Assembly: GCA_017430535.1 (NCBI GenBank)
Contig: JAFRMR010000026.1
Span: 62,001-126,000 of the forward strand
Origin: Clostridia bacterium
GTDB lineage: Bacteria > Bacillota > Clostridia > Oscillospirales > Acutalibacteraceae
Reading direction: 5' to 3'
DNA: 64,000 bases
Below, piece by piece: positions 1 through 64,000 of the stretch; positions within the stretch are counted from its first letter, which is position 1; every line of letters begins with the position of its first letter. A model generated the notes under the pieces. It was not told the DNA's origin and did no database searches. It was given only the letters and a program-made list of their open reading frames with translations. The position numbers were made by a program, and so were the translations under genes.

Positions 1-129
1 GAGGTTGCCGAAAAACTCTGCCATAAGGTAGCTATTATCAAAAACGGCAGGCTCGTTGTTTCCGGCACAATGGATGAAGTCAAGGGCGATGATTCCCTTG
101 AATCCGTATTTCTGGAACTGGAGGAATAA
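1..129 (+). CDS. ABC transporter ATP-binding protein, C-terminal fragment
   Basis: The reading frame is open from the first base and ends in a stop two bases before the permease start codon. The 42 visible residues read like the end of an ABC ATPase: the D/H-loop-distal beta strand (KVAIIKNGRLVVSGTMDEVK) and the closing SLESVFLELEE typical of this class. The Walker and signature motifs lie outside the window. It would energise the permease that follows. The family assignment rests on the tail sequence and on context only. Confidence 0.8.
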   Translation, partial: EVAEKLCHKVAIIKNGRLVVSGTMDEVKGDDSLESVFLELEE

Positions 130-131
130 TT

Positions 132-1724
132 ATGCTGAAAGCTCTGATAAAAAAACAGTTTTCGGAGTATTTTGCGGCGTATTTTGTGGACCGTAAAACA
201 GGCAAAGCCCGTGATGCAAAAGGCATAGCGATGTATATGGGCATTTTTGTTTTTGCCCTTCTGAGCATCGGCTATATGTTTTTTAACATATCCTCTCAGC
301 TTGCGGGTCCCCTTTATATGCAGGGCATGAGCTGGCTGTATTATTCCATTATGGCTCTTATGGGTATTGCCATCGGCGTTTTCGGTTCAGTTTTCAATAC
401 ATATGCGTCCCTTTATAACGCCAAAGATAACGATCTGCTTCTCTCAATGCCCATCCCCGCCGGCTATGTGCTTGCATCACGGCTGCTGGGCGCTTATACC
501 CTGGGCACCATTTATGAGGGCGTTGTTTTTATGCCCGCAATAATTGCGGACCCCGGCATCCGTGACAGAGGCGCTGCCGGCGTAATACTGCCCCTGCTGC
601 TTTTATTCATTATCGGGTTTGTTGTGCTTACCCTTACCTGCCTTCTGGGCTGGCTGGTTGCTCTGGCGGCAACCCGTGTAAAAAACAGAAACATAGTTTC
701 CGTAATAATTTCCGTTATACTTCTGGGCGGCTACTATTACCTGTGGATAAATCTGCAGAAATATGTGACACTTATCATAAACAGGGCGGATTCCATAAGT
801 GACGCTTTATTGCGGAAAGCAATGCCGGTTTACGCTCTCGGTATGGGCGCCGCCGGTGATATAAAGCAGTTTGCCCTGTTCACGGTTTTCGCTTTTGTAA
901 TGCTCGCTTTAACTCTTACCGTAATGTCCCTTACCTTTCTTAAAATGGTTACCCGCAACAGGGGCTCGGCAAAGGGTGTTTACAAAAACCGGGCGGCAAA
1001 GCAGAGGAGCGTTAAATCCGCCCTTCTCAGAAAGGAGCTGTCAAGGTTCCTGGGCTCCGCCAACTATATGCTTAACGGCGGCTTCGGGCTGATTGTAATG
1101 ATTGCCGCTTCGGTAATACTTATCATAAAACCGGATTTTATTTCAAAAGCTTTTGAGAACGCGCCTCAGGCTGTTGGCGCCATGCCATCGGTATTCGCCT
1201 GCCTTATCTGTATGATGTGCGGTATGAATCCCATTTCATCCCCCTCCGTTTCACTTGAGGGTAAAAATGTATGGATTCCGAAATCCCTGCCCGTAAGGGC
1301 TTACGATATACTTACCGCAAAGGCGCGGCTCCAGTTTGTGCTTAACATTCTGCCGGCGGAGATTCTTGCCGCTGTTTCGGCAGCTGTGCTGGGGGCGGAT
1401 TTGCTTACGGCCCTGTTTATGTGCACGGCTGTGTTTGCTTTCAACTCCTTCTTCGGCAGGCTGGGTGTTATGGTAAACCTTTATAAGCCCGTAATGACCT
1501 GGACCAACGAGGTAATACCCATAAAGCAGAGTATGTCCGTTTTCCTCGGCATTATGTCGGGTATGGTTATATGCGCACTTTCCGGTATTGCCGGTTATGC
1601 CCTCTCTTCATTAGTTCCTCAGGCTATTATTCTTGCGGCACTTACCGCGGTTTACGCCCTTGCCGCCTTCGCCCTTGACAAAGCTTTTAAAGGCAAAGGA
1701 ACACAGCTTTTTGAAACCCTTTGA
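132..1724 (+). CDS. ABC exporter permease, multi-spanning
   Basis: A 530-residue integral membrane protein with many hydrophobic segments (for example around residues 35-60, 70-95, 155-185, 195-215, 255-280 and three or more in the last 150 residues) and a basic cytoplasmic loop near residues 275-305. It follows the ATPase stop by two bases, so the two are translated together as an ABC-2-like exporter. Nothing in the sequence identifies the substrate. Large clostridial permeases of this kind are usually annotated only as putative ABC exporters. Confidence 0.75.
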   Translation: MLKALIKKQFSEYFAAYFVDRKTGKARDAKGIAMYMGIFVFALLSIGYMFFNISSQLAGPLYMQGMSWLYYSIMALMGIAIGVFGSVFNTYASLYNAKDNDLLLSMPIPAGYVLASRLLGAYTLGTIYEGVVFMPAIIADPGIRDRGAAGVILPLLLLFIIGFVVLTLTCLLGWLVALAATRVKNRNIVSVIISVILLGGYYYLWINLQKYVTLIINRADSISDALLRKAMPVYALGMGAAGDIKQFALFTVFAFVMLALTLTVMSLTFLKMVTRNRGSAKGVYKNRAAKQRSVKSALLRKELSRFLGSANYMLNGGFGLIVMIAASVILIIKPDFISKAFENAPQAVGAMPSVFACLICMMCGMNPISSPSVSLEGKNVWIPKSLPVRAYDILTAKARLQFVLNILPAEILAAVSAAVLGADLLTALFMCTAVFAFNSFFGRLGVMVNLYKPVMTWTNEVIPIKQSMSVFLGIMSGMVICALSGIAGYALSSLVPQAIILAALTAVYALAAFALDKAFKGKGTQLFETL

Positions 1725-1743
1725 TTGTATAGTAAAAAACAAA

Positions 1744-1781
1744 GGCTTACAGCCGGTAACCGGCTGTAAGCCTCTTTTTTT
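1744..1781. terminator. Bidirectional intrinsic terminator
   Basis: A perfect 13-bp stem (GGCTTACAGCCGG / CCGGCTGTAAGCC) with a TAA loop is followed by T-rich sequence on the plus side and preceded by an A-run that gives a T-run on the minus side. It lies between convergent genes and can end both the ABC operon and the ricT operon. Confidence 0.9.
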
Positions 1782-1789
1782 GTGTATTT

Positions 1790-2656
1790 TTAACCTTCTA
1801 TATCTTTCAGGGCTTCCATTTCATCCTTGTTCACTTCAATGGAGCCGTCTTTGATGATTTTTACATCATCCTTATGGAATACCTTGAGTATGCCGGCGGG
1901 GCTCTTTTCAAGCTGAATTTTCAGCAGACCCGAAAGAATATTGTTTTCAACCACCGTGCCGTTGCCTTCTCTGGTTTTTACAAGAGCACCGGGTTTCGGT
2001 GTGTTTTTAAGCAGATATTTGTAGGATTCCTGCTCGTATTTCAGGCAGCACATAAGCCTTCCGCAGCATCCGCTTATTTTGCCCGGGTTCAGTGAAAGCC
2101 CCTGCTCTTTTGCCATTTTGATTGATACGGGCTGAAAATCACCCAGGAAGGTGCTGCAGCAGAATGGCCTGCCGCAAATACCTATGCCGCCCACCATTTT
2201 TGCTTTATCTCTTACGCCTATCTGGCGCAGTTCAATCCTTGTCTTGAATATGCCCGCAAGGTCTTTTACAAGGTCGCGGAAGTCAACACGGCCGTCGGCA
2301 GTGAAGTAGAAAAGGATTTTACCCCCGTCAAAGGTGTATTCCACATCCACAAGGTTCATTTCAAGCTTGTGGAATTCAATCCTGCTGCGGCATATTTCCG
2401 CCGCTTCCTCTTCCTTTTTCTTGTTGCTTTCATAGGTCTCCACATCTTTGGGCGTGGCGGCTCTTATTATCTTTTTAAGGGGCTTTACGATTTCTTCTTC
2501 ATCAACATCCTTGTTGCCTATGGCAACCTCTCCGCATTCTATTCCCCTTACGGTTTCAACTATTGCGAAGCTGCCTTTTTCAAACTTTTCCCCGTTGGGG
2601 TCAAAATAGTAGATTTTACCTACTTCTTTGAATTTTACTCCAACTATTTCAGCCAT
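1790..2656 (-). CDS. ricT: RicT/YaaT-like PSP1 domain protein
   Basis: A 288-residue PSP1-family protein. The family hallmark is visible in the second half: a Cys-rich stretch GICGRPFCCSTFL followed by SGCCGRLMCCLKYE. In Bacillus subtilis RicT (YaaT) works with RicA and RicF, carries iron-sulfur clusters and modulates RNase Y processing. I placed the start at the internal ATG because AGGAG lies seven bases before it; a longer in-frame ATG has no ribosome site. It is last in the operon, 14 bases after holB, the same order (holB-yaaT) seen in many Firmicutes. Confidence 0.88.
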   Translation of the reverse strand: MAEIVGVKFKEVGKIYYFDPNGEKFEKGSFAIVETVRGIECGEVAIGNKDVDEEEIVKPLKKIIRAATPKDVETYESNKKKEEEAAEICRSRIEFHKLEMNLVDVEYTFDGGKILFYFTADGRVDFRDLVKDLAGIFKTRIELRQIGVRDKAKMVGGIGICGRPFCCSTFLGDFQPVSIKMAKEQGLSLNPGKISGCCGRLMCCLKYEQESYKYLLKNTPKPGALVKTREGNGTVVENNILSGLLKIQLEKSPAGILKVFHKDDVKIIKDGSIEVNKDEMEALKDIEG

Positions 2657-2670
2657 AATTTTCTCCTGTT

Positions 2671-3567
2671 TCAATCTCCTCCGGCCGCTTTGCGCAGGCG
2701 GGAGCTCAGCCGTGATATTGCAAGGTTCAGGTTAACGTGGTAATTCATTGATTCCCACAGTTCGTCAATAAAATCAATAAGTTCAGCAATGAATTTTGCC
2801 GGCAGTTTTGCCGCTGTTTCCGCCGCGGTTTCAAAGCCGGTTTCCTCCGGGGCATTGTATTTTATTCTCAGGGCCGCTGCAAGTATTTCTTTGATAACAG
2901 GCAGCGTTTCCTGCAGAAGCTTCTGGTTCTTATCAAAAACCGAGGCGCTCTTCATTATTTCATATTCCGAGCCGCTGAGCATGGCTTTTATCATTTTTTC
3001 TGCGGCCTCAGCAAGCTCTTCACGGGTGAAGGCGGCGCCTTCCGCTTCCGTGCCCCCGGAAAGGGACCACACCGTAACCCTTGAAAGTATGGTGTCAAGG
3101 AAGTAATCCTTTGACGGGCAAAGGAATATGAAATAGGCGTACCCGGGTGGTTCTTCCAGTATTTTAAGCAGAGAATTCTGCCCGGTGTCGTTCATCCGCT
3201 GGGCGTTTGAAAGTATAACGATTTTTTTATCCGCCTCATTGGGGATTATGAATACTTTATCCCTTATATCTCTCACATAATCTGCAGAGAAGGCTTCTTC
3301 TTTCTTGCCCTTGTCGGTTTTGGGGTAATATTCCTCAATATCCGGGTGTATATGTTTAAGCGCCTTGTGACAGTGGCTGCATATACCGCAGGGGACTGTT
3401 TCCTTATTGCCGCATATAAGCGCGCCGGCAATTTTACGGGCAAGCTCCAGCCGGTATTCCTCGCTGCCGCCTTCAATTATGCAGGCGTGGGGGAATCTGC
3501 CGGCGGCCACGGTTTCAGCTATCCTGTTTTCGGTTGCCGAGGATAAATCGAAACCCTTAACTTCCAT
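2671..3567 (-). CDS. holB: DNA polymerase III subunit delta'
   Basis: A 298-residue clamp-loader subunit. It shows the N-terminal AAA+ layout of HolB: the HACIIEGG segment where the P-loop should be (degenerate, as usual in delta'), a four-Cys/His zinc module with CGICSHCHKALKHIHPD near residues 55-75, and the SLLKILEEPPGYAYFIF block that is diagnostic for delta'/gamma. GGAGG six bases upstream decides the start, which overlaps the end of the queG-like gene. It probably acts in sliding-clamp loading. Confidence 0.9.
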   Translation of the reverse strand: MEVKGFDLSSATENRIAETVAAGRFPHACIIEGGSEEYRLELARKIAGALICGNKETVPCGICSHCHKALKHIHPDIEEYYPKTDKGKKEEAFSADYVRDIRDKVFIIPNEADKKIVILSNAQRMNDTGQNSLLKILEEPPGYAYFIFLCPSKDYFLDTILSRVTVWSLSGGTEAEGAAFTREELAEAAEKMIKAMLSGSEYEIMKSASVFDKNQKLLQETLPVIKEILAAALRIKYNAPEETGFETAAETAAKLPAKFIAELIDFIDELWESMNYHVNLNLAISRLSSRLRKAAGGD

Positions 3568-4354
3568 TGTCGTCCTCCAGCAGTTCAAGATTCCTTTTAA
3601 TTACTTTTTCTCCTCTCCAGGCAAAAGCCCGGCCTTCAATTTCCGTGTCAAGGGTAACCTCCGGCTGAGAGGATGCTATAAATTCTTCAATCCCGGTTGT
3701 GCCTGCATTTTTATTAAGGGGGCATACATTCTGGCATATATCGCAGCCCCAGGCACAGCCGCTTTTTCTGATAAGTTCTTTTTCTTCCGGGGTCAGCTCT
3801 CCCTTTTTTTGGGTGATGTGGGAAAGGCATTTTTCCCGGTTTATAATGCCGTTTTCTATGGCTCCCGTGGGGCAGGCTTTGCTGCATCTGCCGCAGTTTG
3901 TGCACATTCCCGCGGCAGGCCTTTCGCTTTCAAGGGCAAGTGTGGTTACTATTTCGCCCAGAAAAACAAAGGAGCCGTATTTTTCCGTAATCAGCAGGGA
4001 GTTCGCTCCCTTTACTCCAATGCCCGCTTCACAGCAGGCGTAAACCTCGGGTATGGGGGAGTTATCACTGAAGCACACAAACTCCTCACCCGGGTACAGT
4101 TCTTTAAGCTTATCGCAGCCCTGCTGAAGCTTTACCGGTACAATGCCGTGGTAATCCTCAACAGCGGCGTATTTTGAAACATTGAGCCCTTCGTATTTTT
4201 CCTCGGGCAGAAGATATGGAAAGGCAAAAACAATAACCGTTTTCGCATCCTGAGGCAGGCGGCTTTTGGCCCTGCACTCAATAAGATTATCCTTAACCTT
4301 ATCAAAGGGGCAGAAGCCCCACAGGTCCGATATTTCGTTCAGAATATTATACAT
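3557..4354 (-). CDS. QueG-like double [4Fe-4S] protein (short epoxyqueuosine reductase homologue)
   Basis: A 265-residue protein with two ferredoxin-type cluster motifs in its second half: CTNCGRCSKACPTGAI and CAWGCDICQNVCPLNK, the arrangement of epoxyqueuosine reductase QueG. The N-terminal half carries the B12-dependent-reductase-like segment SRLPQDAKTVIVFAF. Canonical QueG is about 380 residues with a C-terminal HEAT-like extension, which is missing here, so a different substrate is possible. The ATG start overlaps the AEC gene stop by eight bases; a TTG start six codons earlier is also open. Confidence 0.75.
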   Translation of the reverse strand: MYNILNEISDLWGFCPFDKVKDNLIECRAKSRLPQDAKTVIVFAFPYLLPEEKYEGLNVSKYAAVEDYHGIVPVKLQQGCDKLKELYPGEEFVCFSDNSPIPEVYACCEAGIGVKGANSLLITEKYGSFVFLGEIVTTLALESERPAAGMCTNCGRCSKACPTGAIENGIINREKCLSHITQKKGELTPEEKELIRKSGCAWGCDICQNVCPLNKNAGTTGIEEFIASSQPEVTLDTEIEGRAFAWRGEKVIKRNLELLEDDNGS

Positions 4355-5288
4355 ACATACCGCCCAGAGCAATCATAAAGGGTAAAGTGAATATTGATAA
4401 AATGCTGACCACCGCCACAATCTGCGAGCCGAGGGCCGTGTCTTTATCATACTTTGCGGCAAACATTGCCGTATTGTTGGCAGGGGGAGTGGCACAGTCA
4501 ATCAGAAGCGTGGTGGCAAGGGCTCCGGTAACACCCGTAAAGTGCAGCGCAACCATCATTGCAAGGGGCATGGCAAACAGCTTAAAAAGCGCCACGCCGA
4601 ATATACGGGGGTTCCTGAAAACGGAGCGGAAATCAGTGTGAGCTATATATGCGCCGAATATGAGCATTGCAAGGGGAGAGAGCATGTGGGCTATGGAGCT
4701 TACCGGGGTGCTGATTACGCCCGGAAGTTTTATCCCCGAGATAAAAACAGGCAGCCCCACAAAAACCGGCAGCACGCCGGGGTTAAGTATAAGCTTTTTG
4801 AGGTTTATGGCTTTTTTGCCCTCTTCGCTGTCCCTTGTCATGAGCCACACGCCGTGGGTAAAAGTGAATATCTGAAATGAAATAACAAAAGCCGAGCAGT
4901 AGAATACCCCTTCGCTGCCTACAACCGCATCCACAAGGGGCAGCCCCATATATCCGCAGTTGCCGTAAACGCAGGCATATTTGTAAATCGCTTTCTTCTC
5001 AGGTGGAGTTTTGTTGAAAAACAGCCCCGCCCCAAGAGCTGCCGCGGCGTGGGCCAGGAGCCCCGCGCCTATGGCAATAAACAGGCCTTTGAGAGTTTCT
5101 TTTGAATACTCAAGGGTAAAGAAACTTTCGAGTATTTTGGCCGGGGTAATCACATAAAACAGGATGTCCGTGCACTTTTTTGCAGTGGATTCGGAAAACC
5201 ATCCCACTTTATCCGATATAACCCCAACAAGGGCCATTATGAACAGTATGGCGACCTGACGGGTCGCAATCAGCATGTTAGCGAGCAT
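4347..5288 (-). CDS. AEC family permease (auxin efflux carrier/malate permease fold)
   Basis: A 313-residue membrane protein with about ten hydrophobic segments and the two-fold AEC layout: an N-terminal half with VGWFSESTAKKCTDILFYV and ITPAKI, and a C-terminal half with SPLAMLIFGAYIA and PPANNTAMFAAKYD. AEC members transport organic anions such as malate, malonate or citrate. Its place four bases downstream of a membrane protein and in the same run as citrate synthase makes carboxylate export plausible, but this is inference. The first ATG has only a weak ribosome site. Confidence 0.8.
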   Translation of the reverse strand: MLANMLIATRQVAILFIMALVGVISDKVGWFSESTAKKCTDILFYVITPAKILESFFTLEYSKETLKGLFIAIGAGLLAHAAAALGAGLFFNKTPPEKKAIYKYACVYGNCGYMGLPLVDAVVGSEGVFYCSAFVISFQIFTFTHGVWLMTRDSEEGKKAINLKKLILNPGVLPVFVGLPVFISGIKLPGVISTPVSSIAHMLSPLAMLIFGAYIAHTDFRSVFRNPRIFGVALFKLFAMPLAMMVALHFTGVTGALATTLLIDCATPPANNTAMFAAKYDKDTALGSQIVAVVSILSIFTLPFMIALGGMYV

Positions 5289-5291
5289 AAA

Positions 5292-6188
5292 TTATTCAGC
5301 CGTTTCGCTTTCGGGCTCTCCGGCGGTGATAACCGAGCCGGAAACGGCAACCATCCTTGTTGTAACGGTAGCTATGGCAAACAGCGCCAGCGCAAGGTCT
5401 GCAATATCTGCCCTTGAAAGGGCATACATCATATCGGCGTGGCCGGTTACGGTAAGTATTGCCCTGGGCACAAAGCAGATAAGGCCAAGCAAAGCCGCCG
5501 TAAAGCCAAGTGCCGGTATCTTCCACTCGATGCCCTTGGCGTTTATCTGAGAGTTGCTCTGAGCAAACGCCATAAGGAAAAGGCAGAATGCGGATATCAT
5601 AAGCATTTCAAGCAGCAGATCGGAAACTCTTATGTAGCTTATGGTTCTTGTGAAACGCACCACCAGGCGGAAAACATTCCACAGCACCGGAGCCAGTGAA
5701 AAGAGCTTGTAATCCGATAAGTTTCTGCCCATAAAGCAGGAAATGGCAAGCAGAATAAAGAATACGGCGGAAAGAACCGCAAATGACATCTGAAGGGCCA
5801 GCAGGCCGCTTGAGGCGCTCTGCATAACCGTGGATGAAACCGTGTATTTTGAGGTGTCAACATCTTTAAGGGAATATTCTCTGTAAGCGCTTATGCCCGC
5901 GGCAATGCCGCAAAGGGCGCAGAAAAATCCGTAAACCGGTCTTTTCTTTGCCGATGAGTCCAGAGTATATTTTTTCCTCTTTGCAAAAGAGGAGCACACA
6001 AAAAACAGGCAGGCAGCGGCAATGAGGATATAAAACAGTATAACCGTTGCGCTCATCTTGGTATAAAACCCGGAGCCGGGTTCAATTACGGAGTAATACT
6101 GCACCGTCCTTAAGGGGAGGGTGAGCAGTATTATTACCGCCAGAATAACGGATTCAATAATATAGCCGGATTCAGCTTTGGTTTTCAT
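5292..6188 (-). CDS. Membrane protein of unknown function, eight or so TM segments
   Basis: A 298-residue, strongly hydrophobic protein; I count roughly eight membrane segments (first around residues 12-28, last around 255-285) and a basic loop AKRKKYTLDSSAKKR near residue 70. I do not recognise the family. AAGGAA four bases upstream supports the ATG start. It sits 11 bases after citrate synthase and directly before the AEC permease, so the three are probably on one transcript. No catalytic motif is visible. Confidence 0.6.
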   Translation of the reverse strand: MKTKAESGYIIESVILAVIILLTLPLRTVQYYSVIEPGSGFYTKMSATVILFYILIAAACLFFVCSSFAKRKKYTLDSSAKKRPVYGFFCALCGIAAGISAYREYSLKDVDTSKYTVSSTVMQSASSGLLALQMSFAVLSAVFFILLAISCFMGRNLSDYKLFSLAPVLWNVFRLVVRFTRTISYIRVSDLLLEMLMISAFCLFLMAFAQSNSQINAKGIEWKIPALGFTAALLGLICFVPRAILTVTGHADMMYALSRADIADLALALFAIATVTTRMVAVSGSVITAGEPESETAE

Positions 6189-6199
6189 AGTATTCCTTC

Positions 6200-7567
6200 T
6201 TACTTTCTTATTGATAACGGGGTGTAGGAAATCTTCTGGTTTACATTCTTGTAAGCCGGGCGGATTATCCGCTTGCCGGTAACTATCTCTTCTATGCGGT
6301 GTGCGGACCAGCCTGCGCAGCGGGCAACGGCAAATACCGGAGTGTAAAGGTCATCGGGTATCCGCAGTATCTTATAGATAAGCCCGGAGTAAAGGTCCAC
6401 ATTGGCGCATATTTCTTTATCTGAGCCCTTTATTTCAGCAAAAAGGGTGGGGGTGTATTTTTCTATTGCAGAAATAAGCCTGAATTCATCCTCAAACTCG
6501 GAGCCGACGGCGAATTCCTCCGCCTTCTTTTTGAGAATTCTGGCTCTCGGGTCGGATATGGTGTAAACAGCGTGGCCCATACCGTAAACAAGTCCGGTTT
6601 TGTCGCCCGCTTCTTTTCTCAGGATTTTGGCTAAATAGTCCCTTACCTGATTCTCATCCGTAATATCATCAAGGTCGTTTTTGAAGTAGTTCAGCATCTC
6701 CGCAACCTTTTTGTTGGCGCCGCCGTGCTTTGTGCCCTTGAGGGCGCCTATGCCTGCGGCTATGGCGGAGTAGGTATCGGTGCCGGCGGATGTAAGTACC
6801 CTTGTGGCAAAGGTGGAGTTGTTACCGCCGCCGTGCTCAGCGTGAACCATAAGGCAGATATCAAGCAGCTTCGCCTCTTCATCGGTGTAGTGCTTATCCG
6901 CCCTTAAGGAGCGCAGAATGGTCTGCGCCGTTGAAAGTTCCGGCTTAAGGGGATGAATATACATGCTCTTGTGGTAAAACTGGCGGCGCTTCACCTGATA
7001 AGCGTATGCCATAATGGCAGGGAGCTGTGAAATAAGGTTTATGCTCTGCCTTATCACATTATCAAGCTCAATGCTGTCCGGTGTATCGTCAAAGGTGTAG
7101 AGCGACAGCACGGACTGGGCGATTTTATTCATAATATCCTTTGAGGGGATTTTCATAATGACATCTTCAATGAAATCCTCCGGCAGGGTGCGGCAGGCGG
7201 AAAGAATATCGCAGAAGGTTTTGAGCTGGTCCGCAGTTGGCAGCACGCCGAAAAGCAGCAGAAACACAACTTCCTCAAAGCCGAAACGGTCCTCTTCAAT
7301 GCAGGCGTTCACTATATCCGTAAGGCTTATTCCGCGGTAGTAAAGGTTGCCTTCCTTGGGCTTCTTTTCACCGTCGTCAATAAAATAGCCCTCAACGGAG
7401 CATACCCTTGTAACCCCGGCCATAACGCCGGTGCCGTCTGAGTTTCTCAGGCCTCTTTTAACGCCGAATTTTTCGTAATTTTCCTGTGAAATAAAGTTAT
7501 ACTTGAGAACGTCATCTATGTAAAGGCCCATTTCCTTGGGGCTTACTTTTGATTCAATGATGGACAT
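6200..7567 (-). CDS. Citrate synthase (citrate/2-methylcitrate synthase family)
   Basis: A 455-residue type I citrate synthase that condenses acetyl-CoA with oxaloacetate. Both catalytic histidines are visible in the expected contexts (HAEHGGGNNSTFATRVL and GMGHAVYTISDPRARIL), followed by the FCDLYSG-like segment CANVDLYSGLIYKILRIP with the catalytic Asp. It is about 25-80 residues longer than average at the N-terminus, as is common in Clostridia. AAAGGAG seven bases upstream supports the start. It is first in a six-gene run and has its own strong promoter. In an anaerobe it probably feeds glutamate synthesis. Confidence 0.92.
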   Translation of the reverse strand: MSIIESKVSPKEMGLYIDDVLKYNFISQENYEKFGVKRGLRNSDGTGVMAGVTRVCSVEGYFIDDGEKKPKEGNLYYRGISLTDIVNACIEEDRFGFEEVVFLLLFGVLPTADQLKTFCDILSACRTLPEDFIEDVIMKIPSKDIMNKIAQSVLSLYTFDDTPDSIELDNVIRQSINLISQLPAIMAYAYQVKRRQFYHKSMYIHPLKPELSTAQTILRSLRADKHYTDEEAKLLDICLMVHAEHGGGNNSTFATRVLTSAGTDTYSAIAAGIGALKGTKHGGANKKVAEMLNYFKNDLDDITDENQVRDYLAKILRKEAGDKTGLVYGMGHAVYTISDPRARILKKKAEEFAVGSEFEDEFRLISAIEKYTPTLFAEIKGSDKEICANVDLYSGLIYKILRIPDDLYTPVFAVARCAGWSAHRIEEIVTGKRIIRPAYKNVNQKISYTPLSIRK

Positions 7568-7610
7568 TTCAGTTCTCCTTTCCCTGAGGTATCTATATAT
7601 ACAGATAGCT

Positions 7611-7640
7611 ATTATATACCAAAATAAATATAATTGTCAA
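7611..7640 (-). promoter_or_regulatory. Sigma-A promoter of the citrate synthase operon
   Basis: Reading on the minus strand, a consensus -35 TTGACA and -10 TATAAT are separated by 18 bases, about 45 bases upstream of the citrate synthase start. The leader after it contains the imperfect dyad TATCTATATATACAGATA, which could be an operator. Confidence 0.8.
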
Positions 7641-7679
7641 GAAAAGGCGGATGCCCGTGTGTTTTATCTTATTTTCTTA

Positions 7680-7709
7680 TTGATAAATTCCCGTGTGGTA
7701 TGTTATACT
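7680..7709 (+). promoter_or_regulatory. Sigma-A promoter of the STAS-phosphotransferase gene
   Basis: TTGATA and TATACT are spaced 18 bases apart, about 60 bases before the ATG. It lies back to back with the citrate synthase promoter. Confidence 0.65.
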
Positions 7710-7767
7710 GTATCAAACAGACTCAGCCTGGTTAATTTTATGCCGGGCGCCATAAAGGAGCAGAGTT

Positions 7768-8910
7768 ATGGAAGTTAAACTTAACGGCAGAATCGATTCC
7801 TCAAACGCAGCTGAAAAAGAGCAGCAGATTAACAGCCTTATCGGCTCTTACACCGGTGAGATAGTGCTGGATGCCTCTGAGCTTGAGTACATTTCAAGCG
7901 CAGGTCTGCGCATTATACTCCGCCTTAAAAAGGCATACCCCGATATCAGAATCATCAATGCCTCCTCCGAGGTTTATGAGATTTTTGATATGACCGGTTT
8001 TACCGAGATGATGGATATTTCCAAGGCCTACCGCGAAATAAGCGTTGAGGGCTGCGAGGTTATCGGCGAAGGGGCAAACGGCAAGGTTTACCGCATAGAT
8101 TCCGATACCATCGTAAAGGTTTATAAAAACCACGATGCTCTTGAGGAAATCCACAACGAGCGCGAGCTTGCCCGCAAGGCCTTTGTTATGGGCGTGCCCA
8201 CCGCAATCCCCTATGATGTGGTGCGTGTAGGCGACCTTTACGGCTCCGTTTTTGAGCTGCTTAACGCCAAATCCTTTGCAAAGCTCCTTATTGCGGACTC
8301 CTCCCTTACGGATGCCATTGCAAAAGACAGCGTTGATATACTCAAGACTATCCACTCCACCATGCTAAAGCCCGGCGAGCTCCCCGATAAAAAGGCGGAA
8401 GCACTTGTATGGGCGGAATACTGCCGCGACCATCTGCCGGCGGAGGTCGGTGATAAGCTTGTGAAGCTTGTAAGCGAAATACCCGATACCCTCAATATGC
8501 TTCACGGCGATTATCATATAAAGAACATTATGCAGCAAAACGGTGAAAACCTGCTGATTGATATGGATACCCTCTCAATGGGTCACCCCGTATTTGAGTT
8601 TGCGGCCATTTACCTTGCCTATGTGGGCTTTTCCTGCATAGATCACAATAATGTAAAGGACTTCCTCGGCATACCCTATGAGCAGGCCGGTCAGTTCTGG
8701 AAGGCCACCCTCAGGTACTACTTCGGTACAGATGACGAAGCCGTCCTGCAGGATATTGAAAACAAAGCTGCAATCATCGGCTACGCAAGGGTTCTGCGCC
8801 GCACCTTCCGCAAAGCCAAAGAGAGCAAGGATTACAAAGCCCGCCTCATCGAGTACTGCAAAAACACCCTTTGCGACCTTGTTCCCAAAACGGATAAATT
8901 GTATTTTTAA
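7768..8910 (+). CDS. STAS domain fused to aminoglycoside-phosphotransferase-like kinase
   Basis: A 380-residue two-domain protein. Residues 1-85 form a STAS (anti-sigma antagonist) domain with the phospho-acceptor region LEYISSAGLRIIL. Residues 95-340 form a small-molecule kinase fold: glycine loop IGEGANGKVYRI, ion-pair Lys in DTIVKVYKN, catalytic loop HGDYHIKNIM and metal-binding IDMDTLSMGHP, all intact. The fusion suggests phosphorylation or sensing coupled to a partner-switching module. The substrate is unknown. AAAGGAG before the ATG fits the start. Confidence 0.8.
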   Translation: MEVKLNGRIDSSNAAEKEQQINSLIGSYTGEIVLDASELEYISSAGLRIILRLKKAYPDIRIINASSEVYEIFDMTGFTEMMDISKAYREISVEGCEVIGEGANGKVYRIDSDTIVKVYKNHDALEEIHNERELARKAFVMGVPTAIPYDVVRVGDLYGSVFELLNAKSFAKLLIADSSLTDAIAKDSVDILKTIHSTMLKPGELPDKKAEALVWAEYCRDHLPAEVGDKLVKLVSEIPDTLNMLHGDYHIKNIMQQNGENLLIDMDTLSMGHPVFEFAAIYLAYVGFSCIDHNNVKDFLGIPYEQAGQFWKATLRYYFGTDDEAVLQDIENKAAIIGYARVLRRTFRKAKESKDYKARLIEYCKNTLCDLVPKTDKLYF

Positions 8911-9116
8911 AATCAATTCTTGAGCAGTTAACATCACTTAGAAAATATCACGAAAAAGCCATATCACTCCGCCGCAGGCGGAACATCACTGACCGCAGGG
9001 ACTTTGCAGTTAAGATGAAAACGCCGTTTTCTTCGGCGGGAGACAGTACTGAAGTACGGCAGAGCCGAAAAAACGGCGAAAACAGACATAAAACAACAAT
9101 CCTTAAAAAAATCAAA
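8911..9116. repeat. Intergenic element with nested dyad symmetry
   Basis: Between two genes lies about 200 bases with no credible coding frame but clear structure: a short perfect hairpin TCCGCC-GCA-GGCGGA at 8968-8982, and a longer one at 9022-9078 whose arms CGCCGTTTTCTTCGGC and GCCGAAAAAACGGCG enclose a smaller AGTACT/AGTAC dyad. The composition is unlike the flanking genes. It resembles an interspersed repeat or a structured transcript; only one copy is obvious in this window. Confidence 0.5.
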
Positions 9117-9150
9117 GGCTTGCAGCTGATAGCTTGCTGCAAGCCTTTTC
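9117..9150. terminator. Bidirectional intrinsic terminator
   Basis: The stem GGCTTGCAGC / GCTGCAAGCC with a nine-base loop is followed by T-rich sequence, and is preceded by an A-run that serves the opposite strand. It separates the converging STAS-kinase gene and glycogen operon. Confidence 0.8.
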
Positions 9151-9195
9151 TTTATTTTTGTCTGTTTGTTTTTCGCTTAAATGCAAAGTCTCTTT

Positions 9196-9804
9196 TCACA
9201 TATTCGGTATTTGCTCAAAGACTTCAACTTTCTTGCTCCTCATCCACATTGCCGGGTCAAGGAGTATGGTGTAGCCGCAGCAGTCCGGGCACATCCACTC
9301 GTGCATTGGTGCCTGAGGTATGCCGTAGGCGGCAAGTATAATGCTTATAACTCCGCCGTGGGTGATTATAGCGGTTTCTTTAACTCCGCTTTTCATCATA
9401 CCCTCTGCAATTTTTTCAAAGGTTTCGCATATTCTTTTGCCGAATTCCGGGCTGCTCTCCCCATCGGGTGGAGGGTTTTTGCCTGCAATCCAGCCGGCAA
9501 AAACTTCATTATCCTTCATTTCATCGGCGGTTTTGTTTTCAAAAATACCGAAATTGCACTCACGCAGGCCGTCAATCCCCACGGCTTTTTTATAGGGGTA
9601 GAGTATTTCCGCCGTTTCCGTGCAGCGCTTTAAAGGGCTTGTGAAAACCGTATCGGCGTAAGGGTAGCCGTAATCGGCGGCCATCTGCCCGGCTTCCGCT
9701 CTCCCTTCTTCGGAAAGGGAAAAGTCCGTTACCCCTATGTATCTGCCCTCGCCTGCGCCTTCGCAGGCGGCGTTTCTTATAAGGTGGATTTTATAGCTTT
9801 TCAT
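9196..9804 (-). CDS. Histidine-phosphatase (PGM-like) family protein lacking the first catalytic His
   Basis: A 202-residue member of the phosphoglycerate mutase/CobC-like histidine phosphatase family, with SLSEEGRAEA, FTSPLKRCTETAEIL and the second His motif ITHGGVISIILAAYG. The first motif, normally RHG with the phospho-acceptor His, reads LIRNAACEG: Asn replaces His (codon AAC). By family knowledge this should abolish the usual mechanism, so it may be a pseudo-enzyme. Its ATG overlaps the glgA stop (ATGA), so it is translated with glycogen synthase and is the last gene of the glg operon. Confidence 0.8.
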   Translation of the reverse strand: MKSYKIHLIRNAACEGAGEGRYIGVTDFSLSEEGRAEAGQMAADYGYPYADTVFTSPLKRCTETAEILYPYKKAVGIDGLRECNFGIFENKTADEMKDNEVFAGWIAGKNPPPDGESSPEFGKRICETFEKIAEGMMKSGVKETAIITHGGVISIILAAYGIPQAPMHEWMCPDCCGYTILLDPAMWMRSKKVEVFEQIPNM

Positions 9805-11219
9805 AAAACGGATTTATAGAGCTCTATGTATTCTTTTGCGGATTTGCTCCAGCTGTTATCGCACTTAAGGGCGCGGTCAACCAGTTTTTTGAAGTAATCC
9901 TTGTTGTAGAATGCATCAAGGGCTCTTCTTATTGCATCAAGCATATCATAGGCATCGTAGGTTTTGAAGGTAAAACCATTGCCTTCGCCGTCGCCGCTGT
10001 CCGTAATGCTGTCCTTAAGCCCGCCGGTTTCCCTTACAATGGGTATTGTGCCGTATCTCAGTGATACCATCTGGGAAAGGCCGCAGGGCTCGCTCTTTGA
10101 GGGCATAAGGAATAAATCGGAGCCGGCGTAAATCTTCCTTGCAAGGTCGGGGATAAAGCCGATTCTCAGGGCAACCTTATCGGGAAATGCGGTGGCAAGA
10201 TCGCGGAAGAAGCACTCATATTCCCAGTCACCGGAGCCCAGCACAACAAGCTGAATATCGGAGCCGCCCACAAGGTCCCATATAACCCTCTTCACAAGGT
10301 CAAAACCCTTGTGTGAAACCAGGCGGGAGATAATGCTCATTACGGGCACATCCTCCCTTACGGGCAGGTTCAGGTATTCCTGAAGCTTTGCCTTGTTTTT
10401 GGCTTTGCCTGCAGGCTTTTTGGCGGAATAATTAAAGAATATATCCGGGTCTGTTTCCGGGTTGTAGTTATCTGTATCTATGCCGTTGAGTATGCCGCTG
10501 AGCTTGTAGCTCCTCTCCTGCAGAATGGGGTGCAGGCCGTGGCTGAACCAGGGGTCCAGAATCTCCTGAGCATAGGTTTTGCTTACGGTTGTAACCTTAT
10601 CGGCGCACTCAATGCCGCCCTTCATAAGGTTTATGCAGTCGCCGAATTCCACAAGGCTGGCGTGCTCTTCCCCAAGGCCGAAAACATCGCCGAGTATCTC
10701 TTTGCCGTAAATGCCCTGATACTGGATATTGTGGATTGTGAATACGGTTTTAATGCCCCAGTAGCCCTCTCTCTGGGCGTACATAGTGGAGTAGTAAACC
10801 GGCACAAGGGCGCTCTGCCAGTCATTGCAGTGGATTATATCCGGCTTGAAATCAAGGTAGGGGAGCACTTCAAGCACGGCTCTTGAAAAGAAAGCGAATC
10901 TTTCGCCGTCATCATAGTGGCCGTAAAGCCCGTTCCTCTTGAAATAGTATTCATTATCAAGCAGGTAATAGGTAACTCCGTTTGCCTTTGCCTCAAAAAT
11001 GCCGCAGTACTGCATACGCCATGAAACGGGTACCATAATGTTGGCGATAAATCTCATTTCCGAGCGCAGCTGCTCGCTTACGGAGCCGTAAAGGGGCATA
11101 ATAACCCTTGCGGATATTTTATTCTTCTGAAGTGCGGCAGGCAGTGAGCCGGCAACGTCGGCAAGGCCTCCGCTGGCCGCAAAGGGATAAGCTTCGCTTG
11201 CTACATATAAAACTTTCAT
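9801..11219 (-). CDS. glgA: Glycogen synthase (ADP-glucose type, GT5)
   Basis: A 472-residue GT5 enzyme that adds glucose from ADP-glucose to glycogen. Visible: N-terminal PFAASGGLADVAGSLP, the starch-synthase segment DIIHCNDWQSALVPVYY, VFTIHNIQYQGIYG, SGILNGIDTDNYNPETDPDI and the C-terminal MPSKSEPCGLSQMVSLRYGT. In the KxGGL nucleotide-sugar motif the Lys is Ala (ASGGL), a variant I believe recurs in clostridial GlgA. Length is normal. It belongs to the minus-strand glg operon. Confidence 0.93.
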   Translation of the reverse strand: MKVLYVASEAYPFAASGGLADVAGSLPAALQKNKISARVIMPLYGSVSEQLRSEMRFIANIMVPVSWRMQYCGIFEAKANGVTYYLLDNEYYFKRNGLYGHYDDGERFAFFSRAVLEVLPYLDFKPDIIHCNDWQSALVPVYYSTMYAQREGYWGIKTVFTIHNIQYQGIYGKEILGDVFGLGEEHASLVEFGDCINLMKGGIECADKVTTVSKTYAQEILDPWFSHGLHPILQERSYKLSGILNGIDTDNYNPETDPDIFFNYSAKKPAGKAKNKAKLQEYLNLPVREDVPVMSIISRLVSHKGFDLVKRVIWDLVGGSDIQLVVLGSGDWEYECFFRDLATAFPDKVALRIGFIPDLARKIYAGSDLFLMPSKSEPCGLSQMVSLRYGTIPIVRETGGLKDSITDSGDGEGNGFTFKTYDAYDMLDAIRRALDAFYNKDYFKKLVDRALKCDNSWSKSAKEYIELYKSVL

Positions 11220-11235
11220 TTGTTACACACTCTCT

Positions 11236-12090
11236 TTACTGAACATTGGGGGTATCGCCGTTCTCAGGGCCTACGGAAACTGCGGGGATCGGAATCTCCG
11301 ATGTGGGCTCCGTGTTTTCGGTGGAGGGGTTGGTAACCGAAAGGTCGGAGCTTGTTTCGGCAGGCTTCTTGGTGGTAGTTGTATCTTTGGCAGTTGTGCT
11401 GCTCTTAGTGGTTGACGGCTTTTTGGTTGTAGAGGTTTCACCCACTACATGAACAACCGGCTTTGTGGTGGTTGTTGTGGTGGTAGGCGCTTCGGTTGCA
11501 ATACTGTCAATGATGTATTCGCCCCTGATATTCTTTATGGGTTTCTTCCTCAAGGGGTCAGTTTTATAAACGATGCTGGTGGTCTGCATACTGGTGGTAA
11601 CTGTGGTGGGTTCGGCGGTGGTGCCGTTTTCGAGTATGTTGCCCTGCTCGTCGGTCTTCTTTGTCTGTATTACGGTTTTGGTAACGGCTTTGCCGTTTTC
11701 ATCCGTAACCTTTTCACCGTTTTCATCGGTTTCTTCTTCCACCGCAGTATACTCGATGTAATACTGTTTCTCTGTTGTGGTTACCGGCTCGGTATGCTTT
11801 TTGGTGGTGGTTGGGTAAACATGGTTTGAGCGGATTTTGGGCCTTGTGTAATAATCCGTAATGGAGTAGTACACAACCTCGCCGTTTTCATCCGTAACCT
11901 CCTGGCCGAACTGGTCCGTCTGTGGCATATAGATAACGGTCATTTCCGTAATCATATCCGCGGCGGATGTAGCCCTCGGGGGTGTTATGATGCCGTTCTT
12001 AACAAGCACGGCAACCGTGCCCAGCACAACGGCAAGGCCAACCACAACAAAAACTATTATGTTTTGAGTTTTTCTCTTATCCAGTGCCAT
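11236..12090 (-). CDS. Membrane-anchored Thr-rich protein inside the glycogen operon
   Basis: A 284-residue protein I do not recognise. After a short basic N-terminus (ALDKRKTQN) a single membrane segment (about residues 11-29, IIVFVVVGLAVVLGTVAVLV) acts as an uncleaved anchor. The rest is predicted to be outside the cell: acidic repeats VTDENGE/VTDENGK, then long Thr/Pro/Lys/Ser low-complexity runs. No enzyme motif is seen. It lies between glgD and glgA with short gaps, so it is co-transcribed with cytoplasmic glycogen enzymes, an odd partnership. The ribosome site is weak. Confidence 0.7.
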   Translation of the reverse strand: MALDKRKTQNIIVFVVVGLAVVLGTVAVLVKNGIITPPRATSAADMITEMTVIYMPQTDQFGQEVTDENGEVVYYSITDYYTRPKIRSNHVYPTTTKKHTEPVTTTEKQYYIEYTAVEEETDENGEKVTDENGKAVTKTVIQTKKTDEQGNILENGTTAEPTTVTTSMQTTSIVYKTDPLRKKPIKNIRGEYIIDSIATEAPTTTTTTTKPVVHVVGETSTTKKPSTTKSSTTAKDTTTTKKPAETSSDLSVTNPSTENTEPTSEIPIPAVSVGPENGDTPNVQ

Positions 12091-12106
12091 AGGATTCTCT
12101 CTTTTC

Positions 12107-13219
12107 TCAGATTACTATTCCCTTACCGATATATACAGGGTAGCTGGAAGCTCCGCAGAGCTTCTGGCCTGTTTTGATTGTAACATCCTTATCGGCAATA
12201 ACGCATTCTATCTCGGCTTTGTCGCCTATAACGGAATTCTGCATAATGATTGAGTTCCTGATTTTTGCGTCTTTTCCTATTTTGACTCCGCGGAAAAGAA
12301 TGCAGTTTTCAACCTCGCCCTCAATCACGCAGCCGTCCGCCACAAGTGAATTGGAAACAGATGCGCTTATGCCGTAAACTGCGGGCACCCGGTCGCCGAT
12401 TTTGGTGTAAACCGGTCTGTCGGGATCGAAAAGGAACTTTCTTGTTTCGGGGTTGAGCAGGTCCATGCAGGCCTCATAATAGGAGGTGATGGAACCTATT
12501 GCCTTTGAATAACCCTCATATTTATATACATAAGTGTTTATATTGGAAACGTTTGTTGCAAAAAGCTCCTCAAAAGTGGATATTCTCTTTGCGTTTGCCT
12601 CGTGCAGAAGGCGCTCAAGCAGCACTCTTCTTATCACACAGATTTTCATTGAATAGGTTACGGCTTTGCTGTAATAGTCAATTCTCTTCAGGTCCGTGAT
12701 TTTTCCGCTCTCATCGCAGACCACTTCGGTGGCATCCCTTATTTCGGGGGGAAGACCGTCTGTGCAGGCGATAACCGCATCCGCATTCTTAGCGGCGGCG
12801 CAGTTTATCATATCCTCGTAATCAATGTTGCACACAATATTGCAGTCCGTGATAATAACATAATCCTTGCCGGAATCGCTGATGTAACCTATGCTGCCGT
12901 AAAGGGCGGGAATTTTATCCGTTGAAATTCCCACATCCGGCATATTGAAAGGCGGAAGCAGGGTAAGGCCGTCGTTCTTTCTGGAAAGGTCCCAGGGCTT
13001 TCCGTTGCCCAGGTGATCCATCAGCGAGCGGTAGTTGCTGTTGGTTATAACGCCGACCTTTGTGATGCCGGCATTTACCATGGCCGAAAGGGGAAAATCT
13101 ATAAGCCTGTAGCGGCCTGCAAAAGGCACGGAGCCGATGGCTCTCAGGGCCGTTATTTCGGGCAGAGTTTCATCGTAAGTGTTTGAGAATATAATTCCCA
13201 GCGCATTTTTTACTGCCAT
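12107..13219 (-). CDS. glgD: Glucose-1-phosphate adenylyltransferase, GlgD subunit
   Basis: A 370-residue ADP-glucose pyrophosphorylase homologue of the GlgD type. The nucleotidyltransferase fold is visible (GSVPFAGRYRLIDFPLSAMVNAGI) and the C-terminus carries left-handed-helix hexapeptide repeats. The Gly-rich catalytic signature found in GlgC is replaced by IFSNTYDETLPE, as in other GlgD proteins, which modulate GlgC rather than catalyse. The ATG overlaps the glgC stop (TAATG), so the two subunits are made together. Confidence 0.93.
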   Translation of the reverse strand: MAVKNALGIIFSNTYDETLPEITALRAIGSVPFAGRYRLIDFPLSAMVNAGITKVGVITNSNYRSLMDHLGNGKPWDLSRKNDGLTLLPPFNMPDVGISTDKIPALYGSIGYISDSGKDYVIITDCNIVCNIDYEDMINCAAAKNADAVIACTDGLPPEIRDATEVVCDESGKITDLKRIDYYSKAVTYSMKICVIRRVLLERLLHEANAKRISTFEELFATNVSNINTYVYKYEGYSKAIGSITSYYEACMDLLNPETRKFLFDPDRPVYTKIGDRVPAVYGISASVSNSLVADGCVIEGEVENCILFRGVKIGKDAKIRNSIIMQNSVIGDKAEIECVIADKDVTIKTGQKLCGASSYPVYIGKGIVI

Positions 13220-14433
13220 TATTCTGCACCTCCTATATCCGAGTCAACCATCAGCTTGGCGTCAACCACGGCATTTTTGCCTATTTTAACTCCGTCGCCT
13301 ATTACGGTAACGCCCCAGGCTGAAATATCCTGCATATCCTCGGGGCTCTTGCCCACAACGGCTCCTTCTTCAATAACTGCGTCCTCCGCAACTATTGAGT
13401 ACTGAACCTTTGCGCCTTTTTTGACCACTGTGCCGGGCATAACAATTGAGTATTTGACCTCAGCGCCCTCTTCAACGGTAACATTGGAAAACAGCACTGA
13501 AAAATCTATTGTGCCGTTTATATCGCAGCCCTCGGCAATCATTGAGTTTTCTATCTTTGCAAGGGCGCCCACATAGTGGGGAGGCGCAACCGGGGATTTT
13601 GAGTAAATCTTCCAGCTGTCATCATCAAGGTCAAGGTCCACTTTGGGGTTAAGCAGATCAAGGTTTGCATCCCAGAGGCTGTCAATGGTGCCTACATCCT
13701 TCCAGTAGCCGTCAAACTGATAGGCAAACATCCTTTCGCCGGCTTCCTTCATGGCGGGTATTACATTGTGGCCGAAGTCGTTGTCGGATTCCGGGTTGTT
13801 TTCATCCTCAATAAGGTATTTGCGCAGCTTTTTCCAGTTGAAAACATATACGCCCATAGATGCCTTGTTGCTTCTGGGGTTTTTGGGCTTCTCTTCAAAT
13901 TCGGAGATACTGCCGTCATCGTTCACTATCATAAGGCCGAAGCGGCTTGCCTCCTCCCAGGGAACCTCCAGCATGGCGATGGTGCAGTCGGCATTGTTTG
14001 CCTTGTGGTAATCTATCATCTTTGAGTAATCCATCTTGTAGATATGGTCGCCGGAAAGCACGAGCACATATTCCGGGTCATATCTCTCAATGAAATTGAT
14101 ATTCTGGTAAATTGCGTTTGCCGTGCCTTTGTACCACTCAGTGCCCTTTATCTGCTGGTAGGGCGAAAGCACATGCACACCGCCGTTGGCTCTGTCCAGA
14201 TCCCAGGGCTGGCCGTTGCCTATGTAATCATTGAGCTCAAGGGGCTGGTACTGGGTAAGCACACCAACGGTGTATATTCCGGAGTTCACACAGTTTGAAA
14301 GGGGAAAGTCTATAATCCTGTATTTTCCTCCGTAGGGTACTGCGGGCTTGGCTATATTTTTAGTCAGGATGCCCAGGCGGCTTCCCTGCCCGCCGGCAAG
14401 GAGCATAGCAACGCATTCGGTTTTCTTCGCCAT
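13219..14433 (-). CDS. glgC: Glucose-1-phosphate adenylyltransferase, catalytic subunit
   Basis: A 404-residue enzyme making ADP-glucose from glucose-1-phosphate and ATP, the committed step of glycogen synthesis. It shows [35 protein letters not shown], the [11 protein letters not shown] motif and [10 protein letters not shown] with the metal-binding Asp. The C-terminus is a beta-helix for oligomerisation and allostery. AAGGAGG lies in the end of glgB, nine bases before the ATG. Its stop overlaps the glgD start. Confidence 0.95.
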
Positions 14434-14434
14434 A

Positions 14435-16333
14435 TTATTTGACCTCCTTAACGGTTTTCTTTTTTGAAGTGTTCTTTATGTACATACAGCTCAGGCCTTC
14501 AAGGTCAAGCTCAATACTGTAATCAAACCCGTGCATGGGCTCTTTCTTTGCCCTTACGGAGCCGGATGTTCCCTCTCCCTTTCCGCCGTATTCCGGTGAG
14601 GCTGAAGAGAAAACAACACGGTAGGTGCCGGGCTCCGGCACGCCGATTTTATAACCTCTGCGGGTCATATTGGTAAAGTTGCATATTGAGATAATGCCTT
14701 TTCCGCTCTTATCGTAGCGCAGGTAAGAAACAACGGAATTAACGCAGTCATCGCTTACAATCCACTTGAAGCCGTCCCAGCTGTAGTCATCCTCCCACAG
14801 GGCGGGGTTGTCAAGGTAGAATTTGTTGAGATCCGCGGTGTATTTCTGAAGAGCTGCGTGGGCATCGTAATCAAGCAGCAGCCAGTCAAGGCCCTGTTTG
14901 TAGTTCCACTCTATAAACTGGCCGAACTCCGTGCCCATAAACACAAGCTTTTTGCCCGGGTGGGACATCATATAGCCCAGGAAGGACCTTACGCCGGCAA
15001 ACTTTTCTTCGTAGGTGCCGGGCATCTTGTTAATGAGTGAGCACTTGCCGTGCACAACCTCATCGTGGGAGATGGGCAGCACAAAGTTTTCGGAAAAAGC
15101 ATAGAAGAAGGAGAAAGTCAGGCAATCGTGATTAAACTTTCTGAATATGCCGTCAAGGGAGAAGTACCTCAGGCAGTCGTTCATCCAGCCCATATTCCAC
15201 TTGAAGTTGAAGCCCAGGCCTCCGCTGTAGGTGGGTTTTGAAACCATGGGCCAGGAGGTGCTCTCCTCCGCAATCATAAGCACATCGCCGTAATCGCGGA
15301 AAACCGCCTCGTTGAGCTTTCTTATGAAAGCCACGGCTTCAAGGTTTTCTCTGCCGCCGTGTACGTTCGGTATCCAGTGGCCGTCGTTCCTGCCGTAGTC
15401 AAGGTAAAGCATGGAAGCCACCGCATCCACCCGCAGGCCGTCTATGTGGTATTTTTCAATCCAGAGCATTGCGCTGGAAACAAGGAAGCTCTGCACTTCT
15501 GTTTTGCCGTAGTCAAATACCCTTGTGCCCCACTGGTAATGCTCGCCTTTGCGGGCATCCGCATATTCATAGCAGGGCGTGCCGTCAAATTCATAAAGGC
15601 CGAAGGCATCTTTGGGGAAGTGAGCGGGAACCCAGTCCATAATAACGCCTATACCGTTCTTGTGGGCATAGTCCACAAAGTAGGCAAAATCCTCAGGAGT
15701 GCCGTACCTTGAGGTGGGTGCGAAATAACCCGTAACCTGATATCCCCAGGAGCCGTCAAAGGGATGCTCCATAAGAGGCATCAGCTCAATGTGGGTGTAG
15801 TTCATTTTCTTAACATAGGGTATAAGCCGGTGGGCAAGCTCGCTGTAGGAGAGAGGGTTGCCGTCCTCGTAAAGCTGCCAGGAGCCGGCGTGAACCTCAT
15901 AAATATTGACGGGGGAGGAGTAAATATCCGTTTCCTTCCTCTTTTTCATCCATTTTTCATCGGTCCAGCTGAAGTCAATGGATTCATAATATTTTGATGC
16001 GGTGCCGGGTCTTGTTTCGGCATGGAAGGCGAAGGGATCGGCCTTATAAAAAGTTCTGCCGTCGCCGGCGGTTATGAAATATTTGTAAGCGTCGTACTGC
16101 TTTACGCCCTCAAGGGTGCATTCCCACACTCCGCCGCTTATCTTTTTCATTCTGCCCGCTTCCGGGTTCCAGCCGTTGAAATCGCCGGTTACGGAAACCG
16201 CGGATGCGTTGGGCGCCCATACTCTGAAGGAGACTTTATTCTCTCCCGCAGGGTGTGAGCCCAGGTATTCGTATGCCTTTGCGTTTGTGCCCTCGTGAAA
16301 AAGGTACAAAGGCAGGTTGGTTTTGTTTGCCAT
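14435..16333 (-). CDS. glgB: 1,4-alpha-glucan branching enzyme (GH13)
   Basis: A 632-residue GH13 enzyme that introduces alpha-1,6 branches in glycogen. An N-terminal CBM48 module ([20 protein letters not shown]) is followed by the GH13 barrel with [17 protein letters not shown] (nucleophile Asp), [10 protein letters not shown] (acid/base Glu) and [11 protein letters not shown] (stabilising Asp), then a beta C-domain. Its length is that of the short N-terminal class. It is the first gene of the glg operon with its own promoter; AGGTGAT precedes the ATG. Confidence 0.95.
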
Positions 16334-16385
16334 ATCTTATCACCTGACCGATTTTTATTTCTGCCGGACATAATTATTCAAAATA

Positions 16386-16414
16386 ATTATAACAACTCAA
16401 TTAAAACTGTTCAA
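16386..16414 (-). promoter_or_regulatory. Sigma-A promoter of the glg operon
   Basis: On the minus strand TTGAAC and TATAAT are separated by exactly 17 bases, about 50 bases upstream of glgB. A direct repeat of GGTTACA lies just upstream of the -35 box and could bind a regulator. Confidence 0.75.
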
Positions 16415-16499
16415 GTATTTTAAGGTTACATTTGGTTACAAAATATTATAAAAGATATTGTTTATTCTTACGAAAATATTTACAACTTTGTATCAATTA

Positions 16500-16528
16500 T
16501 TGACACAAAAGCTCCCGTTTGTTATCAT
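16500..16528 (+). promoter_or_regulatory. Sigma-A promoter of the pseudokinase gene
   Basis: TTGACA and TATCAT are spaced 17 bases apart, about 45 bases before the chosen ATG of the downstream gene. Its presence argues against the longer upstream start, whose first codons would lie before this promoter. Confidence 0.75.
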
Positions 16529-16574
16529 ACACAAAAGTGGAAAATTATCATCTTCTTACAGGAGTTTTTATACT

Positions 16575-18308
16575 ATGATCAGTTCAGATAATCTCTGCAT
16601 GGGCTGCATGAGGGAAATCGGCACCGAAAAAAAGTGTCCCCACTGCGGCTACCATGTTGATACCGTGCAGGTTGCGCCCTATCTGCCCGTGCGCACCTTT
16701 GTTGCCAACAGATATATGGTGGGAAAAATCCTTGATTTCAACGGTGAAGGAGCCACCTACATCGGCTGGGATATCAAAGAAAAAAAGGCGGTTAATATCC
16801 GCGAATTCATACCCGACGCCTTCACCACCAGAGTAAGGCCCAACCTTACCCTTCAGGTGATGCTGGGCTCCGAGGGCACCTTTGCGGAGCTTCGCCGTTC
16901 TTTTGAAGAGCTGTGGACCAAAATCGCAAAACTCAGCGGGCTTTCCGCTCTCATAAATGTTACCGATGTTGTTGAGGATTACGGCACATCCTATGCGGTT
17001 TATGATCATTTTGACGGCATTTCTCTCAGGGATTTCCTGCTCAGAAGTAAAACCGGCTACATCTCCTGGGAAAAGGCCCGTCAGCTTCTTATGCCCATCC
17101 TCTCAACCCTCGGCACTCTGCATAAAAACGGCGTTATTCACCGCGGCATTTCGCCCTCAACCCTTGTTATAGGCGAAGACGGCAAAATAAAAATCACCGG
17201 TTTTTCCATCGGCGAAGTCCGCACCGAAGGCGGCCCGCTCGCCGCCCAGATATTTGAGGAATATGCGGCCATTGAGCAGTGCGGCCACGATTATCAACAG
17301 GGCCCCTGGACCGATATTTATTCCTTTGCGGCAGTCCTTTACCGCACCCTTATCGGCAGTGAACCCATTGCCGCAAGGGAGCGTATAATAAATGACCGGC
17401 TCATGGTGCCCGGCAAGTTTGCCGAAGCCCTGCCCGCTTATGTTATAAACGGCCTTATCAATGCCCTTCAGATACTTCCCAAAGACCGTACCAAATCTGT
17501 TGAGCAGCTCAGGGCGGAGCTTTCCGCTTCACCGGCCGCAAGGGCTACCGGCGTAAGATACAACAACAGGCAAAACACTCAGTCCGGTGCGCCTCAGCCC
17601 CCCGTCAAAAAGAAGAAGAAAAAGAGCGCCGGCGCCATAGTTGCCATAACCACCTGCTCCATTGCCGCGGTGGGAATTATCACCTTCGGCGCCCTGGCCA
17701 TGACGGTATTCAGGGATAAATTCAACCTGCCCGGCGACAAGCCGGAGGCCACCTCCGTTTCCGAGGTGGATAATCAGGTTCCCGTTCCCAATTTCAAGGA
17801 CAGAAGCTATTACGATATTGAGCTGAACCCCGTATTCAACGAGAACTTCAAGCTCAAAAAAGAAGAAATTTATAATTCCGGAGTTTCCTCAGGTTATGTT
17901 ATTTCCCAGAGCCTTGAGCCGGATACCATAGTTCCAAAAGGCACCGAGATTATCCTCTATGTAAGCAAGGGTTCCGAAAAGATTGTGCTGCCCGATGTTG
18001 TGGGTAACTCCTTTGAGGATGCCGAAAAGCGGCTTACGGAGCTCGGCTTTGAAGTTGTCAAATCCGAAACCTTCTCCGGCTATCACTCCGTAAATGAGGT
18101 TATTATGATGTCCCCCGTAGCCGGCAAGAGCTATGAGAAAGGCACAAAGGTTACCCTCAAGGTTTATATCCCCGCTTCCGTGAGCACAAATCCCGGCGGC
18201 GAAACTCCCTTTGAGCCGGATGAAGAGGACCGCACTCCCGATGAAACCGAAACCACGGCGGCCTCAGATACTGAAGAAACCACCGCGAATACAGAAGAAA
18301 ACGAATAA
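16575..18308 (+). CDS. Zinc-ribbon / serine-threonine pseudokinase / PASTA membrane protein
   Basis: A 577-residue protein. Residues 8-24 hold a CxxC...CxxC zinc ribbon; about 45-320 form a protein-kinase fold; a Lys-rich stretch leads to one membrane segment near 365-390; two PASTA domains and an acidic Thr-rich tail follow outside the cell. The layout resembles PrkC/Stk1, but key residues are changed: the VAIK Lys is Arg (VNIREFIP), HRD is HRG with the catalytic Asn as Thr (HRGISPSTLVI), and DFG is TGF. It is therefore predicted to be catalytically dead, perhaps a PASTA-linked scaffold or sensor. AGGAG and an upstream promoter favour this start. Confidence 0.85.
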   Translation: MISSDNLCMGCMREIGTEKKCPHCGYHVDTVQVAPYLPVRTFVANRYMVGKILDFNGEGATYIGWDIKEKKAVNIREFIPDAFTTRVRPNLTLQVMLGSEGTFAELRRSFEELWTKIAKLSGLSALINVTDVVEDYGTSYAVYDHFDGISLRDFLLRSKTGYISWEKARQLLMPILSTLGTLHKNGVIHRGISPSTLVIGEDGKIKITGFSIGEVRTEGGPLAAQIFEEYAAIEQCGHDYQQGPWTDIYSFAAVLYRTLIGSEPIAARERIINDRLMVPGKFAEALPAYVINGLINALQILPKDRTKSVEQLRAELSASPAARATGVRYNNRQNTQSGAPQPPVKKKKKKSAGAIVAITTCSIAAVGIITFGALAMTVFRDKFNLPGDKPEATSVSEVDNQVPVPNFKDRSYYDIELNPVFNENFKLKKEEIYNSGVSSGYVISQSLEPDTIVPKGTEIILYVSKGSEKIVLPDVVGNSFEDAEKRLTELGFEVVKSETFSGYHSVNEVIMMSPVAGKSYEKGTKVTLKVYIPASVSTNPGGETPFEPDEEDRTPDETETTAASDTEETTANTEENE

Positions 18309-18322
18309 TTTCAGCATAACAG

Positions 18323-18354
18323 AAAGCGCCTTCTCCTGATGGAGAAGGCGCTTT
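18323..18354. terminator. Hairpin between convergent genes, likely terminator
   Basis: A perfect 14-bp stem AAAGCGCCTTCTCC / GGAGAAGGCGCTTT with a TGAT loop sits 15 bases after the pseudokinase stop and just past the stop of the opposing secreted-protein gene. T-tracts are short, so it may act mainly as a shared barrier. Confidence 0.7.
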
Positions 18355-18369
18355 GAATATTGTCATTTA

Positions 18370-20829
18370 TCAGCTTTCCATATGGTAAACCACAGCAAAT
18401 CCGTCATAAGAGATTCCGCTTTCGCTGTCAGAGTCCACAGCGTTTTCGTTCATACCCTCAAAATACAGATCCTTTGAGGCAGAGCTGCCGGCGGCAATCA
18501 GGTATTCGCTGGTGTAGGCCAGGGCATTCAGTCCGTCCCTTGATGAGCCGGCAAGGTAATAGTTTTTGATAACGCTGCCGGAGGATGAGAGAACGGTAAG
18601 AAATGCGTCATCTCTGCCTTTGTTTACGGAGAACGACATATCGGAAGAACCGGTGTAACCGCCTACGGAGTAAATATTTCCGCACCGGGCTATGCAGGTG
18701 ATGTAATCATCCTTTGAGCCGGAAAGTGTCTTTGTCCAGGTGATGCTTCCCGAGCTGTCGATTTTTATAACGGAGGAATCAACACCTCCCATAAAGTATA
18801 TGGAGCTGAGACTTCCGCCAACAGAACCGGAGGTTGCACCGTTATAGGTGTAGTTTCCCGCTGCGGCGCAGCCGCCGTTTCCGTCCGCCGCAAGGGCGCA
18901 GAAGTTATCCGTTCCCTTGGTGGAAAGGGTGCAGTACCAGCTGAAACTGCCGGCATCGGTGTATCTTATAATAATGTTGTCAATGCTGTTTTCAACCAGT
19001 CCGTCAAACTCTGCAAAATCATATTGGGTGGCGGAGGTCTGGCAGGAAACGAATACCCTGTTCAGGTTGTCCGCGGCTATATCCGTAATGGTGGCGTATT
19101 TATCGCCGCTAAGGTATCTGTTCCATTTGAAAATAAGCGAGCAGTTTCCGCTGTCATCATAAGAGAGGGAATACCTTGCAAGGTATGCGCAGGCGGCTTC
19201 CTGCCTTGTGGAATCGGCGAAGGCACCGTCTGTGGAGCTTACTCTTCCGCCTACGGCAAAGCCGTTTGAGGTGGCGGCTATGCAATAAAACAAATCGTTT
19301 TCGCTGGCAGTGAATACCTTTTTGAGGAGCTGGTTTCCGTTTGTATCATATACCGCTATAAACGGTGTGTATTTGGTTGATGCGTTTCTGTCAATGAATT
19401 CATAGCCGCAGATTACGGCGTTGCCGTTTCTCTGGGCGCATACGTCGGTTACATAGACCGAGGCGTTTGCAGTAATAACCTTTGTCCACAGCAGGTTTCC
19501 GCCGCTGTCATATCTCTTGAGGAAACCAAAGGGCATAGCATAACCGGAGGAGGGGAGCAGGGATGCAAACTCGCCGTCCCTTGAGCTGCTCCTGCCGCAT
19601 ACATAGAAGTTGCCGCTGGTTCCCGCTGCGCCCGTTACTACCTCTGTTCCCGTGCCGCCGAAGGAATCTTTGGCATTTTCAACTGCCGGACCCGGGGATG
19701 TGGTGGGAATAGTGGGGGCTAAAGTGTCGCCGGATGTATCATCCGTATCGTCCGTTATGTCCTCCGTAGTATCGGAGGTATCATCTGTTATATCCTCCGT
19801 AGTGTCGGAGGTGTCATCGGTTATTTCCTCGGTTGTATCATCTGTAATATCCTCCGTAGTGTCGGAGGTATCGTCCGTAATGTCTTCAGTGGTTGGTTCC
19901 GTAGTGGGCTGAGTTACCGCCTCAGCCTTGTATTCTATTGCCGTAACCCCTTTATCCGAAAGGTTTCCGTCGGCATCGTAAAGGGCAATTACAAGCAGCT
20001 GCCAGTATTCATTTTCACCGTGGTCTTTATCCGTTGTTTTCTGGCGGATAAACATAAACTCCTGCCCGCAGTTCTCCGTTTTATATGAGAATAAATCGGA
20101 GTCAAGCTGCTCTTCAACCGTAAGGTCATCCGGGGTATATTTTTTGCCGTTATAGGTAAAGGAAACTATATCGGAAAGGGAGGATACCGGCAGCATAACA
20201 AGATAACCGTTCAGGTTGTCATATTCCAAAAGCGGGTCGGCAGAAAAATCCGAGCCGTCCAGGGTTCTGTTGGCTTCCTCCACAGTGGGGGGGATATTGA
20301 ATATCTTGTTTTCCGGCTGTGTGGTTCCCGTGGTGTCCGGATCTTTTTCTGAGGTTTCCGGCGGAGAGGAAGTTGTTCCGGTCTCGGTTTCGGAGGGGGA
20401 TGTGGTGCTCAGTTCCCCTTCTCCGCCCCCTTCCCTGCATATGGGGCAGTGAAGATTTCTGATGAAATATATAAGATTTGTGATTACTCTCCACCAGACT
20501 ACTTTAACTTTAACCGTATAAAAAACGGTTTCTCCGGTTTCATTGTTCAGGGCGCTTACGGTGCAGGTGCCCCTGCCCATGGATCTGATTGTGCCGTCTT
20601 TGCTCACGCAGGCAATCCGCTTTGAGGAGGTAACATAAGTTGCATCATCCGCTTCGGCACCGAAGTAATCCGGTTTAACCGATTTTCCGTATTGTATTAT
20701 AAGCGTGCGGCCGCTGTCCGTTGCCGTATTTCTTGCGGCAGCAGACATTACACAGGATATTAAGATAGCAATTATGAGCAGAACCGCTACTGCGGTTTTG
20801 CCGGTTTTTGCTGATTTAATATCGGCCAT
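18370..20829 (-). CDS. Large secreted repeat protein (Ig-like domain, acidic linker, propeller-like repeats)
   Basis: An 819-residue exported protein of unknown role. A signal peptide or anchor (AVAVLLIIAILISCVMSAAA) is followed by a BIG2-like segment with CVSKDGTIRSMGRGTCTVSA, a Pro/Thr/Ser region, a tandem acidic repeat TTEDITDDTSD (encoded near 19735-19885), and about 420 residues of repeated blades like GNAVICGYEF, GFAVGGRVSS, GCAAAGNYTY and IYSVGGYTGSS, which look like a beta-propeller of the SBBP/delta-60 kind. I chose the internal ATG with an AAAGG site because it begins the export signal. It is monocistronic. Confidence 0.75.
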   Translation of the reverse strand: MADIKSAKTGKTAVAVLLIIAILISCVMSAAARNTATDSGRTLIIQYGKSVKPDYFGAEADDATYVTSSKRIACVSKDGTIRSMGRGTCTVSALNNETGETVFYTVKVKVVWWRVITNLIYFIRNLHCPICREGGGEGELSTTSPSETETGTTSSPPETSEKDPDTTGTTQPENKIFNIPPTVEEANRTLDGSDFSADPLLEYDNLNGYLVMLPVSSLSDIVSFTYNGKKYTPDDLTVEEQLDSDLFSYKTENCGQEFMFIRQKTTDKDHGENEYWQLLVIALYDADGNLSDKGVTAIEYKAEAVTQPTTEPTTEDITDDTSDTTEDITDDTTEEITDDTSDTTEDITDDTSDTTEDITDDTDDTSGDTLAPTIPTTSPGPAVENAKDSFGGTGTEVVTGAAGTSGNFYVCGRSSSRDGEFASLLPSSGYAMPFGFLKRYDSGGNLLWTKVITANASVYVTDVCAQRNGNAVICGYEFIDRNASTKYTPFIAVYDTNGNQLLKKVFTASENDLFYCIAATSNGFAVGGRVSSTDGAFADSTRQEAACAYLARYSLSYDDSGNCSLIFKWNRYLSGDKYATITDIAADNLNRVFVSCQTSATQYDFAEFDGLVENSIDNIIIRYTDAGSFSWYCTLSTKGTDNFCALAADGNGGCAAAGNYTYNGATSGSVGGSLSSIYFMGGVDSSVIKIDSSGSITWTKTLSGSKDDYITCIARCGNIYSVGGYTGSSDMSFSVNKGRDDAFLTVLSSSGSVIKNYYLAGSSRDGLNALAYTSEYLIAAGSSASKDLYFEGMNENAVDSDSESGISYDGFAVVYHMES

Positions 20830-20950
20830 AATACAAACCTTTCCGTGTATAAAACACAAATGCGTATAAACTGTCACATTAATAATATACTCTTTTTTTG
20901 TAATTTTCAATGTATAAACTGTTAAAATTTATAATTAACCTTAAAATACC

Positions 20951-20979
20951 TTGTTTTATCTCCCGTTTCGTGATATATT
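20951..20979 (+). promoter_or_regulatory. Probable promoter of the larA-like operon
   Basis: TTGTTT and TATATT are spaced 17 bases apart, about 65 bases before the ATG of the first gene. The -35 box is weak. Confidence 0.5.
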
Positions 20980-21042
20980 ATTACAGATTAAAATGGATAA
21001 TTATAGCCACTATTCAAACGGCTGACAGGAGACGCTTGCACG

Positions 21043-22293
21043 ATGATTGTAAGAGATGAACCCTATATAACCGATGACCGGCTCAGAGAGGCTCTGAGGG
21101 CCGCCCTTTCCGGCAGAGAGCTTAAAAAGGTGCTTATTCTGCCGCCGGACTACACAAGGATGTACTCCGGAGCAGGCAAAATCACCGCAATTCTTTATGA
21201 GATGCTGAAAGACAGCTGCGAAATAGATATTATGCCGGCTCTCGGTACCCATGACCCTATGACACGGGAGGAATGCCTTGCCTTTTTCGGCGAAGGCGTG
21301 CCTTTTGAACAGATAAAGGTGCACAACTGGCGCACCGATGTTGTTAAGCTGGGTGAGGTTCCCGCAGAGTATGTAAGCAGTGTTTCCGACGGGCTTGTCA
21401 ACAGCAAAATAGATGTTGAGGTCAACAGAAGAATCGTTGATGAAAGCTATGACCTCATAATTTCCGCCGGTCAGGTTGTTCCCCACGAGGTTGTGGGTAT
21501 GGCAAACTACTCAAAGAATATCTTTGTGGGCTGCGGCGGAAGCAGTATGATAAATTCTTCCCACATGCTGGGCGCTTTTTACGGTATGGAAAGGATAATG
21601 GGCAAGGACTTTTCTCCTGTAAGGAAAGTTTTTGACTATGCTCAGGAAAAATATCTCAGCAAACTGCCCCTTCTTTATATCCTTACCGTTACCACCAATG
21701 AAGGGGATAAAACAAATATTCACGGCCTGTTTATCGGTGATAAAAGAGAAGTTTTTGAGCAGGCGGTGGCTCTGAGCAGAGAGATTAACCTTACCTATGT
21801 CAAAGAGCCCTTTAAAAAAGCGGTGGTTTATCTTGACCCCAGGGAGTTCAAAAGCACGTGGCTTGGCAACAAGGCCATATACCGTACCAGAATGGCCATG
21901 GCGGATGAAGGCGAGCTTATCATTCTTGCTCCCGGAGTAAAAAAATTCGGCGAAGACGCAGCGGTTGATGCCCTTATACGCAAGTACGGCTATGTGGGCA
22001 GAGAAAAGGTCCTGGAGCTGGTTGACCGGAATGAAGACCTTAAAGAGAATCTTTCCGTTGCCGCCCATCTTATCCACGGCTCTTCCGACGGCAGGTTTAA
22101 AGTCACCTACTGCACAAAGCTCCTTACGGAAGAAGAGGTCAGGGGAGTATCCTTCGGTTATATGCCCTATGACGAAGCGGCAGAGATTTACAACCCGGCA
22201 GAGCTTACCGACGGTTATCATACCGTAGGCAATGAAGAAATATTTTATATCAGCAATCCTGCCTTAGGGCTCTGGACTGCGGAAAACAGATAA
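21043..22293 (+). CDS. LarA-family nickel-pincer racemase/epimerase homologue (DUF2088)
   Basis: A 416-residue LarA-like protein. The family's catalytic and cofactor-binding context is visible: a His in MPALGTHDPMT, a His in GQVVPHEVVGMANYSKNIFV together with the Lys that would carry the nickel-pincer nucleotide, and SSHMLGA downstream. Characterised family members racemise lactate, malate or other 2-hydroxyacids, and some epimerise gluconate at C2. Being 12 bases before 6-phosphogluconate dehydrogenase and close to a PfkB kinase, a sugar-acid substrate is likely. The cofactor genes larB, larC and larE are not in this window. Confidence 0.8.
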   Translation: MIVRDEPYITDDRLREALRAALSGRELKKVLILPPDYTRMYSGAGKITAILYEMLKDSCEIDIMPALGTHDPMTREECLAFFGEGVPFEQIKVHNWRTDVVKLGEVPAEYVSSVSDGLVNSKIDVEVNRRIVDESYDLIISAGQVVPHEVVGMANYSKNIFVGCGGSSMINSSHMLGAFYGMERIMGKDFSPVRKVFDYAQEKYLSKLPLLYILTVTTNEGDKTNIHGLFIGDKREVFEQAVALSREINLTYVKEPFKKAVVYLDPREFKSTWLGNKAIYRTRMAMADEGELIILAPGVKKFGEDAAVDALIRKYGYVGREKVLELVDRNEDLKENLSVAAHLIHGSSDGRFKVTYCTKLLTEEEVRGVSFGYMPYDEAAEIYNPAELTDGYHTVGNEEIFYISNPALGLWTAENR

Positions 22294-22305
22294 AGGAGAA
22301 AAACT

Positions 22306-23757
22306 ATGAAAAAATCTGATATAGGCCTTATCGGTCTTGCGGTAATGGGTGAAAACCTTGTTATGAATATGGAAAGCAAGGGCTTTACCGTATCGGTTTA
22401 CAACAGAACCGCACAGAAGGTCACAAACTTCATAAACGGCAGAGCCGCAGGCAAAAACATTGTGGGCACCTACTCCCTTAAGGAGCTTGTGGACTCCCTT
22501 GAGAAGCCCCGCAAGGTTATGATGATGATAAAGGCCGGTCAGGCGGTTGATGATACAATTGAGCAGCTTATTCCTCTGCTTGAAGAGGGGGATATCATAA
22601 TTGACGGCGGCAACAGCCATTTCCCCGACACTTCAAGAAGAACCGCTTATGTTGAGAGCAAAGGCCTTCTCTACATCGGTACCGGAGTATCCGGCGGCGA
22701 AGAGGGCGCCCTTAAAGGCCCCAGCATGATGCCCGGCGGTTCTCCCGCCGCCTGGGAGAGCGTAAAGCCCATATTCCAGAGTATTTGCGCCAAGGTTGAG
22801 GACGGCACGCCCTGCTGCGACTGGGTAGGCGAAAACGGCGCAGGCCATTTTGTAAAGATGGTTCACAACGGCATAGAGTACGGCGATATGGAGCTTATCT
22901 GCGAAGCTTATCAGATCATGAAAACCCTGCTGGGTATGAGCGCAGATGAAATGCACGGAATATTTGCAAAGTGGAATGAAGGGGAGCTTGACAGCTACCT
23001 TATTGAAATCACAAGAGATATTCTTGCCTATAAAGATACCGACGGCAAGCCCATAGTTGATAAAATCCTTGATACGGCAGGCCAGAAGGGTACCGGCAAG
23101 TGGACCGGAATAGCAGCCCTTGATGAGGGCATCCCCCTTACCCTTATAGCCGAGGCCGTGTTTGCACGCTCCCTTTCCGCCATGAAGGAGGAGAGAGTTG
23201 AGGCCTCAAAGATTCTCACAGGACCCGTTCCTGCCTTTGACGGCGATAAAGCTCAGCTTATTGAGGATATTGAAAACGCCCTTTTCGCTTCAAAAATCGT
23301 TTCCTACGCCCAGGGTTATACACTTATGCGCTCCGCCGCAGGCACCTACGGCTGGAACCTTAACTACGGCGGCATCGCCCTTATGTGGAGGGGCGGCTGC
23401 ATAATCAGGAGCGTATTCCTCGGCAAAATCAAAGAGGCTTATGATAAAAACCCCGGCCTTACAAATCTGCTGCTTGACCCTTATTTCAAAGCGGTAATGG
23501 ATAAGGCACAGGCAGGCTGGAGAAGAGTATGCGCCACAGCGGCTCTCAACGGAATCCCCGTGCCCGCAATGGCCGCAGCCCTGAGCTATTATGACGGCTA
23601 CAGAAGCAGCAGACTGCCCGCAAATCTCCTTCAGGCCCAGAGAGACTATTTCGGAGCCCACACCTACGAAAGGGTTGACTGTGAAAGAGGCAAGTTCTTC
23701 CACACCAACTGGACAGGCGAAGGCGGAGACACAGCGGCAACTCAGTATAACGCATAA
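22306..23757 (+). CDS. gnd: 6-phosphogluconate dehydrogenase, decarboxylating
   Basis: A 483-residue enzyme converting 6-phosphogluconate to ribulose-5-phosphate with NAD(P). It has the Rossmann start [24 protein letters not shown] in the cofactor 2'-phosphate region, [32 protein letters not shown], the catalytic segment [18 protein letters not shown] and the C-terminal [13 protein letters not shown]. Length is that of the long bacterial form. AAAGGAG precedes the ATG. It is the middle gene of a three-gene operon. Confidence 0.94.
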
Positions 23758-23773
23758 ATCGGAGGAAATAAAA

Positions 23774-24853
23774 ATGAGCTTAAAAGTCAAAGATAATTAC
23801 ACCTGGGCTCTTGTAGTGCCCACAAGTATGGGTGTGCGCATCTGCCCCGCAGAGGGCCAGACCGTTGCCTCCAGCAATCTTTTCCGTATGCAGGCAACAT
23901 CGGCGGAAACCAATGTTGCGTCAATTTCATCTTATTTGGGCCTTCCCGTAAAAGTGCTCACCACTTTTGTAAAGGACAGCCAGATTGCCTCCTTCATAAA
24001 GCAGGATTTAAGGGCAAGAGGCATGGTCTTTGAAGGCAAAGATGTTGATAAGGGCGGCCCCTGGGGCTACCGTCACCAGTTCAATATTGCGGACAGCGGC
24101 TGCGGCTCAAGAGGCCCCAGAGTTGAAAACGACAGAGCAGGTGAAGTGGGCAGAACCCTTAACCTCAACGATTTTGATATTGACAGGATTTTCGGCCGCG
24201 AGGGAGTTGGCGTGCTTCATCTTTCCGGCCTTATAGCGGCCCTTTCCCCGGAAACAGGCAGGTTTTGCCTTGAGCTTGCAAGAGCGGCCAAGAAATACGG
24301 CACACTCATATCCTTTGACCTTAATTACAGAGCCACTTTCTGGAAGGGCAGGGAGGCCGAGCTCAGCGAAATCTTTTCCGAAATCGCCGGCAGCGCGGAT
24401 ATTCTCGTAGGCAACGAGGAGGACTTCCAGCTCTGCCTTGGCATACAGGGTCCCGAAGCCGGAGGAAAAGACCTTTCGGCAAAAATCGATTCCTTCAAGG
24501 AAATGATAAACAGGGTCAAAGCCCGCTATTCAAACGCCAGTGTTTTCGCCACCACCTTAAGGCAGGTTGTAAACGCCAACACCCACCTCTGGGGCGCAAT
24601 TATGCTTGCCGACGATCAGTGGCAGGTTGTTGAGCCCAGAGAAATCAGGGTTCTTGACCGCATAGGCGGCGGCGACGGCTTTGTAGGCGGTCTGCTTTAC
24701 GCCGTAATAAAGGGCTGGGAGAGCGAAAAATGGGTTCAGTTCGGCTGGGCCAGCGGTGCTCTTGCCACCACATTCCTTACGGATTATGCTCAGCCCGCGG
24801 ATGAAGATATGGTCTGGAGCGTATGGTCCGGCAATGCCAGAGTAAAGAGATAA
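23774..24853 (+). CDS. PfkB-family sugar (acid) kinase, KDG kinase-like
   Basis: A 359-residue ribokinase-family enzyme. The PfkB signature with the catalytic Asp is GGGDGFVGGLLYAVIKG near residue 300, and the mid-protein segment ISFDLNYRATFWKG is typical of 2-keto-3-deoxygluconate kinases. GGAGG nine bases before the ATG fixes the start 16 bases after gnd; an upstream in-frame extension lies inside gnd and is ignored. With LarA-like and Gnd partners it probably phosphorylates a hexonate or keto-hexonate; the exact substrate is not readable from sequence. Confidence 0.85.
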   Translation: MSLKVKDNYTWALVVPTSMGVRICPAEGQTVASSNLFRMQATSAETNVASISSYLGLPVKVLTTFVKDSQIASFIKQDLRARGMVFEGKDVDKGGPWGYRHQFNIADSGCGSRGPRVENDRAGEVGRTLNLNDFDIDRIFGREGVGVLHLSGLIAALSPETGRFCLELARAAKKYGTLISFDLNYRATFWKGREAELSEIFSEIAGSADILVGNEEDFQLCLGIQGPEAGGKDLSAKIDSFKEMINRVKARYSNASVFATTLRQVVNANTHLWGAIMLADDQWQVVEPREIRVLDRIGGGDGFVGGLLYAVIKGWESEKWVQFGWASGALATTFLTDYAQPADEDMVWSVWSGNARVKR

Positions 24854-24897
24854 AAGTTTAATACATTCAGTTTTCGTTTAAGGAGGATACTGCTTTT

Positions 24898-26259
24898 ATG
24901 GACGACGGAGGTCCTGCGTTACAGATTATAATTCCGAAACTTCTGCTTTTACTTGTTCTTATTGTAGTAAACGCATTTTTCGCCATGAGCGAAATCGCCA
25001 TCATTTCACTCAACGATACCAAGATAAAGCACCTTGCCGAAGAAGGAGATAAAAAGGCAAAGCAGATTGTGAAGCTTACGGAGAATTCATCCCGTTTTCT
25101 TTCCACAATCCAGATAGGCGTTACCCTTGCCGGGTTCCTTACTTCCGCCTCGGCTTCCGCATCTTTTGCCGGTATTATCACAAAGGCGGTAGTGGGCCGC
25201 TGGCCGGGGCTCAGCGCCGGGCTTATCTCTGCGGTTTCTGTTGTGGTTATTACAATAATCACCTCATATTTTTCCCTTGTTCTGGGTGAGCTTGCCCCCA
25301 AGAAAATAGCAATGCAGGCCCCCGAAAAGGTATCATACAAAGTTGTGGGCATACTGCTGTTTTTCTCAAAGCTGGTAAAGCCTTTTGTTAAATTTCTCGC
25401 TCTGTCAACCAACGGGGTTGTGCGGCTTTTCGGCTTTGACCCAAATGCGGATGAAGAAAATGTAACCGAAGAGGAAATCCGCCTTATGGTGGATGCCGGC
25501 GAGGAAAAAGGCGTTATTGAAAATACTCAGGCGGAAATGATTGACAATATTTTTGAGTTTGACGATCTTGATGCCGGTGATATTATGACCCACAGAACCG
25601 ATATGGTTGCCATTGAGGCCACCCGCGCCCTTGATGAGGTAGCGGATCTGTGCGTTGAAAACGGCTATTCCCGCCTGCCTGTTTACAAAGACGATCAGGA
25701 TAACATAATCGGCGTTATTTATGCAAAGGATCTGCTCAAATATGTGGGCAGAAATATCCCATCAAAGCTTACCATTGAAAAGATTATGCGCAAGCCCCTT
25801 TATGTGGCTGAAACTCAGGCCTGTTCCGATATTTTCAAGGCTATGAATGAGAGCCGCACTCAGTTTGCAGTGGTGGTGGATGAGTACGGCGGCACTGCCG
25901 GCATAGTAACCCTTGAGGATGTTATTGAATCCATAGTGGGCAATATCCGCGATGAATATGACGATGATGAAGAGGAAGAGATTGTTCAGATAAACGAAAC
26001 CACCTTCACCATTGACGGCACCACAAATATTGATGAGGTCAATTCCAGGGCAGGAGTCAAGCTGCCCGAAGGGGATTACGATACCCTTGCAGGTTTCATA
26101 ATAGACCGCCTGGGCTATCTGCCGGATGAGAATACGGAGCTTCCCCTTACCATAGAGTATGAAAACATCCGTTTCACCGTGCTCAGCATGGATGAAAGAA
26201 GGCTTGAGGAAATCAAGGTTGAGATTCTCCCGCCTGAGGATGAAGACCCCGAAGAATAA
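24898..26259 (+). CDS. CNNM/CorC (hemolysin-C) family membrane protein
   Basis: A 453-residue protein with a DUF21/CNNM membrane domain (three or four segments in residues 1-170, including FFAMSEIAIISLND and VLGELAPKKIAMQAPE), an acidic EENVTEEEIRLMVDAGEEKG linker helix, a CBS pair at about 215-335 (DIMTHRTDMVAIE; GGTAGIVTLEDVIE), a stretch of Asp/Glu, and a CorC_HlyC domain at about 360-445. The family takes part in magnesium efflux or divalent-cation homeostasis. AGGAGG lies 10 bases upstream. It follows the sugar-kinase gene by 44 bases. Confidence 0.9.
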   Translation: MDDGGPALQIIIPKLLLLLVLIVVNAFFAMSEIAIISLNDTKIKHLAEEGDKKAKQIVKLTENSSRFLSTIQIGVTLAGFLTSASASASFAGIITKAVVGRWPGLSAGLISAVSVVVITIITSYFSLVLGELAPKKIAMQAPEKVSYKVVGILLFFSKLVKPFVKFLALSTNGVVRLFGFDPNADEENVTEEEIRLMVDAGEEKGVIENTQAEMIDNIFEFDDLDAGDIMTHRTDMVAIEATRALDEVADLCVENGYSRLPVYKDDQDNIIGVIYAKDLLKYVGRNIPSKLTIEKIMRKPLYVAETQACSDIFKAMNESRTQFAVVVDEYGGTAGIVTLEDVIESIVGNIRDEYDDDEEEEIVQINETTFTIDGTTNIDEVNSRAGVKLPEGDYDTLAGFIIDRLGYLPDENTELPLTIEYENIRFTVLSMDERRLEEIKVEILPPEDEDPEE

Positions 26260-26267
26260 ATAAAAAC

Positions 26268-26303
26268 AAGAGCTGTGCCTCCGCCGGAGGCACAGCTCTT
26301 TTC
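26268..26303 (+). terminator. Intrinsic terminator
   Basis: A perfect 15-bp stem AAGAGCTGTGCCTCC / GGAGGCACAGCTCTT with a three-base loop ends in TTTTC, nine bases after the CNNM stop. Confidence 0.9.
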
Positions 26304-26348
26304 ATAAAAAGCAAATAAATTTCTTGGTTAAACTGCCCAAACTGTCTA

Positions 26349-26376
26349 TTGAAATAATCTAAACTTTAACTATAAT
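26349..26376 (+). promoter_or_regulatory. Sigma-A promoter of the adenylation-condensation-carrier operon
   Basis: TTGAAA and a consensus TATAAT are 16 bases apart, about 55 bases upstream of the chosen TTG start. With the terminators on either side it defines a separate three-gene transcription unit. Confidence 0.7.
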
Positions 26377-26430
26377 AAAAAAGGTTATGTTACAAATTCA
26401 GGATTTGTGTTGCAAAGGAAGGGAAATTGT

Positions 26431-27978
26431 TTGAAAGAAGTGTATATCCCCACTCTTCGTGAAATAATTGATACCTCTGCAGAAAAATACGGCGATAAGC
26501 CTTTTATAAAATTTGTCAGGAACGATGAAACTGTTGAAAAGAGTTACGCAGATTTAAGAAGAGATGTTCTTGCCCTGTGCAGATATCTGCGCTACACTCT
26601 CGGCGGCCGCAAACATATTGCCGTGCTGGGCAGTTCATCCTATGAGTATATCGCCTTTATTCTGGCGGTTATAGTGAGCGGCAATGTGGCAGTCCCTCTC
26701 GCCCCTGAAATTTCCGCCAAAGAGGCGGCGTTTCTGGCGGATTTTGCCGATGCTCAGGTGCTTATTCACGAGCAGAAATTCGGCAACAGGGTAAATGATT
26801 TCAAAAAGCTCAGCGCCAAAAACACCCATGTGCTCAATATCGGCAATACGGATGCCTTTGAGGATACCGTAAAAAAATTCGGCGACGGCTCAGAATATGC
26901 TTCCCTTTCCGAGCTTGAGGTCAATAAAGAAGAATGCTGCATCATTGTTTTTACCTCCGGCACCACAGGAGTCAAAAAGGGTGTGATGCTTTCCACCAAA
27001 GGCCTTATAGGCAACATAATGTACGATGATTACTGGAATGTACTCTGTGAGGGTTATACCACCCTTTCGGTGCTTCCGATTCACCACGTTTTCTGCCTGT
27101 CCGGCGATATTATCCGCAATCTCAAGGACGGCCTCACGGTCTGCCTTAACGGCGATATAAGAAATCTGGGCAGCAATCTTCTGCGCTTTGAGCCTCATGT
27201 AATGAGGGCTGTGCCTATGATTGCCCAGTCCCTTCTTCAGAAGGTCCGCGTGCTTGAGGACAGAAACCCTGATTTAACCCCCGAAGAAGCAGCCGGGAGA
27301 GTTTTCGGCAAAAACCTGCGCCGCATTATTTCCGGCGCCGCATACCTTAACCCGGAAATGGTTGAGGAATACAAAAGGATGGGTATAGCCATCCGCCAGG
27401 GCTACGGTATGACCGAAGCGGGCTGCCGTATTTCCGTGCCGGATGAAACCGCCCCCGAAGGCTGTGTGGGCAAGGTAATCAATATTTGCGATGTGCGCAT
27501 CAGCAGGGGAGAGATTCAGGTTAAATCCCCCTCCGTTATGCTGGGTTATTATAAACTCCCCGAAAAAACCGCGGAAATGTTCACAGAAGACGGCTGGCTG
27601 AGAACCGGAGATATGGGCTATGTTACCCGTGAGGGCTACCTTTATATCACCGGCAGGCTCAAAAACCTGATTATTCTCTCCGGCGGCGAAAATGTTTCTC
27701 CCGAAGCCATTGAAAAGAAGTTTGCGGATTTCCCTGTTGTGCAGGAAGTTCTGATATACGAAAAGAACGATCATATTGCCGCAGATATATATCCCAATGA
27801 GGAGTACTGCAGGATCAACGGTATAGAAGATATTGAAGGCGCCATAAAGGAAAGAATAAAGGTGCTCAACTATCTGGCAAAACCCTCCCATATTATTTCT
27901 GAGGTTACTGTATGCGATGAGCCCCTTCCCAAAACCGAATCCGGTAAAATTGTCAGGAAAACCGTGCAAATCGGCTGA
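26431..27978 (+). CDS. Stand-alone AMP-forming adenylation enzyme (acyl/aminoacyl ligase)
   Basis: A 515-residue ANL-superfamily enzyme. The core motifs are present in order: P-loop-like FTSGTTGVKKGVML, aromatic GYGMTEAG, RTGDMGYV, hinge ITGRLKNLIILSGGENV and the C-terminal catalytic Lys in LPKTESGKIVRKTV. It would activate a carboxylate as acyl-AMP and load the small carrier protein encoded two genes downstream, or CoA. Overall it looks closer to fatty-acyl ligases than to amino-acid adenylation domains. AAAGGAAGGG is well spaced for the TTG; a GTG eight codons earlier is an alternative. The substrate is unknown. Confidence 0.85.
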   Translation: MKEVYIPTLREIIDTSAEKYGDKPFIKFVRNDETVEKSYADLRRDVLALCRYLRYTLGGRKHIAVLGSSSYEYIAFILAVIVSGNVAVPLAPEISAKEAAFLADFADAQVLIHEQKFGNRVNDFKKLSAKNTHVLNIGNTDAFEDTVKKFGDGSEYASLSELEVNKEECCIIVFTSGTTGVKKGVMLSTKGLIGNIMYDDYWNVLCEGYTTLSVLPIHHVFCLSGDIIRNLKDGLTVCLNGDIRNLGSNLLRFEPHVMRAVPMIAQSLLQKVRVLEDRNPDLTPEEAAGRVFGKNLRRIISGAAYLNPEMVEEYKRMGIAIRQGYGMTEAGCRISVPDETAPEGCVGKVINICDVRISRGEIQVKSPSVMLGYYKLPEKTAEMFTEDGWLRTGDMGYVTREGYLYITGRLKNLIILSGGENVSPEAIEKKFADFPVVQEVLIYEKNDHIAADIYPNEEYCRINGIEDIEGAIKERIKVLNYLAKPSHIISEVTVCDEPLPKTESGKIVRKTVQIG

Positions 27979-28013
27979 TTCTGCGTTTTGATATTTTTTG
28001 AAAGGACAGTTAT

Positions 28014-29393
28014 ATGAGCAGTAACAGAGAGTATTTTCCCTTTACCCCTGCGCAGGAAATGATTCATTTCATGCTTAAGTATTCTTTCTTTCACAAGCAA
28101 GTAATACAGATTCCCGCCTCCATCGTTGTCAAAAGAAAGATTGATTTTGACATAATGCAGAAGGCAGTTGAAAAAGAAATTGAAAGAAACGACTGTATGA
28201 GGCTCAGGTTTGAGAAAAAAGGCGGCCTCAGGCAGTATTTTGAGGATAAGATTGAAATCGGCAAAATTCCCGTTATCAGTTTCAAAACTCAGCAGGAGCA
28301 GGAGGATTTCCTCACCGCCGATGCTCAGAAACCCATCCGCTGCTTCAAAGGCGAAACCTACCGCCTTTATTTCTTCAATACCCCCGACGGCAGAAACGGC
28401 ATTTACATCAATGTAATTCATCTTGCTATGGATGCCCCCGCCGTTTTCACCTTCTTTGCTGATCTGCTTGCAGTTTATGAAGCCCTTGAGGCAGGTATCG
28501 ATATGCCCGCTCCTCTCGGCAGCTACAGGGAAACAATCAAAAAAGAGCTTGAATATATCAACAACAAAGAAAAGGTCCAGAAGGATAAAGAGTTCTTCGT
28601 AAACTATTTTCAGAAGGACGGCGAGCCCATCTGGAACGGCGTTATGGGCCCCGAACCTCTTGATAAGGCAAGAATCAAGAAAAAGAACCCCGAATTAAAA
28701 TCCTGCGGAAGCTTTGACCCCATTCACGATAAGGCTGAGCTTGAAAAGAAGCCACTCTCCGTTGAAGACAGCAAAGTTATCCTTGATTTCATGAATAAAA
28801 ACAGCATAAGCGGCGAGTGTGTTGTTCAGCTGGGTATGCGCCTTTATGTAGGCAAAATCAACCACAGGCACGAAGACACCCACTTCCTTGTGCTTTCCAG
28901 CAGGCGTAAAACCCTCAACGATAAGCGCTGCGGCGGTACTATGGCCTCCGCCCTTCCCTGGAGGATTATCCTGCCCGAAACTCTCACCTTTGCACAGGCC
29001 GTTGACAAGCTCAAGGTGCTGCAGGGCGATATTATGAGGCACAATAACTACCCCTTCCTTACCTGGCTTGAAGTTGAGCGCGAGATGTTCAATTACGGCA
29101 TGGTGGACGGCACCTCAACCATGATGTTCTCCTGGTTCCCCCTTGAGGACGATACTATGAACGGCTGGGAGTATGAGTTCCACAGCTATTGCCTGGGCAG
29201 ATATGTTATGCCCCTTTACACCTATGCGATGAAGGATTCCACCACCGGCGGCCTCAGGTTCGCATATCTCCACAGAACAGATACAATTTCCAAAGAGAAT
29301 ATAGATAACCTTCATAACGGCACCGTAAAAGCACTTGTTGCGGGCTGTTCAAACCCCGAAATGACTCTCGGCGAAATACTTGATATTATATGA
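28014..29393 (+). CDS. Condensation-domain-like acyltransferase
   Basis: A 459-residue protein with the CoA-acyltransferase/NRPS-condensation fold. The usual HHxxxDG active site appears as IHLAMDAPA: the second His and the Asp are kept, the first His is Ile and the Gly is Ala. A later GGTMASALPWRIILPE block resembles the condensation-domain GN-x-LPLR region. It lies between the adenylation enzyme and the carrier protein, so it probably transfers a carrier-bound acyl group to an amine or alcohol. AAAGGA lies before the ATG. The acceptor and product cannot be told from the sequence. Confidence 0.75.
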   Translation: MSSNREYFPFTPAQEMIHFMLKYSFFHKQVIQIPASIVVKRKIDFDIMQKAVEKEIERNDCMRLRFEKKGGLRQYFEDKIEIGKIPVISFKTQQEQEDFLTADAQKPIRCFKGETYRLYFFNTPDGRNGIYINVIHLAMDAPAVFTFFADLLAVYEALEAGIDMPAPLGSYRETIKKELEYINNKEKVQKDKEFFVNYFQKDGEPIWNGVMGPEPLDKARIKKKNPELKSCGSFDPIHDKAELEKKPLSVEDSKVILDFMNKNSISGECVVQLGMRLYVGKINHRHEDTHFLVLSSRRKTLNDKRCGGTMASALPWRIILPETLTFAQAVDKLKVLQGDIMRHNNYPFLTWLEVEREMFNYGMVDGTSTMMFSWFPLEDDTMNGWEYEFHSYCLGRYVMPLYTYAMKDSTTGGLRFAYLHRTDTISKENIDNLHNGTVKALVAGCSNPEMTLGEILDII

Positions 29394-29403
29394 GGTGAAT
29401 AAT

Positions 29404-29628
29404 ATGCTTGAAGAACTTAAAAAAATGATCTGCAACTATGTTTCCGCAGATGAAAGTGAAATTGATGAGAACACCAACCTCAGAAGCGAGCTTGCAATGA
29501 GCTCCCTTGACCTTATAAACCTTGCCGTAGAGGTTGAGGAAACATACAATATCGAGCTCCCTAACGAGGATATTTCAGGAATCACCACCCTCGGCGATCT
29601 TATGAAGTACATTTCCGTTAAGAAATAA
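29404..29628 (+). CDS. Acyl/peptidyl carrier protein
   Basis: A 74-residue acidic four-helix carrier protein. The phosphopantetheine attachment Ser lies in ELAMSSLDLINLAVEVEE, the usual DSL-type site with Asp replaced by Ser, followed by the helix III ELPNEDISGITTLGDLM. GAGGTG nine bases upstream, overlapping the stop region of the acyltransferase gene, favours this start over one eight codons earlier. It is the third gene of the operon and would shuttle the activated acyl group between its two neighbours. No phosphopantetheinyl transferase is nearby. Confidence 0.88.
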   Translation: MLEELKKMICNYVSADESEIDENTNLRSELAMSSLDLINLAVEVEETYNIELPNEDISGITTLGDLMKYISVKK

Positions 29629-29658
29629 GAATTGTATAAACAAAAGATTACAGAAGGC

Positions 29659-29689
29659 AAAGCAGCCCGGTCAGCCGGGCTGCTTTTTG
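29659..29689 (+). terminator. Intrinsic terminator
   Basis: The stem AGCAGCCCGG / CCGGGCTGCT with a TCAG loop is followed by TTTTTG, 30 bases after the carrier-protein stop. Confidence 0.9.
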
Positions 29690-29719
29690 TATAAAATAAT
29701 TGTCTGCAGAAAAAACAGC

Positions 29720-29748
29720 TTGAAATTATAATGTATTTTATGTATATT
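29720..29748 (+). promoter_or_regulatory. Probable promoter of the transhydrogenase operon
   Basis: TTGAAA and TATATT are spaced 17 bases apart, about 35 bases before the ATG of the first subunit. Confidence 0.6.
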
Positions 29749-29781
29749 ATTTTGGTAAAAAATTTTAAGGGAGATTAAAAA

Positions 29782-30261
29782 ATGGAGAATAAAAAAGTTG
29801 ATTTATCCCTTCTTGACGGTGTGCTTGAGGAATACGGCCCGGTAAATGGCAGCCTTATTACAATCTTACAGCACACCCAGAATATTTACGGCTATCTGCC
29901 CAAAGAGGCAATTGAGCTTATAAGCGAAAAAACCGGTATTGCCGCAAGTGAAATTATGGGCGTAGGCACATTTTACACTCAGTTCAGGTTTGAGCCTGTG
30001 GGTAAGTATCTTATTATGCTTTGCCAGGGTACCGCCTGCCATGTCAATTCAAGCGAGCTTATTCTGCAGGCAATCAAAGATGAGCTTGGTATTGACGACG
30101 GTCAGACTACGGATGACGGCCTGTTCTCTCTCAAGTGCGTTGCCTGCCTCGGCTGCTGCTCTCTTTCACCTGTTATGATGATTAACGAGGATACTTACGG
30201 CAGCCTTACGCCGGAAAAGGCAAAGAAAATTCTTAAAGAATTAAGGGAGGCCGCAGTATGA
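29782..30261 (+). CDS. NuoE/HydC-like [2Fe-2S] thioredoxin-fold subunit
   Basis: A 159-residue subunit of an NAD-linked flavoprotein complex. A helical N-terminus with GSLITILQHTQNIYGYLP is followed by the thioredoxin-like domain carrying the four [2Fe-2S] ligands, CQGTAC and CVACLGC. It hands electrons to or from the NuoF-like subunit encoded next; the genes overlap by four bases (ATGA), so synthesis is coupled. Homologues are HndA, HydC and StnC-type subunits. GGGAG precedes the ATG. Confidence 0.9.
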   Translation: MENKKVDLSLLDGVLEEYGPVNGSLITILQHTQNIYGYLPKEAIELISEKTGIAASEIMGVGTFYTQFRFEPVGKYLIMLCQGTACHVNSSELILQAIKDELGIDDGQTTDDGLFSLKCVACLGCCSLSPVMMINEDTYGSLTPEKAKKILKELREAAV

Positions 30262-32000
30262 GGATAGTTATAGGTGAGGGCTCCTGCGGTATTGCTGCAG
30301 GTGCGGAAAAAGTCAGGCAGGCTCTGCTTGATGAGAATATCGGCTGTGAAATCGGTATCACGGGCTGTATAGGTATGTGCTACCTTGAGCCCATAGTTGA
30401 TATTTATGATAACGGCAATAATCTCACAAGGCTTGTAAAGGTCAGCCCGGATGATGCAAAGGCAATAGCCGATTTTGTCAGCAGCGGCAATACAGGCGCC
30501 GTTGAAAAGCTTATGGTTTCGGATGAGGATAAAGCGTTTCTTGCCAAGCAGACCAGAATCGCTCTTCGCAACTGCGGAATCATAAACCCCGAGGATATAG
30601 ATGCCTATATCGGTGCAGAAGGCTATACCGCGCTTAAAAAGGCGGTTTGCGATCTTACTCCCGAGCAGGTAATTGAAATCATCAAAACCTCCGGCCTTGC
30701 AGGCCGCGGCGGCGCAGGTTTCCCCACCTGGTTCAAATGGAATGCGGCAAGGCAGAGCGAAGGTGAAGAAAAATACCTTATCTGCAATGCCGATGAAGGC
30801 GACCCCGGCGCGTTTATGGACAGAGCCGTTATAGAATCGGATCCCCATAATCTTATTGAGGGTATGCTTATCGGCGCATACGCAATCGGCGCAAAGCACG
30901 CTGTTGTTTATGTGCGCGCCGAGTATCCCCTTGCGATCAAACGGCTTAAAAAAGCCATTGAGCAGGCAGAGGAAAAGGGCATTATCGGCAATAATATTTT
31001 CGGCAGCGGATTTTCCTGCGATTTTACCATAAAAGCCGGCGCAGGCGCATTTGTCTGCGGTGAAGAAACGGCGCTTATCGAATCACTCGAAGGCCACAGA
31101 GGCATGCCCAGGCTCAAGCCCCCGTTCCCCGCTCAGTCCGGCTTTTGGCACAAACCGTCAAATATCAATAATGTTGAAACCTTTGCAAATGTGAGCTGGA
31201 TTATCAATAACGGCGGCGAGGCCTTTGCCGCTATGGGCACGGAAGGCTCAAAAGGCACCAAGGTATTTGCCGTTACAGGCAAGGTAAAAAGAAGCGGACT
31301 TGTTGAAATTCCCATGGGAAAAACCCTGCGCGATGTTATTTTTGACATCGGCGGCGGTATGAAAGGGGATAAGCCCTTCAAGGCCGTGCAGATGGGCGGC
31401 CCCTCAGGCGGCTGTATTCCCGCAGACCTTATTGATACCGTTATAGATTACAAGGCCCTGGGCGCTACCGGCGCAATTATGGGCAGCGGCGGTATGGTGG
31501 TTATGGATGAAAGTACCTGTATGGTAGGTATGGCAAAATTCTTCCTTGATTTCACCGCAAAAGAAAGCTGCGGCAAATGCATTCACTGCAGAATCGGCAC
31601 AAAGCGTATGCTTGAAATGCTTGACAGGATTACAAAAGGCGAAGGCAGGCAGGGTGATATTGAGCTGCTTGAAGAGCTTTGCTATTCTATCAAAGACGGC
31701 GCTCTCTGCGGCCTCGGCCAGACTGCGCCGAACCCGGTTCTTACAACCATAAAGTATTTCAGAGATGAGTATGAAGCTCATATAAACGATAAAAAATGCC
31801 CTGCAGGGGAATGCAGCAGCCTTATAGAGTACAGAATTGACGCCGATAAATGCAAAGGCTGCACCCTCTGTGCCAGAAACTGCCCGGTGGGTGCTGTCAG
31901 CGGCGCAGTAAAGCAGCCACATTCCATAGATAGCGTAAAGTGCATCAAGTGCGGCAAATGCTTCACTTCCTGCAAGTTCGGCGCCGTAATCAAAGCATAA
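30258..32000 (+). CDS. NuoF/HydB-like NADH-binding flavoprotein with extra ferredoxin domains
   Basis: A 580-residue subunit with four regions: an N-terminal thioredoxin-like [2Fe-2S]-type domain (GSCGIAAGAEKV, GCIGMCYLEP), a NAD/FMN domain (AGRGGAGFPTWFKWNAA, CNADEGDPGAFMDR, FVCGEETALIESLEGHRG), the cluster motif ESCGKCIHCRIGTKRM and a C-terminal pair of [4Fe-4S] motifs (CKGCTLCARNCPVGA; CIKCGKCFTSCKFGA). It is the NADH site of the complex, equivalent to HydB of bifurcating hydrogenases and the matching Stn subunit. No hydrogenase H-cluster subunit follows; a NfnB-like protein does. Confidence 0.9.
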   Translation: MRIVIGEGSCGIAAGAEKVRQALLDENIGCEIGITGCIGMCYLEPIVDIYDNGNNLTRLVKVSPDDAKAIADFVSSGNTGAVEKLMVSDEDKAFLAKQTRIALRNCGIINPEDIDAYIGAEGYTALKKAVCDLTPEQVIEIIKTSGLAGRGGAGFPTWFKWNAARQSEGEEKYLICNADEGDPGAFMDRAVIESDPHNLIEGMLIGAYAIGAKHAVVYVRAEYPLAIKRLKKAIEQAEEKGIIGNNIFGSGFSCDFTIKAGAGAFVCGEETALIESLEGHRGMPRLKPPFPAQSGFWHKPSNINNVETFANVSWIINNGGEAFAAMGTEGSKGTKVFAVTGKVKRSGLVEIPMGKTLRDVIFDIGGGMKGDKPFKAVQMGGPSGGCIPADLIDTVIDYKALGATGAIMGSGGMVVMDESTCMVGMAKFFLDFTAKESCGKCIHCRIGTKRMLEMLDRITKGEGRQGDIELLEELCYSIKDGALCGLGQTAPNPVLTTIKYFRDEYEAHINDKKCPAGECSSLIEYRIDADKCKGCTLCARNCPVGAVSGAVKQPHSIDSVKCIKCGKCFTSCKFGAVIKA

Positions 32001-32014
32001 GGAGGGCTTGAGAG

Positions 32015-34216
32015 ATGATTAACTTAACAATTAACGGCAAAGCCGTTCAGGCCCCCGAAGGCGCTACAATTCTTGAGGCCGCAAGGGCAAACGGCATTTA
32101 TATCCCCACACTCTGCTATGATGAAGCCGTTGAGGTTTACGGTGCCTGCGGGCTCTGCGTTGTTGAAGCCGAAGGCATACCCAAGCTTCTTCGCTCCTGC
32201 TCCGCAAAGGTAAGCGAAGGTATGGTTGTCAATACGGAGAGCGAAAGGGTTGTTCAGTCCAGAAAAATCGCCCTTGAGCTGCTTATGTCCGCCCATGACG
32301 GCGACTGTGTTGCTCCCTGCCAGCTTAACTGCCCTGCCCGGACGGACTGCCAGGGTTATGTGGGTCTTATTGCCAACGGCGAATATGATGCCGCAATACG
32401 GCTTATCAAAGATAAAATACCTCTGCCCGCTTCAATAGGCAGAGTATGCCCCCATCCCTGCGAAAAAGCCTGCAGGCGCAGAAATGTTGAGGAGAGCGTC
32501 AATATTGCTCAGCTCAAGGCATTTGCGGCCGATATTGACCTTCGCTCAGATAGCTATGTGCCGGAATGCAAGGCAGATACAGGCAAAAAGGTTGCGGTAA
32601 TCGGCGGCGGCCCGGCAGGCCTTACAGCCGCTTATTATCTGCGGCAGCTCGGCCACAGCGTCACCATTTATGATATGATGGAAAAAATGGGCGGAATGCT
32701 GCGCTACGGGATTCCCCAGTACAGGCTTCCAAAAGAAGTTCTTGATAAAGAAATTGCCCTTATTGAAAAAACAGGGGTAAAAATGGTAAACGGCAAAAAG
32801 CTGGGTGTTGATTTCACAATAAAGAGCCTTAAGGCGGAAAACGATGCTGTTATAGTAGCTGTGGGCGCCTGGCAGTCAAGCTCAATGAGAACCCCGGGTG
32901 AGGATCTGCAGGGTGTTTACGGCGGCATAGATTTCCTTCGCGCGGTAATTCAGGGCAAAGCTCCCCATATCGGCAAAAAGGTTGCCGTATGCGGCGGCGG
33001 CAATACCGCAATGGATGCCTGCCGCACCGCCGTCAGGCTCGGCGCCGAGGAAGTATATGTTATTTACAGAAGAACAAGAAACGAGATGCCGGCGGATAAG
33101 CTTGAGATAGATGAGGCGGAAGAGGAAGGCGTAATTTATAAATTCCTTACAAACCCGATTTCCTTTAACGGCGCAGACGGCAGGCTTACCTCGGTAACTC
33201 TGCAGCTTATGGAGCTGGGAGAGCCGGATGAATCGGGCAGGCGCAGCCCTGTTCCCATTGAGGGCAAAACCGAGGAAATTGCCGTTGACAGCGTAATTAT
33301 GGCAATAGGCCAGAAGCTTGTTGCAGATGATGTTAAGGAGCTTGAATTAAACAAGCGGGGCAATATTATTGCCGATGAAGATTTCTTCACAACCGCTATT
33401 GACGGAGTGTTTGCCGTAGGCGACGCAACAAACAAAGGCGCCTCAATTGCCGTTGAAGCCATAGGCGAAGCCGACCGTTGCGTAAAGGCTGTTGATGCTT
33501 ACCTGAACGGCCTTGAGATGGAAGCAAGGGTTCCCTATATCAGCAGGCGCGATGAAAGCAGGATAGATTATTCCGGCAGAGAAAAGGCGGCCAGGATTAC
33601 CGCAAAGGTGCTTCCCGCAGCTGCAAGAAAAACCGGCTTTGATGAGGTTTCTCTCGGGTTAACAGAGGATGAAGCTCAGACCGAAGCAAGCCGCTGCCTT
33701 GAGTGCGGCTGCCGTGAATATTTCAAGTGCCGGCTGCTCAGTGTTGCTCAGCGTTACGATATTAAGCCGGAGCGCTTTGCCGGAGAGATGCCCGTGAAAT
33801 ACTCTCACGATGAAAATGCTTTCATTGAAAGAAACACGGCAAAATGTATACTCTGCGGTCTTTGTGTGCGTGCCTGCCGCGAGGTTATGAATATTCACGC
33901 CCTGGGCCTTATGGGCCGCGGCTTCACAACAGATGTGTCACCCGCATTCTCCCTTCCCCTTGATAAAACAAAGTGCAATAACTGCGGTCTTTGCGTTCAG
34001 CTTTGCCCCACAGGTTCCCTTACCTCAAAGGCAAACCTTAAAAAGCAGGTGCCCCTTGATGAAAATTACAGCAGGGAATCGGTCAGCCTTAACGGCAGGC
34101 CCGTAAGCGTTCTTGTTTCAAGGTATAACGGAAAGGTTCTCAGAGTTATACCTGATGACGAAGCAGGCAGAAATGCAGGTCTTTCTCCTCTGGAATGGAT
34201 TTCACTTGTAAAATAA
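32015..34216 (+). CDS. NfnB/GltD-like NADPH oxidoreductase with N-terminal [2Fe-2S] and C-terminal 2x[4Fe-4S]
   Basis: A 733-residue subunit. Order of parts: NuoG-like [2Fe-2S] ferredoxin (CYDEAVEVYGACGLC), a GltD-type cluster region (GRVCPHPCEKACRR), FAD-binding VAVIGGGPAGLTAAYYLR, NAD(P)-binding VAVCGGGNTAMDACRTA with RRTRNEMPA just after it, second FAD motif FAVGDATNKGASI, and two [4Fe-4S] motifs near the C-terminus (CILCGLCVRACREV; CNNCGLCVQLCPTG). With the NuoE- and NuoF-like subunits it matches the domain set of the Sporomusa-type (Stn) bifurcating transhydrogenase, which links NADH, NADPH and ferredoxin. AAGGAGGG lies upstream. Confidence 0.85.
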   Translation: MINLTINGKAVQAPEGATILEAARANGIYIPTLCYDEAVEVYGACGLCVVEAEGIPKLLRSCSAKVSEGMVVNTESERVVQSRKIALELLMSAHDGDCVAPCQLNCPARTDCQGYVGLIANGEYDAAIRLIKDKIPLPASIGRVCPHPCEKACRRRNVEESVNIAQLKAFAADIDLRSDSYVPECKADTGKKVAVIGGGPAGLTAAYYLRQLGHSVTIYDMMEKMGGMLRYGIPQYRLPKEVLDKEIALIEKTGVKMVNGKKLGVDFTIKSLKAENDAVIVAVGAWQSSSMRTPGEDLQGVYGGIDFLRAVIQGKAPHIGKKVAVCGGGNTAMDACRTAVRLGAEEVYVIYRRTRNEMPADKLEIDEAEEEGVIYKFLTNPISFNGADGRLTSVTLQLMELGEPDESGRRSPVPIEGKTEEIAVDSVIMAIGQKLVADDVKELELNKRGNIIADEDFFTTAIDGVFAVGDATNKGASIAVEAIGEADRCVKAVDAYLNGLEMEARVPYISRRDESRIDYSGREKAARITAKVLPAAARKTGFDEVSLGLTEDEAQTEASRCLECGCREYFKCRLLSVAQRYDIKPERFAGEMPVKYSHDENAFIERNTAKCILCGLCVRACREVMNIHALGLMGRGFTTDVSPAFSLPLDKTKCNNCGLCVQLCPTGSLTSKANLKKQVPLDENYSRESVSLNGRPVSVLVSRYNGKVLRVIPDDEAGRNAGLSPLEWISLVK

Positions 34217-34219
34217 ACG

Positions 34220-34251
34220 AAAAAAGCAACCCCGGGAGGGTTGCTTTTTTT
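34220..34251. terminator. Bidirectional intrinsic terminator
   Basis: The stem GCAACCC / GGGTTGC with a five-base loop is extended by an A6/T6 pairing, giving T-tracts on both strands. It separates the transhydrogenase operon from the converging transporter gene. Confidence 0.9.
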
Positions 34252-34257
34252 ATGCTT

Positions 34258-36774
34258 TTATTTGTTTTTCTTACGGTTTTTTCTCTCTTCTCTGTCCGCT
34301 TTTCTGCGGGCGGTTTCCTCTGCCAGCTGGGCATCGTGCTCTTTTTCCTTTTCCTCAAGCCGCGCTTTTGCTTCGTCATAGAGTGAGAATATTTTTTCAA
34401 GATTGCCGTAATTCTCTTTTTCGTTCAGCAGTTTCTTTGCGTCAAGGTAGGGTTTTGCGGCTTTATTGAAGCGCACATGCTTTTCCATTTCCGCCTTTGA
34501 GTTTGCCCTTGCCGTTTTCCGCTTCAGCGCAAGCTCTTTCAGCTCTGCCTGTTTTTCTTTTGCGGCTTTTTTATCTCCGGATTTCTTAAGGCCTGTTATC
34601 TCCCTGTTTATCCGTTTTATTTCAATGTCGCAGTTATCTTCATCATCGTAGTAGCCTTCAAGCACCGCAAAATCCGGCTGCACGAATTCTTCTTTGCCGG
34701 CAAAAAACTTTGCGTAAGCCTTGCAGGCGGAAACTTTGTTTCTTGCAATGTCAACGGCGGCGGCTCTCAGTTCCTTTTCCGCCTGTGTTGATTTAGGCAT
34801 GGCCTTTGCGGCGGCAAGGTCAGCTTTCACGCTCTTTGAGTCATAGGTGGCTATACCTTCAAGGCCCGACTCAACCACGGCTCTGCCCGCCTCCATTTTT
34901 GTTTCGTAAAGCTCGGATGAGAATTTGTTTACTTCATTTCTCACAAATTCCGCTATCTCAATTTCTTCATTTAGTTTCTTTTTGTCTTTATAAGCGGTTT
35001 TTGCGGCTTTCCTTTCCGCCTTGTCCTTTATCTTTTTGTAACTGCTCTTGTCGGGCTTCGTTTTCTGTGTGCCCTCAAGTTCCTCAGCCCGCCTTATTAT
35101 ATCGCAGGTTTCAACTAGGTCCTCATCTTTCAGCACCCCGTTGCTGTAGTCCTCAAACATGGCTCTGATTTTAAGAGTCTGCACCACGGATTTCTGCTTT
35201 ATTTCATTGAAATCATACCAGAAGAAGGGTATTACATTAAGGGCCGCGCCTATGGCTGAGAATATAATCAGCACATGAAGCAGGTTAAGAAGTATATTGG
35301 GGTCATAAAGGGCCGAGTTTGCGTTTATGTAGTTATTCTGCCCGTTCTCAAGCTGTTCCGCAAGAAGCTGGCCTACGGTTTTGTCGCCTATTATCCTGCT
35401 GAGTATTGCGGGGTCGGATGTTACTTTTGCGGCAATCTCCTTTGTAAGGCCGCCTTTTTCATAAATCTTGGGCAGTACGGATGAAGTTGCAAGGGTAATA
35501 ACCGTGCCTATGGTTGCAACGGCGGAGAACATGCCGTCTATTCTTTCACCGGTAACATACTGCTGGTAGTCTCTTATATCCGCCTGTATAGAGGGGTTCA
35601 GTATCAGGGCAAAGGCTCCCATAAATGCATTCATATAAAGGCAGGCAAGCACCAGCCATATTGTGGCGCCGCTCAGCTGCCGGGTTGCAGGCAGCATAAG
35701 CAGGATAAACAGTATATTGAAAAGGTTTGTGATAACAAGCACTGCTTTTTTGCCCCATTTTCTTATGAGGAAGGGCGCCAGCAGCATGCCCCAGAGTGAG
35801 GCGTTGCCGTATATGGTTACTATTATGCCGTACTGGTTTCCGTTGCAGGAGCCGCCGTAGTTATAGAGCCAGTAAAGTATATTCACATAAGCGGTTTCAA
35901 GGAATCCTATCCAGCCCGCAAGAGATATAATCCAGAAGTATTTGTTCTTTGCCACCGCCCTTATGGCGTCGGTAAACTTAACCTGAATAACATGGGTTCT
36001 TGCCTGCACTATTTTTTCTTCCGTATTCTTGTAAACCACCATGCACAGCACCAGGCCGAATACGCAGAGTATGGGATAAAGCAGGCGGTAAACCCTTATA
36101 TCCGTTGAGTTTGTGTGGAAGATATTCTGGGCGATAATGGGGGTGAAAAGATTTACAAGCGTAGGCGCAAGGGAATAAACAATGCTCTTTACCGATGAAA
36201 CATCCGCCCTCTCCTGAGAGTCCGGTGAAAGCACATGGATAAGGTTTTCATAAGCATCATAGAAGAAATAGTAGAAAAAGTGAAGCATAAGGTTCAGCAT
36301 CAGTATTATGGCGCATTTTATCACATATGCCTTCGCTTCACCGAAAAGGGTCTGCCCCGCAAACATATCCTCAAGCTTGTTGTAGGGGAACCATACCATG
36401 GTAATGCAGATTAGGGATGTGGGTACCGCCATGGAGAAAATATAGGGCCTGTATTTGCCCGCCTTGTTACGGGTGTTGTCTATTATGTTTGCCCTGATGC
36501 CGGTCATGGGTATATTGGCAAGCACCGCTATAACATACATCACATACATATCCATCGGGTCTATGCCAAGGGTGCTCTGCAGCAGGGTGTTGCCCACTCC
36601 CAGCAGGCAGGCCGTGCCCAGTGTGATTATGCAGTATGCACCTATGCCGCCGAAGCTGTAGGCGCCTATTTCCTTGAAGGTCATATACCTGCCCTTAAGG
36701 GGCTTGTTCCAGTATATGAATATATCCGTAATTTTATCCTTTACTGTTGAAACCAGAGAAGACAATGCTTTCAT
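34258..36774 (-). CDS. GPH-type MFS transporter with a 320-residue charged C-terminal tail
   Basis: An 838-residue protein. Residues 1 to about 515 form a 12-segment transporter of the glycoside-pentoside-hexuronide (GPH) class, with the hallmark DNTRNKAGKYRPYIF near residue 130. From about residue 520 to the end the sequence is highly charged, rich in Lys, Glu and Ala (ERKAAKTAYKDKKKLNEEI; TARRKADREERKNRKKNK), predicted to be helical or coiled coil and cytoplasmic. Normal GPH proteins end near 450-500 residues; the tail is not an EIIA domain. The substrate is unknown. GGAAAGG abuts the ATG. Confidence 0.8.
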   Translation of the reverse strand: MKALSSLVSTVKDKITDIFIYWNKPLKGRYMTFKEIGAYSFGGIGAYCIITLGTACLLGVGNTLLQSTLGIDPMDMYVMYVIAVLANIPMTGIRANIIDNTRNKAGKYRPYIFSMAVPTSLICITMVWFPYNKLEDMFAGQTLFGEAKAYVIKCAIILMLNLMLHFFYYFFYDAYENLIHVLSPDSQERADVSSVKSIVYSLAPTLVNLFTPIIAQNIFHTNSTDIRVYRLLYPILCVFGLVLCMVVYKNTEEKIVQARTHVIQVKFTDAIRAVAKNKYFWIISLAGWIGFLETAYVNILYWLYNYGGSCNGNQYGIIVTIYGNASLWGMLLAPFLIRKWGKKAVLVITNLFNILFILLMLPATRQLSGATIWLVLACLYMNAFMGAFALILNPSIQADIRDYQQYVTGERIDGMFSAVATIGTVITLATSSVLPKIYEKGGLTKEIAAKVTSDPAILSRIIGDKTVGQLLAEQLENGQNNYINANSALYDPNILLNLLHVLIIFSAIGAALNVIPFFWYDFNEIKQKSVVQTLKIRAMFEDYSNGVLKDEDLVETCDIIRRAEELEGTQKTKPDKSSYKKIKDKAERKAAKTAYKDKKKLNEEIEIAEFVRNEVNKFSSELYETKMEAGRAVVESGLEGIATYDSKSVKADLAAAKAMPKSTQAEKELRAAAVDIARNKVSACKAYAKFFAGKEEFVQPDFAVLEGYYDDEDNCDIEIKRINREITGLKKSGDKKAAKEKQAELKELALKRKTARANSKAEMEKHVRFNKAAKPYLDAKKLLNEKENYGNLEKIFSLYDEAKARLEEKEKEHDAQLAEETARRKADREERKNRKKNK

Positions 36775-36799
36775 CCTTTCCTCGGTTTTTGATAATGGA

Positions 36800-36828
36800 A
36801 TTATAATACATTATTGTTATTTAGTAAA
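36800..36828 (-). promoter_or_regulatory. Probable promoter of the GPH transporter gene
   Basis: On the minus strand TTTACT and TATAAT lie 17 bases apart, about 25 bases upstream of the start codon. Confidence 0.6.
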
Positions 36829-36919
36829 GAGCAATAAACTTTTCGCGCCGTAATAAAAAACATTTATTCCGGGCAACAAAATTCCGGTATAAATACACTT
36901 ATAAACGAGAGAATAATTA

Positions 36920-36948
36920 TTGAATTGAAAAATGCCGCGTGATATAAT
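36920..36948 (+). promoter_or_regulatory. Sigma-A promoter of the exported-protein locus
   Basis: TTGAAT and a consensus TATAAT are separated by 17 bases, 35 bases upstream of the first ATG of the locus. No other terminator or obvious promoter is seen until 40.9 kb. Confidence 0.7.
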
Positions 36949-36982
36949 TACGGTATCTTTTTATATTCCCGGGGGAAATATT

Positions 36983-37813
36983 ATGAAAAAACTTTTATCT
37001 TTAATAATTGCCGCGGCAGTAATGCTGTGTATGAGTGTCAGTTCCTATGCCGCTTTATTGACACGGCCCGTAACGGTGGAGCCCTATACCGCTGTTGTAA
37101 ACAGTGTAGGCGGCTACATTATCCTTAACGGCACCGATGATGCGGATTGGATTCCTTACGGCGGCAAAATCAATGTAACCGGCGAATACAAAACCGTCGA
37201 CGGCACAGAGTATGTAAAAGGTACTTATGAGGGCAAAAATGTAGAGGTGCAGAAAAGTTATGTGGTTAAGGAAGATGATTTCAAACCCTTAAGCAAGGAA
37301 GAACTCAGCTCCATTATTGCCGAGAACGAAAAAAATCCGGATTCCGAGCTTTCCCTTCCGGATATCACAACCTCACCCATCACTACCACAAGGCGCAGGC
37401 TTATAGATAATATTCGCCAGTCAACTACAACCACCAAGCCTTCTGCCACAGAAACAACCACTCAGGAGCCGGAAACCACCACGGCAGTTACCACCACACT
37501 TGCTCCTTCAACCACCGCTAAAGCAACCACAACCACCACAGTAAAGGCAACAACCACCACAACCACTCTTCCTGCAGAGACCGAAACGGAAACCTCGGAA
37601 ATTCTGCTTGATGAAACAGAGGAGATTACCTCTTTTTCCGAAGAAGAAACCGAAACCGAGAGCGAAACTGAAATCCTCACCACTTCAGAGAAAATAACCG
37701 AAGCTCCCGTTAAAAATATGAAAGGCGTTATCACCGCAGGCGCGGCAGGGCTTCTTATACTTGCCGCCGTTGCAGGCGTATGCGTATTCTTTATCAAAAG
37801 GCGTAAAATGTAA
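36983..37813 (+). CDS. Surface protein with signal peptide, Thr-rich stalk and C-terminal anchor
   Basis: A 276-residue protein I cannot assign to a family. A clear signal peptide (MKKLLSLIIAAAVMLCMSVS, cleavage near SYA) leads to a small folded region of about 100 residues (GGYIILNGTDDADWIPYGG), then a long Thr-rich and Glu-rich stalk, and a C-terminal membrane segment ending in KRRKM. GGGGGAA precedes the internal ATG, which starts the signal peptide; a longer frame upstream overlaps the promoter. It opens a run of small exported proteins. Confidence 0.75.
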   Translation: MKKLLSLIIAAAVMLCMSVSSYAALLTRPVTVEPYTAVVNSVGGYIILNGTDDADWIPYGGKINVTGEYKTVDGTEYVKGTYEGKNVEVQKSYVVKEDDFKPLSKEELSSIIAENEKNPDSELSLPDITTSPITTTRRRLIDNIRQSTTTTKPSATETTTQEPETTTAVTTTLAPSTTAKATTTTTVKATTTTTTLPAETETETSEILLDETEEITSFSEEETETESETEILTTSEKITEAPVKNMKGVITAGAAGLLILAAVAGVCVFFIKRRKM

Positions 37814-37828
37814 TCTGCAGGTGAAAAA

Positions 37829-38923
37829 ATGACCGGACTTAAAAAAGCGCTGACAAGTAAAAACATCATATCCGGGTGGATGTATTTCTATATCCACTTT
37901 GCTATGGAAGTGCTCTGCTTCTTCTGCCTTAAAAAGCAGATTGCCAATGCGGATGTTTCCCTTCTGTGGCTTTTCCCCTTCGTCTATGATGCCCTCGCTT
38001 TTGTACCTCAGGCAGTTGTGGGTTATATCAATGACAGGTTCCCTAAATTCAACGCAGGGCTTACGGGTATAATCCTTATGGTTTTTGCGGCGCTTTCATT
38101 TTGGCTGGGGATTCTTCCCGGCAGATATCCGGCCCTTATTGTGCTGTGCGCAGGCAACGCCCTTACCCATGTGGGCGGCGCCGAGGTCACAATCAGAAGC
38201 TCCGGCGGGCGCCTTGCCCATCCGGCGGTGTTTGTTGCAGGCGGCGCTTTCGGCGTAATAACCGGCACCCTGCTTTCGGGCACAAACCTGCCCTATATCG
38301 CCGTTATTCTTTTCCTGCTTTCCGCCGTACCTTTTGCGGTTCTGGCTCAGAAATTCAGATTCCCGTATGTTGATTCCCGTGAACTTTGCAAAGGTTTCAA
38401 TTACGCAAAAAAAGGTATTCCCGTTTCCGTAATTCTGTTTGTTTCCGTGCTGGTGGTTGTCGTCAGAGCATATATGGGCTACTGCCTTCCCATGGCGTGG
38501 AAAACCACCGCCCTTCACTCCGTACTGCTGTATGTGGCTATGGGCGTGGGCAAAGCCGCAGGTGGCATTCTTGCCGATGCTTACGGTGTAAAGAAAACCG
38601 CCCTCATCAGTGCGGCGGGAGCACTGCCTTTTATACTCCTTGGCAATAAAATAATGATAGTTTCCCTTATAGGCATAATGCTTTTCAGCATGACCATGTC
38701 CATTACCCTTGCCCTTAATGTTTCCGTGCTCAAAGGGGCCCCGGGCCTTGCCTTCGGCTACACCACCACGGCCCTTTTCATCGGCACTCTGCCTATATTC
38801 TTCATAAGCGTAAAATCATATTTACTGAGCAGCATAATTCTTTCTGTTTTCACAGTTCTTTCCTTTGCTGCCCTTGCGATTATTATAGGAAAGGATGAAA
38901 AAATCAGTGAACAGCATCAGTAA
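37829..38923 (+). CDS. MFS-like multi-spanning membrane protein
   Basis: A 364-residue integral membrane protein with about ten to eleven hydrophobic segments. Features such as VVGYINDRFPKFNAG after the second segment and GGILADAYGVKKTALISA in the second half resemble the cytoplasmic loop 2-3 and 8-9 motifs of MFS transporters, though the protein is short. Substrate unknown. It starts 15 bases after the surface-protein stop, so it is co-transcribed with it. The ribosome site is weak (CAGGTG). Confidence 0.65.
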   Translation: MTGLKKALTSKNIISGWMYFYIHFAMEVLCFFCLKKQIANADVSLLWLFPFVYDALAFVPQAVVGYINDRFPKFNAGLTGIILMVFAALSFWLGILPGRYPALIVLCAGNALTHVGGAEVTIRSSGGRLAHPAVFVAGGAFGVITGTLLSGTNLPYIAVILFLLSAVPFAVLAQKFRFPYVDSRELCKGFNYAKKGIPVSVILFVSVLVVVVRAYMGYCLPMAWKTTALHSVLLYVAMGVGKAAGGILADAYGVKKTALISAAGALPFILLGNKIMIVSLIGIMLFSMTMSITLALNVSVLKGAPGLAFGYTTTALFIGTLPIFFISVKSYLLSSIILSVFTVLSFAALAIIIGKDEKISEQHQ

Positions 38924-39113
38924 AATTATGGATTTATTCCTTTGGGTCAAGGTCCGCGACGGCTTTGCCCTTGTTATGGCCGCCGTTGCGCTTGCCGTGA
39001 TTCTTACGGTTATTTTTACAGCTGTTGAGCTTAAAAAATACAGGAGGGATGGGGATGCTGAAATCACTTCCCCTGATGATGGCGGAATGCCTGATTCTGA
39101 CAATACTGATTGA
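38895..39113 (+). CDS. Small single-span membrane protein, start uncertain
   Basis: A 72-residue product with one strong membrane segment (about residues 22-44, FALVMAAVALAVILTVIFTA) and an acidic Asp-rich tail. It overlaps the preceding gene by 29 bases and the next by about 59, so it could be a chance frame; an ATG 33 bases further in would remove the first overlap. The hydrophobic segment and basic stop-transfer KKYRR make it look real. No family is recognised. Confidence 0.45.
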   Translation: MKKSVNSISKIMDLFLWVKVRDGFALVMAAVALAVILTVIFTAVELKKYRRDGDAEITSPDDGGMPDSDNTD

Positions 39114-39411
39114 GGGCGCCCTCGCCGTTATTATAGGTGTCAGAGGCAGGCGGAATCTTGTTACCGTTACCCTTGTCAATATAATAACAAACCCGGTGCT
39201 GGTGCCCCTTACCTTCCTTGTGGGCTATTTTTACGGCCTGCATACAAGGATGATTGTTGAAATATCCGGCGAAATTGCAGTGTTTATTATTGAAGGCCTT
39301 ATTTACCGCAAGTATCCCGTGCATAAAAAGCTTAATCCGTTTCTTGTTTCTCTTATTCTCAACGGAGTTTCTTACGCAAGCGGGTATATAATAAACTTTT
39401 TTGCAGGGTGA
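39055..39411 (+). CDS. Small membrane protein with three or four TM segments
   Basis: A 118-residue hydrophobic protein (segments near residues 5-22, 32-55, 62-82 and 98-115). AGGAGGG seven bases upstream fixes the start at the MLKSLPLMM codon. I do not recognise the family; no catalytic motif is visible. Its stop lies four bases before the next start codon, which points to translation in series within the exported-protein locus. Confidence 0.7.
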   Translation: MLKSLPLMMAECLILTILIEGALAVIIGVRGRRNLVTVTLVNIITNPVLVPLTFLVGYFYGLHTRMIVEISGEIAVFIIEGLIYRKYPVHKKLNPFLVSLILNGVSYASGYIINFFAG

Positions 39412-39415
39412 TTAT

Positions 39416-39727
39416 ATGAAAAAACTTGTTGCATTATTATTCTGCCTGGCTTTTGCCGCCGCCTTTTCATCAGCCGCCTTTGCCGATGAAATAGACCCGG
39501 ATTTAGGCAGATACACAGGCAGTTACAGCGAAGAAGAAACCAGCACAAAACAAGAAAGCGAAACGAGACCCCTTCTCAGAATGAATGCCATCACTTTTTC
39601 AAACCTGTGCATGGCAGGGGGAGTTGCCCTGTCGGCAGGGGGCATAATAACCCTTGCCGTTATAAATAAAAGGAAACCGGAAAAATCCGAAGCCGATAAG
39701 GAGAATACAGATGAAAAGACTGATTAA
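39416..39727 (+). CDS. Small exported protein with C-terminal anchor
   Basis: A 103-residue protein. The signal peptide ends at AFA (LLFCLAFAAAFSSAAFADEI), about 40 hydrophilic residues follow, then a membrane segment (NLCMAGGVALSAGGIITLAV) and a charged cytoplasmic tail. The middle is too short for a known domain. The ATG is chosen because it begins the signal peptide; the preceding gene ends four bases earlier. Its tail overlaps the next gene by 17 bases. Confidence 0.7.
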   Translation: MKKLVALLFCLAFAAAFSSAAFADEIDPDLGRYTGSYSEEETSTKQESETRPLLRMNAITFSNLCMAGGVALSAGGIITLAVINKRKPEKSEADKENTDEKTD

Positions 39728-39950
39728 ACCCCTTCTTGCCGCGGTGCTTACGGCGCTTTTTGCAGTTACCGCTTTTGCGGATGCCGCCGCTCCGGGTCTG
39801 AGAGATGCTGACAGCAGCGGATTCCTTGCGGCAGTGATTATTATTGCAATAATCGTTACTGTTGCGGTTATTGTTACCGTAAAAAGGAAAAAGAAAGATG
39901 CCGCCGGCGCCGCTTCACGGGAAGCTGAAAAAGAGGAGGAAAACCGGTGA
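39711..39950 (+). CDS. Very small exported protein with C-terminal anchor
   Basis: A 79-residue product made almost only of a signal peptide (LLAAVLTALFAVTAFADA), an 11-residue spacer, one membrane segment (LAAVIIIAIIVTVAVIVTV) and a Lys/Glu-rich tail. It repeats in miniature the layout of the preceding gene. The ATG is preceded by AAGGAGA, and the stop overlaps the next start by four bases. Function unknown; it could be a small membrane subunit or adaptor. Confidence 0.65.
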   Translation: MKRLIKPLLAAVLTALFAVTAFADAAAPGLRDADSSGFLAAVIIIAIIVTVAVIVTVKRKKKDAAGAASREAEKEEENR

Positions 39951-40411
39951 AAAAAGCCCTTTGCATTCTGCTGGCAGTTATTATTGCCTGTGCCGCTTCG
40001 GTTGCGGCTTTTGCAGATATGATGGCTCTCCCCGATCCTTTGGATTTGTTTCACAAATTAGTGGATTATGATTACAAAGAGGGCGAGGCTGTTGTTTCAA
40101 ACAAAGACGGAGCAAAGGATCTGAAAGACAGCTCCCGTACCCTTCCCTACGGCACAGCCGTAATTGTCAAAAGCTATGAGATTGAAAACCTAAAGGTTGT
40201 TGTAACCGTAAGCGATTCCGAGGGCTATTATTACAAAGTCCCTGTTGAAGACCTTACCGGACCCGGTGTTGAGAACCTTACAGTGGCCTGGATAATTTTT
40301 GATGAAATAGCCCATTATATCAAAGTCGGTTTTGTCCTTATAGAAGTCGGCCTTACGGCTTTGGTTACTCTGCCAATTGATTTCATTACAAATCCGCTTT
40401 TGTTATTCTGA
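39947..40411 (+). CDS. Exported protein, first of two tandem paralogues
   Basis: A 154-residue protein with a signal peptide ending at AFA (ALCILLAVIIACAASVAAFA). The mature part contains GAKDLKDSSRTLPYGTAVIV, then YYYKVPVEDLTGPGVENLT and a hydrophobic C-terminus that may re-enter the membrane. The stretch from GAKD to GPGVE is shared with the next gene, so the two are duplicates. The short beta-rich core could be an SH3-like fold, but no family is recognised. GAGGA in the upstream tail serves as ribosome site. Confidence 0.7.
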   Translation: MKKALCILLAVIIACAASVAAFADMMALPDPLDLFHKLVDYDYKEGEAVVSNKDGAKDLKDSSRTLPYGTAVIVKSYEIENLKVVVTVSDSEGYYYKVPVEDLTGPGVENLTVAWIIFDEIAHYIKVGFVLIEVGLTALVTLPIDFITNPLLLF

Positions 40412-40437
40412 TTTTCAATTAGAAAGGAAGTTGCAAT

Positions 40438-40908
40438 ATGAAAAAGCTTATTTGCATTCTGCTTGCTTTATCGGTTATTGCCGGCTTTTCCGTTACCGCT
40501 TTTGCGGATATAATAGTGCCTGCCCCATTTGAGCGCGGTCAGGCGGACCGTGAAGCCGTGGTAACCGCCCCCGGCGGAGCCAAGGATGTAACAAACCCCG
40601 ACAGGATTATTCCAAACGGCACTACGGTTTATGTCACCGGCTACAGCAAGGATGACAGCGGCAATATCATAGTTGATGTATATTGGCAAAACAGCAGGGA
40701 AGAAAACAGCTATAAAATCGCCGTTGATGATTTAAGCGGCCCCGGTGTTGAAACCATAAAGAATACCGAGGGGCAGAACGGCATTATCGGCACCATTAAA
40801 GAAAAGCTGTATGATTTATATATGAGTGCGGTCAATGCTTACCGCAGCTTACAGTACAGAATCAGATGGTTCGTTACCGATCTTTACATCAAGATTCATA
40901 ACAACTGA
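40438..40908 (+). CDS. Exported protein, second of two tandem paralogues
   Basis: A 156-residue protein with a signal peptide ending at AFA (LICILLALSVIAGFSVTAFA). The mature region repeats the pattern of the previous gene: EAVVTAPGGAKDVTNPDRII, PNGTTVYVTGY and YKIAVDDLSGPGVETI, followed by a helical C-terminal 45 residues. AGAAAGGAAG lies before the ATG. It is the last gene of the locus, closed by a terminator. Function unknown. Confidence 0.75.
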   Translation: MKKLICILLALSVIAGFSVTAFADIIVPAPFERGQADREAVVTAPGGAKDVTNPDRIIPNGTTVYVTGYSKDDSGNIIVDVYWQNSREENSYKIAVDDLSGPGVETIKNTEGQNGIIGTIKEKLYDLYMSAVNAYRSLQYRIRWFVTDLYIKIHNN

Positions 40909-40923
40909 TTGTCTTTATTTTCA

Positions 40924-40948
40924 GCACAGGCATTGCCTGTGCTTTTTT
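40924..40948 (+). terminator. Intrinsic terminator
   Basis: The stem GCACAGGC / GCCTGTGC with a three-base loop is followed by six T residues, 15 bases after the last exported-protein gene. Confidence 0.9.
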
Positions 40949-41030
40949 GTTGCCCTTTTCTTAATATTTGATTTGCTTTTTTGTTATTGTGTGATATAAT
41001 GGTAAAAAACAATACAAAGGAGATATAATT

Positions 41031-42194
41031 ATGCCAAAAGTAGTATGTCCCTGGAACCTTATCACCGATTTTGTCACCGATGCCTTCAAGGGCTACGGTA
41101 TCCCCGAAGAGGAAGCGAAAATGTGCACCAGCGTTCTTCTTGAATCCGACAAGCGCGGCATTGAGAGCCACGGCTGTAACCGCTTCAAGCCCGTTTATCT
41201 TGACAGAATCAAGGCCGGCATCCAGTTCCCCACCACCAATTTTGATATTATCAAAGAAACAGAAACTACCGCTGTTGTTGACGGTCACAACGGTATGGGC
41301 CAGGTTATAGGCACCAAATCCATGCAGATGGCTATAGATAAAGCCAAGAAATACGGTATGGGTATGGTAGTTGTAAGGAATTCCTGCCACTACGGTATTG
41401 CAGGTTATTATACCTCCATGGCCACCAAGGCCAGCTGCATCGGCCTTACCGGCACCAACGCAAGGCCCTCAGTTGCCCCCACCTTCGGCGTTGAAGGTAT
41501 GTTCGGCACCAACCCCCTCACCCTCGGCGTACCCACCGATGAAAAATTTGATTTCAATATTGACTGCGCATCCTCAATCACCCAGAACGGCAAGGTTGAG
41601 TATTATGCCCGTATAGGCGAGGATATTCACCCCGGCACCGTAATTGACCTTAACGGCAACCCTGTTGAAGGCGACTCCGGCGTTGCCCTCAAGAAGATTC
41701 GTCAGGGCACTGCCGCCCTTACCACCCTTGGCGGTATCGGCGAGGCTCTCGGCGGCTACAAGGGCTACGGCTATGCTCTGTTTGTTGAGCTGCTTTCTTC
41801 CGTTCTTCAGGACGGCGCTTTCGGCAAGGACCTTGACGGTAAAGATGAAAACGGCAATATTCGCCCCTATCATCTGGGTCACTTCTTTATTGCAATAGAT
41901 ACCAACCACTTCCTTGGCGAAGATCTCTGCAGAAAGAAAGCCGGCGAAATCATCCGCACCATCCGCGCCTCCAGAAAGATGCCCGGAGCAGACAGAATCT
42001 ACACTGCCGGCGAAAAGGAATACGAAATCTGGAAGAGCCGCGAGGGCTCCGGTGTTCCCATCAATGAGTCCGTACAGGGCGAAATCAACGCAGTTCGCGA
42101 TGAGCTGGGCCTTGACTACACCTTCCCCTGGGAGGATAACTATGTTCCCTATGAGAAGGAAATGAAGATTACCGCTCTTATTGAAAATGACTGA
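41031..42194 (+). CDS. Ldh2/MDH2-family NAD(P)-dependent oxidoreductase
   Basis: A 387-residue member of the malate/L-sulfolactate/ureidoglycolate dehydrogenase family (not the Rossmann type). It shows the catalytic His context SDKRGIESHGCNRF, VVDGHNGMGQV, VVVRNSCHYGIAGYY and GTNPLTLGVPTDEKF, with FDIDCASSI-like dimer core. It oxidises or reduces a 2-hydroxyacid; the exact substrate is not predictable. AAAGGAGA eight bases upstream marks the start, and a TATAAT lies 30 bases before the ATG. Monocistronic. Confidence 0.88.
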   Translation: MPKVVCPWNLITDFVTDAFKGYGIPEEEAKMCTSVLLESDKRGIESHGCNRFKPVYLDRIKAGIQFPTTNFDIIKETETTAVVDGHNGMGQVIGTKSMQMAIDKAKKYGMGMVVVRNSCHYGIAGYYTSMATKASCIGLTGTNARPSVAPTFGVEGMFGTNPLTLGVPTDEKFDFNIDCASSITQNGKVEYYARIGEDIHPGTVIDLNGNPVEGDSGVALKKIRQGTAALTTLGGIGEALGGYKGYGYALFVELLSSVLQDGAFGKDLDGKDENGNIRPYHLGHFFIAIDTNHFLGEDLCRKKAGEIIRTIRASRKMPGADRIYTAGEKEYEIWKSREGSGVPINESVQGEINAVRDELGLDYTFPWEDNYVPYEKEMKITALIEND

Positions 42195-42210
42195 CAGCAT
42201 ATAAATCTTT

Positions 42211-42244
42211 ACCGGCTCACGGTAATCCGTGAGCCGGTAATTTT
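42211..42244 (+). terminator. Intrinsic terminator
   Basis: A perfect 12-bp stem ACCGGCTCACGG / CCGTGAGCCGGT with a TAAT loop is followed by AATTTT, 16 bases after the dehydrogenase stop. Confidence 0.85.
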
Positions 42245-42266
42245 AAAAAATTCCGGAGGTAATTCG

Positions 42267-43100
42267 GTGAAACTTGAAAAATCAACCGTAAACATCGGCC
42301 TTGAAAAGCCATTGAAGATTCTGCATGTAACCGATTCCCACCTCGCATTTGTTGATGAGCGTGATAATGAGCGTAAACATGCCCTTGCCCGCAGATTATC
42401 AAGCCCTGAAAAAGAAAAGTATTTTTACGAGCACCTTGAATACGGCAAAGCTAACTGCGACCTTATAGTTCACACCGGTGATCTTTATGATTTTACCTCA
42501 CAGGCAAGTTTTGATTTTGCCCGGAAAGTTCTTGCGGATGAAAAACTGTTTTATGCGGTGGGTAACCACGAGTTTTCGCAGTATGTGGGCGAAGCCTATG
42601 AGGACAGGGCATATAAAATGAACAGCTTTCACGAAATGGGCCCGGGCCTCGGCGTACCTCTGTTTTTCAATTCACGGGTTTTCGGCGGGGTGAATTTTGT
42701 TGCCATTGATAACAGCTATCATCAGTTTGAATTCTGGCAGATAACACGGCTTGAAAAAGAAATAAAAAAAGGTCTGCCCGTGGTTCTTGCAATGCATGTT
42801 CCGATTTTTGAGCAGTCCCTTTATGATTACCATATTAAGCGTAGCGGCGAGGGCAGCAGCAGTTACCTTGCGGGCTGCGATGAGGACCACCTTCCCTATG
42901 ATGAGTGGCGGGCCGTTGAAATACGCCCCCGTGGCGCAACCATGCAGATGGTGGAGTTCATAAAATCCCGGCCCTCAATTAAGGCAATACTGGCAGGCCA
43001 TGTGCATTTCAGCTTTGAAAGTATGCTCACCGAAACCCTGCCCCAGTTTGTAACCGGCGGCGGCTACGAAGGCATCGCCCGTGAGATCACACTGTTATAG
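42267..43100 (+). CDS. Calcineurin-like metallophosphoesterase
   Basis: A 277-residue cytoplasmic metallophosphoesterase. The metal-binding blocks are complete: LHVTDSHL, VHTGDLYDF, AVGNHEFS, a later His in LAMHVPIF and AGHVHFSF. No signal peptide or anchor is seen, in contrast to the phosphoesterase near 54 kb. GGAGGTAA eight bases upstream supports the GTG start (the first codon is gtg). Its substrate is unknown. Confidence 0.85.
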   Translation: MKLEKSTVNIGLEKPLKILHVTDSHLAFVDERDNERKHALARRLSSPEKEKYFYEHLEYGKANCDLIVHTGDLYDFTSQASFDFARKVLADEKLFYAVGNHEFSQYVGEAYEDRAYKMNSFHEMGPGLGVPLFFNSRVFGGVNFVAIDNSYHQFEFWQITRLEKEIKKGLPVVLAMHVPIFEQSLYDYHIKRSGEGSSSYLAGCDEDHLPYDEWRAVEIRPRGATMQMVEFIKSRPSIKAILAGHVHFSFESMLTETLPQFVTGGGYEGIAREITLL

Positions 43101-43105
43101 AATAT

Positions 43106-43135
43106 AAAAAAGAGAGCCCCAAGGCTCTCTTTTTT
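43106..43135. terminator. Bidirectional intrinsic terminator
   Basis: The stem AAAAAAGAGAGCC-type / GGCTCTCTTTTTT with a CCAA loop gives a T-tract on each strand and lies between convergent genes. Confidence 0.9.
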
Positions 43136-43144
43136 GCACTTTTA

Positions 43145-44482
43145 TTAACTCCAATACTCGGCAGTTATTTGGGGAACCGAATTTGCATTTCCGCGAATTG
43201 TTTCATAGGTGTATATTTCGTCAAATGTTCCCCAAACAGTGATTGTATCACCTTCAAGAATTCTACTATCGGAACTATAGTTATTTATTCTTACATAGTA
43301 CAAATTACCGTTTGACCTAATAAAGTAAACCGAGTAATAAAGAGGGGAACTTGACTCTGAAATAACTTGAAAAACTTTTCCTGTGACTTTAACATATGTT
43401 CCTTCGTATTTTCCAGGATATCTTGAAAGTGAATCGTAGGAAACAGACTGACAAGATGCTTTGTATTTACTTTCACTCATATCGGAACAAATAATATCGA
43501 GATTACATTTGAATTTATCATATGTTATTTCTACGGTAACAGTTCCGTCTTCCTTTAATTCTGCTGGTTTTGAAATTTTCCATCCACTAAGAGTTTTCTT
43601 TGTTCCGTCTTTCAATTCACCTGTAACAACAATATCTTTATTGTTTTCATCAATTAAAGTGCCTGCTTTTGTACTTCCTTTATATACGGCAGAAATTGAT
43701 TTGATGGATAAGGTTGAACAAATCAGTTTTAATTCATTTTCAAGCTCTTCACCGGATACAGGATCGGTATATTTTACAATTATAGAATACTCACCATCGG
43801 TTTCTAAAGTCACAGATTCGGGGTCGAAAGTACAGTCGTTTGTTACATCAACCTCTTCTCCGTTTTTCAGGGTTGCTTTAACAGTTATCTGATTTTTTGA
43901 AACAACAGTTTTATCCTCTAAACTCCCGTCATATGATGCACTTATCTTTAGTGCCTGACTGGTAGAGCATTTAACTTTTAATTCTGTTCTGCATTCCTTA
44001 TAGGATATAATAACTGAAGCAGATTCATCAGCTTTAAGTTCTTTAGGTTCTTCTATTTCCCAGTTAGACAGGTTAACTGTTTTTCCATTCTTTTTTTCGC
44101 CTGTAACTATAATACCCTTATTCTTTTTGTCAAGAATAACTAGTGCAGATGTATCTCCATCATACTTAGCATTTATTTTTACAATCTTTGGCTTGAGTGC
44201 AATAGATAGAATAATAGCTAGTAAAACAATAAAAGCCGCTAGGGTTCCAATAATTACCTTTTTGTTTCCTTTTTTTGAAGCAGAAGTAATAGTTTTGATT
44301 CCTGATGTGTTTTCGGTTATCACTTCGTTTTTATCTTGAGTATCACATATTTCATTTTCAGTTGAATTGACAGGGGATGTCATGGCTTCTTCTTTTACAT
44401 TTTCATTATTATTTATCGGGGTTCCACATTCAGGGCAGAATTTGCTTTCACCAACATCTTGGCCGCATTTAGGACACAGCAT
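43145..44482 (-). CDS. Zinc-ribbon membrane protein with three Ig-like repeats and an OB-like C-terminus
   Basis: A 445-residue protein. Residues 2-20 form a zinc ribbon (CPKCGQDVGESKFCPECG); a Lys-rich region leads to one membrane segment (VIIGTLAAFIVLLAIILSIA). Outside lie three tandem repeats of about 75 residues with the pattern [YDG...DGT..LSGW...P.EL...V.I.Y....L.I.CS] and a final domain (GTYVKVTGKVFQVISES ... GDTITVWGTFDEI) that resembles an OB fold. Base composition is clearly more AT-rich than the neighbours, suggesting transfer. GGAGG before the internal ATG sets the start. Function unknown. Confidence 0.75.
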   Translation of the reverse strand: MLCPKCGQDVGESKFCPECGTPINNNENVKEEAMTSPVNSTENEICDTQDKNEVITENTSGIKTITSASKKGNKKVIIGTLAAFIVLLAIILSIALKPKIVKINAKYDGDTSALVILDKKNKGIIVTGEKKNGKTVNLSNWEIEEPKELKADESASVIISYKECRTELKVKCSTSQALKISASYDGSLEDKTVVSKNQITVKATLKNGEEVDVTNDCTFDPESVTLETDGEYSIIVKYTDPVSGEELENELKLICSTLSIKSISAVYKGSTKAGTLIDENNKDIVVTGELKDGTKKTLSGWKISKPAELKEDGTVTVEITYDKFKCNLDIICSDMSESKYKASCQSVSYDSLSRYPGKYEGTYVKVTGKVFQVISESSSPLYYSVYFIRSNGNLYYVRINNYSSDSRILEGDTITVWGTFDEIYTYETIRGNANSVPQITAEYWS

Positions 44483-44494
44483 ATTTTTACCTCC

Positions 44495-44515
44495 AATATT
44501 CAATATATGAATATT
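44495..44515. promoter_or_regulatory. 21-bp palindrome, likely operator
   Basis: AATATTCA and TGAATATT form a perfect dyad around an ATATA centre, between the -10 box and the start codon of the Ig-repeat gene. The divergent XRE regulator next door is the obvious candidate ligand. Confidence 0.55.
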
Positions 44516-44541
44516 ATATTCAATAAAATTATGACTGTCAA
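44513..44541 (-). promoter_or_regulatory. Consensus sigma-A promoter of the Ig-repeat protein gene
   Basis: On the minus strand TTGACA and TATAAT are separated by 17 bases, 30 bases upstream of the start. The -10 box abuts the palindromic operator candidate. Confidence 0.8.
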
Positions 44542-44580
44542 GCATATTTTATGACATAATTTAATATGTGAGGTGACAGT

Positions 44581-44805
44581 ATGAAGAATATAAAGCTTAT
44601 AAGGGTTATAAATGACTACACCCAATTAAAGGTTCAGATGGAAACCGGTATTCAGCAGAGTATCATTTCAAAATACGAAACCGGCGAGCTGACACCCACA
44701 ACCGATAATCTTCTTATACTTGCCGCCTTCTATAACACAAGCATTGATTATTTACTTGACCTTACAGATGAACAAAAGCCATACCCCAAAAGGAAAAATA
44801 AATAA
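44581..44805 (+). CDS. Small XRE-family HTH regulator
   Basis: A 74-residue Cro/C1-type helix-turn-helix protein (QSIISKYETGELTPTTDNLLILAAFYNTSIDYLLDL), the DNA-binding domain with almost nothing else. GAGGTGA lies seven bases before the ATG. The first helix is slightly unusual (LIRVINDYTQLKVQMETGI). It is divergent from the Ig-repeat gene, with a palindrome between them, so it probably controls that promoter or its own. Confidence 0.85.
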   Translation: MKNIKLIRVINDYTQLKVQMETGIQQSIISKYETGELTPTTDNLLILAAFYNTSIDYLLDLTDEQKPYPKRKNK

Positions 44806-44809
44806 AAAT

Positions 44810-44845
44810 ACAGGAGCAGTTATTATTCATAACCGCTCCTGTTTG
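44810..44845 (+). terminator. Hairpin terminator after the XRE gene
   Basis: ACAGGAGC-GTTAT pairs with ATAAC-CGCTCCTGT with one bulge, followed by TTTGTTTTA. Confidence 0.75.
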
Positions 44846-44888
44846 TTTTATCAGTTCTGCATACTGACGCGCAGCTTGTTTAATTATC

Positions 44889-45815
44889 TCAAAACCATTT
44901 TTTCTTTTTTGCATATACCACAAGAGCCGCTACCACTGCCACCGACAGGGCAATCACATATATATATCCGTATTTCCAGGTGAATTCCGGCATGGAGTTG
45001 AAGTTCATCCCGTACCAGCCCACAATTATGGTAAGGGGGAAGAATATGGTGGTTATCACCGTGAATATTTTCATTGAGTGGTTAAGCTTCAGGTCAAGGG
45101 ATGAGGAGTAGGCGTCGCCCAGATGGTCCGCCGAATTTTCAAGTGAGTCTATATCGTTCACAATCCTCTGTATCTTATTCTGCAGGTTTGAAATATAAAT
45201 AAGATCCTCGTGGGGAAAAAGGTCGTTGTCATTATCGCTCAGTGTTTCCGCAATATCAAGCAGCTGCTCGTAGTAATTGTTGTACCTGAGCAGTTCCTTT
45301 TTTATGCCCAGAAGCTCAAGGCTGAATTCATCATCCGTATTTCCGCTGAGTATGTCTTCTTCCATACTCACAATTCTGTTCCGGGCGTTTTCAATTATGG
45401 CGCCGCTGTCCGAAACAAGGGACTCCATAAATGAGCAAACCATTTTTGCGCAGTTGATTTTTTCCGCCGGCACACGCCGGGTTATCTTGTGAAAAATATC
45501 TTTGGTGGAGCCGTCGCGGTCCAGCACATCGATTATAAGTATCAGGTTCTTTTTAATGAACAGGGCTATATAGTCGCTTTCTCCGTCTCCCGCAGGCACA
45601 CGCAGCTCCGTGAAGGTATAATCGCTGTGCACCTCAACCTCCGTGCGGAACATGGGGTTTGCTCTCTTGCACTTTTCCACCGTAGCGTCGGAAAAGCCCA
45701 ATTTTTCATATATACCCTCAAGTTCCCCGCTGCCGATTATGCCCACCGTCAGAAAGGAACTGTCAATTTCATCAAAGGAAATTTCGGTTAATTTGCTGTC
45801 AACTCTGTAAAACAT
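44889..45815 (-). CDS. corA: CorA-family magnesium/divalent cation channel
   Basis: A 308-residue CorA protein: a large N-terminal cytoplasmic domain with long helices (residues 1-240), then two membrane segments at the C-terminus. The signature GMN is present in IVGWYGMNFNSMPEF at the end of the first segment, and the last residues are basic (KKKKWF). It mediates magnesium or cobalt uptake. Monocistronic; AGAGGTG is eight bases before the ATG. Confidence 0.92.
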   Translation of the reverse strand: MFYRVDSKLTEISFDEIDSSFLTVGIIGSGELEGIYEKLGFSDATVEKCKRANPMFRTEVEVHSDYTFTELRVPAGDGESDYIALFIKKNLILIIDVLDRDGSTKDIFHKITRRVPAEKINCAKMVCSFMESLVSDSGAIIENARNRIVSMEEDILSGNTDDEFSLELLGIKKELLRYNNYYEQLLDIAETLSDNDNDLFPHEDLIYISNLQNKIQRIVNDIDSLENSADHLGDAYSSSLDLKLNHSMKIFTVITTIFFPLTIIVGWYGMNFNSMPEFTWKYGYIYVIALSVAVVAALVVYAKKKKWF

Positions 45816-45891
45816 AAAAATACACCTCTGTTTTATTATATTTATATTTTACTACACAGTGCAGGAATTTATCAATGCTTTTTTGTTTTGA

Positions 45892-45921
45892 TTGAAAAAT
45901 CACTCTCATCCGTGTTATTAT
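45892..45921 (+). promoter_or_regulatory. Probable promoter of the glycosidase-like gene
   Basis: TTGAAA and TATTAT are 18 bases apart, 16 bases before the ATG, so the leader would be very short. Confidence 0.5.
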
Positions 45922-45937
45922 ATTCCAGGTGATGATT

Positions 45938-47554
45938 ATGAACAGAATTATATCGGCCTTTATGGCAGTGTTCGCATTTATTTCGGCGTTCTTTGATTTG
46001 GGAACATATAAATACGATTATGATTTTTCTCAGGCCGGCGGAACTATAGGAAATAAGGTCAGCAATGTGAATGTTTGGGAAATGGGCAGGCAGTTTTATG
46101 ATGCCCGTAATGCAGGGGAAAACGATATCTATGATTTCGTTGAATATGTGCAGCTTATGCAATGCTCCGGCGGCAGTGAAGAGAGGGATTTATTCCTGAA
46201 CCCGGGTGACAGAACCCGACTTGATGATTACGATTTTTCACGGCTTGTTGAAAACTGCAGGGGTATCATCGCCCTTGGCGCAAAACCCTGCCTGAAGCTT
46301 GGCAACGTACCCCTCAAATATACCGCAAAGCCTTATATCGGCGGCTTCGGCGTAAATGTTCTTCCGCCGGATGATTACGATGTTTACTATAATTATATAT
46401 CAGCCCTTGCCCGTGCGCTTGTTGAGGCGTTCGGAGCCGGTGAAGTGCTGAAATGGCATTTTACGGTTTTTACCGAGTTTGAAAATGCGGACTGGTTTGA
46501 GTGCGAAACTCCGGAAAAAACCGCGGAGGAATTCTGTAAAATATATGATTATACCGTGCAGGCTCTTATAGATAATATAGGCACGGAGGTTTATGTGGGC
46601 GCTCACGCCATGTCCACTACCGAGGGTTACTGGGATGAGGAGATTTTCATTAAGCACTGCGCTGTCGGCACAAATTATAAAACCGGAAAAACCGGCACAA
46701 AAATCAACCTGCTTTCAGGATCCTATTATGAAAACTGTCCCGGTGAAACGGGAAAGAGAAATAATTTGGTTGAAACAATCAATAATTTGAGAAAAAAAGC
46801 GGAAAAATACGGCCTTGAAAATCTGGATTACGGCATTGATGAGGGCAGGGTGCTTACATCTTCCCCGGGCAGAACCTCCGGGGAACTGATTTCAAGAACA
46901 GTGGGCTACAGGTGGCAGGCGGCATACGATGCCCGTATATTCGCCCTGTGTATGGAAAACGGTATTGATTATTTTTCAAGCTGGTCTTTTAAGTCAAACG
47001 GACTTAATGACGGCAATCCGACTCTCAGCTTTCATATCGCAAATCTTGTTTCAAAGTGGAAAAACGCCGTCCTGATTAAATCCCGCAGAATGCCCGGGGG
47101 TGTAATCCCCGGGGCCGAGGTGAAAGCTCTTGCCTGCCGTGAGGGGAACACCCTGAGAGTAATGGCATATAACTACAAAAACAGTCTTGATTACGATAAA
47201 ACCGCAAATCTCAGCATCACTTTCAATAATCTTCCCCTGAAGGACGGTAAGATTACCGCAAAGGTTTATACTGTGGATGACAGCTGCAATTATTTTGATG
47301 ACTGGCTCCGCGACCGCGAAAAATACGGCATAGACAGCACCTGCTTTGACTGGTCACCGGACTGCCCCAATATCGGCGGCAGCCTGAAAGATGAAAAAGC
47401 AAGAAAAGTATATTACGAAACCCTTGAAAAAGACTACGCCGCAAAATCAAAGCTTACCCCAACCGAAACCGTGCTTGAAGTAAAGGACGGCAAACTGACC
47501 ATTCCCGCTTCAATCCCCGGCAACACCGTAATATTCTGGGAAATAACGGGATGA
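45938..47554 (+). CDS. Secreted glycoside hydrolase-like protein (clan A, GH39-like)
   Basis: A 538-residue exported protein with a signal peptide (IISAFMAVFAFISAFF). The body looks like a TIM-barrel clan A glycosidase: candidate acid/base Glu in WHFTVFTEFENADWF and candidate nucleophile in DYGIDEGRVL, followed by a beta-sandwich-like C-terminal part from about residue 380, the layout of GH39 xylosidase-type enzymes. I am sure of the general class only. The third in-frame start (ATG) is best placed after CCAGGTG. Monocistronic. Confidence 0.65.
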   Translation: MNRIISAFMAVFAFISAFFDLGTYKYDYDFSQAGGTIGNKVSNVNVWEMGRQFYDARNAGENDIYDFVEYVQLMQCSGGSEERDLFLNPGDRTRLDDYDFSRLVENCRGIIALGAKPCLKLGNVPLKYTAKPYIGGFGVNVLPPDDYDVYYNYISALARALVEAFGAGEVLKWHFTVFTEFENADWFECETPEKTAEEFCKIYDYTVQALIDNIGTEVYVGAHAMSTTEGYWDEEIFIKHCAVGTNYKTGKTGTKINLLSGSYYENCPGETGKRNNLVETINNLRKKAEKYGLENLDYGIDEGRVLTSSPGRTSGELISRTVGYRWQAAYDARIFALCMENGIDYFSSWSFKSNGLNDGNPTLSFHIANLVSKWKNAVLIKSRRMPGGVIPGAEVKALACREGNTLRVMAYNYKNSLDYDKTANLSITFNNLPLKDGKITAKVYTVDDSCNYFDDWLRDREKYGIDSTCFDWSPDCPNIGGSLKDEKARKVYYETLEKDYAAKSKLTPTETVLEVKDGKLTIPASIPGNTVIFWEITG

Positions 47555-47602
47555 TTCCGCTTTGAAAAGACAATACCTATATCTTATATCTATATTATTA
47601 TA

Positions 47603-47641
47603 CCGGCCGGAATCAGCGCAGCTCCGGCCGGAAATTTTTTC
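47603..47641 (+). terminator. Intrinsic terminator
   Basis: The stem CCGGCCGGA / TCCGGCCGG with an 11-base loop is followed by AAATTTTTTT, about 50 bases after the glycosidase-like gene. Confidence 0.85.
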
Positions 47642-47650
47642 ATAACCCTC

Positions 47651-47679
47651 TTGACAATGGGCCGGGAGGGTGATATTAT
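47651..47679 (+). promoter_or_regulatory. Consensus sigma-A promoter of the GntR-ABC operon
   Basis: TTGACA and TATTAT are exactly 17 bases apart; transcription would start inside the palindrome just downstream. Confidence 0.85.
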
Positions 47680-47681
47680 AC

Positions 47682-47708
47682 AGGTGTGATATCACACATA
47701 GCACACCT
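47682..47708. promoter_or_regulatory. GntR/YtrA-type operator
   Basis: A perfect 14-bp palindrome GTGTGATATCACAC at 47684-47697 is nested in a larger AGGTGTG ... CACACCT inverted repeat. It covers the expected transcription start, so binding of the first gene's product would block its own operon. Confidence 0.75.
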
Positions 47709-47733
47709 AAACCGAAAGATGAGGTGAACGCCT

Positions 47734-48105
47734 TTGATTCTGATTGATAAACTCAGCAGAGTGCCCGTTTATGAGCAGATTAAAAACCAGATAATCACCT
47801 TAATACGCCTGGGGGTTTATCCCGTGGATTCCCAGTTGCCTTCCATACGCTCCATTACCTCGGAAACCTCCGTTAATATCAACACGGTAAAAAAAGCTTT
47901 TGCGGAGCTTGAGGGTGCGGGGGTAATCTACACCGTGCCCGGCATAGGCAGTTTTGTGAGCAAAAACGCCATTGACAATGCGGCGGTTACCGCCAAGGCA
48001 AAAAGGAATATTGCCGATGCTTTTGAGGCGGCAAAGTCCGTAGGCGTTACTCCCGATGAAATCAAGGAGATTTTAATTTCGGTTTACGGGGAGGAAGAAA
48101 AATGA
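47734..48105 (+). CDS. GntR-family (YtrA subfamily) transcriptional regulator
   Basis: A 123-residue regulator: N-terminal winged helix of the GntR type (PVYEQIKNQIITLIRLGVYP; LPSIRSITSETSVNINTVKKA; GIGSFVSKN) followed by a short helical dimerisation tail as in YtrA. It begins with TTG after GAGGTGA. It is the first gene of an ABC-transporter operon whose promoter carries a palindrome, so it is likely an autorepressor relieved by an antimicrobial or cell-envelope signal. Confidence 0.88.
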   Translation: MILIDKLSRVPVYEQIKNQIITLIRLGVYPVDSQLPSIRSITSETSVNINTVKKAFAELEGAGVIYTVPGIGSFVSKNAIDNAAVTAKAKRNIADAFEAAKSVGVTPDEIKEILISVYGEEEK

Positions 48106-49001
48106 TTAAAGTACAGAATTTAACAAAAAAATTCGGTGAAAAAACCGTACTTGAAGATATAAACTTCACCGTTGATAAGGGCTCAATCTACGGCCTTGTG
48201 GGCTTTAACGGGGCAGGCAAAACCACCCTTATAAAGTGCATTGCCGGGGTGTATGAGGCGGATGAGGGCTGCGCGCTGATTGATTCCCGCAATACCTTCA
48301 CCGATGCCGCAGTGAGAGCCGGTATGTTCTATGTGCCGGATGATATCTGGTTTATGCCCTATTCAACCCTTGAAAAAATGGGCCGGTTTTATTCCGCATA
48401 TTATCCCGATTTCAGCTTTGATACCATGGATAAGCTATGCGAGGTTTTCGGCCTTAATAAAAAAGCAAAGCTCAACAGCTTTTCAAAAGGTATGCAGCGG
48501 CAGGCGGAGATGATACTGGCGGTTTCCGCTCAGCCTAAGGTTCTGCTTCTTGATGAATCCCTTGACGGCCTTGACCCTGCCAAAAGAAACATTATGAATA
48601 ATATGATACTTGACTATTCCGCACAGAAGGAATGTTCGGTTATCATTTCATCCCATAACCTTAGCGAAATATCCGATATCTGCGACAGAGTTGCTCTTAT
48701 TGACGGCAAAAGGATTGTTTTTGACTGCTGTGTTGACAGCGTAGGCGAAAACAGATGCAAATACCGCCTTGTGTTTACGGATGATAAAACTCCCGAAGAT
48801 TTTGCAGGCTTTGATGTTAAAAAAATAAAGTGCGACGGCAAAATAGTCACACTCTCCCTCAAAGGGGACAGAGAGGAAAACGAGGCAAAGCTCAGGGCTA
48901 TGTCTCCCGTGCTTACGGAAACCTTCCCCCTTACCCTTGAGGAGGTATTTCTTGAAGAAATGGAGGGTTCGGAACATGATTTCACGGAAATCTTCTCCTG
49001 A
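48102..49001 (+). CDS. ABC transporter ATP-binding protein
   Basis: A 299-residue ABC ATPase: Walker A GFNGAGKTTLIKC, signature FSKGMQRQAEMILA (SKGM in place of SGGQ, common in this YtrB-like class), Walker B VLLLDESLDGLDP and switch His in IISSHNLSEI. It overlaps the regulator gene by four bases (ATGA) and the permease by 26, so the three are translated together. It powers the following permease, probably for export or bacitracin-like resistance. Confidence 0.9.
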   Translation: MIKVQNLTKKFGEKTVLEDINFTVDKGSIYGLVGFNGAGKTTLIKCIAGVYEADEGCALIDSRNTFTDAAVRAGMFYVPDDIWFMPYSTLEKMGRFYSAYYPDFSFDTMDKLCEVFGLNKKAKLNSFSKGMQRQAEMILAVSAQPKVLLLDESLDGLDPAKRNIMNNMILDYSAQKECSVIISSHNLSEISDICDRVALIDGKRIVFDCCVDSVGENRCKYRLVFTDDKTPEDFAGFDVKKIKCDGKIVTLSLKGDREENEAKLRAMSPVLTETFPLTLEEVFLEEMEGSEHDFTEIFS

Positions 49002-51294
49002 TTCATTCGGGATTACGCTGCGAAAAGGTTTTATGTCATTACTGCCTGTGTGCATTATACCGGCCCTTGCTCTTATTCTGTTCGGCAGCGGAGGTGTATT
49101 CGGCAGAATTTCCGAATACAGGCAGCTGGTTGCCCGGGGTATGATGAGCCGGGCTGCGGAGCTTAAAGCCGAAGTAATTTATGATTTCTTCCCGGACGGG
49201 GACGGCGAAATAATCGTTATGGGTTTCTGCCTGCTGTTTATGGCTGCCGCAATATTTGCCGCATTCCTGCTTTTCGGTTTTATGCTGAAAAAGAATACAT
49301 CCAATGTTTATTACAGCCTGGGAATTTCCCGCAGCAGGCTTTTTGTTTCAAAGTATCTTGCCGGGGTGCTGTGGATTGCCCTCAGCGCCTGCCTTCCCTT
49401 CCTTATTCTTGCAGTTGCCAATCTGCTGTTTTACGGCAATTCGCCGGAAATGTGGAAAACATTTTTATACATTTTTATTTCGGTTTTTGCTCTTATGCTT
49501 TTCTGCTTCACGGTTACGGCCTTTGTTATTTCACAGCTTGGCTCTTATATTGAAGCAGTTATCATTTCAGCAGTATGTATTGTTTCCCCCGGTCTTATTA
49601 ACAGGGGCATAAGCGCCCTGCTTTCCGTAACAGCCAAGGGCTCGCCCTATAATTACGGAAACTGGCTGAGCAATTTTGTAAGCTTTCTGAATTACCGCCA
49701 CGAGCTCATTTATAAGCCCGCCGGCACAATATGGGATACCTTTTCGCTCTATTTCCCGCTTAACACAGCTTCCGGCTCGTTTATGATGGCAAAGGGTGAT
49801 GAGTTTGTTCCTTTCAATTACGGCAAATATATTATTTTCATCTTTGTTTCCCTTGTGATTGCCCTGATTGCCGCCCTGCTTCACAATCACCGTAAAAACG
49901 AGAAAGCCGGTTTTATGGGTACCTGCCCTGTGCTTGAGGGCTGGTGTGTGGTTGCCGTGGGTACCTTCCTCGCTTCACTGGTTGCATCTTTTTTCGGCAA
50001 TTCGGAGCTTGGCGACGGCACCGTAAAGGTCCTGACCGCCGCGTCAGGCATAGTTATTATGGCTGTGGGCTACACGGTTGTCGATCTGTTCTTTGTCCGT
50101 TCCTTTAAAGCTTACCGCAAAAGGCTGTGGCACCTGGCAGTTTCAATATGCGCTTTCCTTATTATCATATTTGCAACCGGCGTTGTTATGAACTCCGTTT
50201 ATTCGAAGGTTCCCGATGCCTGTGAAATCGAAAGCGTTTCGGTTTCTCTTCCCGACGCGTTCAGCAGTGATGAGGGCTACTCATCTTATGAATCGGGTAT
50301 TCAGCTCAAAATTGACAAAACTCTGAGGGTACGGTCTTATGACAGAATGGTTGTTGAGGGCTTTGAATCCCGGGAAGATATTGAAAGAATAAGAGAGCTT
50401 AACACTCTTCTTTCACAGCAGAAAAAAGAAGATAAAGGCTCCTACAGTTTTCTGTTTATTTATAAGCTTAAAAACGGGCGCACCGTTAAGCGGCTTTATA
50501 CCGACGGGGGAGAGGCCGCCTTCGGCAAGGCTCTTGAGGCGGTAAAAACAGATGTTTACAGGCAGTTTGCCGCAAAGTCCCTTGAGTATTTGAATTACAT
50601 TGACGCAGGATATTTGTTTGTTTCGCCCAATATGTCCTCTGCAGTTATTCCCGCAAAGCTCTATAATGATTATGACCGGAAAGCAGAGCTTATCAGGTGC
50701 CTTGAAAAGGATTTGCTTGCAGGCACTCTTGATCCCGCTCTTGCCCCGGGGGCCGAAGTGCTGGGCTATATCTGTGTGCATCATTATCAGGTGCCCACAG
50801 CGGCTCAGTCGGATGAGTATAATGAAAACGGCCCCGCAACTCTCACTGCGGATTACAGCCCCACAGAGGATGACGGCGTCCTTACGCTTGTGAATTATAA
50901 TGTCTTCCCCGTAACAGCCGGTATGGAAAATACACTGGCTTTCATAAAATCAAACGGTCTTGACGGCTATTTCAAAAACAGGGTAGAAACCGAAGAAATA
51001 ACGGTATGCACCTGTGTGCCGGACAGCGATGATATAGCAATATCCGATGATACGGGTAAAATTGCCGCAAAAAAGTACCCTGCGGATTATGTTATGGAAT
51101 TCTATACGGAATACGGAGAGGTTACTGCGGCTCAGATGGAGCTGCCCGATAACGCTCAAAAGGTTACGGATAAAGCGGAGATTGAAAAACTTGAGAAGAA
51201 AATCCGCCTTACCGGCTACGGCTGTTACGGCAATAAATATGCCCGGCTTCTGCTCTCGGACGGCACCGTTGTATTTGCCTATCTTCCCGAATAA
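48976..51294 (+). CDS. Large ABC permease with extracytoplasmic domain
   Basis: A 772-residue membrane protein. About ten hydrophobic segments occupy residues 15-415 (SLLPVCIIPALALILF first; LAVSICAFLIIIFATGVVM last), followed by about 350 hydrophilic residues with no further membrane segment, probably outside the cell. The early LGISRSRLFVSKYLAGVLW looks like a coupling region to the ATPase. GGAGG nine bases before the internal ATG sets the start. Together with the ATPase it resembles Ytr-type exporters. Substrate unknown. Confidence 0.75.
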   Translation: MISRKSSPDSFGITLRKGFMSLLPVCIIPALALILFGSGGVFGRISEYRQLVARGMMSRAAELKAEVIYDFFPDGDGEIIVMGFCLLFMAAAIFAAFLLFGFMLKKNTSNVYYSLGISRSRLFVSKYLAGVLWIALSACLPFLILAVANLLFYGNSPEMWKTFLYIFISVFALMLFCFTVTAFVISQLGSYIEAVIISAVCIVSPGLINRGISALLSVTAKGSPYNYGNWLSNFVSFLNYRHELIYKPAGTIWDTFSLYFPLNTASGSFMMAKGDEFVPFNYGKYIIFIFVSLVIALIAALLHNHRKNEKAGFMGTCPVLEGWCVVAVGTFLASLVASFFGNSELGDGTVKVLTAASGIVIMAVGYTVVDLFFVRSFKAYRKRLWHLAVSICAFLIIIFATGVVMNSVYSKVPDACEIESVSVSLPDAFSSDEGYSSYESGIQLKIDKTLRVRSYDRMVVEGFESREDIERIRELNTLLSQQKKEDKGSYSFLFIYKLKNGRTVKRLYTDGGEAAFGKALEAVKTDVYRQFAAKSLEYLNYIDAGYLFVSPNMSSAVIPAKLYNDYDRKAELIRCLEKDLLAGTLDPALAPGAEVLGYICVHHYQVPTAAQSDEYNENGPATLTADYSPTEDDGVLTLVNYNVFPVTAGMENTLAFIKSNGLDGYFKNRVETEEITVCTCVPDSDDIAISDDTGKIAAKKYPADYVMEFYTEYGEVTAAQMELPDNAQKVTDKAEIEKLEKKIRLTGYGCYGNKYARLLLSDGTVVFAYLPE

Positions 51295-51302
51295 AACAAA
51301 AA

Positions 51303-51328
51303 ATACGGCCTCAGTAATGAGGCCGTAT
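51303..51328. terminator. Hairpin terminator between convergent genes
   Basis: A perfect 11-bp stem ATACGGCCTCA / TGAGGCCGTAT with a GTAA loop, with an A-run before it and a T-rich stretch after it. Confidence 0.8.
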
Positions 51329-51339
51329 ATTTATATTAT

Positions 51340-52140
51340 TTACGGATTGCAGTGACTGCAAGGAGAATATCCCAGCTGAATCATCTCAGAACGGGTTTTG
51401 TAAAGAGAGCTTCTGTTGTTGGTGGGCAGATAGCTGCAGGTCTGAAGATGAAATTTTCTTGAGGATGTATCCACAATATAGTTGTAGGCAGCTTCGCTTG
51501 ATGAAGCAGAGCCGCTGTAAGAGCTGCCGCTTGTTTCCGCTGCTTCGGCTGCGGCAACGGCATTTTTGTAGTTCTTATCGGACATATTGTAGTATGCCGT
51601 AACCTTGAGGGTGGTTTTGATTCCGCCGAAGCAGAGTGCTTTTGATACGGAAAATCTGCTTACGCCCTTGGGAACGCTGACTTCTCTGAAGTAGTTGGGC
51701 TGCAGCCTGCAGTGCTGCACATACATTCTGCTGTGAACGCTGTCGCTTACATACTCTTCCGCATACTTGTAGCCCACAAGCACATTGTAATCATACTTCA
51801 TTACAGCGCCTTTTTTAAGGCAGGCAGTTTTTGAGTTTTTCTGGTGTGTTACGCAGTCGCAGCCGGGCTCGGTGATTGTAACATTTGTCTGCTTTGTTTT
51901 ATAGAAAACAAGGCCCTTTGAATCACAGGAAGAAACAATAAGGTTTTTGATATTCTTCCCGGATGTGTTTTTAAGCGTGATTTTAACTTTGATGGAACCC
52001 ATGGTGCTTGTGCAGTCGCTGCTTGTTTCAAGCTTAAGGGTAAAGGGTACCTTTGATTTTGCAAAGCCCATAAGTGAAAACGAGGAAAAGATTGTTGCAG
52101 CTGCAAGAACAAGGCACAGTAATTTAATTCCTTTTTTCAT
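51340..52140 (-). CDS. Exported protein with C-terminal Ada-like zinc motif
   Basis: A 266-residue protein with a signal peptide (LLCLVLAAATIFSSFSLMGFA), a beta-rich middle of about 170 residues resembling a transglutaminase-free Ig-like domain (VKITLKNTSGKNIKNLIV), a Ser-rich linker, and a C-terminal motif of the type often attached to clostridial surface proteins: FHLQTCSYLP ... LGYSPCSHCNP, where one His and three Cys could bind a metal. AAGGAG before the second ATG fixes the start. Function unknown. Confidence 0.75.
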   Translation of the reverse strand: MKKGIKLLCLVLAAATIFSSFSLMGFAKSKVPFTLKLETSSDCTSTMGSIKVKITLKNTSGKNIKNLIVSSCDSKGLVFYKTKQTNVTITEPGCDCVTHQKNSKTACLKKGAVMKYDYNVLVGYKYAEEYVSDSVHSRMYVQHCRLQPNYFREVSVPKGVSRFSVSKALCFGGIKTTLKVTAYYNMSDKNYKNAVAAAEAAETSGSSYSGSASSSEAAYNYIVDTSSRKFHLQTCSYLPTNNRSSLYKTRSEMIQLGYSPCSHCNP

Positions 52141-52159
52141 AATCATTCTCCTTACGGTT

Positions 52160-53314
52160 TCATTTTCTGCGTTTCTTTATTAAGGTTATTGCGGCAGCAC
52201 ACACCGCCGCGGCGGCTGCTGCCCCGCCGCATACTGCGGCAACAGGGAACTCTTTAATTTTAACATTATCTGCGGGTTTGTCAATAGTTTCGCTTTCCGG
52301 GGCGGTGGTTTCGCTCAGGGTTTCCTCTTTATAGGGAGCGGTAACATCCGTTACGCTCTCTGCCTGCGATTCCTCTTCGCTTGTTTCTTCGCCTGAGGAT
52401 TCTTCTTCGGTTTCGCTTACGGTTCTTGCGGTTTCCCCTTCTTTAAGCGCCGCCATAAATCCGAAAATCTCGGGGGATGCAACCGTATTTTCGTTGCCGT
52501 CAACGGTTTTAAGCCCCGTATATTTTGCCTGAACCCCGGGGGCAAAATCCTGCTCCGCAACAAGCCAGGTGTAGTGGCTCATAAGCAGGGCGGCTCTGGG
52601 GCAGGTGGTGCTGGAGGTAAGGCGGACCTGAGTTTTATCGGGTACCGCATCCTTCAGGTTTTCCCAGCAGGGCAGGGCAAAGGTTGCGTAGTTTGAATAG
52701 GTATCTCCTTTGCTTGCAAAAATCCAGGCCTTCATGTGCTTTATTTTTGTCGCCTCGGATTTTGTGATTACGGTTCTCGGTGAAAAGAGCATTATGCCTG
52801 AAAAATAATCCGGGTGAGCGGTTGCCAGCCTTGAAACACCGCTGGCTCCTATGCACCATCCCCCGAGGAAAATGCGCCTTTTATCAATATTGTGGTGCTC
52901 TGCAAAGTCCTTTATTGCGCCGAACATAGGGGCAAGGGGGCAGGTGTCAAAGTAAACCGGCTCCGGGGCTTTGAGAATCTGAATATACAGCCCTCCCGCG
53001 TCGGGAATCATTGCCTGATATTCCTCGCTTGACCAGTAGGCAAATTCATTTGCCTTAAGCTCGTTGCCCGAGGGTATGCCCTCACCGGCGCCGCCCAGCA
53101 GCACAACAAGGGGGCATTCGTTTTCCGTTTCCGGTATATAGTAGCTGTATTCTATGCCAAGCCCGTCCGATTCCGGCCCAGTTGCTCTTGACCACTGGCT
53201 CCTGAGTTGATCAAGGCCGGCGTTTATGCTTACCGCGCCTGCGGCAGGGGATAAACTCACAGCAAGAATACAGGCGGTAAATATTGCTGAGATAATTATT
53301 TTTACGGTTTTCAT
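52160..53314 (-). CDS. Exported alpha/beta hydrolase with C-terminal anchor; apparent Cys nucleophile
   Basis: A 384-residue protein: signal peptide (IISAIFTACILAVSLSPAAG), an alpha/beta-hydrolase domain similar to PHB-depolymerase/feruloyl-esterase types (PLVVLLGGAGEG as oxyanion loop), an acidic Glu/Ser/Thr stalk, and a membrane anchor ending in KKRRK. The nucleophile elbow reads GGWCIGASG, with Cys where GxSxG hydrolases have Ser. It is likely displayed on the cell surface and acts on an ester or carbohydrate. It follows the phosphoesterase by 22 bases. Confidence 0.7.
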   Translation of the reverse strand: MKTVKIIISAIFTACILAVSLSPAAGAVSINAGLDQLRSQWSRATGPESDGLGIEYSYYIPETENECPLVVLLGGAGEGIPSGNELKANEFAYWSSEEYQAMIPDAGGLYIQILKAPEPVYFDTCPLAPMFGAIKDFAEHHNIDKRRIFLGGWCIGASGVSRLATAHPDYFSGIMLFSPRTVITKSEATKIKHMKAWIFASKGDTYSNYATFALPCWENLKDAVPDKTQVRLTSSTTCPRAALLMSHYTWLVAEQDFAPGVQAKYTGLKTVDGNENTVASPEIFGFMAALKEGETARTVSETEEESSGEETSEEESQAESVTDVTAPYKEETLSETTAPESETIDKPADNVKIKEFPVAAVCGGAAAAAAVCAAAITLIKKRRK

Positions 53315-53336
53315 TCGCTGTGTCCTTTGAAAAATG

Positions 53337-54326
53337 CTATTTGATGTTTATTGTTATGTCAAAATCCTCAACATAATCGGCAAGGAAGAAGTTCCTGCCC
53401 TGAAGCTCAACTCTGTCTTCATAAATATACATTACGATTCCCTGGCCCAGAACTCCCCACTCATCCGTAAGGAATGAGCCGTATTCGTAGGAGGGCAGGT
53501 TAACGCTTGTAATGTTGCTGCCGATTTTTTCAACGCTCTGGAATCCTATGGATTTTTCGCTTGCCTCTGCCACAAGGTTGTAGTGCTGATGGCCGCTGAA
53601 GTATATTACATTCTGATATGAGTTGAGAATCTTCTCAATCTTTTCAACGGTTTCGTTGCTGTTGAAGCCGTTGCTGTGCTCGTTATCCCCCACAATGTGG
53701 GTAAAATTGAAGGGCTGGTGGTTTATTACAAAAATGGGCTTGCCCCGGGATTTTTCCGCGGCAGCTGCCATTGCGCTCTCAAGCCAGCTTATCTGCTCAT
53801 CGCTTATATCGCAGGCAACGGAGGTTTCCTCCTGCCCCATTACTATAAAGCTGTAGCCGCTTATTTCCCTTGTGTACCACACGGTTTTGTTATCCGTGCC
53901 CATTATCATATTTGAGTATTTAAGGAAGTTTTCTTTTGCCGGGGCGTAATCGTGATCCCCGTCGTATGAAATCCAGGTATCGTGGTTGCCGAGGGTTATT
54001 ATCTTTTCCGCATCCGGCAGGTATTTCATAACCATATCGGCAAAGGCCTTCCAGTTTTTCTCATTGCCGTTGTCGGTACAGTCCCCGGTGCAGATGAAAA
54101 GGTCCGGCTTAATATTTTTCTGCATATCAAGAAGCCCGGGCAGGAAACCTATTTTTCGGTAAAGCTCATTTGTAAGGTGAACATCGGAAACAACGGCGGC
54201 GGTTACAATCGCCCCTTCCGGTTTTTCTATATTCAGGTTTCTTCCGAAATTCAGCGAGAATATGGTTACAAGAGCCACGGTAATAACGGAAAAAACCTTT
54301 TTCATCAGGCTGAAAAAATCTTCCAT
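53337..54326 (-). CDS. Membrane-anchored metallophosphoesterase
   Basis: A 329-residue calcineurin-like phosphoesterase with an N-terminal hydrophobic anchor (VFSVITVALVTIFSLNF). Metal-binding blocks are complete: AVVSDVHLTN, CTGDCTDNG, TLGNHDTW, VINHQPF and FSGHQHYN. The start codon overlaps the stop of the GH5 gene (TGATG), so the two exported enzymes are co-translated. AGGAG lies nine bases upstream. Possible substrates are phosphorylated wall polymers or nucleotides; not determinable here. Confidence 0.85.
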   Translation of the reverse strand: MEDFFSLMKKVFSVITVALVTIFSLNFGRNLNIEKPEGAIVTAAVVSDVHLTNELYRKIGFLPGLLDMQKNIKPDLFICTGDCTDNGNEKNWKAFADMVMKYLPDAEKIITLGNHDTWISYDGDHDYAPAKENFLKYSNMIMGTDNKTVWYTREISGYSFIVMGQEETSVACDISDEQISWLESAMAAAAEKSRGKPIFVINHQPFNFTHIVGDNEHSNGFNSNETVEKIEKILNSYQNVIYFSGHQHYNLVAEASEKSIGFQSVEKIGSNITSVNLPSYEYGSFLTDEWGVLGQGIVMYIYEDRVELQGRNFFLADYVEDFDITINIK

Positions 54327-55714
54327 CAGAGCAAATCTCCTGTTTTGAGTTTTCTGAGCCAGTCAAGTATGGTGGTCTTAACGGCATTCATTTTTTCTGA
54401 ATTCATTTTCTGCCTCTGCTCCTGTGTGCCGGCAGTATCAATAAGGCCGAAGGTTAAAAGAGACATATAGTCCGAATATCCGCCGGTAAAGTTCGCGGCG
54501 TAATCCGCAAAGTTTGTTTTGCTGAATTTTCCGACGTCCGTGCGCAGGCACTCACCGAACTTTTTAAGCAGGGTGTCATAATCGTCTTTTTCATAGTCTA
54601 TTTTTTCAATATCCGAGGAGCCGTAAAGGAACCAGGGCGAGGTGTCGGCATCGGGGCCGGCTCCCTTATAGGTCCAGGTGGTCCAGCTGTAACCCCTCTT
54701 GTTGAAAATTGAGAAAAGGTAGCCGAAGGTTGTGAGCCCTCTGGGGTAGAATTCGCCGATATAGAAGGGGGCGTTGTAGCCCGCATCCCTTATCTCATTA
54801 ACTTTGCGCAGTATAGTGAAGTTTGTTATATCGTAAAGATGCTCCTGGTAAACAATATTCTTCCAGCCGTAAACATCCGGTGATGCGATGGCGGAAGGGT
54901 CCCATATAGCTTCCATTGTGATTATATGGTCAGGGTCAACCTTCCTTACGGCGTTGTAAATATCATTGCTGAAATCCCAGAAGGTCTGCTGAAAGCTGCC
55001 TTCTCTTGTGATATTGGTGCCCAGGGGCTCGTTCATCAGGTCATACATTGCTATAGCCGTTTCACCGGCATAGTGCTTTGCAACCTCGGTCCAGAAATCT
55101 ATAACAACCTCTCTGTACCTTCTGCCCTTATCCGTATCGTCAAAAAGAGACATGGATTTTGACTGGCCGCAGTGGTCATAGTCATTCTGGTATCCGGGCA
55201 GGCCGTGAAGGTCTATGATAAGGTAAAGGCCGTATTTTTTGCAAAGGGCAACGGCTTCGTCAAGCTCACTGAAATCAATGTTTCCGTTTTCATCCCTGTA
55301 CCAGGTGCCGTTGTCATCGCTCTGAAAGTTGCGGTACCAGATGGGCAGGCGTATAACATTCATACCCAGGGCGGCAACATTTTTGTAGTCTGTTTCCGTA
55401 ATCCAGTTGCTTCTGTAGGTTTTGAAAAGCTCGTGGGTTTTTTCAAGGCCGAATCTTGATACAAGGGTCTGAAAAACCTGCTCCTCACCGGCGGGGTTGG
55501 TATAGGGGCAGAACCAGTCCTCCATTATGCCCCAGCCGCCGAAATTGGTGCCCCTTAAAACAACCTCTTTCCCGCTGCTGTCAAGGATTTTTTCGCCCTC
55601 TGTGTGAAGCAGAGGCAGGGTATCCCCTGCGGATGCGGCAAATACCGGCAGAGCCGATAAAGCCATAATAAGGGCAATAAGAGCGCAGATTAATCTTTTA
55701 ACTGATTTTTTCAC
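54326..55714 (-). CDS. Secreted GH5-family glycoside hydrolase (endoglucanase-like)
   Basis: A 462-residue exported glycosidase. After the signal peptide (LICALIALIMALSALPVFA) comes the GH5 entry LRGTNFGGWGIMEDWFC, the conserved GMNVIRLPIWYR, the acid/base Glu in YDLMNEPLGT and the nucleophile Glu in FYIGEFYPRG. It probably cleaves beta-glucan or mannan. The GTG start is preferred because AGGAG is nine bases before it; an ATG three codons earlier abuts the ribosome site. It heads an operon with the phosphoesterase and hydrolase. Confidence 0.88.
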   Translation of the reverse strand: MKKSVKRLICALIALIMALSALPVFAASAGDTLPLLHTEGEKILDSSGKEVVLRGTNFGGWGIMEDWFCPYTNPAGEEQVFQTLVSRFGLEKTHELFKTYRSNWITETDYKNVAALGMNVIRLPIWYRNFQSDDNGTWYRDENGNIDFSELDEAVALCKKYGLYLIIDLHGLPGYQNDYDHCGQSKSMSLFDDTDKGRRYREVVIDFWTEVAKHYAGETAIAMYDLMNEPLGTNITREGSFQQTFWDFSNDIYNAVRKVDPDHIITMEAIWDPSAIASPDVYGWKNIVYQEHLYDITNFTILRKVNEIRDAGYNAPFYIGEFYPRGLTTFGYLFSIFNKRGYSWTTWTYKGAGPDADTSPWFLYGSSDIEKIDYEKDDYDTLLKKFGECLRTDVGKFSKTNFADYAANFTGGYSDYMSLLTFGLIDTAGTQEQRQKMNSEKMNAVKTTILDWLRKLKTGDLL

Positions 55715-55749
55715 AAGCGGCATCTCCTTTTGTGTTTATAACAAACTAT

Positions 55750-55778
55750 ATTATATTATTGCCCGGCAAAAAAGTCCA
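55750..55778 (-). promoter_or_regulatory. Promoter of the GH5 operon
   Basis: On the minus strand TGGACT and TATAAT are 17 bases apart, 35 bases before the GTG start. Confidence 0.6.
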
Positions 55779-55794
55779 TAGTAAAGGGAAAAAT

Positions 55795-55822
55795 TTGCAA
55801 TTATGTGTTTATATGGTATAAT
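55795..55822 (+). promoter_or_regulatory. Promoter of the zinc-ribbon/TM2 gene
   Basis: TTGCAA and a consensus TATAAT are 16 bases apart, 26 bases before the ATG. Confidence 0.7.
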
Positions 55823-55848
55823 GTAAGCGTTAAAGGGGTGAGAAACTG

Positions 55849-56475
55849 ATGAAAGTTTGTTTTTACTGCAATGCCGAATGTGAAGATGATGCCGAGCTCT
55901 GCCCGGAATGCGGCAAAGATGAGTTCAGCTTCAAATGCTATAACTGCGGTGAGGTTTTTGACTCCGGCTTTTGCCCCAACTGCGGTGTAGAGGCCGGCAA
56001 CAAGGGCAAAATGTGCCCCAACTGCAATAAGCCATATTACGGCCGCTCCTGCCCGGATTGCGGTTATCACGAAATAGCCGCCGGCGCAAACAAAACCTAT
56101 AAAATGTCCCCGGAAGCCATGGCAAAGGCCGCCGGAGAAGGTGGAGCAGAGAGCAAGGTTATAGGTTTAAACAGCAAAAACCTTTCCCCCGAAGCTCTGC
56201 AGCTTGCGGAGATTGCAATGAACAGGGAAGGAAGAGCCCCGGTGGATTTTTCGGCCTTTATGCCGAAAACCAGCGATAAAACCAGAGGCGCCGCCCTTAT
56301 TCTGTGCATCTTTTTCGGCTGGATAGGCGCCCATCAGTTTTATGTGGGCAACAACAAAAAAGGTATGCTTTATTTTGCCACCTTCGGCCTGTTCGGCATA
56401 GGTATTGTGCTTGACCTTATAGCAATTATCAACCGAGATTTCACCGATAAAAAAGGCCTTCCCCTCAAAGAGTGA
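55849..56475 (+). CDS. Triple zinc-ribbon protein with TM2 domain
   Basis: A 208-residue protein. Six CxxC pairs in the first 75 residues make three zinc ribbons (CFYCNAE, CPECG, CYNCG, CPNCG, CPNCN, CPDCG). A linker of about 60 residues follows, then a C-terminal TM2 domain with two membrane segments (FFGWIGAHQFYVGNNKKGML; FGIGIVLDLIAI). The class occurs widely in Clostridia with no defined role. AAGGGGTGAG lies before the ATG. The stop region overlaps the converging radC gene by 11 bases. Confidence 0.85.
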   Translation: MKVCFYCNAECEDDAELCPECGKDEFSFKCYNCGEVFDSGFCPNCGVEAGNKGKMCPNCNKPYYGRSCPDCGYHEIAAGANKTYKMSPEAMAKAAGEGGAESKVIGLNSKNLSPEALQLAEIAMNREGRAPVDFSAFMPKTSDKTRGAALILCIFFGWIGAHQFYVGNNKKGMLYFATFGLFGIGIVLDLIAIINRDFTDKKGLPLKE

Positions 56476-57166
56476 AAAGGCCCCTGAAATTGGCAGTGGA
56501 GGCAAGTGAAAGCGAGCCCCCCGTGCCTATTATTATATGATCCCTGAGTTTTATGCCGGTTTCCCCGAGGAGCCGGCTTATTTCTTTTGTCAGCTCAATA
56601 TCCTCCCTTGAGGGGGCAGGTTCCCCATTCGGATGATTGTGGGCTATTATAACGGAATCTGCATCGCAGGAAAAAGCAAATTCCAGTATATCCCGCTTGT
56701 TTGCCGTAACCCCCGTGCTGCTGCCCTGAGCAATAATGCGGCAGTTTATTGCGTTGCCCGCAGGGTCAAGGCAGATCATAAGCAGGGTTTCGTTTTCTTT
56801 GCCGCTCAATTTATCTCTGATGAAATCGGTTAGTTCAGAAGAATCCGGAAAGGCCACAACCGGGGCTGAATTATTCGTATATCTTTTTGCAATTTCAGGC
56901 AGCACCGACAGCAGAAGGGCGGAGCTTTCACCCATGCCTTCAGTCTTTTCAAGCTCATCATAAGGGGCGTTCAGTATGCCTGCAAGGGAGCCGTATTTTT
57001 CAAGCAGAGCCCCGGCAATGCCGTTTGTATCTTTTCTGGGTATTGCGTAGAAAAGCAGCAGTTCCACAAGGCTTCTGTCCGGCATTTTATCCGCTCCGGT
57101 TTTCCTGAAAGCGTCCCTGACTCTTTTTCTGTGGTCTCCGTGGGGGTATTTTTTGCTTTCCGCCAT
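56465..57166 (-). CDS. radC: RadC-family JAB/JAMM protein
   Basis: A 233-residue RadC homologue. The N-terminal helix-hairpin-helix-like part (LLNAPYDELEKTEGMGESSALLL) precedes the JAMM metalloprotease-like domain with IIAHNHPNGEPAPSREDIE, i.e. the HxH...S..D metal site intact. RadC's biochemical role is unsettled despite its name. GGAAGG is nine bases before the second ATG, which I take as start. It overlaps the TM2 gene tail to tail. Confidence 0.9.
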   Translation of the reverse strand: MAESKKYPHGDHRKRVRDAFRKTGADKMPDRSLVELLLFYAIPRKDTNGIAGALLEKYGSLAGILNAPYDELEKTEGMGESSALLLSVLPEIAKRYTNNSAPVVAFPDSSELTDFIRDKLSGKENETLLMICLDPAGNAINCRIIAQGSSTGVTANKRDILEFAFSCDADSVIIAHNHPNGEPAPSREDIELTKEISRLLGETGIKLRDHIIIGTGGSLSLASTANFRGLFTL

Positions 57167-57507
57167 AGTGCGCATCCTTCCGTTTTAACAATAAAACCGG
57201 CTATTGCAAGGGCGGATGCTCATAAAACAGTAATGCCTCAATAAGCGACCTTTGCGCATCTTGTGCAGGCATTCTTCCTCGGAATACAGCCAAGTATTCC
57301 TCGTCGTCAAAACCTGCAAATATGCACAAATATCATCTTTTTGAGGTGCAAAGCAGTTTTCTCGTGAAAAATAAGCCGCAGAACAAGGAAGATTTGCGAA
57401 GCATACTTTGTGTATGGTGAACAAATCTGACGATGTGCTGCGGTTTTAGTTTTCCGCGAAAACCAATACTGATTTACGAACATCTGCCCAAAGGAAAGCC
57501 GGTGGTT
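57167..57507. repeat. Intergenic element with a 108-base nested hairpin
   Basis: No convincing gene lies here. At 57356-57463 the two ends form an imperfect inverted repeat of about 28 bases (GTTTTCTCGTGAAAAATAAG... / ...TTTTCCGCGAAAAC). Nested inside are perfect arms AGATTTG (57390-57396)/CAAATCT (57422-57428) and CATAC (57402-57406)/GTATG (57412-57416). Such a long concentric dyad suggests a MITE-like mobile repeat or a structured RNA. A weak 79-codon minus-strand frame covers part of it, with Cys-rich unlikely composition. Confidence 0.55.
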
Positions 57508-58239
57508 TTATATCAGCCCGCCGTCGGCGGTAATAACCTGGGCGGTGATGTAGGATGATTTTTCACTTGCCAGGAAGGTAACAACCTCTGCAATTTCCTG
57601 TGCCGTTCCGAAGCGTGAAAGGGGAATTTCTTCGCAGAGCACGGCTTTGTCCGCCGGGGTGAGGTTATCGTTCATCTTTGTATCAACCGCTCCCGGGGCA
57701 ATGCAGTTTACCCTGATGCCCGAGGGGGCAAGCTCCCTGGCAAGGGCTTTTGTGAGGCCTATGATTGCCGCCTTTGTTGCGGAGTAGAGCACTTCGCAGG
57801 AGGCGCCCTTGATGCCCCACATTGAGGAGATGTTGATTATACATCCTTTGTGGTTTTTAAGGAGCAGGGGAGTGCATTCACGGCATACATTGAAAACGCC
57901 TTTGAAATTTACGCCGTTTATTCTTTCAAAATCATCATCCGAGGTATCCTGAAACAGCTTGTTTAGGGCCGCTCCGGCACAGTTTACAGCCGCATATATT
58001 CCGCCGAAATCCGCTTCAACTTTTCCGGTAACGGTTTTTACCTGCGCAGGGTCGGAAACATCCAGCTTATACATCCGGCACCGTCCGCCGGCAGAGTTTA
58101 TCCGAGTTTCAAGCTCTGCGGCGCTTTTTTCATCCGAAAAATATGTGCCCGCTATATCAAAGCCCTCTGCGGCAAGCTTCAGGGCACAGGCCCGGCCTAT
58201 GCCGCCGGAAGCCCCGGTAATAAATGCAACAGGATTCAT
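57508..58239 (-). CDS. SDR-family NAD(P)H oxidoreductase
   Basis: A 243-residue short-chain dehydrogenase: cofactor motif TGASGGIGRA, VNCAGAALN in the NNAG position, and the catalytic Ser-Tyr-Lys in ISSMWGIKGASCEVLYSATKAA, ending in ITADGGLI. It resembles FabG; the SSMWG...GASCEV stretch is also reminiscent of the EF-P 5-aminopentanone reductase YmfI, which is a possible specific role. It follows the lipoprotein gene by three bases and is co-transcribed with it. Confidence 0.85.
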   Translation of the reverse strand: MNPVAFITGASGGIGRACALKLAAEGFDIAGTYFSDEKSAAELETRINSAGGRCRMYKLDVSDPAQVKTVTGKVEADFGGIYAAVNCAGAALNKLFQDTSDDDFERINGVNFKGVFNVCRECTPLLLKNHKGCIINISSMWGIKGASCEVLYSATKAAIIGLTKALARELAPSGIRVNCIAPGAVDTKMNDNLTPADKAVLCEEIPLSRFGTAQEIAEVVTFLASEKSSYITAQVITADGGLI

Positions 58240-58242
58240 ATA

Positions 58243-59139
58243 TCAGAAGTTCAGGGGCAGTGAGTCGGAATCCATAAGGTCTGTCATATTGAAGTAACCC
58301 TTGGGGGTAACAAATTTGGATTCGTCAACCTCATCCGAAATCTCTGTAAACTCAACTATGCTGATATTGCCGTCCGGGTCAAGGGCTTCAATTCTCTTGA
58401 GCTCATCATTTGCATAGTACTTCTTTATTGTGGTGCCGTCTTCGGTGAATATATCAACATCATAAGTGGTGCCGTTCACATCAATTTTACCGCTTTCAAC
58501 AAACTCGGCGTCGTTGTTGCTGGCATCTGAAGCCGCCTGAATTTCTTCAAGCATGGTTTCGTATGTATCATCGGGTATATCCATATACGCCTTCATGCTG
58601 GTAACATACATGGTGCACTTGCCGTCTTTTTTGACTATGGACATGGGGAGAACGGTATTTGAGCCGGCAACGGGCAGCTGGGTTTCAATATAGGAATCAT
58701 CGCCGTTTTTCATCATTGTAACATTGGTGGAAACAGTGTCACCGTCGGTAGGTATGGTCTTTATGGTCATTTTTACCGTGTATTTTTTGCCCTCGGTAAC
58801 CTTTTTGATGTATTCAACATCCCTGTTTTCGGGGTTTGCATCGGGGTCGGTGCTTACATCAACCATTTTTTCGGTATCAATAACGCCGTCGGCAATTGAA
58901 AGCTCCGCCTCGTTGGGCTGGTAATATTCAGACTCCTTGGCAGGGTCGGTCATGGAGTCAACAAATTCCTGCATCTCCTTTGAAAGGGTTGTGGAAACAT
59001 CGGAATTCTCCCCGCCGTTTACATCGCCGTTAACGGAATTGCCGTTTACATCGATTTTATTATCAAGCTTGCGGCAGGAACAGAAGCCGAAAGCAAGAGC
59101 AAACACAAGTATAATTGCCGCCCAGTTTTTTAATTTCAT
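58243..59139 (-). CDS. Putative lipoprotein, DUF6612/LolA-like
   Basis: A 298-residue exported protein. The signal sequence AAIILVFALAFGFCSC offers a Cys for lipid attachment though the lipobox is weak. An Asn/Gly-rich spacer (VNGNSVNGDVNGGENS) follows, then a beta-rich domain (EGKKYTVKMTIKTIPTDGDT; YIETQLPVAGSNTVLP; GTTYDVDIFTEDGTTIKKYY) with the look of LolA/LppX-like lipid-binding lipoproteins. AAGGAG eight bases before the internal ATG fixes the start. Function unknown. Confidence 0.75.
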   Translation of the reverse strand: MKLKNWAAIILVFALAFGFCSCRKLDNKIDVNGNSVNGDVNGGENSDVSTTLSKEMQEFVDSMTDPAKESEYYQPNEAELSIADGVIDTEKMVDVSTDPDANPENRDVEYIKKVTEGKKYTVKMTIKTIPTDGDTVSTNVTMMKNGDDSYIETQLPVAGSNTVLPMSIVKKDGKCTMYVTSMKAYMDIPDDTYETMLEEIQAASDASNNDAEFVESGKIDVNGTTYDVDIFTEDGTTIKKYYANDELKRIEALDPDGNISIVEFTEISDEVDESKFVTPKGYFNMTDLMDSDSLPLNF

Positions 59140-59172
59140 AAGTCGTTCTCCTTTGAAATTATTTACAGATAT

Positions 59173-59201
59173 AGCATACATTTTTTTTGTTTTCAAATCA
59201 A
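59173..59201 (-). promoter_or_regulatory. Probable promoter of the lipoprotein-SDR operon
   Basis: On the minus strand TTGATT and TATGCT are 17 bases apart, about 35 bases upstream of the ATG. Confidence 0.55.
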
Positions 59202-59368
59202 GGGCTAAATATTAAAGTGAAATAATAAAATTGTAAAGATATTGTTTCTAAATTATTAACAGCCGGAAGTCACACGGGAAAATAATGAGGCAAAAATACT
59301 TGAAATAATACAGATTATGTTGTATAATCCCACCTAACCCCTAATACCTAATATCTAGTACCTAGCTT

Positions 59369-59391
59369 GCTACTGTGGCTCAGTTGGTCGA
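59369..59391 (+). pseudogene. 5' fragment of a duplicated tRNA-Thr
   Basis: The first 21 bases (GCTACTGTGGCTCAGTTGGT...) are identical to the 5' end of the intact tRNA-Thr 201 bases downstream, covering acceptor strand and D arm, after which the sequence diverges into unrelated DNA. Confidence 0.8.
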
Positions 59392-59497
59392 ACCGCCGAA
59401 ACGCCGCCTGTGGCGGATGCAGTGAGGCGGTGAGATGAGCAAACAGGGAGAATTGCGACGCGGACCAGCGAGCAAGGCGACCATTGTTTGCGAGGGA
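59392..59497. other. Roughly 106-base insert between tRNA-like segments
   Basis: This GC-rich stretch separates two pieces of a tRNA-like copy. It carries the dyad CCGCC(TGT)GGCGG near 59406 and outer arms GAGCAAACA / TGTTTGCGAG. It does not code for a recognisable protein. Confidence 0.5.
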
Positions 59498-59522
59498 AGA
59501 GCAGCGCATTTCTATATGCGCG
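59498..59522 (+). pseudogene. Anticodon-arm fragment of the duplicated tRNA
   Basis: AGAGCAGCGCATT matches the intact tRNA-Thr from D arm into anticodon loop; the loop then reads TCTATA and the stem closes with TGCGC. No T arm or acceptor 3' strand follows. Confidence 0.65.
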
Positions 59523-59569
59523 ACAGCAGGAATACGGGTCAACATTGAATCAAATAACATAATAAACCT

Positions 59570-59645
59570 GCTACTGTGGCTCAGTTGGTAGAGCAGCGCA
59601 TTCGTAATGCGCGGGTCGCCGGTTCGAGTCCGGCCAGTAGCTCCA
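59570..59645 (+). tRNA. tRNA-Thr (anticodon CGU)
   Basis: A complete cloverleaf of 76 bases including an encoded CCA. Acceptor stem GCTACTG / CAGTAGC, D arm GCTC...GAGC, anticodon stem GCGCA/TGCGC with loop TTCGTAA (anticodon CGT, reads ACG), T arm GCCGG-TTCGAGT-CCGGC. It borders the AT-rich restriction-modification island and could be its integration site. Confidence 0.95.
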
Positions 59646-59650
59646 CGATA

Positions 59651-59681
59651 AAACACCCACTTTGATACAAAGTGGGTGTTT
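59651..59681 (+). terminator. Terminator downstream of tRNA-Thr
   Basis: A perfect 14-bp stem AAACACCCACTTTG / CAAAGTGGGTGTTT with an ATA loop starts five bases after the tRNA CCA; T-rich sequence follows. Confidence 0.85.
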
Positions 59682-60042
59682 CCGTTTGTTTTTGGCTATA
59701 TATAAGGGTTTATGTGGTTTAAGCCGATAATTCCATTTCTAAAAAAGTGTACTTTTGTGAGACTTTTGACCTCATTTTTTGTGCTTTTTTCGTTTCAATT
59801 TACACTCCGTGAAAATTGACCGCACTACGTGAAAATGAAATGCACTTCGTGAAAAAGGGGATCGGAATCGTCCATTAAAATAAAAACCTAACATAAAGCC
59901 ATGCTTTTTATAAAACCAAATTATATGGAAGTAATGCGCCAAATAAATAAACCCGACGAAAACCAGTTCTATTTTTCATCGGGTTCTTTCAGTTTTAGTC
60001 GGTGCAAAACAACTTTCACCAAGTGTCAGTTTAAGTTCATAT
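59682..60042. other. AT-rich intergenic region with iteron-like repeats
   Basis: No gene is apparent. The notable feature is a three-unit repeat at 59803-59855. A short A/T-flanked dyad ACCCGACGAAAA...TTTTTCATCGGGT near 59950-59989 resembles a terminator. Confidence 0.6.
59803..59855. repeat. Three 13-bp iteron-like repeats with 20-bp period
   Basis: CACTCCGTGAAAA, CACTACGTGAAAA and CACTTCGTGAAAA begin at 59803, 59823 and 59843, exactly 20 bases apart. Only the fifth base varies. Each unit contains the dyad CAC-TNC-GTG. The spacing of nearly two helical turns would place bound proteins on one face of the DNA. Confidence 0.8.
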
Positions 60043-60071
60043 TTGACATTTATATAAAAGTATGTTAGTAT
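60043..60071 (+). promoter_or_regulatory. Sigma-A promoter of the restriction-modification island
   Basis: TTGACA and TAGTAT lie 17 bases apart, with the -10 box inside the regulator's likely operator. Confidence 0.8.
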
Positions 60072-60088
60072 GTAAACATACATACTTT
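60057..60088. promoter_or_regulatory. Palindromic operator overlapping the -10 box
   Basis: The core GTATGT-AA-ACATAC is a perfect dyad, flanked by further TATGT/ACATA half-sites and AAAG/CTTT ends. Its position would let the first gene product repress its own operon, as C-proteins do in restriction-modification systems. Confidence 0.7.
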
Positions 60089-60102
60089 GTGGAGGTGATA
60101 GT

Positions 60103-60423
60103 TTGATTGAGGATACCGAATTGACTTTTGGTCAATTACTAAAGACTATGATAAAGCAATCCGGCTTTTCAAATTATGAATTCTATACTCAATTAGGTAT
60201 TGCTAAACCATATTTTTATGAAATTATTGGTGATAGGACGAATCCCCCGCCGCCTGAAAAACAATTTGCAATTCTTAAATTGTTAAACGTAGATAAAAAG
60301 ACGGAGGAAAACTTCTTTAATCTCGCTGCTGAAGCAAGAGATGAAGTTCCTGCAGATATAGCAAAATACCTTAAAGAGAACAATTTGTATTCCGCTATTA
60401 GGGCTGACATAAAAAGGAGTTAA
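60103..60423 (+). CDS. Small HTH regulator of the restriction-modification operon
   Basis: A 106-residue protein with an XRE-like helix-turn-helix (LGIAKPYFYEIIGDRTNPPP) preceded by FGQLLKTMIKQSGFSNYEFY, and a helical C-terminus. It starts with TTG after GGAGGTGA. The gene is AT-rich like the next two, and ends five bases before the methyltransferase gene. By analogy with controller proteins it probably times expression of the nuclease; the palindrome at its promoter fits autoregulation. Confidence 0.8.
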   Translation: MIEDTELTFGQLLKTMIKQSGFSNYEFYTQLGIAKPYFYEIIGDRTNPPPPEKQFAILKLLNVDKKTEENFFNLAAEARDEVPADIAKYLKENNLYSAIRADIKRS

Positions 60424-60428
60424 AAAAG

Positions 60429-62294
60429 ATGAAGAGATTTGATATAATAACTAAAATTGGCGATAAATATCATGTTGGAAATACCGAAACTGGCGAATTC
60501 AGTTATGCGCAAGCTTTAAAACAAGTTGGAAAAGACATCAAGGATTACCAGAAAGGCGACACCGGAGAAAAACATAAGTTTCTTGACATCAGATTTGAAA
60601 ACGAACGACTGTCTATTTTAGTTGAATGTAAAAACAAATTTGGCAAATGGGATAAGTCAAAAATACAAAAGCAATTACAGGATTATGTTAGATTTGAAAA
60701 AGCATATTCGGATAAGAAAATTGTTGCGATACTTGCAGAAACTGACGGAGACGATGTTTGGGTATGGTACGGTCAATCTGTTATTATTGACGATGAACAC
60801 AGAATTGTAGATGAAAAAACTATAAAGACTTTTGAAGAATACGAAGACTTATGTTTTGGTAAGGTTAATGACAAAATCAAAGTTGTTGACTCAATTAAAG
60901 CTTTAAATGAAAAGTTGCACTCTGATGGCATAAACGAAAAACTCCGTAGTCAATTTGTTGGAACTTGTCTTCTTGCATTGAAAAATGGGTTGGTTTACAA
61001 AGATGTCAAGGAAACAATTGACCCGAAAACAGGAAGAAAGCTTCCACCTGAAAAAGTAATTATTCAGAGCATAAAAGATATTCTTGAAGGATTGTTAACA
61101 AGAAGCGGAAGCATAAACAAAGCAAGTAAACTTGCTATACTGAACAACAAGGTTTTAGGCGATCAAGACGTTCGCAGTTTAACATATGACGAATTAAAAG
61201 ATATATTAGCTTTTATAGATGAAAATGTTGTTCCTTATATTAATGACAAAAATACCGCAGGGCAGGATTTGTTAAATTTATTCTTTACAACGTTTAATAA
61301 ATACGTTGGTAAATCTGATAAAAACCAAGCTTTTACCCCAGACCATATTTGCGACTTTATGAGCAAAGCTGTTGGAGTTAATAAGAATTCACGAGTTCTT
61401 GACCCTTGTTGTGGTAGCGGCGCTTTTTTAGTGCGCGCTATGACCGATGCCATGGACGACTGTGAAACGGAAGAAGAAAGAGAAAACGTAAAAAAGAATC
61501 AAATCTTTGGTATTGAATATGAAGAGGGTGCATTTGGCTTAGCTTCAACTAATATGTTGATTCACGGTGATGGCAATTCGAACGTTATTCAAGATTCTAT
61601 GTTCAAGTGTGGAAAGTGGATTGAAGAAAATGACATTAGTATTGTCCTTATGAATCCACCCTATAATGCAACTAAAAAGTGTTGTGACCCCAAATATACT
61701 TGTAATTGGAGTTCAAAGCAAAAAGAAGATCCCTCAAAAGGACTACATTTTGTATACTGGGTTTCGACACACTTACCTTCCACATGTAAAATGGCTGTTT
61801 TGTTGCCAATGCAAGCAGCAATAGGTAATTCAGAAGATGTCAAAACATTCAAAAAGAAGATGTTAGATAATTATACTCTTGAGGCAGTATTTTCCTTGCC
61901 TACAGAAATGTTTTATCCTGGCGCAGCGGCAGTTGCTTGTTGTATGATTTTTGACCTTTCGCAGAAGCATGAGAAATCAAATAAAGATACTTTTTTTGGA
62001 TATTACAAAGACGATAAATTTATTAAACGTAAAGGGCTAGGTCGTATTGAATGTACAGACTTAAATGGAAATAGTTTATGGGCCAAGACAAAAGAATTGT
62101 GGCTAGATTTGTATAAAAATAAGCGCGAGGTTCCTGGTCTATCAGTAATGCACAAGGTAACTTGGAAAGATGAGTGGCTTGCGGAAGCATATATGGAAAC
62201 TGATTATAGTACTATTAATCAATTAGATTTTCAAAATGTATTAAATGACTATTTATCATATTTAGTTAAAGAAGGTGAAGTATTTGAATCTTGA
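60429..62294 (+). CDS. Combined PD-(D/E)xK nuclease and N6-adenine methyltransferase (BcgI A-like)
   Basis: A 621-residue bifunctional enzyme. The first 130 residues hold a nuclease candidate with FLDIRFENERLSILVECKNK, giving the D...ExK triad. From about residue 290 comes an HsdM-like gamma-class methylase: AdoMet motif RVLDPCCGSGAFLVRA and catalytic NPPY in VLMNPPYNATKKC. Length and order agree with BcgI subunit A (Type IIB), which works with a separate specificity subunit, the next gene. AAAGGAG-like GGAGTT precedes the ATG. Base composition marks it as acquired. Confidence 0.82.
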   Translation: MKRFDIITKIGDKYHVGNTETGEFSYAQALKQVGKDIKDYQKGDTGEKHKFLDIRFENERLSILVECKNKFGKWDKSKIQKQLQDYVRFEKAYSDKKIVAILAETDGDDVWVWYGQSVIIDDEHRIVDEKTIKTFEEYEDLCFGKVNDKIKVVDSIKALNEKLHSDGINEKLRSQFVGTCLLALKNGLVYKDVKETIDPKTGRKLPPEKVIIQSIKDILEGLLTRSGSINKASKLAILNNKVLGDQDVRSLTYDELKDILAFIDENVVPYINDKNTAGQDLLNLFFTTFNKYVGKSDKNQAFTPDHICDFMSKAVGVNKNSRVLDPCCGSGAFLVRAMTDAMDDCETEEERENVKKNQIFGIEYEEGAFGLASTNMLIHGDGNSNVIQDSMFKCGKWIEENDISIVLMNPPYNATKKCCDPKYTCNWSSKQKEDPSKGLHFVYWVSTHLPSTCKMAVLLPMQAAIGNSEDVKTFKKKMLDNYTLEAVFSLPTEMFYPGAAAVACCMIFDLSQKHEKSNKDTFFGYYKDDKFIKRKGLGRIECTDLNGNSLWAKTKELWLDLYKNKREVPGLSVMHKVTWKDEWLAEAYMETDYSTINQLDFQNVLNDYLSYLVKEGEVFES

Positions 62295-63387
62295 AGTTGT
62301 CAATTGGAAAACCTTTAGATATGATGAAATATTTATTATTAGAAAAGGATTCTATAATAAAAAACCTGAGGCATCTGGAATTGGCACTATACCTTTTTTA
62401 GGAGCTACTGACAAGAATAACGGTGTGACAGGATATTACACTTTGGACGAAATTGATTCAGCCTCAAAAACAGGAGATCCACCCAACGCTCCACTAGAAC
62501 AAAAAATATTTCCTGGGCACGCAGTGTGCGTTACTAATAACGGTTCGGTCGGTTATGCGTACTATCAAGAGAACGAATTCACTTGCAGTCACGATGTTAA
62601 TCCGTTGTACTTGTTAAAAGGAGAGTTTAATTATTATACTGGTCTATTTTTTGCCTCCGTAATAATGTTTGATAGATATCGATGGGGATATGGTAGGAAA
62701 TGGCGACCTAGTAGAATGAAATATTCTAAAATCAAACTGCCTGCCAATTCAAATGGAGATCCAGATTTGGATTTTATGGAAAAATATATAAAATCATTAC
62801 ATCACAAACGCATATCTACAAATATAATAAAAACAGAAATTAATATTGATACTGTAGACTGGAAGCCATTTTTATTGCATAAACTTTTTATTGCCAATAT
62901 GGGTAATGGAATTGATGCAATTGCTACAACTGAAGATGAGCCAGAATTCAACTATGTTTCCAGAAACAGCAATGGCAACGGAGTTGTTGGATTTGTTGAT
63001 AGAATTCCCGGCGAAAATCCTTTTCCTGCCGGTGCAATGTCCTTAGCTTTAGGAGGAAGCTATCTTGGTTCTTGTTTTATTCAAAACAAATCTTTTTATA
63101 CAGCACAAAATGTAGCCGTATTGCAAGAAAAGCTACCATTGTCAAATCACACGAAACTATTCATTTCTGCATTGATTCGAAACGAATGCAAAATAAAATA
63201 TCAGGCTTTTGGTCGAGAGCTTAATGCTCACTTTAGAAAGGATTTCACAATTAAGCTTCCAGTCAAAAAAGACGAAAATGGTTATGTAATAGATGAAACA
63301 AAAGAGTTTTCAGATGAAGGATACATTCCAGATTGGGAGTGGATGGATAACTATATGAAATCATTACCTTATGGAGATAGAATATAG
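62284..63387 (+). CDS. Restriction-modification specificity subunit (HsdS/BcgI B-like)
   Basis: A 367-residue protein built of two similar halves, each starting with a target-recognition segment (VNWKTFRYDEIFIIRKGFYN and VDWKPFLLHKLFIANMGNGI) and containing GATDKNNGVTGYY / SRNSNGNGVVGFVD-type motifs, then closing with YIKSLHHKR / YMKSLPYGDRI helices. Such a two-TRD subunit reads a bipartite DNA site. TTG after GAAGG is the better start; a GTG nine bases earlier is possible. It overlaps the nuclease-methylase gene by a few bases, so they form one unit. Confidence 0.85.
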   Translation: MNLEVVNWKTFRYDEIFIIRKGFYNKKPEASGIGTIPFLGATDKNNGVTGYYTLDEIDSASKTGDPPNAPLEQKIFPGHAVCVTNNGSVGYAYYQENEFTCSHDVNPLYLLKGEFNYYTGLFFASVIMFDRYRWGYGRKWRPSRMKYSKIKLPANSNGDPDLDFMEKYIKSLHHKRISTNIIKTEINIDTVDWKPFLLHKLFIANMGNGIDAIATTEDEPEFNYVSRNSNGNGVVGFVDRIPGENPFPAGAMSLALGGSYLGSCFIQNKSFYTAQNVAVLQEKLPLSNHTKLFISALIRNECKIKYQAFGRELNAHFRKDFTIKLPVKKDENGYVIDETKEFSDEGYIPDWEWMDNYMKSLPYGDRI

Positions 63388-63654
63388 TCAGATCGCGCTT
63401 AACTGTTGGAAAACCACCTCGAGAATTTGAACACAACGTTCCACGTTTTATCAGAGTTTCCATTAGACAATAGCAGATTCATTGTATCATATTATTAGAC
63501 AACAGTCTTTATTATAACGATATTTGCAATTTGTCGACCAAATCATTTTATTTGCCCACTTACTGGTAGTTGATAAAACCGACTATCAGTAGGTGGTCAC
63601 ATTTTTTCAAGGTGGTCACATTGTATCATTTTTAGGATTCTCAGACATAAAAGC
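63388..63654. other. Repeat-rich right edge of the island
   Basis: No gene is apparent. A 15-bp near-perfect inverted repeat (CCACTTACTGGTAGT / ACTATCAGTAGGTGG) spans 63556-63596. AGGTGGTCACATT occurs twice (63591-63603, 63610-63622) and ATTGTATCAT twice (63481-63490, 63620-63629). This could be a recombination site or the footprint of a lost segment. Confidence 0.5.
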
Positions 63655-63682
63655 AAAACGCCTGTCAAAAGACAGGCGTTTT
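63655..63682. terminator. Intrinsic terminator
   Basis: A perfect 12-bp stem AAAACGCCTGTC / GACAGGCGTTTT with an AAAA loop lies just past the stop of the minus-strand deacetylase gene. Confidence 0.85.
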
Positions 63683-63701
63683 GTGATTTTTCAGTGTTTT
63701 T

Positions 63702-64000
63702 TCAGAGCAGTACTTCTCTGTTTGTTCCGTAGAAAATATCGTTTTTTCCGCTCATCATTCTGCAGAATTCCTCAAATCTGCCCCAGCTGTTGTTAAGATC
63801 AAACTCATAGGAGTGGCCCCACACATAAAACAGCTTCGGGGTATCGGGTTCAAGCTCAATAAATTCTTTTCCCAATTCAAACATTCTGTCAAATTCAAGG
63901 TGATGATATACTGTGGGCCTGAACTCAAAAAGGTTATCCTGCAAGTCAAAGGAGCCGCTGCTCTCAAAGGTGCGGCAGTATTTTATGCCGGTGTTTTTTC
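63702..64000 (-). CDS. Polysaccharide deacetylase-like protein, C-terminal fragment
   Basis: The minus-strand frame stays open to the window edge, so about 98 C-terminal residues are seen. GIKYCRTFESSGSFDLQDNL and LFYVWGHSYEFDLNNSWGRF match the end of NodB-type polysaccharide deacetylases common in gut Firmicutes. The metal-binding and catalytic motifs are outside the window. Its composition is back to that of the main chromosome, marking the end of the AT-rich island. Confidence 0.75.
   Translation of the reverse strand, partial: KNTGIKYCRTFESSGSFDLQDNLFEFRPTVYHHLEFDRMFELGKEFIELEPDTPKLFYVWGHSYEFDLNNSWGRFEEFCRMMSGKNDIFYGTNREVLL

Follow-up and report, generated by a model that had tools for sequence, protein, structure and literature searches.

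Within the window, as we call the whole 64,000-nucleotide stretch of DNA that was analyzed, three adjacent genes raise the question of what can be made by a ligase, a condensation-fold protein, and a carrier protein encoded as separate polypeptides, and whether such a set has a known counterpart. We give a probability of about 0.78 to the reading that the trio encodes an N-acyl-amide synthase of the fatty-acid amide (FAA) kind, made up of three proteins and dependent on the carrier. The gene set looks already known in kind, with a divergent branch and an unusual evolutionary pattern.

Three Free-standing Proteins Are Encoded in One Compact Operon

The window lies within contig C24 of genome G000, whose assembly (27 contigs, 2.41 Mb) is 96.9% complete. 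One compact operon encodes A (an AMP-forming ligase), C (a condensation-fold protein), and T (a 74-residue carrier), each free-standing (Table 1). The genes are separated by 35 bp (A/C) and 10 bp (C/T). A preliminary description had treated a promoter, three tightly spaced genes, and a terminator as one unit, and this layout was recovered by open reading frames, consensus scan, and RNA folding at the positions listed. The promoter-like site was the top-scoring of 10 sites per 4 kb in a scan in which shuffles averaged 5.6. The terminator region (29655-29700) folds at -23.2 kcal/mol (z -4.92), a value that 0 of 200 shuffles equaled; the consensus scan detected only a 5-pair variant there. The likeliest start of A is TTG 26431, with AAGGAAGGG upstream, and GTG 26407 is a longer in-frame option. 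The flanking open reading frames (453 aa upstream; 159, 580, and 733 aa downstream) appear unrelated as judged by eye. A strong 15-pair hairpin at 26268-26300, after the upstream gene, is called a minus-strand terminator by the scan.

Table 1. Features of the A-C-T operon in window coordinates
Feature	Position	Strand	Basis
A, AMP-forming acyl ligase, 515 aa	26431..27978	+	Pfam AMP-binding 1.7e-51, AMP-binding_C_3 1.3e-4
C, free-standing condensation-fold protein, predicted N-acyltransferase, 459 aa	28014..29393	+	Pfam Condensation 7.1e-26
T, carrier protein, 74 aa, predicted phosphopantetheine Ser34 in SSLD	29404..29628	+	Pfam PP-binding 6.4e-12
Sigma-70-type promoter-like site, TTGAAA-16-TATAAT	26349..26376	+	Consensus scan, 11/12
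Intrinsic terminator, 10-bp hairpin and T run	about 29661..29688	+	RNA fold

The initial assignment as a free adenylation enzyme, a condensation-type acyltransferase, and a carrier stood, the AMP-binding, Condensation, and PP-binding matches all exceeding the curated Pfam cut-offs. A canonical NRPS module is a multidomain C-A-PCP protein with the motif HHxxxDG; the window holds three separate reading frames and the motif IHLAMDA. Discrete, co-encoded A, C, and carrier proteins are the arrangement of an FAA synthase.

The Gene Set Has a Counterpart in Gut Clostridia

FAA systems occur in many gut bacteria, their discovery being credited to Chang and colleagues, and the clusters of gut Clostridia are described as NRPS-like, with discrete A, C, and ACP proteins that make fatty-acid amides (PMC13142362). 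In the OAA pathway of Coprococcus eutactus, the oleoyl-aminovalerate pathway, the three free proteins are OaaA, OaaC, and OaaACP, and structure 12KH is that of OaaC, the free-standing condensation enzyme (PMC13142362). The window trio shares this organization of three free-standing proteins. The preliminary description knew of no characterized pathway with precisely this set; that claim fails, because a set of A, C, and ACP is already known from the OAA and FAA systems, and we rejected it on the match to 12KH/OaaC together with the FAA literature (PMC13142362).

By sequence, 12KH was the closest solved chain to C (E 2.8e-45, residues 5-458), with PvdL (3.1e-4) a distant second. C and OaaC are similar in length (465 aa in 12KH), match over nearly their full length, and both carry the motif His and Asp; identity is 27%, and the motif reads DHRLMDS in OaaC but IHLAMDA in C. 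The OaaC-related loci from a class-wide search are ordered C-(T)-A, whereas the window is ordered A-C-T. 12KH was absent from the best 50 Foldseek and best 50 VIA matches listed for C, perhaps because the library ends 2026-04-08. Among the top structural matches listed were the RzmA starter condensation domain and the first C domain of CDA synthetase, which resemble C in fold but share only 14-16% identity with it in the VIA alignments. We take the first C domain of CDA synthetase to be part of a multidomain enzyme and to use a carrier-bound amino-acid acceptor. Both features are described for starter condensation domains (PMC13142362). A non-acyltransferase fold for the middle protein was ruled out by the Pfam Condensation match and the structural matches.

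A reaction sequence can be proposed from the likeness to the OAA system. A phosphopantetheinyl transferase of the cell would arm T with phosphopantetheine at Ser34; candidate genes are present, two members of this family lying above the Pfam cut-off in the genome. A would then adenylate a fatty acid with ATP and load it onto T as a thioester, as its family suggests and as is reported for OaaA, which adenylates a fatty acid and loads it on the carrier (PMC13142362). C would use His136 to take the acyl group off T and join it to a small amine that diffuses freely, as is reported for OaaC, yielding an N-acyl amide. In the in vitro assays reported for OaaC, amides were formed from oleoyl, palmitoleoyl, and lauroyl donors; its homodimer is partly dissociated by holo- or acyl-ACP (PMC13142362). 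An N-acyl amide, which had been put forward as one example of a product, is the best reading as predicted from this likeness. A thioesterase would not be needed, because C would release the N-acyl amide by transfer to the free amine. The deep divergence of C suggests that the acceptor may be other than aminovalerate or GABA.

C Carries an Altered Motif and Is Placed beside the OaaC Clade in Two Trees

For the C_FAA class, the motif is given as (D/H)HxxxDS, with Ser (42%), Ala (36%), or Gly (17%) in the last place; the second-place His exceeds 99% and the sixth-position Asp is highly conserved, and position 1 is not called invariant in that paper's description of the motif (PMC13142362). The altered active site noticed earlier is borne out: IHLAMDA comprises residues 135-141 of C, with His136 and Asp140. 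In size and fold C falls within the C_FAA definition (stand-alone, 300-520 aa), with 459 aa, a Pfam Condensation match, and a fold match. The second-place His and the Asp, also part of that definition, were present in all 24 window-type rows. At the first position, Ile of the window departs from the C_FAA D/H. Of the 24 window-type rows, 10 had His at this position and the other 14 had Ile, Phe, Ser, Thr, or Cys, so that the window Ile reflects a relaxed position 1 across the clade. Asp or His stood there in 23 of 24 FAA-group rows. In the rows of a second type of C found in the genus, the first residue was His in three and Gln in one, and HHLAFDG occurred in three of the four. The residue after the motif Asp is Ala in the window (Ala 14, Asn 10 among the 24 window-type rows), in agreement with the mostly S or A rather than G of C_FAA. 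Six NRPS rows, a small set consisting of the NRPS-like sequences that matched the profile best, had HH and also Ser or Ala after the Asp; this residue is therefore no mark of the FAA type in the present set.

The C_FAA class is reported to be monophyletic (127 sequences) and to carry an insertion of 17 residues that includes a helix near 214-224 (PMC13142362). Window C aligned gap-free to OaaC across this helix in an alignment that contained no NRPS domain, and the AF2 model of C has a helix at 213-224, with pLDDT values of 47-58 there.

As judged in two trees of sequences gathered here, the window C clade is long-branched and lies beside the OaaC-containing clade, not inside it; long branches were flagged in both trees. 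The two clades fall on the same side of a 100/100 branch from the NRPS domains. When 20 window-type C proteins (19 from the genus, window included, and one from G789) were compared with 26 of the OaaC clade, 32 columns were conserved at at least 85% in both groups, and 10 of these residues were found in none of the six NRPS C domains compared. Three columns are conserved differently (window type/OaaC clade): E178/D, L277/T, and W374/Y. Twelve rows (partial, near-copies, and the long-branched L094) had been dropped from the second tree and the column comparison; from the first C tree, the partial L027 was dropped, and the fragment L033 was not entered. Window-type C and second-type C may form a single clade that long branches have split; the AU test gave p 0.0115 against this but shares the long-branch pull.

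The long branch and the differing motif could also indicate that, with the same A and T steps, C acylates an alcohol, a sugar, or a lipid head group to give an ester or envelope lipid, and the condensation fold is also known to make esters. We consider this unlikely, since the conserved residues of C are common to the amide-forming OaaC clade and no wax-ester synthase family matched C, Condensation being its sole Pfam family up to E 1.

The Trio Is Conserved in the Genus

A search of 60 genomes with window C returned 28 matching genomes (own included), all within the 37 of the genus, which are 63-100% complete; none of the 23 searched genomes of the order outside the genus matched. The window type was present in 25 of the 28, three carried only the second type, and G027 had both; the second-type loci are L029-L032, with 27-30% identity to window C. 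At the 25 window-type loci, A lay directly upstream in 21, was absent in three, and was cut off in one (L028); in L033, a fragment from the same genome as L028, A precedes the C start. T was directly downstream in 20, absent in four, and cut off in one. Full A-C-T was found on one contig at 19 of the 25 loci, and the surroundings differ between loci. The preliminary description had asked for a survey of block conservation of the three genes; the recurrence of this order in differing neighborhoods answers it for the genus and places the trio beyond chance.

In an order-wide search of 394 genomes, 10 matched at 1e-20 (own included), and the window type appeared, ordered A-C-T, in a single further family member, G789. 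Two looser relatives of C came from G523 (C-A-T) and G479, where A and T were not found in the 11 kb read around C. A phylum-wide draw of 398 genomes gave three matching (own included), with two partial matches lying in long reading frames (2348 and 1524 residues) that presumably encode multidomain NRPSs. Among stand-alone C loci from a class search, an A gene was located within about 0.8 kb downstream in 22 of 23.

Several variants were seen in the genus. C is alone, with neither A nor T adjacent, at three of the 25 loci (L055, L057, and L058; genomes G006, G031, and G033), and these genomes carry a second-type A on another contig (L116-L118), adjoined by T in G031 (L118). The operon of L016 has no T. 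In L048 (9649-11307), L049 (9654-11306), and L050 (9405-11072), the operon is immediately followed by another gene for an AMP-binding-type protein, with Pfam run on the L048 copy, and in L050 this gene occupies the T position. A putative GFO/IDH/MocA-like neighbor cluster (c3) stands after T or C in L053-L058, with members also elsewhere, and its presence next to the operon is taken as local synteny.

T scored up to 55 bits against acyl-carrier-protein models, below their cut-offs, and its Ser-Leu/Phe-Asp was kept at all 18 loci where the three proteins are full-length. Over 18 of the 19 three-gene loci (L022, with a cut A, was left out), the A-T identity correlation was 0.80. The partial correlation for A-T with C held constant was 0.68, a value reached in 0 of 2000 permutations; it was 0.32 for C-T given A (1 of 2000) and 0.20 for A-C given T. 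The permutations leave shared ancestry in.

The resemblance of A to CoA ligases, the T-less operon of L016, and the three genomes with C apart from A are compatible with A and C acting partly independently of T: A would make acyl-CoA or load the ACP of fatty-acid synthesis, and T would be auxiliary. The directly downstream position of T at 20 of 25 loci and the co-variation of A and T with C held constant speak against such an arrangement, as does the finding that oleoyl-CoA gave no product with OaaC in the reported assays (PMC13142362). We regard it as quite improbable.

A Scores Closer to Fatty-acyl than to Amino-acid Ligases

The top NCBIfam match of A was the long-chain fatty-acid-CoA ligase PRK06187, whose cut-off of 476 bits the score of 215 bits does not reach, and the amino-acid adenylation model TIGR01733 gave 112 bits. 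A shares 46-61% identity with the A proteins of 18 compared genus loci. A midpoint-rooted tree was built from all but one of the 21 window-type loci in which A adjoins C, and from 20 of the 22 A-containing loci of the class search; in it, window A falls among the A proteins of the stand-alone C loci from that search. Among solved structures, feruloyl-CoA synthetase and 4-coumarate-CoA ligase are the best relatives of A, not fatty-acyl ligases, and these would favor an NRPS-like pathway with an amino or aryl acid as substrate instead of a fatty acid, but the adenylation model reaches only about half the acyl-ligase score and A sits among the A genes of stand-alone FAA-type loci, which makes such a pathway very unlikely.

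Counted for the FAA-type N-acyl-amide synthase were the OAA gene set, OaaC as closest solved relative, the shared columns, the common side of the branch from the NRPS domains, the loci with A downstream, the placement of A and its fatty-acyl rather than amino-acid score, the two PPTase-family genes, and the reported OaaC assays. Counted against it were the 27% identity to OaaC, the Ile at the motif start, the position of C outside the OaaC clade in both trees, the three differently conserved columns, the Ser or Ala after the Asp in the few NRPS rows, the lone-C loci, the T-less L016, the A-C-T order, and the feruloyl/coumaroyl-like A.

The Operons Look Like Mosaics of C and A-T

Among eight loci (window and L005-L011), identity is 77-94% for C, 53-89% for A, and 37-83% for T. 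The eight form a single clade in the C tree (100/100), which is rejected by the A data (p-AU 9.4e-7). Conversely, the A tree joins L011 with L013 (100/99), and the C data reject this pair (p-AU 5.0e-6); the groups submitted to AU tests were named after the trees or the identity table had been seen. Three supported groups hold the A proteins of the eight loci: one with L005-L009-L010, one with L006-L007-L008, and one with L011-L013. Window A joins the last of these (96/84), at an identity of only 60-61%. Close C proteins are thus paired with at least three A lineages. A rate effect alone as the source of the A/C difference within the genus was rejected, as the topologies conflict.

The plain reading of these sequence comparisons is that C may have been exchanged or homogenized between operons, with A and its matching carrier remaining together; since C sits between A and T, C would be the part exchanged while the pair was kept. 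We infer that C would set the amine and A-T the acyl chain. Rather more tentatively, and with doubt prevailing, the loci may represent a sister FAA synthase family of ruminant-gut Clostridia that evolves combinatorially, a near-constant acceptor-side C being recombined with exchangeable acyl-loading A-T pairs, so that related species would attach different acyl chains to one shared amine. Natural A-T swaps against a nearly fixed C could show what sets acyl/amine choice and carrier recognition, which are named as an engineering problem (PMC13142362).

All 14 relatives of window C that carry names are contigs of MAGs; the labels of three are goat omasum, sheep omasum, and reindeer, and others bear RUG names, which denote rumen. 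By contrast, the FAA clusters of Chang et al. 2021 (Nat Microbiol 6:792) are from the human gut microbiome, and host GPCRs are bound by ligands made by such clusters in human gut Clostridia (PMC13142362). If relatives that are in part ruminant-labeled hold a clade of their own, this would extend FAA chemistry to livestock. None of the listed titles of the literature searched concerned FAA clusters in rumen bacteria, which is no proof of absence.

Two further loci were observed in G000. At about 5.2-12.9 kb of contig C10 (L114:5236-12875) lies a second small carrier-protein locus, in which a PPTase-family protein, an AMP-binding protein (497 aa), a PP-binding protein (92 aa), an asparagine-synthase-like protein, and two radical SAM proteins are encoded in a row. 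On contig C27, a stand-alone protein of 430 aa that matches Condensation weakly (33.8 bits versus a cut-off of 30.6) is encoded at about 76-77.3 kb (L115:5990-7282), preceded by an open reading frame with a sub-threshold DUF6320 match.
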